Positions 1 through 36,156 of a DNA stretch of 36,156 bases are shown in pieces (positions within the stretch are counted from its first letter, which is position 1; each line of letters begins with the position of its first letter). The notes under the pieces were generated by a model that was given only the letters and a program-made list of their open reading frames with translations, was not told the origin of the DNA and made no database searches. The position numbers were made by a program, and so were the translations under genes. Origin of the DNA: an uncultured Clostridia bacterium (GTDB lineage: Bacteria; Bacillota; Clostridia; UBA1212; UBA1255); assembly GCA_947625435.1 (NCBI GenBank), contig CANQOI010000022.1, positions 1 through 36,156 of the forward strand, read 5' to 3'.

Positions 1-2662
1 TTATCTCCGGGTCGAGATGATACGGACGTCCCGCCAGCACTATGATCTTTATGTTCTCCTTCTCCGCGCGTTCTGTTATTTCCGCGGCTTTGTCTCTTAT
101 GTCCTTCTTAAATGCCTCATATTCGCCGTAGGCGGCGTTCATCGCGCTTTTTATTTCCTTATTGCCGGCGTATCCGCCGAATTCCTCGCAAAGCCTTTCC
201 GCCATTCTTTTTCTGTCATATATGGGCAGGAACGGTGAAATGTAATCTATCCCGTTCTGCTTTATGATGTCCATGTTATTGCGTATGACTTCGGGATATG
301 ATGTTACTATCGGACAGTTGTAGTGGTTGTTCGCGAGCGGGTCCTCACATTGCTCATACGGAAGCGACGGGTAAAATATCCTCTTTATTCCTTTATGTAC
401 GAGGTTTGCGATATGTCCGTGCGTCAGCTTTGCAGGGTAACACACAGACTCCGACGGTATGGTCTCCATTCCCTCTGCCATGATATCCTTGCTGCTCTCG
501 TCGGAAAGCACTACCCTGAAGCCGAGCCGTGTAAAGAATGTGAACCAGAAAGGATAATTCTCATACATGTTGAGAGCCCGCGGTATGCCTATTTCGCCGA
601 GCTCTGCCTTGCCTTCATCAAGAGGCTTGTAATATTCGAAAAGTCTTTTATATTTATATGCGAACAGATTCATTCCGTGTGCCGCGCCCGGCATATCCGA
701 TCTTCGCGTTATGTCTCCGCGCTCGCATCTGTTGCCCGATATGAACATTTTACCGTCCGAGAATCTGTTTATGGTGAGCAGACAGTTATTGGAGCATTTG
801 CCGCACCGCGCCTTTTTGACATCGGCAGTGATATTGAGCGCTTTCTCCGATGAGAGCAGTGTCGTGGCCGGTTCCGCGCCGTTCTTGTCTTTATATTCAA
901 TGTATTCTTTTTTTGCTATCAGTGCGCATCCGTAGGCGCCCATAAGTCCCGCGATGTCGGGGCGCACTGCCTCGCGTTCGGATATTATCTCAAAGCAGCG
1001 CAGTACCGCGTCATTGTAGAACGTTCCTCCCTGCACTATGAGCTTTTCTCCCATTTCCTCGGGCGTTTTGATCTTTATGACCTTAGTAAGAGCGTTCCTT
1101 ATGACTGAATATGAAAGTCCGGCCGATATGTCGGCAACGCTCGCTCCCTCCTTCTGGGCCTGTTTCACGCGTGAATTCATGAAAACGGTACATCTCGAGC
1201 CCAGGTCAACAGGTTTCTTGGACTTGATCGCCTCCGCCGCAAACGACGCCACATCGATGGCAAGAGACGCGGCAAAAGTCTCTATAAATGAACCGCAGCC
1301 GGATGAGCATGCCTCATTCAGCATAATGCTCTGTATGACGCCGTCTTTTATCTTGAGGCACTTCATGTCCTGACCGCCTATGTCCAATATAAAATCAACG
1401 CCGGGAAGGAATTTTTCTGCGGCTCTGTAATGCGCTATCGTCTCTATCTCGCCTATGTCGATACCGAGGGCGGTCTTTATAAGGCCTTCACCGTACCCCG
1501 TTACGGCCGAATAAGCTATTTCGGCTGTATCAGGCTTCACGGCATAAATGTCATTGAGTATCTTCAGTGCCGATTTAAAAGGATTTCCGAAATTGCTGGC
1601 ATACCATGAGTAAAGTATCTCGTCGTTTTCGCCTATGAGCACCGCTTTTGTGGTAGTCGAGCCCGCATCTATGCCGAGATAGCATCTGCCGGTATAATTT
1701 CTTATATCGCCGCGAGCCGCTTTTGCTGTCGAATGCCTTCTTTTGAAATCGGCCAGCTCCTCTTCATTCTCAAAAAGAGGTCTGAGCCGGCCTATCTCGT
1801 CCGATTCGGCGGTCAAAATATTTCCCAGCCTCTTCTTTATATCGGATATTTTGAATATCTTTCGTTCATTTTCGCTTTTGTCTCTGTTTTCCGATGTGAA
1901 AGCGGCGCCCAGTGCCACAAAAAGATGCGAATTTACCGGGAACACCACCTGTTCATCCGTAAGCCCCAGCGTCTCTATGAAACGTTGTCTGAGCTCGGAA
2001 AGATAATTGAGAGGCCCGCCTAAAAAGGCGATATTTCCGGTTATCCTTCTGCCGCAGGCAAGGCCGCTTATTGTCTGATTCACAACGGACTGGAACACCG
2101 ACGCCGCTATATCCTCCCTTGCGGCGCCTTCATTAAGCAGAGGCTGTATGTCGGTCTTAGCGAAGACCCCGCACCTTGCCGCGATCGGGTATATGGTAGT
2201 ATGCTTTTTGGCGAGCTCATTAAGTCCTGCCGCATCTGTCTGCAGCAGTATCGCCATCTGGTCAATGAATGCTCCCGTGCCTCCGGCACATGTGCCGTTC
2301 ATCCTCTGCTCCACGGGATTTTCAAGATAGATTATTTTTGCATCCTCGCCGCCGAGCTCTATAACGACCGACGTCTGAGGTATGAGGCGTTCGACCGCTT
2401 CCGTGGAAGCGACTACCTCCTGTACAAACGGCAGATCGAGCCAACCCGCAGCGAGCATACCGCCCGAGCCCGTTATATTCACGTAAGCCTCAGAATCTTC
2501 ATACTGTTCAAAGGCTTCCGTAAGTATATCATATATGGTTTTGCGAATATCCGAATAGTGTCTGCGGTATTTACTGTACAGAATATTATCCTGTGCGTCT
2601 ATGATCACGATTTTAACAGTTGTGGAGCCGACATCCAGTCCCACTCTGAGTATATCATTCAT
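1..2662 (-). CDS. 2-hydroxyacyl-CoA dehydratase activase-type protein with tandem ASKHA ATPase domains and start of DUF2229 (partial, C-terminus outside window)
   Basis: About 887 codons are visible; the gene continues past the left edge. Translation shows two BadF/HgdC-type ATPase domains in tandem. The first starts near residue 5 with [10 protein letters not shown], with NGTCAGGTG (Cys about 125) and RCGVF (about 164). The second starts near residue 326 with [10 protein letters not shown], with ACSSGCGSF (Cys about 452 and 456) and RCTVF (about 491). A cysteine cluster CGKCSNNC (about 620) and the opening of a DUF2229-like region ([16 protein letters not shown], about 692) follow. In characterised activases such as HgdC, the cysteines hold a [4Fe-4S] cluster that delivers an electron to a dehydratase upon ATP hydrolysis. 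The large multi-domain form is common in Clostridia, but its substrate is usually unknown. The ATG at 2660-2662 overlaps the aspS stop by 8 nt (ATGAATGA), so the two are probably translated from one mRNA. No dehydratase subunit gene is visible. Family assignment is firm; the physiological role is not. Confidence 0.88.
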
Positions 2663-4460
2663 TATTATCTGATTCATTCTCCTTCTTGAGAGGAACGACA
2701 CTTATGTTCAGTTCCTCAAGCTGCTTATCCTCTACATAATCCGGCGCCGACGACATAAGGCAGGATGCATTCTGAACCTTAGGAAATGCTATAGTATCTT
2801 TGATATTATCCGTACCGCATATGAGCATCGCAAGTCTGTCAAGACCGTATGCAAGTCCCCCGTGCGGAGGAGCTCCGTATTTGAATGCGTCGAGCAAAAA
2901 TCCGAAACGTTCTTCAGCCGCTTCCTTTGTAAAACCCAAAGCCGCGAACATGCGCTGCTGAAGCTCTCTGTCGTGTATTCTTATGCTGCCGCCGCCTATT
3001 TCATAACCGTTGAGCACAATATCGTACGCATCCGCCCGCACGGATCCCGGATCCGACTCAAGCTTATCCGCGTCCTCCGGTACAGGCGACGTAAACGGAT
3101 GGTGCATTGCTACATATCTGCCCTCTTCCTCTGAATATTCGAGAAGCGGGAATTCGGTTACCCATAAAAACTCAAAGCGCTTATTGTCTATCAGACCGAG
3201 TTTTTCAGCCAGCTCGCATCTGAGCGCGCCCAATACCGTATATATGACATTGCTCTTGCCCGAAACGATACATACGAGATCGCCCTTTACGGCGCCGGTA
3301 AGCCTTATTATCTCATTTATCTCATCGGCAGTGAGTACTTTTGAAACGGAAGAACGTATTTCATCGTTCACTGCGATCCACGCCATGCCGCTTCCGCCCT
3401 GTGTCTTTACGAATTCTGTCAGCTTGTCTATCTCTTTTCTCGTGAAATGTCCCGCAGGAGCCGCTATCGCGCGCACCGCTCCGCCCTCCTTTACCGCATT
3501 TGAGAATACGGCAAACGAGCAATCGGCGGCAAAAGCCGAAATATCGGTAAGCTCAAGTCCGAAGCGCACGTCCGGCTTGTCGGAGCCGAATCTTCTCATG
3601 GCTTCACTGTAAGGAATACGGGGAAAAGGAGTCTTTATATCCATGCCGAGAGTTTCCTTAAACAGTCTCTTAAGGAAGCCCTCGTTCACATTCATTACGT
3701 CCTCCGCCTCGACAAACGACATCTCAAGATCTATCTGAGTAAACTCCGGCTGTCTGTCGGCCCTCAGATCCTCGTCACGGAAGCATTTAACGATCTGCAT
3801 GTAGCGGTCAAATCCCGATATCATGAGCAGCTGCTTAAAAAGCTGCGGAGACTGAGGGAGCGCATAGAATTTACCGTGATGTATACGGCTCGGCACAAGA
3901 TAGTCTCTCGCACCTTCGGGCGTGCTCTTCGTAAGGAACGGCGTCTCTATCTCAACGAAGCCGTTCTCATCGAAATAATCGCGCGCCGTCTTTGCTATCT
4001 TGTGGCGCATCAGTATATTCTTCTGAAGAGAAGGTCTCCTGAGATCGAGATATCTGTATCTGAGCCTGTTCACCTCGCTCACATTGGCTTTGTCGTCAAT
4101 ATGGAAGGGCGGCGTCTGAGCCTCATTCAGTATGCGCAGCTCACTTACAAAAACCTCTATCTCACCGGTAGCCATATTTTTATTCACGGCTTCGGGTGCT
4201 CTCAGACGTACAGTACCTTTTGCTGCAAGAACGTACTCGTTTCTGACCGACGACGCTTTCTCGAAAAGAGCCGGATCCGTTTCGGAATCGAATACGAGCT
4301 GTACGATACCCGTGCGGTCACGCAGATCTATAAAAATAAGGCTGCCCAGATTCCTTGTTTTTGCTGTCCAGCCTGTAAGTGTGACCTCTCTGCCCGCATC
4401 GGACGCAGTCAGTCCGCCGTTATAACAAGTCCTCTTTAAGCCTGAAATATTTTCAGCCAT
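2655..4460 (-). CDS. aspS: aspartyl-tRNA synthetase
   Basis: This 601-residue protein charges tRNA-Asp with aspartate in the cytoplasm. Its length fits bacterial-type AspRS (about 590). An N-terminal OB-fold anticodon-binding domain ends in [17 protein letters not shown] (residues 41-57). Class II motif 2 is [19 protein letters not shown] (226-244). The bacterial GAD insertion lies in the middle (about 280-420), and motif 3 GLAYGLDRL is near 535. The ATG at 4460 follows GAGGTGA with a 6-nt spacer. A strong sigma-A-type promoter lies just upstream at 4495-4523, leaving a leader of only about 30 nt, so there is no room for a T-box. The stop codon overlaps the next gene's start. Whether the enzyme also charges tRNA-Asn cannot be decided from this window. 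Confidence 0.97.
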
Positions 4461-4494
4461 TTACTGTCACCTCAATCATTGTTCAATCGTCAAA

Positions 4495-4523
4495 ATTCTA
4501 TAATAATTGACCTTATATGTCAA
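4495..4523 (-). promoter_or_regulatory. sigma-A-type promoter of aspS
   Basis: On the minus strand TTGACA (4518-4523) is separated by 17 bp from TAGAAT (4495-4500). Both boxes sit between the malY-family stop codon and the aspS start. The -35 box begins 2 bp after the upstream gene ends. Confidence 0.8.
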
Positions 4524-4524
4524 A

Positions 4525-5682
4525 TTAAATTAAGGCGAGCGCCTCTCTCAATCTGTCAAGGCCGTCCTGAAGTATCTTCGCGGGACACGCTATGTTCATT
4601 CTCATGAATGCGGCTCCGGCTCTGCCGTACTGCGAGCCTTCGGAGATATAAAGTCCGGTCTTTTTCCTTATTTCATGTGCCAGTGCGCACGCATCGTCTG
4701 TTATATCCGAAAAGTCGAGCCACATGAGGTATGTGGCCTCAGAACGCACTGCCTTGACACCGGGTATGTTTTTCCCGATATATTCATACACATACTCTTT
4801 ATTTTTACTGATATATTCTCTGAGCTCGTCAAGCCATCTGCCTCCTTTTGTGAAAGCGGCTATCGCCGCCTGTACGGCAAAAGCGTTGGGCTCGGCTATC
4901 TCGTCTGTATTGAGGGCGCGCCGGACCTTATGTCTCATAGCTTTGTCCGGTACATAAACGGCTGCTGTCTGAAGACCTGCTATATTGAACGCCTTTGTGG
5001 GAGCCATACATGTGATACTGTTTTGGGCGCATTCGTCTGACACGGAAGCAAAAGGCACATATTCCCTGCCGGGGTCCGTCAGGTCGCAATGTATCTCATC
5101 CGAAATGATCTTAACATTGTTTTCGGCGCACAGCCTGCCTATGCGGGCGAGTGTTTCACGGTCCCATATCTTACCGATGGGATTGTGCGGATTACAAAGT
5201 ATCATGAGAGACGTCTGCGGATCCGAAAGCTTTTCTCCGAGCATGTCGAAGTCGATGCTGTATGCCCGGTCGTGATATATGAGAGGCGCTTCCGTCACAT
5301 TTCGCCCGTTGTTCAGTACCGAGTTGAAAAATATATTGTATACGGGCGTCTGTAAGAGCACTTTTTCTGCCGGAGTAGTTATTTTACGGACAATGCTCGA
5401 TATGGCCGGCACTACGCCGTTTACGAAGATGAGAGCGTCTTTCTCCGGTCTGAAACCGTGTCTTACTCTCCACCACTCCGAATAGGCTTCCGCCCATTCG
5501 TCGGGAACGATCGTGTACCCGTATATGCCGTGCGCAGCCCTTTCAAGTATCGCTTCCGTTATTTCAGGCGCCGTTTTAAAATCCATATCGGCTACCCACA
5601 TGGGGAGCTCGCCTTCATTTACGTCCCATTTGAGAGAATATGTGCCTTTGCGGTCTGTAACTGAATCAAAATCGTATTTCAT
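4525..5682 (-). CDS. MalY/PatB-family PLP-dependent aminotransferase (probable cystathionine beta-lyase)
   Basis: This is a 385-residue fold-type I PLP enzyme of the MalY/PatB subfamily. That family typically performs C-S beta-elimination on cystathionine or cysteine conjugates, giving homocysteine or thiols, pyruvate and ammonia. The subfamily's N-terminal signature is visible (LPMWVADMDF, residues 26-35; GIYGYT, 52-57). Others are NPHNPIG (164-170), SDEIHCDL (194-201, whose Asp contacts the PLP pyridine nitrogen) and the Schiff-base lysine K230 in APTKAFN. Length is normal. The gene is third in a minus-strand run after the M32 carboxypeptidase and DUF3737 genes, with a 22-nt gap to the latter. 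The ribosome binding site is weak (GGAGC). The family is certain; the exact substrate is inferred, and an aminotransferase role is possible. Confidence 0.88.
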   Translation of the reverse strand: MKYDFDSVTDRKGTYSLKWDVNEGELPMWVADMDFKTAPEITEAILERAAHGIYGYTIVPDEWAEAYSEWWRVRHGFRPEKDALIFVNGVVPAISSIVRKITTPAEKVLLQTPVYNIFFNSVLNNGRNVTEAPLIYHDRAYSIDFDMLGEKLSDPQTSLMILCNPHNPIGKIWDRETLARIGRLCAENNVKIISDEIHCDLTDPGREYVPFASVSDECAQNSITCMAPTKAFNIAGLQTAAVYVPDKAMRHKVRRALNTDEIAEPNAFAVQAAIAAFTKGGRWLDELREYISKNKEYVYEYIGKNIPGVKAVRSEATYLMWLDFSDITDDACALAHEIRKKTGLYISEGSQYGRAGAAFMRMNIACPAKILQDGLDRLREALALI

Positions 5683-5704
5683 ATGATGTGCCGCGCTCCG
5701 TTTC

Positions 5705-6556
5705 TCATTGATCCCTGCATATGATCACAGTCCCGGACGGATCTACCTTATCCTTTTCCACGGTGAGCTCCTTTATGCTGTCGGCCCTTATGATGCCGCC
5801 CTTAGGATTCAGGACACTGTCTATGCCGCTGCATATGTCCGCATCGACGGTAGAATACTCGAATGCCAGCGTCGTATCTATCAGCTTGCAATTCTTCATT
5901 ACGAGATTGTCTATGTAACACATGCCCTGCAGGCTTTCTATCGTACAGTTTATGAGCGTGAGATTTTGTGCGTTCCATCCGAGGTATTCGCCCGATATGA
6001 AGGAATCCTCAACGGTCACATTCTTACTGTTCCAGAAGGCATCCTTTGAAAGGAGCTTGCTCGACTTGATATATGCGTCCGAAACGCCGTCAAATGAATA
6101 GTTGCCGTAAAGCATGAGCTCCGAAACCTTCATATCACTTGAATTCATGGCAAAATAATCGCCCTTTGCCGTTATGTTTTCCAGTACGACGTCATTGCAG
6201 CTCCAGAGCGTTTCGGCGGCGTTGGGGAAAGAAACGTTCCTTACAGTAAGCCTGCTGCAGCGCCTGAAATTCTTGGGCGCTTCTATGAGCGAATCCTCCA
6301 CCGACAGATTCTTTGCATACCAGACTCCCGCTCTTGCCATTTCGAACCATACGCAGTCCCTGACGGAAATGTTCTCTGTGTACCAAAGAGGATATTTCCA
6401 TTTGAACATGCTCCCGCAGAGCTCAATGTCGTGCGATTCTTTGAGAGGCGATTCGCCCTCCTCAAATATCGTGTCATATATTTTAAGATTTTTTTCTCCG
6501 AAAAGAGGACGCTCGCCTTTATATATTTTTGATCTTATTTCATTACAATCATTCAT
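5705..6556 (-). CDS. DUF3737 family protein, predicted right-handed beta-helix
   Basis: This 283-residue protein of unknown function has no signal peptide. The sequence is built from irregular repeats of about 20-22 residues with a recurring pattern of aromatic or Asn plus a short beta-strand (YTENISVRDC, YAKNLSVEDS, CSRLTVRNV, CNDVVLENI, SKNVTVEDS, AQNLTLINC, IDNLVMKNC). This is typical of a parallel beta-helix like those of pectate lyases, and DUF3737 proteins are described as that fold. No catalytic residues can be named. The ATG at 6556 follows GGAGG with a 9-nt spacer. It lies between the M32 carboxypeptidase gene (24-nt gap) and the MalY-type gene, probably in one operon. A cytoplasmic sugar- or ligand-binding role is only a guess. 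Confidence 0.85.
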   Translation of the reverse strand: MNDCNEIRSKIYKGERPLFGEKNLKIYDTIFEEGESPLKESHDIELCGSMFKWKYPLWYTENISVRDCVWFEMARAGVWYAKNLSVEDSLIEAPKNFRRCSRLTVRNVSFPNAAETLWSCNDVVLENITAKGDYFAMNSSDMKVSELMLYGNYSFDGVSDAYIKSSKLLSKDAFWNSKNVTVEDSFISGEYLGWNAQNLTLINCTIESLQGMCYIDNLVMKNCKLIDTTLAFEYSTVDADICSGIDSVLNPKGGIIRADSIKELTVEKDKVDPSGTVIICRDQ

Positions 6557-6580
6557 GATAGTGTTCCTCCGTATGATCTG

Positions 6581-8077
6581 TCACAGGCCGTACAAACGGC
6601 TGTATTTTTCCGTGAGATATTTCGTGTAAAATCCGGGATCGAATTCCCCGCACGCATTCTTAAGAACTTCGGAAGGCGTGAGAAGACTGCCGTACTTATG
6701 TATCTTTTCCTTGAGCCAATCCGAAACGGCGGTAAGATCACCCTTCTCTATGCCTGTCCATATATCGTTATCCTCCTGCATTTTGCTGAGCATCTGAGCT
6801 CCGTATGCGCTTCCGAGTGCATATGACGGGAAGTAGCCGAAGTTTCCGCCGGACCAGTGTGAATCCTGCAGGCAGCCCTGCCTGTCGTCGGGCACATCTA
6901 TGCCGAGATATTCTTTATAAAGTCTGTTCCATTCTTCAGGCACGTCTTTTATCTCCAATGTGCCCGAAATGAGCTTTTTTTCGATTTCATAGCGCACCAT
7001 GATGTGGAGAGGATATGTAAGCTCATCCGCCTCTGTACGTATGAGAGACGGTTCTGCTTTATTCACCGCCCTGTAAAACGCCTCCGCGCCCACGCCTTCA
7101 AGCTGCTCAGGGAATATACTGAGCATTTCGGGATATATGGCCTTTATGAAAGGAAGAGAGCGGCCTATTATATTTTCGTAAAATCTTGACTGACTCTCGT
7201 GTATTCCCATTGATACGCCGCCCGCAAGGCACGTATACTGCAGGTCGTCGCTTATATCCAGTTCATATTTCGCGTGGCCGCCTTCATGTATGACCGAATA
7301 CATGGAGCTTGCGATATCATTTTCATAGTAATGCGTAGTGATCCTCACATCTTTATTGTTGAAATTGAGCGTAAAAGGATGCTCCGTCTCGCCTATACCG
7401 CAGTGGCCTCTGTCCAGGCCCAGCACCTCCATGAGGTAGCCAGAGAAACGTCTCTGTGCTTCTGTCGGATATTTTTTATGCAGAAAGCTCGTGTCGGGCT
7501 GCTCTTTTTGACTTATTTTGTGTATCAGAGGTACGATGCTCTCTCTCAGTGCGGCGAAAAATCCGTCCAGATATTCCATTGTGACGCCGCGCTCATATTC
7601 ATTAAGGAGCGCATCATAGGGAGCCTTCGTGCTGTCATAATACCCGGCAAAGCGGCGGTTGTAGTCCACGAGCTTTTCGAGATACGGCATGAACAGTGCG
7701 AAATCATTCTGTTCCTTTGCTTTATGCCATACGTCGCTCGCCTCGTTTACGGCCATAACATACTCGGAATATTCGTCTGCCGGTATCTTTGATATCTTAT
7801 CATATGAGAGCTTGAGTTCTTCCGTGCGTCTTTTGTCTTTAAATTCAAGTCTGTCTTTCTGTGAATCGAGATAATCCAGAAGCTCTCCCGTTTCTCTGCA
7901 TGCGAAAAGCGCGTGCTCTTCCTTTGCGAGGGCGCCGAGAGCTATTCCTCTTCCCTCCGCGGTATCACGGGGAGCGACCGTCACACTGTCCAGATATAAT
8001 GAAGACGATGCGGCTCCGTACGCATACATTTTCAATTCGAGTTCCGACAATTTTTTGAGTGCTTCATCAAGTTCCAT
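6581..8077 (-). CDS. M32-family metallocarboxypeptidase (Taq carboxypeptidase type)
   Basis: This 498-residue cytoplasmic zinc carboxypeptidase removes C-terminal residues from peptides. The zinc site HEGGH is at residues 264-268, and the family's second motif HESQSRFYEN follows at 293-302, providing the third ligand (Glu). Conserved C-terminal motifs include WSGGNFGYFPSYALG. The size matches the family (about 500). The ATG at 8077 is preceded by AGGAGG with a 7-nt spacer, and a strong promoter lies at 8172-8200. It is the first gene of a probable operon with DUF3737 and the MalY-type lyase, which would suit turnover of peptides or amino acids. Confidence 0.95.
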   Translation of the reverse strand: MELDEALKKLSELELKMYAYGAASSSLYLDSVTVAPRDTAEGRGIALGALAKEEHALFACRETGELLDYLDSQKDRLEFKDKRRTEELKLSYDKISKIPADEYSEYVMAVNEASDVWHKAKEQNDFALFMPYLEKLVDYNRRFAGYYDSTKAPYDALLNEYERGVTMEYLDGFFAALRESIVPLIHKISQKEQPDTSFLHKKYPTEAQRRFSGYLMEVLGLDRGHCGIGETEHPFTLNFNNKDVRITTHYYENDIASSMYSVIHEGGHAKYELDISDDLQYTCLAGGVSMGIHESQSRFYENIIGRSLPFIKAIYPEMLSIFPEQLEGVGAEAFYRAVNKAEPSLIRTEADELTYPLHIMVRYEIEKKLISGTLEIKDVPEEWNRLYKEYLGIDVPDDRQGCLQDSHWSGGNFGYFPSYALGSAYGAQMLSKMQEDNDIWTGIEKGDLTAVSDWLKEKIHKYGSLLTPSEVLKNACGEFDPGFYTKYLTEKYSRLYGL

Positions 8078-8171
8078 ATATATACCTCCTGTTGAATAAA
8101 TACTTTATACCAAGGTCTTTGAATTTTTTATAGATCATCAGACATCGCACTTCTTTTTGATCATCCCGAGT

Positions 8172-8200
8172 ATTATAAAATATTTCGGATGATATATCAA
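8172..8200 (-). promoter_or_regulatory. sigma-A-type promoter for the M32 carboxypeptidase operon
   Basis: On the minus strand TTGATA (8195-8200), 17 bp, TATAAT (8172-8177). It predicts a leader of about 90 nt before the ATG at 8077. Its -35 box lies 7 bp from that of the divergent tRNA promoter. Confidence 0.75.
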
Positions 8201-8207
8201 ATTATTG

Positions 8208-8236
8208 TAGACATTTCTGTCTGTACATGGTAAAAT
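8208..8236 (+). promoter_or_regulatory. sigma-A-type promoter of the tRNA-Ala/tRNA-Thr unit
   Basis: TAGACA (8208-8213), 17 bp, TAAAAT (8231-8236); each box matches consensus at 5 of 6 positions. The predicted start near 8243 is 7 nt before the mature tRNA-Ala. Confidence 0.7.
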
Positions 8237-8249
8237 GCAAAACGTTCTC

Positions 8250-8325
<76 letters not shown>

Positions 8326-8356
8326 GACAGTCTGCGGGCGTTTGCCCGTGATCGCT

Positions 8357-8432
8357 GCCTCTATAGCTCAGTAGGTAGAGCGCAGCCATGGTAAGGCTGA
8401 GGTCGCCGGTTCGATTCCGGCTGGAGGCTCCA
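8357..8432 (+). tRNA. tRNA-Thr (anticodon GGT)
   Basis: A 76-nt cloverleaf with encoded CCA (8430-8432). The acceptor is GCCTCTA/TGGAGGC and the D stem GCTC/GAGC. Anticodon stem CAGCC/GGCTG encloses ATGGTAA (anticodon 8390-8392). The T arm is GCCGG/CCGGC. It reads ACC/ACU. A terminator hairpin starts at its last base, so 3' trimming must begin close to the CCA. Confidence 0.96.
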
Positions 8433-8477
8433 AAGAAGCGGTAACTCAGTCGGTTTCCGCTTCTTTTATCATTTTTT
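8432..8477 (+). terminator. intrinsic terminator of the tRNA-Ala/tRNA-Thr unit
   Basis: AAAGAAGCGG (8432-8441) pairs with CCGCTTCTTT (8457-8466), a 10-bp stem, followed by TATC and six T. It overlaps the end of the convergent VanX-like gene (stop 8469-8471). On the minus strand the T-run is only three bases, so termination in that direction would be weaker. Confidence 0.8.
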
Positions 8478-9254
8478 GGGGTAAAATTCCGTATCGGGAT
8501 AATATCTCTCGCTGTCGTTATAATGCCACCATTCGGCAAAATAGCCGTTGAACCCGCAGCTTTCCATTACATCTTCAAGTAAGCGTGCATTTGAAGCCGC
8601 ATTTTCGTCCGCGTCGGAATAATCGCGGTCCGCCGCATCCGTAAAACAGTCAAATCCCGTAGGCATTTCTATTTCATTACCGTTCATATCTGTAAGTGTG
8701 ATATCAACGGCGCTTCCCCTTGTATGATTCGAATAACCCTTATCGGGATCGGATACGTAATCTGCATCCGGGAAAACCTCCCACAGCTTCCGCTGCGAAG
8801 CGGCGGGTCTGAATGCATCCCATATTTTTATGCAGTATCCCTGCTTTCTGAGTATTTCCTGTGCTTTTGCCAGCTTCACGACTGTGCCGTACCTCGCGTA
8901 AGCATCCTTAAAATCATAAATCACCTGTCCCGTAAAATTATCTGATGTCGCATATTTCAGATCGATTATTATGTCCGGAATGTGATCCCTGATCCTCACG
9001 AGCGCGTCATCCGGCGGTATCGCGGCCGTATCTTCCGGACTGTCTTCCGTGATCTTATGCGGCGTTACGGCGGTTTCCGGGATATCGGTAATTTCAGGCG
9101 TTTCACGCGTTCCGGGCGTTTCGGACGCTTCGGGAGCTTCCGATGTCTCCTCGGCGGGTACGCTTTTTATGTCAGAACACGCAGATACAAAGAATACCAG
9201 ACATGCGAGCAGACCGAAAGCAAATATAAATATCATTAATTCACTCATTTTCAT
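8469..9254 (-). CDS. VanX-like D-alanyl-D-alanine dipeptidase (peptidase M15D), predicted lipoprotein
   Basis: The protein has 261 residues. Residues 1-26 form a lipoprotein signal (hydrophobic core, lipobox VSAC, Cys26). A Thr/Pro/Glu-rich linker follows (about 35-80), then an M15 peptidase domain. The zinc ligands match VanX spacing: H177 and D184 in SNHTRGSAVD, H244 in EWWHYN, with catalytic E241 and R149 in DAFRP. VanX hydrolyses D-Ala-D-Ala; the lipoprotein signal and linker predict that this enzyme acts outside the membrane on the cell wall or released dipeptides. No vanH, vanA or vanS/R homologue is near, so glycopeptide resistance is not supported. AGGTGG precedes the ATG at 9254 by 6 nt. 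It stands alone, facing tRNA genes on both sides. Assignment to M15 is firm; substrate is inferred. Confidence 0.9.
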   Translation of the reverse strand: MKMSELMIFIFAFGLLACLVFFVSACSDIKSVPAEETSEAPEASETPGTRETPEITDIPETAVTPHKITEDSPEDTAAIPPDDALVRIRDHIPDIIIDLKYATSDNFTGQVIYDFKDAYARYGTVVKLAKAQEILRKQGYCIKIWDAFRPAASQRKLWEVFPDADYVSDPDKGYSNHTRGSAVDITLTDMNGNEIEMPTGFDCFTDAADRDYSDADENAASNARLLEDVMESCGFNGYFAEWWHYNDSERYYPDTEFYPKK

Positions 9255-9282
9255 TTACAACCACCTGAAAATATGCTATCAT
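9254..9282 (+). promoter_or_regulatory. sigma-A-type promoter of tRNA-Gly
   Basis: TTTACA (9254-9259), 17 bp, TATCAT (9277-9282); each box matches consensus at 5 of 6 positions. The first base of the -35 box is also the first base of the divergent VanX-like start codon. The predicted start near 9289 is about 12 nt before the tRNA. Confidence 0.65.
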
Positions 9283-9300
9283 ATTTCATGCCACAGACAT

Positions 9301-9374
9301 GCGGGTGTAGTTCAATGGCAGAATTCCAGCTTCCCAAGCTGATCACGGGGGTTCGATTCCCCTCACCCGCTCCA
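9301..9374 (+). tRNA. tRNA-Gly (anticodon CCC)
   Basis: A 74-nt cloverleaf with encoded CCA (9372-9374). The acceptor GCGGGTG/CACCCGC is perfectly paired, the loop TTCCCAA contains anticodon CCC, and the T arm carries TTCGATT. The anticodon stem reads CCAGC/GCTGA, leaving a C-A mismatch at the 27-43 position where G would restore pairing. It reads GGG. Its own promoter and terminator flank it. Confidence 0.93.
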
Positions 9375-9375
9375 C

Positions 9376-9410
9376 GTCAGAACAGATTTTATTTTGTTCT
9401 GACTTTTTTT
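9376..9410 (+). terminator. intrinsic terminator of tRNA-Gly
   Basis: A perfect 9-bp stem, GTCAGAACA (9376-9384) with TGTTCTGAC (9395-9403), is followed by seven T. Confidence 0.88.
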
Positions 9411-9418
9411 ATGTCGGT

Positions 9419-9862
9419 TCACAATATGCGTTTCATCGTGAGCGCAGTATCTCCGTTTTCGTAATAATTCTTTCTTATGCCTATCTGCTCGAATCCTTCG
9501 CTCCTGTAAAGCTTCAAGGCGTTATGATTCTGTTCCCGGACTTCGAGAAATGTACAGACGCAGCCGCTTTCTTTGAGATATTCGAGCGATCTCCTGAGGA
9601 TATCTCTCCCCAATCCGCGCGACCGGTATGAAGAGCGAACTGCTATGCGAAGTATCTCTCCTTCGTCAAGTATATGCTGCACACACGAAAATCCGACGGC
9701 ACAGCCGCACTCAAACGGCACTATATACGACACGAAACCGCTTTCTGCACCGGCTGTTATGCTGCTGACGCTCCACGGTTCGGGAAATGACTCTTTTTCT
9801 ATTTCGGCTATCATGCAGGCCTTATCATACGGTATGCCCGCTCCGTAACACTCATATATCAT
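9419..9862 (-). CDS. rimI: ribosomal protein S18-alanine N-acetyltransferase RimI
   Basis: This is a GNAT-family acetyltransferase of 147 residues from the chosen ATG at 9860-9862. An upstream in-frame start exists but lies deep inside tsaB and would add 53 residues that do not resemble the family. Visible features are the N-terminal EKESFPEPWS, the acetyl-CoA-binding stretch RSSYRSRGLGRDIL (motif RxxGxG) and the C-terminal NHNALKLYRSEGFEQIGIRKNYY typical of RimI. It acetylates the N-terminal alanine of S18 in E. coli, and in many Bacillota it is encoded with tsaB and tsaE. It overlaps tsaB by 11 nt and is last in the tsaE-tsaB-rimI unit. Confidence 0.93.
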   Translation of the reverse strand: MIYECYGAGIPYDKACMIAEIEKESFPEPWSVSSITAGAESGFVSYIVPFECGCAVGFSCVQHILDEGEILRIAVRSSYRSRGLGRDILRRSLEYLKESGCVCTFLEVREQNHNALKLYRSEGFEQIGIRKNYYENGDTALTMKRIL

Positions 9863-10547
9863 CTGTATATTTCTTATAGTAATCGATCTTGAGACGGGAG
9901 GGTGCCATATCGGAAAGGTCTCCCCTTTCGCAGGCCGCCTTATATTTCCTGTATGCGGAAAGAGACAGAGCTGTCGGGCTTCCGTTTGACAGCTGTTCCG
10001 GAGCCGGCACAAACATTTCACCGAGTTTACCGCAGAACAGCTCTTTATTGCTCGCCACTCCGTCGCCTGTAAAAACGATACGCTCTCCTTTGTGATCTTT
10101 TATGAGTCTGTCGCACAGTTCATCGCACGAGATCGCTTCCGAAGCCATGACCTTACGGCCGCCTATGTAAAGAGCCGCATATACTCTTGCATTTCTGGCA
10201 TCTATTACGGGACATACTGCCGCATCTGAAGAAGTGACACAGGAAAGTGCGAGAGCTTCCAGCGAATCGATCCCTATCACGGGAACATTCAATGTGTATC
10301 CGTACGTTTTCGCGGTAGTCACTCCGATCCTGAGTCCGGTGTAAGAACCCGGTCCGTTTGTGACTGCCACCGCACAGATATCCTCGTTCCTTGTATCCGA
10401 GGCCTTCAATACGTATTCGATCGCAGGAAGCAGCTTGACGGAATGCGTCTTGCCGTCACATATCGACACAGACGCCAGCACGCGCGTGTTCTCGGATACT
10501 GCGGCCATGGCCGTGCTGCACGAAGTGTCCATTGAAAGTATCCTCAC
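9852..10547 (-). CDS. tsaB: tRNA threonylcarbamoyladenosine biosynthesis protein TsaB
   Basis: A 231-residue ASKHA-fold protein with N-terminal MRILSMDTSCS and the TsaB/TsaD-family stretch VTNGPGSYTGLRIGV (around residues 63-77). TsaB is the non-catalytic partner that binds TsaD and TsaE to place the t6A modification at A37 of ANN-decoding tRNAs. The start is GTG (10545-10547), overlapping the tsaE stop by 4 nt (GTGA). Length is normal. tsaD is not in the window. Confidence 0.95.
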   Translation of the reverse strand: MRILSMDTSCSTAMAAVSENTRVLASVSICDGKTHSVKLLPAIEYVLKASDTRNEDICAVAVTNGPGSYTGLRIGVTTAKTYGYTLNVPVIGIDSLEALALSCVTSSDAAVCPVIDARNARVYAALYIGGRKVMASEAISCDELCDRLIKDHKGERIVFTGDGVASNKELFCGKLGEMFVPAPEQLSNGSPTALSLSAYRKYKAACERGDLSDMAPSRLKIDYYKKYTDDI

Positions 10548-10996
10548 GGTTCAAACCTCCTTATCTCAATATCGCGTCTTTCCGGTGAAATATCATCACG
10601 TCTTAATATTTTTACATGTGTTATACGGTTTTTATAAATGCGCATTATCTCGGGGATCCTGTCGGCCCATTCTATAAAAATGACAGCCTGTTCGGATGCA
10701 TATTCCTCAAAGCCTGTCTCCGTAAGCTCATCATATGACGATATCCTGTAAAGATCATAATGATAAAGAGGTATACGGCCCCCTTTATATTCGTTAAGGA
10801 TAGTGAAAGTGGGACTTGTGATATAATCGTCTATTCCCAGTGCTCTTGCCGCACCGCCTGTAAAATGTGTCTTGCCCGCTCCGAGATCTCCCTCCAAAGC
10901 GACTATGTCACCGGGCTTCAGCAGCGACCCTATCTTAGCGCCCAAAGCGGCCGTTTCATACTCGCTGTCGGTTTTAAATTTAAGAAGAAGCTCCAC
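10544..10996 (-). CDS. tsaE: tRNA threonylcarbamoyladenosine biosynthesis ATPase TsaE
   Basis: A 150-residue P-loop protein with Walker A GDLGAGKTH (residues 36-44), switch-like TSPTFTILNEY and the Walker B-like FIEWADR. TsaE hydrolyses ATP to reset the TsaBD complex in t6A synthesis. The GTG start (10994-10996) follows an AGGAG at a rather long 12-nt distance; the ATG nearer to the AGGAG is out of frame. It is the first gene of the tsaE-tsaB-rimI set. No promoter of its own is evident, so it may depend on readthrough past the rpsI terminator. Confidence 0.95.
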   Translation of the reverse strand: MELLLKFKTDSEYETAALGAKIGSLLKPGDIVALEGDLGAGKTHFTGGAARALGIDDYITSPTFTILNEYKGGRIPLYHYDLYRISSYDELTETGFEEYASEQAVIFIEWADRIPEIMRIYKNRITHVKILRRDDISPERRDIEIRRFEP

Positions 10997-11033
10997 CTTT
11001 TGATCATACTCCTGTTATGCTGTTTTGCATATG

Positions 11034-11060
11034 AAAGAGAAAAGCCCCGCAGAACGAGGC
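11034..11060 (-). terminator. intrinsic terminator after rpsI
   Basis: On the minus strand GCCTCG (11055-11060) pairs with CGGGGC (11044-11049) around a 5-nt loop, followed by TTTTCTCTTT. Flanking AGAGAA (11061-11066) can extend the stem with two bulged bases. It separates rplM-rpsI from tsaE. Confidence 0.7.
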
Positions 11061-11085
11061 TTCTCTGTATAAGCTTGTAAAAATA

Positions 11086-11475
11086 TTATCTCTTTGAGAA
11101 CTGGGGTGCGCGTCTCGCTTTTTTGAGACCGTATTTTTTTCTTTCCTTCATTCTCGGGTCACGTGTAAGGAAGCCTTCCTGCTTAAGAGTCGAACGGAGA
11201 TTCTCGTCATATTCAAGAAGAGCTCTTGCTATACCGTGGCGTATGGCTCCTGCCTGACCGGTGAATCCGCCGCCTGTGACCTTGCATATAACATCAAGCT
11301 TTCCTTCCGTGCCGGTAAGGGTAAGCGGCTGACGCACAATGACCTTAAGAGTTTCGAGTCCGAAATATTCGTCGATCGACTTTCCGTTTATGGTAACAGT
11401 GCCCGTGCCCGGAACGAGCTCAACGCGTGCAACTGATTTCTTTCTTCTTCCCGTAGCAAAGTATTGATCTGCCAT
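11086..11475 (-). CDS. rpsI: 30S ribosomal protein S9
   Basis: 129 residues, the usual length. The N-terminal [19 protein letters not shown] and the basic C-terminal tail [12 protein letters not shown] are diagnostic; the tail reaches the P-site tRNA. AGGAGG precedes the ATG. It lies 18 nt after rplM in the canonical rplM-rpsI operon and is followed by a terminator. Confidence 0.98.
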
Positions 11476-11493
11476 TGTAAAATGCCTCCTTTA

Positions 11494-11931
11494 TTAAAAC
11501 TCATAAGCTTCAGGCTTCTGTGCCTGATTCACATGCTCGGGACCGGCATATACCTTAAGCTTCCTGAACATCGATCTTCCGAGAGAGTTCTTGGGCAGCA
11601 TACCCTTAACGGCAGCCTCCACCGGAGCTGTAGGATGCTTCTTAAGCATATCCTTATACGGAATCACTTTAAGTCCGCCGGGATAACCTGTGTGATGACG
11701 GTAAAGCTTATCCGTAACCTTCTTGCCCGTAACAACTACCTTCTCGGCGTTTACGATTATAACAAAATCTCCCATATCGCAATTGGGCGTATAGGTAGGC
11801 TTATTCTTTCCCATAAGAATCTTAGCCGCTTCCGAAGCAAGGCGTCCCAATGTCTTGCCTTCGGCATCGATAATATACCATTTCTTTGCAGATATATCCG
11901 AAGCAGCCGCATTTGGCACATATGTCTTCAT
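11494..11931 (-). CDS. rplM: 50S ribosomal protein L13
   Basis: 145 residues from the ATG at 11929-11931. An in-frame upstream start would add 15 residues, but AGGAGG (11941-11946) sits 9 nt before this ATG and the shorter form has the family length. Visible family stretches are [32 protein letters not shown] and [13 protein letters not shown]13 is an early 50S assembly protein. It is transcribed from the promoter at 11982-12010 through a short structured leader. Confidence 0.97.
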
Positions 11932-11946
11932 ATAATAAAACCTCCT

Positions 11947-11977
11947 GATGAAAATGATCCGCTCTGCGGACAACATC
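11947..11977 (-). promoter_or_regulatory. candidate L13 ribosomal leader structure
   Basis: The rplM leader, read on the minus strand, can form an outer GATG/CATC pairing (11974-11977 with 11947-11950) around an inner stem GTCCGC/GCGGAT (11966-11971 with 11957-11962) and AGA loop. It ends directly at the AGGAGG. Position and shape resemble the autoregulatory L13 leaders known in Bacillota, but I judged this only by eye. Confidence 0.5.
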
Positions 11978-11981
11978 GGAA

Positions 11982-12010
11982 ATAGTACATTATCTTGACA
12001 GGCCTGTCAA
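11982..12010 (-). promoter_or_regulatory. sigma-A-type promoter of rplM-rpsI
   Basis: TTGACA (12005-12010), 17 bp, TACTAT (11982-11987) on the minus strand, with AT-rich DNA upstream that could act as an UP element. The -35 box is one arm of a perfect 16-bp palindrome, TTGACAGGCCTGTCAA (11995-12010). Confidence 0.85.
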
Positions 12011-12041
12011 CCTTAAATTACGGTATTTTTAAAATATATCT

Positions 12042-12081
12042 TGTGTTCTCTTTAATTCTCTTGTTTTTTCTTTAATTCTCT
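12042..12081. repeat. tandem repeat, 2 x 20 bp, within the rplM-glucokinase intergenic region
   Basis: Positions 12042-12061 and 12062-12081 are head-to-tail copies differing at 2 of 20 positions; both end in CTTTAATTCTCT. The repeat lies 30-70 bp upstream of the rplM -35 box. The rest of the 302-base gap between rplM and the glucokinase gene (11932-12233) holds the two promoters, the L13 leader and AT-rich DNA; I see no gene in it. Confidence 0.85.
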
Positions 12082-12165
12082 CATTTTCTCGTTTGTCATT
12101 TCATTTTAATTCTGTGAGCATCGCGGAGTTTCACCGTTATATATTTCGCTCAAAGAAAAATCTGT

Positions 12166-12193
12166 GTGACATTTCGACATTATGTGTTATAAT
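12166..12193 (+). promoter_or_regulatory. promoter of the ROK glucokinase gene
   Basis: GTGACA (12166-12171), 16 bp, TATAAT (12188-12193) with an extended -10 TG at 12185-12186. The predicted leader is about 35 nt and ends at AGGAGG (12218-12223). Confidence 0.7.
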
Positions 12194-12233
12194 GTCTTGG
12201 CTTCCAAATAAGTTGTCAGGAGGATCAAAAATT

Positions 12234-13178
12234 ATGTACAGGATCGGAATTGATTTGGGCGGTACGAATATATCCGCGGGAATTGTCGGAGATGAGGGCA
12301 GATTACTTTATAAATCTTCAATTCCCACGGAGGCGGAGCTCAGCGATGTTCAGATAACCGAGCTCATGGCTAAGTTCTGCCTGAATATCATAAATAACTG
12401 TGACATTTCGGAACAGGATATTGAATCCATAGGCATCGGATGCCCCGGCGTCTGCGATGACAAAAACGGGATTCTCGTATATACCGTTAATCTGCCTTTC
12501 AGAAATACCGAGATCGCAAAAATATTTTCCGGATTCATTTCAGCACCGGTTCATCTTGCAAATGACGCAAACTGTGCGGCTTTGGGCGAAGTGGTATGCG
12601 GCACCGCAAAGGGATACGGTAATTCGATCACGCTCACTCTCGGCACCGGCGTGGGCGGCGGCATAATAATAAACGGTAAGATCTACACCGGATTCAATCA
12701 CGCCGCAGGTGAAATGGGACATATAACGATACACGCTGGCGGAGAGCTCTGCGGCTGCGGCAGGAAGGGTTGTCTCGAAGCTTACGCTTCGGCTACAGCT
12801 CTCATACGTGAGTCCAAGCGCGCTTTTAATGAAAACCCGGACTCTTTGATACGCGAGCTCTGCGGCGGTGACATCAACAAGATAAACGCAAAAACGCCCT
12901 TCGATGCCAAACGTGCCGGAGATAAAGCCGGTACCGACATTGTAGACAGATATATTCAGGATCTCGGAGAAGGCATAATCAATTATATCAATGTATTCCA
13001 GCCCGAGATCATCCTGCTCGGTGGCGGAGTCTCTAAGGAAGGCGAATATCTTCTTGAACCGCTTCGCAAATATGTGTTTACTTACACGTACGGTCATGAT
13101 TTCCTTCCGAGGACAAAGATCGAATGTGCGATGCTCGGAAACGACGCCGGTATCATAGGCGCTGCTATGTTGGATTAG
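12234..13178 (+). CDS. ROK-family glucokinase
   Basis: A 314-residue cytoplasmic sugar kinase, most likely phosphorylating glucose with ATP at glycolytic entry. It has the N-terminal phosphate loop DLGGTN (7-12), catalytic D111 in ANDAN, the E-x-GH motif GEMGH (159-163) and the ROK zinc motif CGCGRKGC (C173, C175, C180, with H163). The ATG at 12234 is chosen because AGGAGG lies 10 nt before it and the protein then starts like other ROK kinases; an upstream in-frame ATG would start before the promoter. It has no N-terminal HTH, so it is a kinase rather than a ROK repressor. It is monocistronic and ends 4 bp from the convergent truA stop. Another hexose substrate cannot be excluded. Confidence 0.92.
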   Translation: MYRIGIDLGGTNISAGIVGDEGRLLYKSSIPTEAELSDVQITELMAKFCLNIINNCDISEQDIESIGIGCPGVCDDKNGILVYTVNLPFRNTEIAKIFSGFISAPVHLANDANCAALGEVVCGTAKGYGNSITLTLGTGVGGGIIINGKIYTGFNHAAGEMGHITIHAGGELCGCGRKGCLEAYASATALIRESKRAFNENPDSLIRELCGGDINKINAKTPFDAKRAGDKAGTDIVDRYIQDLGEGIINYINVFQPEIILLGGGVSKEGEYLLEPLRKYVFTYTYGHDFLPRTKIECAMLGNDAGIIGAAMLD

Positions 13179-13182
13179 CCGC

Positions 13183-13953
13183 TTATATATCGGTGTATTC
13201 CGTTTTATACAGATACAGTCCGTGCGGGGGTGCCGTTATCCCCGCATTTTTTCTGTTTTTAGAATCGATCATGTGCTTGATATCATCAGGTTGAAAGCGT
13301 CCGGATATCACGCCCGCTACTGTACCTGCTATTATACGTACCATATTGTACAAAAAGCCGTCGCCGCATATTTCAAGGCAATATACAGACTCCCCCACAC
13401 GCTTGATATCAGCGTTATATACAGTTCTTTCCGTTGTTTTGGCAAGACCTCCGGACGCTTTAAAAGAACTGAAATCATGTCTTCCCGTAATAAAAGAGCA
13501 GGCCGTGTTTGCCGTCACGATCAATCTGTCTTCCGATACGGGAGGTCTTGCCGAAACTCTCCAGGCTCTGTTCCTGAGCATGGGACGATCGTATTCTCCG
13601 TAGTAAAAATAATATCTGTATGTCTTATTTTTGATCGAAAAGGCGGCATGGAAATCGCGCGGAACCTCATCGGAATATTTCACCTTGATGTCATCCGGAA
13701 GAAAAGGATCGAGCGCTCTGTAAAATCTTTCGGGCGGCACCGTGGAGCAGGTCATGAAGTTTGCGGTATAATTCAGTGCGTGAACGCCGGCGTCGGTCCT
13801 GCTGCATCCGTTTACCGTCACATGCTCCCCCGTCAATCTGTAAACTGCCGACTCGGCGGCAGCCTGAACCGTGGGTATCTTCTTATTTCCCTGCCGCATC
13901 CATCCCGAATATCCGGTACCGTCAAATTCCAGTATGATCCTTATATTACGCAT
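13183..13953 (-). CDS. truA: tRNA pseudouridine(38-40) synthase TruA
   Basis: 256 residues from the ATG at 13951-13953. An in-frame upstream start would add 15 residues and increase the overlap with the preceding gene. The catalytic aspartate is D54 in GCSRTDAGVHA, and the C-terminal GDGFLYNMVRIIAGT is the second family signature. TruA isomerises U38-U40 in the anticodon arm of many tRNAs. It overlaps the upstream membrane protein gene by 8 nt and converges on the glucokinase gene with no terminator visible between. Confidence 0.96.
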   Translation of the reverse strand: MRNIRIILEFDGTGYSGWMRQGNKKIPTVQAAAESAVYRLTGEHVTVNGCSRTDAGVHALNYTANFMTCSTVPPERFYRALDPFLPDDIKVKYSDEVPRDFHAAFSIKNKTYRYYFYYGEYDRPMLRNRAWRVSARPPVSEDRLIVTANTACSFITGRHDFSSFKASGGLAKTTERTVYNADIKRVGESVYCLEICGDGFLYNMVRIIAGTVAGVISGRFQPDDIKHMIDSKNRKNAGITAPPHGLYLYKTEYTDI

Positions 13954-14668
13954 CGGTACCACTCTTTTTCGTGAGCAGCCCGGATATATCAACATCAAGT
14001 GCAGTCTTGTTCATATATACGCACACGTATACATCTATCAGACTGACGGCAAGCTCCATGAGCGTATAAATAACGACCGCGATACATGAAGCGGCTATAC
14101 TGCTGCCTGCAATGACCTGAACAAAAGATACAAAATATGAAACCGCATAACGTATTATCACTGTTCCAAATGCGACCGCGCAGGCCTGTCCTATGCCCTT
14201 TCTCATATAAAGAGACGAAACTAAGAGCGCTTTCCTGCCCCACAGTCCTGTCTTGACGGCGGCATGCTGATAATATGCGTACGATATGAAGAATATTATC
14301 CCGAGTATTATCAGGAACATGCCGAATGCGACCGTAACGGCATATATGACAGAAGTAAGTATCATTTTGGGCCAGAACCTTACAGAGAAATCCATTATAT
14401 CCGATAAGCGCGGTTTTGAGCCTCCGTCATTCTCAAGCACTGTAAAAGACGACTTGATAACAGCAATGCGGAACACGTAAATAAAAAGACTTATGAGCCA
14501 TATGCTGAGCATATACATGAGCATCTTATCATATGATATATCCGTGTTTTCCGGTAAATAGGGCTGTATGATGAATTCCTGCACCGCATATACCGGCACG
14601 ACTATCATTAATGATAATATGCAGATAAGACTTAATATCTTTTTATAAACATATGCGGCCTGTTTCAT
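13946..14668 (-). CDS. integral membrane protein of unknown function
   Basis: 240 residues from the ATG at 14666-14668, which shares one base with the preceding stop (TGATG); a TTG one codon earlier is also possible. Hydropathy by eye gives five or six membrane segments (about residues 10-30, 48-70, 95-125, 155-180, 185-215). The stretch from about 100 to 160 ends a helix in IILGIIFFISYAYYQHAAVK and continues ALLVSSLYMRKG. This resembles the repeated-helix layout of YciC/GPDPase-membrane-domain proteins, but the similarity is weak and I assign no family. It is translationally coupled to the gene upstream and to truA downstream. Confidence 0.75.
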   Translation of the reverse strand: MKQAAYVYKKILSLICILSLMIVVPVYAVQEFIIQPYLPENTDISYDKMLMYMLSIWLISLFIYVFRIAVIKSSFTVLENDGGSKPRLSDIMDFSVRFWPKMILTSVIYAVTVAFGMFLIILGIIFFISYAYYQHAAVKTGLWGRKALLVSSLYMRKGIGQACAVAFGTVIIRYAVSYFVSFVQVIAGSSIAASCIAVVIYTLMELAVSLIDVYVCVYMNKTALDVDISGLLTKKSGTDA

Positions 14669-15288
14669 CAATGTCTGCGCTTTCTTTTTTTATTATTAGA
14701 CCTGTGTGCCCTGCCCGAATAGCTGTAATCCTGCCTGCCGTGTTTTTTCTCCCATGAGTCCCCCGCAAATCTGACGAAGAGCCACGATAAGCCGAGCCCT
14801 ATAAATGACATTACGGCGCACGTTATGTTTGAAAGGAGTATGGACAGACTGTATACGGGCTGATCCGAGCTTTGAGACATATATTTATAATTCGAAAAGC
14901 CGTTTTCGGTTATGTTCAACCTGTACAGTTCAAATGTTTTTTGTATTATGTTCATGTCCGGATCCTGTATGCTGCCTGCATAATTTACAGCGCATTCCGC
15001 GAAAACTGCGGCCGTGACGGCTATAAGGCACGATGCTGCCACGAGAAGGATATGAATGTTCTTCTGATCCTCTCTGCGTACGAAATAGACATAAAAAGCA
15101 TAAGCGGTCATGCCGGTGAAAATATATAGAATGCCGCTTATGTTGCCCACAAAATAATCAGCCGTCACGCAGACCGCCGCACCTGTAAATGCTCCCAGAA
15201 GAGAAAACAGGAACGCCCTTAAATATGTGCCGGATGCTGCGTGTGTCTTACTGCGTTTTTGCTCATTTAACACTGTCGGATCAACCAA
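14668..15288 (-). CDS. four-helix membrane protein of unknown function with basic C-terminal tail
   Basis: 206 residues. Four hydrophobic segments are visible at about 27-48, 51-71, 80-100 and 150-172, followed by a highly basic tail ending NNKKRKRRH that is predicted to be cytoplasmic. The start is TTG (15286-15288), supported by AGGGAG 10 nt upstream; the nearby ATG is in another frame and closes after three codons. I recognise no family. The stop overlaps the next membrane protein gene's start, so the two are probably made together, and both sit between carD and truA. Confidence 0.75.
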   Translation of the reverse strand: MVDPTVLNEQKRSKTHAASGTYLRAFLFSLLGAFTGAAVCVTADYFVGNISGILYIFTGMTAYAFYVYFVRREDQKNIHILLVAASCLIAVTAAVFAECAVNYAGSIQDPDMNIIQKTFELYRLNITENGFSNYKYMSQSSDQPVYSLSILLSNITCAVMSFIGLGLSWLFVRFAGDSWEKKHGRQDYSYSGRAHRSNNKKRKRRH

Positions 15289-15314
15289 TCATCAAAACTC
15301 CCTTAAACAAGTAG

Positions 15315-15320
15315 ATTATA
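15315..15320 (-). promoter_or_regulatory. possible internal promoter -10 box before the membrane protein pair
   Basis: A perfect TATAAT on the minus strand lies 35 nt after the carD coding region begins to end, in the 35-nt gap before the TTG start. No convincing -35 is present (CTGAAA at a 20-bp spacing is the best). Low confidence. Confidence 0.25.
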
Positions 15321-15323
15321 TAT

Positions 15324-15836
15324 TTATTTTTGAAGTGCTGTTTCAGTCGGATCAAAGCTTTCAAATATGGCGTCCACCTTATTGTTCAGTTCCTCTTCAG
15401 ATACGGAAGTGGACAGCATGATCTCACTGAATATCGCATTTCTGGAATTGGTAAGAAGCTTCTTCTCACCGGTAGACAGGCTGCGCTTCTGTTCGCGGAG
15501 CCGCAGATATTTATAAACGTCGACTGCTTCAAGTATATCTCCGGTCCTGAGCTTATCCAAATTCTCACGGTGTTTTTTATTCCAATTGAGAGTACTGGCT
15601 TTACACGGCTTCTGAAACCGTTCGAAAACCTCTTCTGCCTTCTCCGGGGACATTACGGGGCGCAATCCGATGCTGTCGGCCGAATCCACGGGTATGCTGA
15701 GTTCAAGCTTGCTGTGTGCAAGAGTCAGCATATAATACATTTTCTTCTCTCCGAGACATTCTTTTTCTTCTATCGAAGTGATGATCCCTGCGCCGTGGAA
15801 AGGATGCACTACCTTATCCCCTATTGAATATTTCAT
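15324..15836 (-). CDS. CarD/CdnL-type RNA polymerase-binding transcription factor
   Basis: 170 residues from the ATG at 15834-15836, which has AGAGG upstream; in-frame codons further upstream run through the promoter and are not used. The N-terminal CarD_CdnL_TRCF domain is recognisable (YSIGDKVVHPFHGAGIITSI, residues 3-22), as is the alpha-helical C-terminal half (TGDILEAVDVYKYLRLRE). CarD proteins bind the RNA polymerase beta subunit and stabilise open complexes at many promoters. It is transcribed from 15909-15937 with a leader containing a strong hairpin, divergent from galK. Confidence 0.92.
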   Translation of the reverse strand: MKYSIGDKVVHPFHGAGIITSIEEKECLGEKKMYYMLTLAHSKLELSIPVDSADSIGLRPVMSPEKAEEVFERFQKPCKASTLNWNKKHRENLDKLRTGDILEAVDVYKYLRLREQKRSLSTGEKKLLTNSRNAIFSEIMLSTSVSEEELNNKVDAIFESFDPTETALQK

Positions 15837-15856
15837 ATAAAAACCTCTTTGTCCGC

Positions 15857-15881
15857 ACATCATACCGAAACGATATGATGT
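15857..15881 (-). promoter_or_regulatory. inverted repeat/hairpin in the carD leader
   Basis: 11-base arms 15857-15867 and 15871-15881 are separated by 3 nt. As minus-strand RNA they pair fully with a single U-G wobble. It lies between the promoter and the ribosome binding site, with no T-run, so it is not an intrinsic terminator. It may be an operator or a translation- or stability-control element. Confidence 0.6.
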
Positions 15882-15908
15882 AAAAAAGCTGTACTTAATT
15901 TCATTAAT

Positions 15909-15937
15909 ATTATATACTGAGACGCGAAAAAAATCAA
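15909..15937 (-). promoter_or_regulatory. sigma-A-type promoter of carD
   Basis: TTGATT (15932-15937), 17 bp, TATAAT (15909-15914) on the minus strand. Any galK promoter must overlap it; the best plus-strand candidate is TGTACT (15890-15895), 17 bp, TATACT (15913-15918), with a poor -35. Confidence 0.75.
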
Positions 15938-15956
15938 GGCGGAAAGAGGCATCGGC

Positions 15957-17156
15957 ATGCATAATAATACTTTATCGGCATATGAATTAAAACAACTGTT
16001 CATACATTATTTCGGCGGATCGGACAATGATATCAGGATATTTACCGCTCCCGGGAGAGTCAATCTCATAGGTGAACATATAGACTACTGCGGAGGATCT
16101 GTTTTTCCCGCAGCGCTCACTCTGTCATGCGTTGCCGCAGTGCGTCTGAACGGTACGACGCGCATAAATATGCGCGCGGACGATCTTGACGGACTGTACA
16201 GCATAGACCTTGACAATACTTCGGAAGGCAGAAATCTCAAATGGGGAAATTATCAGGCCGGCGTGATCCACGGTCTTATTGAAGCAGGATATTCGGTTCG
16301 CGGCATGGATATGCTTTTCACAGGCGATATACCCTTCGGTTCAGGCCTGTCGTCATCTGCGGCCATAGAACTCACGACGGCGGTGGCCGCGAGAGAGCTG
16401 TCTGAAAATCACGACAGCATGTCTCATGACAATATAGAACTTGCCCTTATAGGTCAGAAGGCGGAACATACATTCTGCGGCGTGAACTGCGGTATCATGG
16501 ATCAGTTTGCATCGGCTATGGGGCGAAAGGACAATGCGATACTGCTGAACTGTTCGTCACTTGAATACAGATACATTCCTCTTGATCTCGGTGATTACAG
16601 AGTGGTACTCGCAAATACATGCAAGAAGCATTCTCTCGGCACATCGGAATATAACAAGAGAAGACTCGAGGTTGCCGAGGGGCTGAAACGTATGAACAAG
16701 GTGCTCTCACGAGAATGTAGGAACCTGTGCGATTATACCGAGGAGGATTACTATGCGGCGGAAGGCAGTCTTACGCATGATAAGATACGAGACCGTGTAA
16801 AGCACGTTATACTCGAAAATGAGCGCGTCAGGAAAGCCGTATCCGCTCTTGAAAAGGGAGATCTCGTAAAATTCGGCGAGATCTTACGGGAAGCCAACGA
16901 TTCGATCAGATATCTGTATGAGGTCACGGGATATGAGCTCGACACCATGTACGATCTGGCATGTAATGAAGACGGCTGTATAGGGTCAAGGATGACGGGC
17001 GCAGGCTTCGGAGGATGTACTATAAATATAGTTCATAAAGACTTTGCCGCAGGTTTTGCGGAGAATATGAAGAAATCATACACAAAAGCCACCGGTATAG
17101 TGCCGGAGTTTTATACATGCTCCATAGGAGACGGCGCCCGTGAGATCACAGTATGA
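15957..17156 (+). CDS. galK: galactokinase
   Basis: A 399-residue GHMP-family kinase that phosphorylates galactose at C1, the first committed step of the Leloir pathway. The galactokinase signature GRVNLIGEHIDY is at 33-44, the ATP-binding PFGSGLSSSAAIE at 126-138, the catalytic Asp D182 in GIMDQFASAMG, and the C-terminal GAGFGGC near 348. The ATG at 15957 is preceded by AGAGG at 7 nt. No galT, galE, mutarotase or transporter gene is beside it. The last 11 nt overlap the convergent DJ-1/PfpI gene. Confidence 0.96.
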   Translation: MHNNTLSAYELKQLFIHYFGGSDNDIRIFTAPGRVNLIGEHIDYCGGSVFPAALTLSCVAAVRLNGTTRINMRADDLDGLYSIDLDNTSEGRNLKWGNYQAGVIHGLIEAGYSVRGMDMLFTGDIPFGSGLSSSAAIELTTAVAARELSENHDSMSHDNIELALIGQKAEHTFCGVNCGIMDQFASAMGRKDNAILLNCSSLEYRYIPLDLGDYRVVLANTCKKHSLGTSEYNKRRLEVAEGLKRMNKVLSRECRNLCDYTEEDYYAAEGSLTHDKIRDRVKHVILENERVRKAVSALEKGDLVKFGEILREANDSIRYLYEVTGYELDTMYDLACNEDGCIGSRMTGAGFGGCTINIVHKDFAAGFAENMKKSYTKATGIVPEFYTCSIGDGAREITV

Positions 17157-17706
17157 TATCCTTGCTTATTTTTTCGGCCTCATCGCCCAGTCCGAGACCT
17201 TTTAATATCGCAAAAGCAAAATCGGCCGCCGTACCTGCCGAGCGTCCCGTTATTATATTTCCGTCAATGACTGCGCGCTCCTGCGTGTATTCGCCGCAGG
17301 ACGACGGGTCTATGCATCCCGGGTATGACGTGACTCTTCTGTCTTTGAGCAAGCCCAGCTTTTCAAACACACAAGGAGCCGCGCATACGGCAGCCATTAT
17401 TTTACCCTTACGGGCAAAAGCCTTTATCATATCGGCAATGCGCGCGTCGTCTCTCAGGGTATGTGCATTTTTGAGCCCGCCCGGCATTACGACTCCGTCA
17501 TAAATATCCGCGGCTTCGCTCGCCGCATTAAAGGCGCTCAGAGATTTATCCGCATTCAGCCTTATATTGTGGGCTCCCGCAACCGTACGATCAGGCGAAA
17601 TACTGCATATATCTACGATAACACCGGCCCTTTTCAAAATATCGGCAGTAAAGACTGCTTCTGTCTCCTCAAATCCTTCCGATATGAGCATTATCATTCT
17701 TTTCAT
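17146..17706 (-). CDS. DJ-1/PfpI (ThiJ) family protein
   Basis: 186 residues with the class I glutamine amidotransferase-like fold. The nucleophile-elbow cysteine is C108 in AAVCAAPCVF, with VVMPGG (72-77) before it and the EGFEETEA segment (10-17) that supplies the nearby glutamate, as in the DJ-1/YajL branch. Proteins of this branch are variously described as chaperones, glyoxalase-like or oxidative-stress factors; which applies here is unknown. Its ATG overlaps the radA stop by 4 nt, making it the last gene of the long minus-strand cluster. Confidence 0.9.
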   Translation of the reverse strand: MKRMIMLISEGFEETEAVFTADILKRAGVIVDICSISPDRTVAGAHNIRLNADKSLSAFNAASEAADIYDGVVMPGGLKNAHTLRDDARIADMIKAFARKGKIMAAVCAAPCVFEKLGLLKDRRVTSYPGCIDPSSCGEYTQERAVIDGNIITGRSAGTAADFAFAILKGLGLGDEAEKISKDIIL

Positions 17707-19112
17707 ATAAAACTCCTTTCCGCTCTGCTGAAAATATCATTTAGCTCTGTAACAGATGATATGTATGTGACTTCACAACCGCTATACATTCCCGATGACA
17801 ACATCTTGCATATCCCGTCTTCATTTCCCTTAGGAACTATGCAACGCTTAAAACCCATTCTGAAAGCCTCCGACACACGTTTTTCGGATTGACTGACGCT
17901 CCTTATCTCACCTGTAAGACCCACCTCGCCGAATATGACCGTATCGTGGGGGAACATGCAATTTCTGTAGGATGACATTATCGCGGCGGAGACTGCCGCG
18001 TCGGCCGCAGGCTCGTACACACGCATGCCTCCTATTACATTTACGTATGCATCACACTCGCTCATTTTGTAACCGGCTCTTTTCTCGAGAACTGCGGTGA
18101 GGAGAGCAACTCTGTTGTAATCAAGTCCGGCAGTCATCCTGCGCGGATTTGTAAGTGTGGTGCCCGATATGAGAGCCTGTATTTCAAGGAGCATGGGACG
18201 AGTACCCTCGAGGGTACATACGACGGCTGTTCCCGCGGCATCTGCGGGACGCCCTTCCAGCATCGCCTCAGAGGGATTCGCAACCTCCGCAAGTCCGTCC
18301 TCTCTCATCTCAAATACTCCTATTTCATCGGTGGAGCCGAATCTGTTCTTAACGCATCTCAATATGCGGTATGCCTGATGACGTTCACCTTCAAAATACA
18401 GGACAGTATCTACCATATGCTCAAGGACACGGGGCCCTGCTATTCCTCCGTCCTTCGTTACATGCCCTATTATAAATACGGATATACCGCTGCATTTAGC
18501 GATCTTCATGAGCCTTCCCGTTATCTCGCGCACCTGACTCACGCTTCCCGGAGCGGATGATATTTCACTGTCATATACGGTCTGTATAGAGTCGATCACA
18601 ATATATTCCGGCTTTACACGCTCTATTTCCGATTCTATCGAGCTTATAAGAGTTTCGGAATAGACATACAGGTTATCAGCCGCAACATGCAGTCTGTCGG
18701 CACGCATCTTTATCTGCTGCACGGATTCCTCTCCGGAAACATAAAGCACATTTTTGCTTTTGGCCATATTACCCGAGAGCATGAGCATCATGGTGGATTT
18801 TCCAATTCCCGGATCGCCGGCCGCAAGAATGAGAGAACCCTTTACTATGCCCCCGCCGAGAACTCTGTCCAGTTCTTTGATGCCTGTCTTCTCTCTGTGG
18901 GCGACATCAGTCTCTATATCGTTTATAAGGGCCGCCTTTGTCTGAAAATGACCGGACTTAAAGCCGAAGGAATTCCCGCCGGATCCGGGCTCTGTATATA
19001 CTTTTTCTTCGGTCAGCGTATTCCAGCTGCCGCATCCCGGGCATTTGCCAAGCCAGCCGCTCGACTCATACCCGCACTCAGTACAATAAAAAACACTCTT
19101 GCTCTTAGCCAT
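17703..19112 (-). CDS. radA: DNA repair protein RadA
   Basis: 469 residues. It has an N-terminal C4 zinc finger (C10, C13, C24, C27), a RecA-like ATPase with Walker A GDPGIGKST (99-107), the RadA-specific KNRFG motif (255-259) and a Lon-protease-like C-terminal domain lacking protease function. RadA drives branch migration of recombination intermediates. It overlaps clpC by 8 nt and the DJ-1 gene by 4 nt. The order clpC-radA is the usual one in Bacillota. Confidence 0.97.
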   Translation of the reverse strand: MAKSKSVFYCTECGYESSGWLGKCPGCGSWNTLTEEKVYTEPGSGGNSFGFKSGHFQTKAALINDIETDVAHREKTGIKELDRVLGGGIVKGSLILAAGDPGIGKSTMMLMLSGNMAKSKNVLYVSGEESVQQIKMRADRLHVAADNLYVYSETLISSIESEIERVKPEYIVIDSIQTVYDSEISSAPGSVSQVREITGRLMKIAKCSGISVFIIGHVTKDGGIAGPRVLEHMVDTVLYFEGERHQAYRILRCVKNRFGSTDEIGVFEMREDGLAEVANPSEAMLEGRPADAAGTAVVCTLEGTRPMLLEIQALISGTTLTNPRRMTAGLDYNRVALLTAVLEKRAGYKMSECDAYVNVIGGMRVYEPAADAAVSAAIMSSYRNCMFPHDTVIFGEVGLTGEIRSVSQSEKRVSEAFRMGFKRCIVPKGNEDGICKMLSSGMYSGCEVTYISSVTELNDIFSRAERSFI

Positions 19113-21609
19113 CTGATGCCACCACCGAGCCGTTATCTACGGATATCCGAATTTTTTTATTTTCGGAGGAAAGCATTATTTCCGCCACTTTATCTTCTAT
19201 TTCACTCTGTATGAGTCTTTTTATAGGTCTTGCACCGTATACCTCGCTGAACCCTTTTTCGGCTATATGATCGGCGGCCTCACTGTCAACGCTAAGCTCA
19301 ACACCGCTTGCCGCGGCTCTTTTAACGAGCCCTTCTATAAGGATATCGGTTATTCCCCTGATCTCTGTTTTTGTCAGCTTTCTGAACACTATTATATCGT
19401 CCACTCTGTTCAGGAATTCCGGTCTGAACGTTTTCTTGAGCTCCTCCTGTACGCCTGACTTCATATTTTCATATTTTTCAGATTCATCATACTGGGTAAA
19501 GCCGAGCGTCTTTGGTTCGGTTATGCTGCGCGCACCTATATTGGACGTCATGATTATAACTGTATTTTTAAAATCAAGCCTTCGGCCCTTCGAATCCGTT
19601 ATCTGACCTTCGTCCAGTATCTGAAGCAAAATATTGAAAATGTCGGGATGAGCTTTTTCTATCTCGTCAAACAGGACAACTGAATACGGCTGATTTCTCA
19701 CCTTTTGCGAAAGCAGCGGTTCCTCGGAGAAGCCTATATATCCGGGCGGCGATCCTATCAGCTTCGACACACTGTGCGACTCCATATATTCGGACATATC
19801 AAAGCGTATCAGAGCATTCTCATCTCCGAAAAGAGCCTCCGCGAGCGCGCGGCAGACCTCAGTCTTGCCCACTCCCGTAGGTCCGAGGAATATAAATGAG
19901 CCTATGGGCCTGCGAGGATCCTTGAGCCCTGTCCTGCCCCTTCTTACGGCTTTAGCTACGGATGAAACGGCATCATTCTGTCCGACCACCCGCTTGTGTA
20001 TGACATTTTCAAGCTCGAGCAGCCTCTTCGATTCATCTGTGTTGAGCTTGGAAAGCGGTATCCCCGTCCACGAGGAGACTACTTCGGCCACGTCGTTTTC
20101 ACTTACGCATATTCCCGTAAAAGACGATCCGCTCCCGCCGCTGCTGTCTTCCGCTGTCTTCTTTCTTATGTTCATTTCCTCACGCCTGCACCGTGCGGCC
20201 TCCTTAAAATCGCCGCGGAGCATGGCGTTGTCTCTTTCTTCACGGAGCTTTGTTATCATCGATCCGGATCCGTCTTCGGCAGAAAGATCACAGGTGTCAT
20301 CCTTAAACCGTTTTGCCGATGAAGCCTCATCTATTATATCGATAGCTTTATCCGGCAGAAATCTGTCCGTTATATAACGTTTGGACAGCTTTACGGCAGC
20401 GCGCAGCGCTTCTTCCGATATCCTGACTCCGTGGAACGATTCATATGTGCTCTTCAAGCCTTCAAGTATCCTGTATGTCTCATCTTCGTCCGGTTCGGAG
20501 ACTGTTACCGGCTGAAAACGTCTTTCGAGAGCTGTATCCTTCTCTATATATTTCCGATATTCTCTGAGTGTTGTAGAGCCTATTACCTTTACTGTCCCTC
20601 TTGAGAGCTCGGGCTTAAGCATATTGGCCGCATCAAGAGATCCTTCCGCATTGCCCATTCCGATTATATTGTGTATCTCGTCAAAGAAGAGTATCACATC
20701 TTTATTGTCTTTGGCGTCGGATATAACGCGTCTCATTCGTTCTTCAAATTCGCCCCTGTATTTTGTCCCCGATACCATGCCCGAAAGATCTATTGATATT
20801 ATCCTCGTATTCTTCATGCTGTCAGGTACGCCGCCGCTTGCGATAAGCTGTGCGAGGCCTTCAACGACTGCCGTCTTACCGACTCCCGGCTCGCCTACAA
20901 GGCAAGGATTGTTTTTTGTCTTTCTTCCCAGGACCTGTATTATGCGCTTCATTTCTTTTTCTCTGCCTATTATCCTGTCATAAGCGCCTTCGGCAGCGAG
21001 GCGTGTCATATCCGTTCCGAATCTGTCGAGATAAGATCCTTCGTACGCATTGCCCCGCATGTAATCTACCGCAAGGAGCTCCATGGGTGCGGCGTCTTCA
21101 TTCAAGTCGATATTCGCATATCTCTGTCTTTCCAGATCGGCAGTGAATTCATCCGTCTGGAGCATTGCAATGATATCCCTGAAAAGGCGAGCCGGTTCGA
21201 CGTTCAGATCTATCAGTATCCTTACTGCTATGCTGTCTATCTCTCTGAATATCGATACGAGCAGATGTTCCGTACCTACGCTCGAGTGGCCGTAATGAAG
21301 CGCAGTCTCAAGGCTTCTTCTTATGACTCTCTCACACGCTATCGTGTAATACATTTCACCTGTATACGGCCCTTTTGAAGTTGACGGCTGAGCCACCATA
21401 CGCTTTACGGACTCCCTTATGCGTTCCGGTCTGAGGTCGTTCTGCTGAAGCACCATGCCCGCTATGCCCACAGCGTCCGTACAAAGTCCGATCAAAAGGT
21501 GCTCTGTTCCCACCACGTTGCTACCCATGCTCCTGGCTTCGGACTCTGCAAGAGCAACGGCTTCCCGGGCCTTCCCGGTGAAATTTATATCTTTAAATTC
21601 GTTAAGCAT
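19105..21609 (-). CDS. clpC: ATP-dependent Clp protease ATP-binding subunit ClpC
   Basis: An 834-residue AAA+ unfoldase. Features are a ClpN domain with two repeats (1-150); AAA1 with Walker A GEPGVGKT (239-246) and Walker B LFFDEIHN; a UVR-type middle segment, REERDNAMLRGDFKEAARCR (456-475); AAA2 with GPTGVGKT (576-583); and a ClpP-docking loop containing LGF (702-704). It feeds unfolded substrates to ClpP. The ATG at 21609 follows GGGAGG. The usual upstream ctsR-mcsA-mcsB genes are absent; holA lies 18 nt upstream instead and no CtsR operator repeat is seen. Confidence 0.95.
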   Translation of the reverse strand: MLNEFKDINFTGKAREAVALAESEARSMGSNVVGTEHLLIGLCTDAVGIAGMVLQQNDLRPERIRESVKRMVAQPSTSKGPYTGEMYYTIACERVIRRSLETALHYGHSSVGTEHLLVSIFREIDSIAVRILIDLNVEPARLFRDIIAMLQTDEFTADLERQRYANIDLNEDAAPMELLAVDYMRGNAYEGSYLDRFGTDMTRLAAEGAYDRIIGREKEMKRIIQVLGRKTKNNPCLVGEPGVGKTAVVEGLAQLIASGGVPDSMKNTRIISIDLSGMVSGTKYRGEFEERMRRVISDAKDNKDVILFFDEIHNIIGMGNAEGSLDAANMLKPELSRGTVKVIGSTTLREYRKYIEKDTALERRFQPVTVSEPDEDETYRILEGLKSTYESFHGVRISEEALRAAVKLSKRYITDRFLPDKAIDIIDEASSAKRFKDDTCDLSAEDGSGSMITKLREERDNAMLRGDFKEAARCRREEMNIRKKTAEDSSGGSGSSFTGICVSENDVAEVVSSWTGIPLSKLNTDESKRLLELENVIHKRVVGQNDAVSSVAKAVRRGRTGLKDPRRPIGSFIFLGPTGVGKTEVCRALAEALFGDENALIRFDMSEYMESHSVSKLIGSPPGYIGFSEEPLLSQKVRNQPYSVVLFDEIEKAHPDIFNILLQILDEGQITDSKGRRLDFKNTVIIMTSNIGARSITEPKTLGFTQYDESEKYENMKSGVQEELKKTFRPEFLNRVDDIIVFRKLTKTEIRGITDILIEGLVKRAAASGVELSVDSEAADHIAEKGFSEVYGARPIKRLIQSEIEDKVAEIMLSSENKKIRISVDNGSVVASDG

Positions 21610-21627
21610 ATATCCTCCCGATACATA

Positions 21628-22602
21628 TCACATGACAGCCGCGATCTCCGCTGCCGTAAGATCTTTTATTTCTCCGCTTTTTACGGAAGAATCGAGTTCG
21701 CCGCAGAGCATTACATGCCTTCTGATAAGATCCGTATCTATGCCGGAAGCCTGTCTCATGAGCTTGGAAGCGGCAAACTCCTTTATCCCGAGCAGTGAGG
21801 CGATCTCGGCAGATCGCGCCCCGTCATTCATAAGAACTTTAACGTTATAAAGCCGGGACCACATTTTACTGACTATGGCAAGTATCTTGACAGGAGGCTC
21901 CCTGTCATCGAGCAGTTTTCTTAAAATCAAGAATGCCCGTTCGTGATCTTTCGCTGCTATGGCATCATTTATATCAAACAGTCCCGCGTTCGTACGCATA
22001 TTGCAAAGAGCGTCCACGTGCGATCTTTCAATATAAGCGCCTTCCGGCACATACAGAATGAGCTTTTCCGTCTCGGCAAGAAGCGTTGAAATATCATTTC
22101 CTATTCCGTCTGTCATATACTGAAGCACATTATCGGATATCCTTCTTCCCGAACCGACTACACGGGATGATATCAGTTTTTTTATTTCCGCCGTACCCTG
22201 CCTTTTGCAATTAAAGACTATTCCCGTATCGCATACTTTCTTATAGAGCTTATTGCGCTTATCGACATCGTCTTCTTTAAATACTATATATGTGTTGCTG
22301 TCGTTGGCCGCATCTGCGAAATCAGTGACGGTCGACGATCGGAAAAAGCCGCTGCCGCTCACCACGATCAGCTGTCTGTCGCCGAACATCGAAACAGACG
22401 AACATATGGATGCTATTTCACGTACGTCCGCGTCCGACGAAAAATAAAAACAGTTCATGTCATCGCAGCCGACTCTTGCGCGTATTCGTGAAGTATACAG
22501 ATCCTTAAGGTAAACCTCCGGCCCGTAAAAAAGATACACATGCTTTAGTTCTTCCTGCCTGATATGATCCCTGATCGCATTTATGCTGTCAATTTCTGCC
22601 AT
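21628..22602 (-). CDS. holA: DNA polymerase III delta subunit
   Basis: 324 residues, the normal length. Family features are the N-terminal YLFYGPEVYLKDLYTSRI, FGDRQLIVVSGSGFF and the central RVVGSGRRISDNVLQYMTDGIGNDISTLLAETEKL region, with a helical C-terminal collar domain. Delta opens the beta clamp within the clamp loader. It overlaps comEC by 22 nt; the comEC-holA order is common in Bacillota. Confidence 0.92.
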   Translation of the reverse strand: MAEIDSINAIRDHIRQEELKHVYLFYGPEVYLKDLYTSRIRARVGCDDMNCFYFSSDADVREIASICSSVSMFGDRQLIVVSGSGFFRSSTVTDFADAANDSNTYIVFKEDDVDKRNKLYKKVCDTGIVFNCKRQGTAEIKKLISSRVVGSGRRISDNVLQYMTDGIGNDISTLLAETEKLILYVPEGAYIERSHVDALCNMRTNAGLFDINDAIAAKDHERAFLILRKLLDDREPPVKILAIVSKMWSRLYNVKVLMNDGARSAEIASLLGIKEFAASKLMRQASGIDTDLIRRHVMLCGELDSSVKSGEIKDLTAAEIAAVM

Positions 22603-24824
22603 ATACGCAGCTTACCCTCTCTCATTACAACGCGCACGGCTCCGCAAATATCCGTTCTCATTATATTTGCGCCGGATTCCGTCAGCGTATTTATAACGCG
22701 ATCCGACGGATGCCCGTAACTGTTATTTCTTCCGACACTTATTATAGCATACTCGGGTGAAATTATCGAAATATTTTTGGCCTTACTGCTCGTATCCGAG
22801 CCGTGATGAGCCACGGCAAGTATATCCGTATTTCTCGCATATCCCGCATCTGCGATATATGTTTCCGTTTCAATCTCGATATCTCCGGTAAAAATGACGC
22901 TGCCGTGTCTGTCGTACATATAGGCAGTTAAAGAGCTGTTATTGACATCACTGCTCTCATCCGATATCATACTGCTTTCGTTTGCATAGAGTACAGCCTC
23001 GGCCGTTCCGAAGGCATATTTCTTTTCCCCCTTGACGCGCATGACTTCGATCCCTTTTACATGAGCGATATCGCATATTTCATTTATTTTACTGTCATAC
23101 GGGTTATCCGGAACTATAACGCATTTAATATTATGCTCGCTCATGACATCGTATATGCCGCCCGAATGATCGTCATGCCCGTGTGTCAGCATCAAAAAAT
23201 CGAGTGTTCCTATGCCCTGCCTGAAAAGTAATGAGCTTACATCCGTTTTACCGTCACCCGCGTCTACGAGCCCGCATACTCCTCCGATCTTTACGACTGC
23301 GGAGAATCCCTGTCCTACGTCGAGAAATATCACCTCAGTCTTACTTTTACGGCGGTCAAGTCCGGCAAGTCCCGCAAATATTACAGCGCAGGATATAAAA
23401 ACAACTGAAAAAGCTTTTATTTTTCTTCTGAATATGTTTTTCCCGTACAAAAACAGTAACAGAGCAGAATAGTATATTATCATTATGTATGCCGGAAATG
23501 AAGGCACCTTAAAAGCCCCGAGCGGCGGCGGTACTCCGGAGCCTATGCAGGATACCTTATCAAGTCCGTATATGGCTGCCGATGCGAAGGATGCCGGGAT
23601 CACACGCAAATATCTTACAATGGGAATATACGTCATCACCCATATCATAAGGCCGGACATGCATATGCAGTATGCGAGGCCCGAAGCAAAAACGGTAGCT
23701 GCTGTACCTATCGGTGATAATGTATTAAAATACTGTATGAGCAGCGGAGACATACCGATACTTACCGATATGCCCGATGAAAGAGAAGAAGGTATCTTTC
23801 CGAAGAAAAATATGTGTTTTGATATTACCGGGCATATCAGGAGTATTGAAGCCGCCGCGGCATAGCTTAATATGAATCCGCTGCCGTAAATATTGTACGG
23901 ATTCATAACAAGCTGTACAGAAGCTGCCAACATGAGAGCATTGTGGTTCCTGCACGGTCTTCTAAATAGCTTACCTGTCAATATATACACGTTCTGTATG
24001 AGCGCTCTCGTGACCGACGCCGAATAATCTGCGATTCCCGCGAACAATATGAGACAGACTATACAAAGAAAGCATCTCACAGAGATGTGGATCCTTTTCC
24101 TTGAGAAAAGCCTCATCGATATTCCCTGCACAAATCCCATATGCATTCCGGAAACGGCCATTACATGAGCTATTCCCGCATTCCTGTAATTTTCCATGCT
24201 TTCATCCTGAATGCCGTCCGTCGTTCCCGTAAGTATGCCCATTACGAAGCCCGCATACTCAGTACCCATCGCAGATTCCGCAGATTTTTGTATACTGCCT
24301 CTTATTGCCGCGCAGAGCTTTTTATACGAAGTCTTTAAAGTAAAATACGATCCCGCTTTTAAGCTGTCACCGCCGCGCTTCATTTCGGAAAGAGAACCGT
24401 AAATATCGATATATTTATCACTGTTCACATACGCCGTATATATCACATTTTTAGAAGCGAGGTATTGTTTACTGTCAAATCCGCCGAAATTGGACGCATG
24501 CTCCGGAACTGAAACAGAGACAGCTTCCGTATCAAGCTTTATGTAAGCTCCCGAGCTTAACCTTCCGTATGTATCGCCGCATTTTTCATTGAAATAAAGA
24601 AGCACGTTATATCCGTCCGATGTCATAAAAAGTGCCTGTCTGTCTTTATTCCACACGGCTTTATACGCAAAACCGTATAAACATGAATTTTTACAGCCTG
24701 CGGGCAATTCACGCGGCAGTCCTGATCCTGAATATACTCTTACAGCAGACGAAGCAATGCTCAGTATAAAAAGAATGATCATTATATGACCCGTCAATAT
24801 ATAATCTCTTATCTTTGCAGTCAT
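22581..24824 (-). CDS. comEC: DNA internalization/competence protein ComEC/Rec2
   Basis: 747 residues. An N-terminal helix is followed by a DUF4131-like soluble region, a central Competence domain of many membrane helices (about 215-500) including MAVSGMHMGFVQGI, and a C-terminal metallo-beta-lactamase domain with HGHDDH (548-553) and AHHGSD. ComEC forms the inner-membrane channel for transforming single-stranded DNA, and the MBL domain is proposed to degrade the other strand. No comEA is adjacent. The ATG lies 5 nt after the spoVAE stop. Confidence 0.94.
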   Translation of the reverse strand: MTAKIRDYILTGHIMIILFILSIASSAVRVYSGSGLPRELPAGCKNSCLYGFAYKAVWNKDRQALFMTSDGYNVLLYFNEKCGDTYGRLSSGAYIKLDTEAVSVSVPEHASNFGGFDSKQYLASKNVIYTAYVNSDKYIDIYGSLSEMKRGGDSLKAGSYFTLKTSYKKLCAAIRGSIQKSAESAMGTEYAGFVMGILTGTTDGIQDESMENYRNAGIAHVMAVSGMHMGFVQGISMRLFSRKRIHISVRCFLCIVCLILFAGIADYSASVTRALIQNVYILTGKLFRRPCRNHNALMLAASVQLVMNPYNIYGSGFILSYAAAASILLICPVISKHIFFFGKIPSSLSSGISVSIGMSPLLIQYFNTLSPIGTAATVFASGLAYCICMSGLMIWVMTYIPIVRYLRVIPASFASAAIYGLDKVSCIGSGVPPPLGAFKVPSFPAYIMIIYYSALLLFLYGKNIFRRKIKAFSVVFISCAVIFAGLAGLDRRKSKTEVIFLDVGQGFSAVVKIGGVCGLVDAGDGKTDVSSLLFRQGIGTLDFLMLTHGHDDHSGGIYDVMSEHNIKCVIVPDNPYDSKINEICDIAHVKGIEVMRVKGEKKYAFGTAEAVLYANESSMISDESSDVNNSSLTAYMYDRHGSVIFTGDIEIETETYIADAGYARNTDILAVAHHGSDTSSKAKNISIISPEYAIISVGRNNSYGHPSDRVINTLTESGANIMRTDICGAVRVVMREGKLRIWQKLTA

Positions 24825-24829
24825 TTATG

Positions 24830-25201
24830 TCAGATCTTCTTGCTCTTCGGTCTTGAAAAAAGTGCCGCCGCCAGTGCGAGGAATACCGCCGTTATTATTC
24901 CGGCGGCCACGTCGGCAAGTCCGCCCGTAAATATTCCTCTGAAGCCGTACATGTCCACCGCTTTGAATACTCCCTTGCAGAGCGAATATCCGAAGCCTGT
25001 AAGAGGTATGGTAGCCCCGAAGTGACCGATCTTGACCACGTATTCGTATACACCTGCGGCTGTCAGTAAAACGCCTGACACAACATACAGTACGAGTATT
25101 CTGGCAGAAGTAAGCTTTGTCTTGTCAAGAAGTATCTGCGCTATCATGCACAAAAGCCCGCCTACCGCAAAAACACTTAAATATTTTAACAATATATCCA
25201 T
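24830..25201 (-). CDS. spoVAE: stage V sporulation protein AE (SpoVAE/EB type)
   Basis: 123 residues, with three or four membrane segments and the family stretch HFGATIPLTGFGYSLCKGVFKAV. It is part of the SpoVA channel that moves Ca-dipicolinate into the spore and out during germination. It is related in sequence to SpoVAC. It follows spoVAD with a 23-nt gap. Confidence 0.93.
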   Translation of the reverse strand: MDILLKYLSVFAVGGLLCMIAQILLDKTKLTSARILVLYVVSGVLLTAAGVYEYVVKIGHFGATIPLTGFGYSLCKGVFKAVDMYGFRGIFTGGLADVAAGIITAVFLALAAALFSRPKSKKI

Positions 25202-25224
25202 ATTTTTCAGCTTTCCCCCAAAAT

Positions 25225-26217
25225 TTATATTTCAATGGCCACGGCATGCGCAATGCCCGAAATGCTCTCTGACTGCATTACGGATACAGGACTCATAAGA
25301 GCTCCCGTGGCAACAAAAAGTATTTTTTTCATTTCGCCCCTTATAAGCTTTGGATAAAAGCAGCATGAAAGCACGGCTGTTCCGCAGCCGCAGCCGCTTC
25401 CTCCGGAGTTTGTCCTCTGCTTTACGGGGTCGAATATCATGGCGCCGCAGTCCATATGAACGGATTCGCTGAGTCCGGTGATCTCTCTGAGTATGCCGCT
25501 TCCGGTGATACCCAGATCGCCGGTTATCACTGCATCGTAATAATCCGGTGTTCTGTTAAGATCCGACATGTGAGTCATTATCGTATCTGCCGCCGCAGGA
25601 GCCATTGCGGCTCCCATATTATTTGAATCTGTAATATTGAAATCTACTATTCTGCCCACAGTAACCGACGTGATCTCAGGGCCGCCGGGTTCCGAAGACA
25701 GCCACAATCCGCCTGCCGCAGTCACCGTCCACTGCGATGTGGGAGGTCTCTGTCCTCCCTGCTCCACAGGCGTTCTGTATGTCTTTTCCGCAGAACAGAA
25801 ATTGCTCGAAGCCATGCATACAACGTTGTCCATTCCTCCGCTGTTTATGAGAAAAGAAGCTATGCACATGCCTTCCGCTATTGTCGAACATGCTCCGAAC
25901 AGACCCAGATACGGAGCATTCGAATCTTTCAGCCCTATTGAAGACGCAGTACACTGATTCATGAGGTCTCCCGCAAGCACGCAGTCTATGTCTTCTGTCT
26001 TCCTGTCCGTCTTACCCATAAGCTTATGAAAAGCGGCGCATATAAATTTAGCTTCGGCCTTTTCCCATGTTTTTTCTCCCCAATCCTCCGGCCTCACTTC
26101 GTCAAAGCAGTCTCCGAGAGGTCCGGCCTTTTCTCTCGGGCCAACTATCGCGGCAGTCTCTCTTATATAGACACCTCTGTCATTTACATAAGTCTGTCTT
26201 CCCTTTTTAACTGACAT
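25225..26217 (-). CDS. spoVAD: stage V sporulation protein AD
   Basis: A 330-residue soluble protein with a thiolase-like fold; known SpoVAD binds dipicolinic acid. Visible features include the thiolase-like nucleophile region LFGACSTIAEG, NFCSAEKTYRTP and SGCGCGTAVLSC. It lies between spoVAC (12-nt gap) and spoVAE. Length is near the usual 338. Confidence 0.96.
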   Translation of the reverse strand: MSVKKGRQTYVNDRGVYIRETAAIVGPREKAGPLGDCFDEVRPEDWGEKTWEKAEAKFICAAFHKLMGKTDRKTEDIDCVLAGDLMNQCTASSIGLKDSNAPYLGLFGACSTIAEGMCIASFLINSGGMDNVVCMASSNFCSAEKTYRTPVEQGGQRPPTSQWTVTAAGGLWLSSEPGGPEITSVTVGRIVDFNITDSNNMGAAMAPAAADTIMTHMSDLNRTPDYYDAVITGDLGITGSGILREITGLSESVHMDCGAMIFDPVKQRTNSGGSGCGCGTAVLSCCFYPKLIRGEMKKILFVATGALMSPVSVMQSESISGIAHAVAIEI

Positions 26218-26229
26218 AAAGCTGCCCCC

Positions 26230-26703
26230 TTAACGTATAAGATAATAAATGAAGCCCGCTGTGACCGAAGCGGCGGTGCCGTACACTATTACAGGTCCCG
26301 CCACACGGAACATCTGAGACCCTACTCCCAGAATGAAGCCTTCGCTTTTATATTCCATGGCCGGTGAAGTTATAGAATTTGCAAAACCCGTTATGGGCAC
26401 TATGGTGCCGGCTCCCGCAACACGTCCTATTTCGTCATAAACATTAAGTGCAGTCAGCAGCACTCCGAGAAATACCATGAACATCACCGTAAGCGTCTTG
26501 CCGCTCTCTTCGTCGATCTCTCCGAATATATGTGATGCGGCACTGCACGTGATAAGATCGTAAAACAATTGCGCGATGATACAGATAAGCCCTCCCGACA
26601 CAAATGCAAGTGCGCAGTTCTTTACAACATTTGATCCCGCAGAATGTCTGTCCGCAACAGCGGCATATTTTTCCTTCGTAAGACCGTTAAGATCATGATC
26701 CAT
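26230..26703 (-). CDS. spoVAC: stage V sporulation protein AC
   Basis: 157 residues. A short hydrophilic N-terminus precedes four or five membrane segments, with the conserved stretch GAGTIVPITGFANSITSPAMEYKSEG. SpoVAC acts as a mechanosensitive channel component of the SpoVA complex. It is first in a minimal spoVAC-D-E set, without spoVAA, spoVAB or spoVAF. A forespore-type promoter candidate lies upstream at 26740-26769. Confidence 0.95.
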   Translation of the reverse strand: MDHDLNGLTKEKYAAVADRHSAGSNVVKNCALAFVSGGLICIIAQLFYDLITCSAASHIFGEIDEESGKTLTVMFMVFLGVLLTALNVYDEIGRVAGAGTIVPITGFANSITSPAMEYKSEGFILGVGSQMFRVAGPVIVYGTAASVTAGFIYYLIR

Positions 26704-26739
26704 TTGCTCCGTCGTCTCCTTTGCTCCCGGTTACATCTG

Positions 26740-26769
26740 TATTATTCCGTAACAGGCATATTTCTATTC
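26740..26769 (-). promoter_or_regulatory. candidate sigma-F/sigma-G promoter of the spoVA operon
   Basis: In the 73-base gap after sigF the minus strand has GAATA (26765-26769), fitting the sigma-G -35 pattern GHATR. After 18 bp comes AATAATA (26740-26746), 6 of 7 to CAWWMTR. The SpoVA operon is sigma-G dependent in Bacillus subtilis. The match is by eye. Confidence 0.5.
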
Positions 26770-26776
26770 GTATTTA

Positions 26777-27538
26777 TCATCCTCCCGAAAGCTGCTGTCT
26801 CATTTTTATGAGTATCTTTTTCTCCATTCTTGAAACCTGTACCTGTGATATGCCGAGCTGCTCTGCTATTGATGACTGTGTCATATCGCCGTAATATCTG
26901 AGCTTTATTATCGATCTTTCCTGTTCATTCAGTTCATTCATCGCATTTTCCAATGACATCCTGTCAAGTATCCTCTCATAACATGCGGTATCGCTTTCCG
27001 CCGTATTCATGAGCCTGTCTATGAGATATTCGGAATTCGGCGAATTTTCATCGATGCAGGAATAAATGGATTCCGGCGTATAAGAGGCCTCTATGGCCAT
27101 CACTATATCCTCTTTGTCTGCTCCGAGCGCCTCGGCGATCTCCGAGACAGGCGGTTCTTTAAAAGTCTTTCTTTCCGATTCCTCCACATATGCTTTTATC
27201 CTTAATCCGAGTTCTTTGACTGACCGCGAGACCTTTACAGGTCCCTCGTCTCTTAAATATCTGCGTATCTCACCTGCTATCATAGGTATCGCATATGTAG
27301 AAAAACATACATCATAGTCCGTATCAAAATTCCGTATGGCCTTTATAAGTCCTATGGAGCCTATCTGGAAAAGGTCATCGGGATCGGTTCCTTTATTCAG
27401 ATAACGTCTGACAACGCTCCGTACGAGACCTACATTATCCTCGTATATTTCTTTCTGGGCTTCGTTACTTTCGGATTCACTGCCGCCGCGTACCTTCTCA
27501 AGCAGTGCTTTTACGGCTCTGTCGTCATATTTTCGCAC
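26777..27538 (-). CDS. sigF: forespore RNA polymerase sigma factor SigF
   Basis: A 253-residue sigma-70-family factor of the SigF/SigG group, with region 2 (DPDDLFQIGSIGLIKAIRNFD), region 3 and a region 4 helix-turn-helix (SSIAEQLGISQVQVSRME). SigF rather than SigG is assigned because it follows spoIIAA-spoIIAB. It starts with GTG (27536-27538) after GGTGAG and overlaps spoIIAB by 28 nt, so synthesis of the factor and its inhibitor should be coupled. Confidence 0.96.
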   Translation of the reverse strand: MRKYDDRAVKALLEKVRGGSESESNEAQKEIYEDNVGLVRSVVRRYLNKGTDPDDLFQIGSIGLIKAIRNFDTDYDVCFSTYAIPMIAGEIRRYLRDEGPVKVSRSVKELGLRIKAYVEESERKTFKEPPVSEIAEALGADKEDIVMAIEASYTPESIYSCIDENSPNSEYLIDRLMNTAESDTACYERILDRMSLENAMNELNEQERSIIKLRYYGDMTQSSIAEQLGISQVQVSRMEKKILIKMRQQLSGG

Positions 27539-28035
27539 TTACTCTCACCACCGCTTTTGGCACCGGATAAAGAGTTGAATATTTTGAACAGCTTGATCTC
27601 CGTGCCCTTTCCGGGCTCCGACCATACGCTGAAATGATCCGTAAATGATTCCATTATCGTAAAACCCATTCCGGACCGTTCCATTTCCGGAGAGGATGTA
27701 AACATAGGCTCCCGCGCCTTCTCAATATTCTCTATACCGCACCCTCTGTCTGTGACTGTCACCTCCATTGCATCTCCGTACAGTACGCATTCCATTCTGA
27801 CGGTACATTTGTCTCTTGACGCGGTCACATTCGCGTATCCGTGTATTATGCTGTTAGTGACGGCTTCACTGACTGCCGTTACTATATCCGACAGTTCGCT
27901 GAGAGTCGGGTCAAGCTGAACCGCGCACGCGCTGACTATCGCTCTTGCCAGTGATTCGTTGCACGATTTCGCGTAAAATTCAGTGCTCAATCTGTTTATT
28001 TCGACTCTGCCTTCAATATATGAGTTTTCATTCAT
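27511..28035 (-). CDS. spoIIAB: anti-sigma F factor SpoIIAB
   Basis: A GHKL-family serine kinase that binds and inhibits SigF and phosphorylates SpoIIAA. It has an N-box EAVTNSIIHGY (57-67), G1 DRGCGI and G2 SGMGFTI. I choose the ATG at 28033-28035 (174 residues), preceded by AGGA at a 5-nt spacing. The ATG at 28057-28059, which overlaps the spoIIAA stop by 4 nt, is the alternative and adds 8 residues. The C-terminus runs about 25-30 residues past the B. subtilis protein (146 aa), with a Ser/Gly/Glu-rich tail that overlaps the sigF start. Confidence 0.94.
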   Translation of the reverse strand: MNENSYIEGRVEINRLSTEFYAKSCNESLARAIVSACAVQLDPTLSELSDIVTAVSEAVTNSIIHGYANVTASRDKCTVRMECVLYGDAMEVTVTDRGCGIENIEKAREPMFTSSPEMERSGMGFTIMESFTDHFSVWSEPGKGTEIKLFKIFNSLSGAKSGGESKCENMTTEP

Positions 28036-28055
28036 AGTGATCCTGTTCCTTTCTG

Positions 28056-28382
28056 TCATACGGCGTCATGTATATCCGAGCATCTGTGTATCAACCTGAA
28101 AACACCTGACATTTCGAGTATTTTTGATGCATTGGGATTGTCGCATATAATCCATGCTTTTCCGCCTAACGCCTTTATTTTCTTATATCTTCCCATTATC
28201 ATGCCTATTCCGGAGCTGTCCATAAATGTCAGTCCGTCAAAATCAAAAAGAATATCCCTTGTAGGCGGCTTCATTATCTCCGCATCTATTCTCACTCTTA
28301 CTTCATCTGCAACGTGATTATCAAGTTCGCCGGCGATATATACGATCAATGTACGCCCGCTCCTCGCCATACTGAAATTCAT
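28056..28382 (-). CDS. spoIIAA: anti-sigma F factor antagonist SpoIIAA
   Basis: A 108-residue STAS-domain protein. The phosphorylation motif MDSSGIG is at 54-60; the second serine (S57) corresponds to the B. subtilis phosphoserine S58. Dephosphorylated SpoIIAA releases SigF from SpoIIAB in the forespore. AAGGAGG precedes the ATG by 7 nt. It is first in the spoIIA operon, downstream of an inverted repeat and 81 nt after whiA. I see no good sigma-H promoter there. Confidence 0.96.
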   Translation of the reverse strand: MNFSMARSGRTLIVYIAGELDNHVADEVRVRIDAEIMKPPTRDILFDFDGLTFMDSSGIGMIMGRYKKIKALGGKAWIICDNPNASKILEMSGVFRLIHRCSDIHDAV

Positions 28383-28425
28383 ATCTTGTCCTCCTTAATG
28401 TTGACAGCTTACTGTAACATAATAC

Positions 28426-28464
28426 AATTATTTCCCGGGAAATAGTCATTTCCGGGAAATAATT
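28426..28464. repeat. inverted repeat made of two palindromic boxes between whiA and spoIIAA
   Basis: 13-base arms 28426-28438 and 28452-28464 are perfect inverted copies. They also contain two near-identical palindromes, ATTTCCCGGGAAAT (28430-28443) and ATTTCCGGGAAAT (28448-28460), with centres about 17 bp apart. The outer arm touches the whiA stop codon. No T-run follows on the minus strand, so it is a poor intrinsic terminator; an operator pair is possible. Confidence 0.8.
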
Positions 28465-29306
28465 CAGGACAAAATTTTGTTGGCGATATCTTCTATCTTT
28501 TTAAGTCTGTGAGCCGCTCCCGATTTACTTATGGGCGGAGAGAGCATCATGCCTATATCCTTCAGTGAAAGTGATTCGTCATCTGCGCGCAGCTTTGCAA
28601 TCTTCTTAAGTTCTATGGGCAGTCCGTCAAAAGCAGATGTTTTCATAAATTCGGATATCAGGGCTTTCTGACGTACCGCCGCGCTGACAGTCTTGTCAAG
28701 ATTGGCATTGTCGCAATTTGTAACGCGATTCACATCGTTTTTATATTTTTTGATTATACTGCTGTTTTCAAGCTCGAGCATTGCTCCGACGGCACCTATG
28801 CGGGCAAGGAGAGACGATACATTTTCAGAGCTTTTTATATATATGAGAATGTTGCGGTTTCTGACGGACACATTGTAATGTATGCCGCATGTATCGAGCG
28901 CAGCGCCGCACATATCCGCAGTGTCCTTGTTTTTGAAGGATATATCGGCCCTTGCCGTCTTGTCGGGAGGATTTATATAGCCTGATCGTATAAAGCATCC
29001 CCGTATAAAGGCTGCGGCGCAGCATTGCTTTGAAAATGACAGGTCCTGCTTTTCCTGCATACGTATGACCGTGCCCCACATGACGCTTCCTTTTTTATTT
29101 CTGACCGTATACGTTCTGACTCTGACAAAGAGGCCTCTGCTCTTTGATGAGAGCGCGCAGATACGTTTTATATAGTTCTTATCTTTTGACAGAAAAACAT
29201 TTCCGCCGTTCATCAAAACAGCGGAATAAAGCTCCGCCTGCGCGCAGCAGACCGATCTTATATCAGACAGCGTAAGTTTGTGTTTAATGTCCGAAGAATA
29301 ACTCAT
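28464..29306 (-). CDS. whiA: sporulation/cell-division regulator WhiA
   Basis: 280 residues, slightly shorter than typical (about 310). The N-terminal LAGLIDADG-homing-endonuclease-like half starts YSSDIKHKL. The C-terminal HTH region is LPIELKKIAKLRADD followed by SLKDIGMMLSPPISKSGAAHRLKKI. WhiA is a DNA-binding protein conserved in Gram-positive bacteria, needed for sporulation septation in Streptomyces and affecting division in Bacillus. Its ATG overlaps the helD-like stop by 4 nt. The usual partners rapZ and yvcK are not adjacent. Confidence 0.94.
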   Translation of the reverse strand: MSYSSDIKHKLTLSDIRSVCCAQAELYSAVLMNGGNVFLSKDKNYIKRICALSSKSRGLFVRVRTYTVRNKKGSVMWGTVIRMQEKQDLSFSKQCCAAAFIRGCFIRSGYINPPDKTARADISFKNKDTADMCGAALDTCGIHYNVSVRNRNILIYIKSSENVSSLLARIGAVGAMLELENSSIIKKYKNDVNRVTNCDNANLDKTVSAAVRQKALISEFMKTSAFDGLPIELKKIAKLRADDESLSLKDIGMMLSPPISKSGAAHRLKKIEDIANKILS

Positions 29307-31294
29307 ATCGCATTATTTTTTATGACGAGCAGCTCGTGCATGGCTCTCGTGCAGGCAGTGTACATAAGTTCATCCGGCATATCCCATATAACGGCGCAGT
29401 CGTACTCCAGACCCTTCGCGAGATACAGAGGCAGTACGCGTATGCGCAGCTTTGACGAAACAGAGTACGGTATATGCATCTCACTTTCGAAGCGTCTTGC
29501 TTCTGCGGCGCTTTTACATATGACCGCCATATTTTCATATCCTTCATCCGCCATTTTCAGTATATATTCCGACGCTGCTCTTGCGGCGCTCTTAACATTT
29601 TCACACTTGATCTCGACGGGTTCGGAACCGATCCTCACGCAGCCCGCGCTCATATCCGCGCCGGTATATGCCGACGCATAGTCCGATATCTGCTTTGTGG
29701 ATCTGTAATTGGTACCCAACTCATATAATCTGAAGGGCCTGCGTCTTATGATCTTCTTTATGTCGGCAACAAAATCGCCGTTATTTCCGAAAACACGCTG
29801 ATCGACATCGCCCACGAAAAGCATGTTGGATCCCCTGTATACGCGTTTTAAAAGTTCAAGATATATAGGTGTGAAATCCTGCGCCTCATCGGCTATCAGA
29901 TAAAAATTCCTGCTCTTGCTCTCGGGCTCATACAGTTCGTTATAAAGTATGGCGACGGCGCACGCATCCTCCCAGAAGATCTCACCGGGAGCATGATCCG
30001 CTATATCCGGATATTCCGAATACATCATTTGGTAAAGAGCGGGAACCGACAAAGACACCATCATATAGTTTAGTTCAAGCCGCAGCTTTTCTATGAGGTC
30101 AGCGCTCCTTATCTTATGCTCCTGAGCTATATACTTGGCCATTTCATATGTGCGTCCCATAACAGGTACATCCGAAAACCGGGAGTAAAACAGGTCCTTC
30201 AAGAGCTCAGCATCGACCTTTACAGTCATATCCTCATCGAGATAAAGATCCTCGGCTCTGAATATATCGGTCTTGAGCCTGCGCACATAGTCACATACGA
30301 TGTCTCTGAATCGCATTCCGGCTTTAAAATCGGCATTCCGTTTTATTACACCGCCTTCATCAGAGCCGTTCAATATACGCTCCTGCTGATAAATTCTGTC
30401 CTTAAATCCGAAATCCTCTATCTCGGATACGGCTTGCCCTATCACATCCTCCGGCAGCAGCTGTTCGGCGTTTTCTTCACCCAGATCGGGAAGAACGGAT
30501 GAGATATATTCGGAGAAAACGCTGTTGGGAGATATTACCGTTATTGAGCCTTCCTTTAACTTTTCTCTGAATGTATACAGTACGTATGCCGCCTTATGAA
30601 GTGCGACGGACGATTTGCCGCTTCCTGCGCAGCCCCGTATGACGGAAACTCCTTCGATATAGTCCTTTACTATTTTATACTGCTCCTTCTGGAGCGTCTG
30701 GAGGATAGTGCGCATGTGAGCGTCCGAATTCCGCGAGAGCGCTTCATAAAGGAGCTCGTCGTCGGACGGCATCCCTATGTCGGAATACTTTATCAGTTTG
30801 CCGTCCTTAAAAGCGTAGCGCCTTTTACCGGAAAGCTCTCCTTCGATCTTGCCGGAGGGAGCGGTGAAATATGCTCTGCCCGGCTCCGATTCATAATACA
30901 TCGAAGCGACCGGCGCCCTCCAGTCCGTCGTGACTATCGCTCCGGAGCCGGGGTCGCGGAGAGTGTGTATGCTTATATAATACCTCTCCGGCTCCTGTCC
31001 GTCCTCGCAGAATACAAAGCCGGCAAAATACGGCTCTTTAAGCTGCTTTCCGAGGCGCGAGAGCAGCTGGAGCGAATAAGCGTATGAATTTGTTTCAATG
31101 AGCTCGCTGTCCAGGAGATCCTTTTTCTCATCATCCTTGAGTTCATTGAAATAATCATTGAAATATCTTCGGTCCTCAAGTATTTTATCTTTACGTATCT
31201 TAAGCTTCGCAAGTTCGGAATCGATACATTGCTTTACGATCTTTATCGTATTCTCGGCGTTAATATTCTCATTTACATCACATTCCGATGTCAC
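29303..31294 (-). CDS. UvrD-like helicase of the HelD type
   Basis: A 663-residue superfamily 1 ATPase. It has an N-terminal charged helical region (15-90), a WRAPVASMYYES segment (125-136) typical of HelD, Walker A GCAGSGKSS (221-229), the DEAQDFTPIYLE motif II, and a C-terminal TACTRAMHELLVI. HelD proteins bind RNA polymerase and recycle stalled complexes; the N-terminal arm seen here fits that group better than UvrD/PcrA. The GTG start overlaps the ClpE-like stop by 4 nt (GTGA) and its stop overlaps whiA. Exact role is inferred. Confidence 0.85.
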   Translation of the reverse strand: MTSECDVNENINAENTIKIVKQCIDSELAKLKIRKDKILEDRRYFNDYFNELKDDEKKDLLDSELIETNSYAYSLQLLSRLGKQLKEPYFAGFVFCEDGQEPERYYISIHTLRDPGSGAIVTTDWRAPVASMYYESEPGRAYFTAPSGKIEGELSGKRRYAFKDGKLIKYSDIGMPSDDELLYEALSRNSDAHMRTILQTLQKEQYKIVKDYIEGVSVIRGCAGSGKSSVALHKAAYVLYTFREKLKEGSITVISPNSVFSEYISSVLPDLGEENAEQLLPEDVIGQAVSEIEDFGFKDRIYQQERILNGSDEGGVIKRNADFKAGMRFRDIVCDYVRRLKTDIFRAEDLYLDEDMTVKVDAELLKDLFYSRFSDVPVMGRTYEMAKYIAQEHKIRSADLIEKLRLELNYMMVSLSVPALYQMMYSEYPDIADHAPGEIFWEDACAVAILYNELYEPESKSRNFYLIADEAQDFTPIYLELLKRVYRGSNMLFVGDVDQRVFGNNGDFVADIKKIIRRRPFRLYELGTNYRSTKQISDYASAYTGADMSAGCVRIGSEPVEIKCENVKSAARAASEYILKMADEGYENMAVICKSAAEARRFESEMHIPYSVSSKLRIRVLPLYLAKGLEYDCAVIWDMPDELMYTACTRAMHELLVIKNNAI

Positions 31295-33609
31295 TCTAAA
31301 ACAACCTCACCTTTGTCATCCAGCTTTACGTTCACGGTGCTGCCCTCATGTATTGTCTGCGAAAGGAACATCTCCGAAAGTTCATCCTCTATTTTTTTCT
31401 GTATCAATCTCCGAAGAGGCCTGGCTCCGTATTTATCATTATAACCGTTTTCGGCAATATAATTATAAACATCGTCTGAAACTTTCAAAGTTATCCCTTT
31501 ATCGTTGCACTCATCCGTTATCTCCCTCATCATGAGCTTTGCTATGTCTACAAGGCTTTCTTTGCTGAGGTTGTTGAAGACTATTATGTCGCTCACTCTG
31601 TTCAGGAATTCGGGTCTGAATATATTTTTCAGAGCGTCATTGGCATTTTCTGTGATATCGGTCTTACTGCCGGCCGTAAAGCCGATGCCCGTTGCCTTTG
31701 ATGTATTGCCCGCATTGGAAGTCATTATGATGACAGTATCTTCAAAATTCACGGTGCGGCCCTGACTGTCGGTAAGTCTTCCGTCATCGAGTATCTGAAG
31801 GAGCATATTGAATACGTCCGGATGTGCTTTTTCTATCTCATCGAAAAGTATCACGGAATACGGGCGTCTCCTTATCTTTTCGGTGAGCTGTCCCGCATCA
31901 TCGTATCCCACATATCCCGGAGGCGAGCCTATCATTTTGGAAACGGTATGCTTTTCCATATATTCCGACATATCGAGTCTCACAAGAGCTTCCTCCGTGC
32001 CGAAGAGCTCTATTGTAAGCTGTTTTACAAGCTCCGTCTTACCGACGCCGGTAGGCCCAACGAAAATGAATGACGCCGGCTTGAAGCGGTTCCTGAATCC
32101 GGATCTGTTCCTCCTTATAGCCTTTGCCAGAGTGTCGACGGCATTGTCCTGCCCTATCACGTGTTCCTTGAGCCTTTTATCAAGCATGAGGAGCTTTCTG
32201 GCCTCGTCCTCGCTTATGCGCTGGAGCGGTATGCCGGTCCATGTCTCTATTACTCCGGCCACATCATCCGATGTTAGATCCGTATACTGTTTTTCCTCAA
32301 GCTCTGCAAGATCTGCCTGCATATGAGCAAGCGTACTCTTGGCCTCGGCTATTTCCTTGAACGCGTCCATGCGGGCATCGTCACTGTCGTATTCTCTGGA
32401 TTCCAGATCCGATATCCTGTCGTTCTGCGCCGCTATTTCTTTCTTTTTTACTGATATGAGAGGAAGTATTTTATTTCTCAGATTCGCGCGCGAAGCCGCT
32501 TCGTCCACAACGTCTATCGCTTTGTCAGGCAAAAATCTGTCCGTTATATATCTCTCGGACATTTTGACCGCATTTTCGATGACCTGATCGCTTATGCGCA
32601 CCTTATGATACACTTCGTAATGCGTCCTTATTCCTTTGAGTATGTCTATTGTTTCGGATATGGAAGGCTCGTTTACGAAAACAGGCTGAAAACGTCTCTC
32701 AAGGGCGCTGTCCTTTTCAATGAACCGTCTGTATTCCTTCAATGTGGTCGCGCCTATTACCTGTATCTCTCCTCTTGAGAGCGCGGGCTTCAATATATTG
32801 GCCGCATTCATGGAGCCCTCTGCCTCACCGGCTCCCATAATATTGTGTACCTCGTCTATGACCAGTATTATATTCCCTGCTCTTTTGACCTCATCTATAA
32901 GCCCCTTCATACGGCCTTCAAACTGACCTCTGAACTGTGTGCCGGCCACCATTGCAGTGAGATCGAGCAGATGTATCCTTTTGTCAAGGAGCTTATCGGG
33001 GGCCTCTCCGCGGCTTATCCTGAGAGCAAGGCCCTCTGCAATGGCCGTTTTACCCACTCCCGCCTCACCTATAAGGACAGGGTTATTCTTAGTACGTCTG
33101 TTCAGTATCTGGATTATACGCTCTATCTCTCTCTGCCTGCCCACGATATTATCTATGCCGCCCTTAGAAGCCTTATCGGTAAGGTCCGAGCTGTACAAAG
33201 GTAGGAATTTAAACTGCTGCTGCTTACTTTTTTTGTCGCCGTTTTTGGTCTTATCGTCCTGCGTACCCCGCCGGCTCGAAAAAAAGTCGTCCGGGCTCGC
33301 CATATTACCGCCCATACCTCCGAAAAGTTTAAACAGATTCGGTGTGTTCGTGGTCGACGCTTTATCCTCCTCCGCCTGTTCATCGTCGCCTGCTGTATCC
33401 ATTAGAGCGTCAAGATTCTCCGTCATGCTTTCCAGATCATCATCGGATATTCCCATCTTATCAAGGAACTTCGTGACCTGAGGCAGCTGCATTTTTTTGG
33501 CGCACACAAGGCAGAGTCCCTTATTTATCTGATTGCCGTTACCGTCTACCTGTGTTATAAATACCGTGGCTATCCGCTTATGACACACACTGCACAATTC
33601 TCTGTTCAT
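31291..33609 (-). CDS. ClpE-like AAA+ Clp unfoldase with N-terminal zinc finger
   Basis: 772 residues. Instead of a ClpN domain it begins with a C4 zinc finger (C6, C9, C33, C36), then an acidic and Gly-rich linker (55-130). AAA1 follows (GEAGVGKT, 181-188), then a coiled-coil middle segment (about 385-440), AAA2 (GPTGVGKT, 518-525) and a ClpP-docking IGF (642-644). This architecture is that of ClpE, which works with ClpP in stress proteolysis. The ATG overlaps the uvrA stop by 4 nt. No CtsR operator is visible since it lies inside an operon. ClpE versus a ClpC paralogue is decided by the zinc finger and the missing N-domain. Confidence 0.9.
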   Translation of the reverse strand: MNRELCSVCHKRIATVFITQVDGNGNQINKGLCLVCAKKMQLPQVTKFLDKMGISDDDLESMTENLDALMDTAGDDEQAEEDKASTTNTPNLFKLFGGMGGNMASPDDFFSSRRGTQDDKTKNGDKKSKQQQFKFLPLYSSDLTDKASKGGIDNIVGRQREIERIIQILNRRTKNNPVLIGEAGVGKTAIAEGLALRISRGEAPDKLLDKRIHLLDLTAMVAGTQFRGQFEGRMKGLIDEVKRAGNIILVIDEVHNIMGAGEAEGSMNAANILKPALSRGEIQVIGATTLKEYRRFIEKDSALERRFQPVFVNEPSISETIDILKGIRTHYEVYHKVRISDQVIENAVKMSERYITDRFLPDKAIDVVDEAASRANLRNKILPLISVKKKEIAAQNDRISDLESREYDSDDARMDAFKEIAEAKSTLAHMQADLAELEEKQYTDLTSDDVAGVIETWTGIPLQRISEDEARKLLMLDKRLKEHVIGQDNAVDTLAKAIRRNRSGFRNRFKPASFIFVGPTGVGKTELVKQLTIELFGTEEALVRLDMSEYMEKHTVSKMIGSPPGYVGYDDAGQLTEKIRRRPYSVILFDEIEKAHPDVFNMLLQILDDGRLTDSQGRTVNFEDTVIIMTSNAGNTSKATGIGFTAGSKTDITENANDALKNIFRPEFLNRVSDIIVFNNLSKESLVDIAKLMMREITDECNDKGITLKVSDDVYNYIAENGYNDKYGARPLRRLIQKKIEDELSEMFLSQTIHEGSTVNVKLDDKGEVVLE

Positions 33610-36156
33610 TTTATCATCCCTTTCAAATATTTTCCCGTATATGAGTCCTCACATCCGATTATCTCCTCCGGAGTACCCTCAAATATCACCTGTCCGCCTT
33701 CGTTTCCTCCCTCGGGGCCCATGTCGATTATATAGTCCGCGCACTTTATCAGTTCAAGATTGTGCTCGATCACGACGACCGTGTTCCCCATATCGGTAAG
33801 CTTCTGTAATATCGCTATCAGCTGCTTCACATCGTGTGTGTGAAGTCCCGTAGTCGGTTCGTCGAGCACGTAAAATGTCTTGCCGGTGCTCACCTTTGAA
33901 AGCTCAGATGCGAGCTTGACTCTTTGAGCCTCTCCTCCCGAAAGAGTCGTGGAGGGCTGGCCGAGCTTTATATATCCGAGACCCACATCCTTAAGCGTAT
34001 CTATCTTTCTCTTGACGGCAGGGATATCTTTAAAGAATTCAGCCGCATCGTCTACCGTCATATCGAGTACATCGGATATATTCTTGCCTTTATATTTTAT
34101 TTCAAGCGTATCTCTGTTATACCGTTTTCCTTTGCAGACCTCGCAGGGCACATACACGTCCGGCAGAAAATGCATCTCTATTTTTTTGATGCCGTCTCCC
34201 TGGCAGGCTTCGCATCTTCCTCCCTTTGTATTAAAGCTGAATCTTCCGCTTTTATACCCTCTTGCGCGGCTTTCGGGCACGAGAGCGAACAGATCCCTGA
34301 TGGCATTGAAAACGCCTACGTATGTCACCGGATTGGATCGCGGCGTCCTTCCTATCGGTGACTGATCTATACATACGAGTTTGTCTATATTTTCCGTGCC
34401 CGTTATCGTATCACATATTCCGTCCGGCGCATATCCTTCCTTTACGGCTCTTGTAAGGACCTGGTTTATAAGAGAGCTCTTGCCCGATCCCGAAACACCC
34501 GTCACGCATATAAAACAGCCCAGCGGGAAATCAACATCAACATTTTTCAGATTATTTACTCTCGCGCCCTTTACGGACAGCCTGAGCCCGTTTCCACTCC
34601 GTCTTTTATCCGGTACGTCAATCTTTAATCTTCCCGAAAGATACTGCCCCGTTATCGAGCTCTCACATTTCATGATCTCCTCCGGGGTACCCGCCGCCAC
34701 TACATTTCCTCCGTGCACGCCTGCGTCCGGTCCTATATCGACTATATAATCCGCCTTGCGCATCGTATCCTCATCATGTTCCACCACAATGAGTGAATTT
34801 CCCAGATCGCGGAGACCTTTAAGTGCCGACAGCAGCTTGTCATTGTCACGCTGATGAAGACCTATGCTCGGCTCATCGAGAATATACAGCACGCCCATGA
34901 GTCCCGCGCCTATCTGTGTGGCAAGCCTTATCCTCTGTGATTCCCCTCCCGAAAGAGTGCCCGACGATCTTGAAAGCGTCAGATACCCGAGTCCGACGTC
35001 GGACAGGAATTTCAGCCTTCCCTTAAGTTCTTTTATTATCGATTCCGCTATAATGCCGTCTTCGTATGAAAATGTCAGACCGTCAATAAATTTACGTGCA
35101 TCCTCCACTGACATTTCGGTAAACTCGGAAATACTCTTGCCGCCTATTTTAAATGAGAGCGCATTCTCATTCAGTCTCTTGCCTTTACACTGAGGACAAA
35201 CGGATTCCTGCATATAATACTCATAGGGATATACTTCAAATCCTCCGTGTTCCTTTCGTGCGTACCCTGCCTCCAGCGCAGGTATGAGTCCGCAGTATTT
35301 TTCATCTTCATCTCCGAGCATTATGGCATCTTGAGCATCTTTGGGATAGAATGAAAATTCAAGATTCATATCGATCGCATACTTTTTACTGATCCTCTCT
35401 ATTGCCGCAAGTCTCTGCGAGACCGTATAATCGAGCAGCATTGCCATTCCGAGATCGTAAAATGATCTGTGTCCTATCTTTCCGGCAAAATACTGCCTGT
35501 CAAACTGAAGTATACGTCCTATTCCGGAGCACTTCGGACAGGCACCTATGGGACTATTGAACGAAAAAAGCTTGGGATGCACCTCCGGGAGATCTATACC
35601 GCAGTCGGGGCAAGCGTAATTTGTGCTGAACATAATGTCCTCGGCGCTGTCACTACCCGGCTCCCGGACATTTGCAACGGCAAGCCCGGCTCCGAGCGAG
35701 AGCACGACCTGAAGGGAGTCGCTTATCCTGCCCATGAGCCCGTCCCTCATCACAAGCCTGTCCACTACCACGTCTATATGGTGTATCTTATATCTGTCGA
35801 GCGTTATATCCTCATCGAGAGAATATATTTCACCGTCTATGCGCGCTCTTGAATATCCTTTCTTCCTGAGTGTTTCTATAAGGCGTGTATATTCACCCTT
35901 CCTGCCCCTTACAACAGGCGCCATGAGCATTATCCTGCTGCCTTCCGGGAATTTCATGATACGGTCGGTCATCTGGTCTATCGTCTGCGTCTGTATGGGG
36001 CGTCCGCATTTCGGGCAGTGCGGTTTGCCGGTCCTTGCATAAAGCAGTCTCAGATAATCGTATATCTCCGTCACAGTGCCCACTGTCGACCGCGGATTTT
36101 TAGATGTGGTCTTCTGATCTATCGATATGGCGGGTGAAAGTCCGTCTATGCGCTCT
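33606..36156 (-). CDS. uvrA: excinuclease ABC subunit A (5' end outside window)
   Basis: About 850 C-terminal codons are visible. The reading frame is open to the right edge (first codons ERIDGLSPAISIDQKTT), so the N-terminal 90 or so residues, with the first Walker A, are missing. Two CxxC pairs form the first zinc module (CPKC...CPDC...CPKC). Two ABC signatures LSGGESQRIRLA and LSGGEAQRVKLA, the second Walker A GVSGSGKSS and a second zinc finger (CEACQGDG...CEVCKGKR) are present. UvrA dimers recognise bulky DNA lesions and load UvrB. It heads the visible cluster; uvrB would be expected upstream, but lies outside if present. Confidence 0.97.
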   Translation of the reverse strand, partial: ERIDGLSPAISIDQKTTSKNPRSTVGTVTEIYDYLRLLYARTGKPHCPKCGRPIQTQTIDQMTDRIMKFPEGSRIMLMAPVVRGRKGEYTRLIETLRKKGYSRARIDGEIYSLDEDITLDRYKIHHIDVVVDRLVMRDGLMGRISDSLQVVLSLGAGLAVANVREPGSDSAEDIMFSTNYACPDCGIDLPEVHPKLFSFNSPIGACPKCSGIGRILQFDRQYFAGKIGHRSFYDLGMAMLLDYTVSQRLAAIERISKKYAIDMNLEFSFYPKDAQDAIMLGDEDEKYCGLIPALEAGYARKEHGGFEVYPYEYYMQESVCPQCKGKRLNENALSFKIGGKSISEFTEMSVEDARKFIDGLTFSYEDGIIAESIIKELKGRLKFLSDVGLGYLTLSRSSGTLSGGESQRIRLATQIGAGLMGVLYILDEPSIGLHQRDNDKLLSALKGLRDLGNSLIVVEHDEDTMRKADYIVDIGPDAGVHGGNVVAAGTPEEIMKCESSITGQYLSGRLKIDVPDKRRSGNGLRLSVKGARVNNLKNVDVDFPLGCFICVTGVSGSGKSSLINQVLTRAVKEGYAPDGICDTITGTENIDKLVCIDQSPIGRTPRSNPVTYVGVFNAIRDLFALVPESRARGYKSGRFSFNTKGGRCEACQGDGIKKIEMHFLPDVYVPCEVCKGKRYNRDTLEIKYKGKNISDVLDMTVDDAAEFFKDIPAVKRKIDTLKDVGLGYIKLGQPSTTLSGGEAQRVKLASELSKVSTGKTFYVLDEPTTGLHTHDVKQLIAILQKLTDMGNTVVVIEHNLELIKCADYIIDMGPEGGNEGGQVIFEGTPEEIIGCEDSYTGKYLKGMIK

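Follow-up and report, generated by a model that had tools for sequence, protein, structure and literature searches.

Background

VanX acts in the cytoplasm as a resistance enzyme, PcgL is a periplasmic protein, and dipeptidase activity has been measured for DdpX. In the available excerpts of two papers, PcgL of Salmonella is called a D-Ala-D-Ala dipeptidase (PMC7933661, PMC3335776), and an excerpt of a third describes an Enterobacterales group, "peptidase M15D vanX", in which the signal-peptide state varies with lifestyle (PMC5952966). Exported M15 peptidases are already known, PcgL and ZrlA of Acinetobacter baumannii among them. A large clade of M15D lipoproteins in Clostridia seems to be little described, as no description of the clade and its partners was found in the accessible text of the open-licence literature, in which a full-text search turned up two papers that name PF01427. 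The gene analyzed here belongs to an uncultured Clostridia bacterium, and the window is the whole stretch of 36,156 nucleotides that was analyzed. The initial annotation had proposed a lipid-anchored VanX-like D,D-dipeptidase that lacks van neighbors.

The gene and its surroundings

The gene and its closest neighbors are arranged as follows:

8469..9254, minus strand: M15D open reading frame, ATG start, 261 amino acids, comprising signal peptide, lipobox, Glu/Pro/Thr linker and M15D (VanX/DdpX-type) zinc peptidase domain
9261..9266, minus strand: Shine-Dalgarno-like AGGTGG, 6 bases 5' of the M15D ATG, read in the sequence
9177..9254, minus strand: signal peptide and lipobox VSAC, with predicted lipidated Cys26 (codon 9177-9179) and a helix at residues 3-24 in the model
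9009..9176, minus strand: low-complexity linker, residues 27-82 (10 Glu, 9 Pro, 9 Thr, 6 Ala), pLDDT mostly low
8472..9008, minus strand: catalytic domain, residues 83-261, from profile, alignment and structure comparison
8250..8325 and 8357..8432, plus strand: tRNA-Ala and tRNA-Thr, immediately downstream of the M15D gene on the opposite strand
9301..9374, plus strand: tRNA-Gly, between the M15D gene and rimI on the opposite strand, an arrangement repeated in genome G003
9419..10021, 9852..10547 and 10544..10996, minus strand: rimI, tsaB and tsaE, upstream neighbors whose order is kept in genomes G001, G003 and G004

The identity of rimI comes from an NCBIfam match, the names tsaB and tsaE are our presumption from the translations, and a further neighboring reading frame, without an NCBIfam match, is one that we take to encode an M32 peptidase. 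Among the other four genomes of the genus, an orthologous M15D gene is found in G001, G003 and G004 but is missing from G002, and in all three carriers it follows tsaE-tsaB-rimI as it does in the window. The tRNA-Thr gene adjoins it in G003 and G004, and G003 has the tRNA-Gly gene too. No van gene was found among the window reading frames, the neighbors being tRNAs, rimI, tsaB, tsaE and the M32-like gene, so that the earlier statement on the locus itself stood; membership in a local van cluster was ruled out by these reading frames together with the neighbors in the genus genomes. A dipeptide ABC transporter was likewise absent from the reading frames neighboring the M15D gene in the window. 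No promoter of its own is claimed for the gene, because the minus-strand promoter hits in the scanned stretch all fall downstream of it. A spore-cortex role, which the initial annotation had raised, or another role in sporulation is not supported; the genes that we take from the open reading frames to be spore genes lie at least 15 kb away.

Carriage as phage or plasmid cargo was considered and rejected, as all 489 plasmid records returned by tblastn stayed below 60% identity and short of 80% query coverage. One unverified phage record matched the window protein at 55.9% identity (tblastn). This record, the "bacteriophage" scaffold MT835750.1 (L183) from human feces, contains an M15D domain at 4083-4592 and may be mislabeled bacterial DNA.

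Signal peptide, lipobox and linker

Residues 1-25 of the protein form a hydrophobic signal that runs into V-S-A-C, and the lipobox proposed at Cys26 was confirmed as the sole match to the strict pattern [LVI][ASTVI][GAS]C in the protein. When residues 8-45 were shuffled, a strict lipobox arose in the same stretch in 2.5% of shuffles. Lipoproteins were called by a simple rule that asks for a hydrophobic stretch and, after it, a lipobox cysteine, and the window protein has both. Of 73 parsed relatives from named genomes, 64 carry a hydrophobic stretch at the N-terminus. The strict lipobox pattern was present in 21 of the 64, as compared to a mean of 1.4 and a maximum of 6 over 300 shuffles, and the relaxed pattern in 44, as compared to a mean of 13.1 and a maximum of 20; the null is residue shuffling only.

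The spacer behind the cysteine had been given as 45 residues, which is too short; the linker covers about 56 (residues 27-82). The later in-frame starts are codons 3 and 7 and then GTG86, and a later start that would remove the signal is discounted because GTG86 already borders on the catalytic domain. A cytoplasmic VanX with a mis-called start was ruled out by these start codons and by the approximately unbiased (AU) test described below. The N-terminal features make it very probable that the protein is exported and lipid-anchored.

Family, fold and active site

The window protein matched Pfam Peptidase_M15 (PF01427, MEROPS M15D) over residues 85-255 with an E-value of 2.5e-34 and a score of 119.3 bits against a cut-off of 27. 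It narrowly missed the NCBIfam DdpX equivalog NF007557 (165.4 bits, cut-off 176) and missed the VanX equivalog NF033115 widely (96.1 bits, cut-off 320), and its sequence matched VanX (1r44) in the PDB at 5.9e-23. The AlphaFold model (pLDDT 85.7) superimposed on VanX with a Z-score of 23.9 and an rmsd of 2.2 Å over 175 residues, LdcB, VanXY, VanY and Hedgehog domains came next with Z-scores of about 10, and Foldseek likewise placed VanX first. In the host genome (2.03 Mb, 86 contigs, 98% complete) the window protein is the single match to PF01427 and also the sole match to PF02557, the VanY family, while PF13539 and PF08291, further M15 families, gave no match. An enzyme that is VanX-like in both sequence and predicted fold, with a signal or lipobox common to its clade, agrees with the proposal of a lipid-anchored VanX-like enzyme outside the membrane.

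The active-site residues H177, D184, E241, H244 and R149 are located where the initial annotation had placed them and align with VanX H116, D123, E181, H184 and R71, so that the H-D-H zinc triad, the catalytic Glu and the Arg of M15D are all present. In addition, D202, W242 and W243 are equivalent to VanX D142, W182 and W183. The residues are identical at 16 of 18 mapped VanX positions, which include the zinc ligands, E181, R71, Y21, Y35, D68, S114, D142, W182 and W183; we take Y21, Y35, D68, S114 and D142 to line the VanX pocket, and the equivalent of D142 is retained in 24 of 24 rows compared. In the 60-sequence alignment A2, which holds 59 of the 73 loci that could be parsed with a pattern built on the H-D and E-H motifs, Y101, Y113, D146, R149, H177, D184, D202, E241, W242, W243 and H244 are invariant, although among the five active-site residues only the invariance of R149 is independent, because the rows were chosen by that same pattern. 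Four relatives from the clade (L006, L007, L107 and L167) have R or T at the position of S175. Six of the best 80 of at least 578 named relatives, all six apparently exported and none included in A2, carry EWWD in place of EWWH, with Asp replacing the third zinc His, H244 (L105, L111, L115, L121, L136 and L156). As judged from its conserved residues, the window protein is in all likelihood an active metallopeptidase.

In terms of spacing, the claimed likeness to VanX was borne out only in part. The H-D and E-H distances of 7 and 3 are those of VanX and the D-E distance is 57 versus 58, but R149 and H177 are 28 residues apart as compared to 45 in VanX-A and VanX-B, and 27 in DdpX. The insert between R71 and H116 of VanX is therefore missing, and in its absence the pocket of the window protein may be more open than that of VanX. 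A shorter loop that opens the pocket is also the starting point of a different explanation, in which the protein would be a surface D,D-carboxypeptidase that takes the last D-Ala off lipid II or pentapeptide stems, like VanY or C. difficile DacJ, and leaves fewer targets for vancomycin. Several reports, as far as their available excerpts go, lend themselves to such an activity: the open site of LdcB is tied to the absence of a bisubstrate selectivity loop (PMC4087270), the A. baumannii M15 lipoprotein ZrlA is reported as a D-Ala-D-Ala carboxypeptidase (PMC7812711), and surface DacJ lowers vancomycin binding in C. difficile (PMC11326576). However, DdpX has an equally short loop and is annotated as a dipeptidase, the pocket positions of VanX, D142 among them, are conserved, and the Z-score to VanX is far above those to VanY, VanXY and LdcB. 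We consider a carboxypeptidase unlikely, and its remaining support and a further objection are found in the van genes of the genome, described below.

Two other arginines, R121 and R210, are invariant in A2, are Arg in 16 of 16 clade rows compared, and differ in both DdpX and VanX, and they mark the clade of the window protein; Q154 is also invariant in A2 but is shared with DdpX. If R121 and R210 set the specificity, then the enzyme could belong to a set that scavenges muropeptides and cut another short wall peptide, for which L-Ala-D-Glu and D-Ala-D-Ser are examples. In favor of this, the A2 profile also matched 2vo9, an L-alanyl-D-glutamate endolysin (1.8e-7), M14 peptidases occur as fusion partners of related M15D domains, and the B. 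subtilis L,D-endopeptidase CwlK is tabulated under PF01427 in the part of PMC10653849 that was available. In the control search, however, B. subtilis gave no match to PF01427 and a match to PF13539, so that CwlK looks like a member of a different M15 family; moreover, VanX is the best match of the window protein by far, and the zinc, catalytic and pocket positions are kept. A substrate of this other kind is accordingly rated as improbable.

Phylogenetic placement

The tree consisted of 86 rows, 20 of which were hand-picked from the 73 parsed named loci, with L026 and L074 left out. The labels were given by simple rules, whose automatic choice of start codons mislabeled some proteins, five rows (L004, L005, L007, L013 and L035) were relabeled as lipoprotein by hand, and one protein is present twice under two labels (L054 and L100). 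The window protein grouped with L003, L004 and L005 (support 88) within a 27-row set (SH-aLRT 100), in which 22 rows are labeled lipoprotein and five membrane-anchored, counts that do not represent an unbiased sample because many of the 20 hand-picked rows were chosen as fusions. VanX-A, VanX-B and six signal-less proteins formed a separate set (100) inside the long-insert branch. DdpX fell outside the set of the window protein, and its own placement is weak (77).

Within this comparison with VanX, DdpX and lipoprotein homologs, a single clade with VanX was rejected (p-AU 0.00266), which sided with the initial annotation, and a single clade of the window protein and the two DdpX rows alone was not (p-AU 0.0716). 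The window protein is not a relocated VanX.

Distribution and export of related proteins

Thirteen of 58 genomes, the host included, contained a match to the window protein at 1e-3 or better; the match in G023 is weak (about 1e-4) and is not a PF01427 match. Genome G001 also encodes, on the minus strand of contig C171, another M15D-like protein (L026), which is divergent, has an extended N-terminal region and scores only 32 bits against PF01427. In a larger sample of the phylum, PF01427 was found in 54 of 398 genomes at 60 places. The classification covers 50 of the 60 and omits the window's own place, those of G167 and G225, the split places of G077, G373 and G416, and the second G343 place. 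Among the 50, L067 was unparsed, and L074, whose N-terminus is masked, was counted as signal-less. By the simple hydrophobicity rule used for export calls, 38 of the 49 parsed proteins have an N-terminal hydrophobic stretch, nine of them with a lipobox, and 11 have none. Six of the 11 signal-less proteins are VanX-type (L027-L032).

At least 578 relatives were confirmed in named genomes. Among the best 80 of these, 69 of the 73 that were parsed by the pattern look exported and 51 have a lipobox, a share that is biased to the window protein's own type because the 80 were ranked by similarity to the query. The seven unparsed proteins also look exported by eye, for a total of 76 of the best 80. 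The four signal-less rows include L098, the G004 orthologue, which has a hydrophobic stretch and T-S-C, and L175, which is cut by a contig end. By title, the best 80 of the at least 578 are mostly Clostridia metagenome-assembled genomes, many from animal gut, and the cultured organisms among them include Lachnospira pectinoschiza, Oscillibacter sp. 1-3, Faecalicatena contorta, [Clostridium] fimetarium and Sporotomaculum syntrophicum. The initial annotation had treated an exported M15D enzyme as out of the ordinary, and the counts in both samples speak against this: the window protein itself seems to be ordinary, and it is its group that seems under-described.

When 514 mechanically called reading frames around the 73 M15D loci were clustered, no neighbor family occurred at more than 8 loci. 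An AgcS alanine symporter gene was located within approximately 2.1 kb of the M15D gene at 8 of the 73 loci, in three separate contexts, and its identity was confirmed with TIGR00835 for three representatives. AgcS was rejected as a general M15D partner, since it occurs at these 8 loci only, six of the eight make up one syntenic group of similar proteins, and the symporter was absent when the host genome was searched. The proximity fits D-Ala uptake in the organisms that have it.

Domain fusions

Twenty proteins with long extensions, selected for those extensions, were scanned with Pfam. M15D is followed by SH3 and M14 domains in L006, L007 and L107, and the solved structures closest to the M14 domain of L006 are those of carboxypeptidases A, B and T, which are not specific for the wall. 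PGA_cap (CapA) follows M15D in L100, L149 and L165 and precedes it in L058 and L064. An SH3 domain follows M15D in L101 and L137, and an SH3 domain just below the cut-off precedes it in L008. Cthe_2159 precedes M15D in L157, L037 has a partial SLH match, and no Pfam partner domain was found in L135, L051 and L065. L,D-transpeptidase domains of the YkuD type occur in both orders, as M15D-YkuD in L041, to which L043 is close in the tree, and as YkuD-M15D in L013 (23.0 versus a cut-off of 23.4, and thus below it), which suggests separate fusion events. The long-insert branch holds L013, L037 and L041, and the 27-row set of the window protein holds L006, L007, L100, L101, L107, L122, L137, L149, L157, L163 and L165. 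Fusion partners of M15D, such as SH3_3, M14, PGA_cap and YkuD, act mostly on the wall or at the surface. The partners fit an export of the M15D domain and do not fix its substrate. SH3 partners are also tabulated for IPR000755 in the available part of a review (PMC6403190).

BlaR1-type M56 receptors with a C-terminal M15D domain were found at L122:1503-4522 and L163:1493-4771, the latter with a sub-threshold SH3 domain. The L122 receptor (BlaR1 match 134.6, cut-off 400) is encoded shortly after a BlaI-like gene (71.9 bits, cut-off 180). The M15D domain of both occupies the C-terminal sensor position, which is extracytoplasmic in such receptors, and the two proteins may sense D-Ala-D-Ala or wall peptides. 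By extension, the window protein might bind instead of cleave, acting as a surface sensor or sink for D-Ala-D-Ala, and the EWWD variants described above would suit such a role. Since the window protein keeps all of its zinc and catalytic residues, we regard binding without catalysis as very improbable.

Van genes elsewhere in the genome

The absence of van genes holds for the locus but not for the genome. Six hits to PF07478 include two strong D-Ala ligase matches, the first of which passed the D-Ala-D-Ala ligase cut-off (421.7 versus 262) and stands beside a gene that we take to encode a glutamate racemase. The second, on contig C67 (L192:3-2412), passed the VanG D-Ala-D-Ser ligase cut-off (550.9 versus 495) and overlaps an open frame that is cut by the contig end and whose best family is VanT (381 bits versus a cut-off of 900). 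No VanXY gene lies between the vanG-type and vanT-like genes of C67. In G003, vanR, vanS, vanG and vanT each passed at least one cut-off, and vanG abuts a vanT-like gene (L205), again without vanXY between them, whereas in G040 a VanXY_G-like gene (429.6 versus a cut-off of 500) is located between vanG and vanT.

VanG was over the cut-off in three of 58 genomes, the host included (G000, the host; G003; and G040). The host and G003 have the M15D gene as well, G040 has VanG and no M15D gene, and G001 and G004 have the M15D gene with no VanG over the cut-off. For the carboxypeptidase explanation, a VanG-type ligase overlapping a VanT-like gene, in a genome with no other PF02557 match, counts in its favor, and the presence of VanG over the cut-off in only two of the four genus members with the M15D gene counts against it. 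The distribution of the two genes over these genomes makes a fixed partnership of M15D and VanG unlikely. The VanG pair is treated as only a side observation, because an exported enzyme should not replace a cytoplasmic VanXY step and because half of these four genus members have no VanG over the cut-off.

Proposed function

The explanation that we favor, with moderate confidence, is that the protein works at the surface as a D,D-dipeptidase on dipeptides that come from the wall, D-Ala-D-Ala for example, and that it is a chromosomal housekeeping enzyme and not one of a van cassette. As predicted from the sequence, Sec export and lipidation of Cys26 would tether the protein to the outside of the membrane, and the flexible linker would let the catalytic domain reach out. 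By analogy with VanX, H177, D184 and H244 would bind zinc, E241 would activate water, R149 would stabilize the transition state, and the pocket would accept a free dipeptide. In nature the enzyme likely acts on D-Ala-D-Ala or on a D,D-dipeptide like it, set free from the wall peptides of its own cell or of neighbors that have lysed, and the resulting D-amino acids may then be taken up or used. That a dipeptide of the D-Ala-D-Ala type is the main substrate is, in our estimate, somewhat better than an even prospect.

A broader scheme, to which we attach little weight, would combine surface scavenging and sensing of D,D-dipeptides in Clostridia. Here the lipoprotein M15D enzymes would cleave wall-derived D-Ala-D-Ala, and the BlaR1-type receptors, with M15D replacing the penicillin-binding sensor, would read the same ligand. 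In the genus of the window, the exported M15D enzyme would work beside a vanG-vanT pair without VanXY and couple D-Ala-D-Ser walls to an outer D,D-dipeptidase.

If M15D lipoproteins do cut D-Ala-D-Ala outside the cell, this would bear on D-alanine turnover in the gut. In addition, vancomycin resistance should not be concluded from an automatic label of "D-Ala-D-Ala dipeptidase" on a member of this clade.

Comparison with known systems

The M15B enzymes LdcB/DacB and VanY belong to the same fold superfamily as the window protein but reach Z-scores of only about 10 or less against the model. ZrlA of A. baumannii, likened here by description and not by sequence, is also a lipoprotein with an M15 peptidase domain, but has a QxH motif instead of ExxH and is a reported carboxypeptidase, according to the available text of PMC7812711. 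PcgL of Salmonella, likened in the same way, is likewise a D-Ala-D-Ala dipeptidase by name and comes from a Gram-negative organism. VanX (1r44) shares the fold, the zinc site, the catalytic Glu, the Arg and the pocket residues with the window protein; it differs in its longer R-to-H insert and in its location in van clusters, and the window protein did not group with it (p-AU 0.003). DdpX of E. coli (b1488) has the short R-to-H loop of the window protein, but lacks a signal peptide and is encoded next to dipeptide ABC transporter genes.
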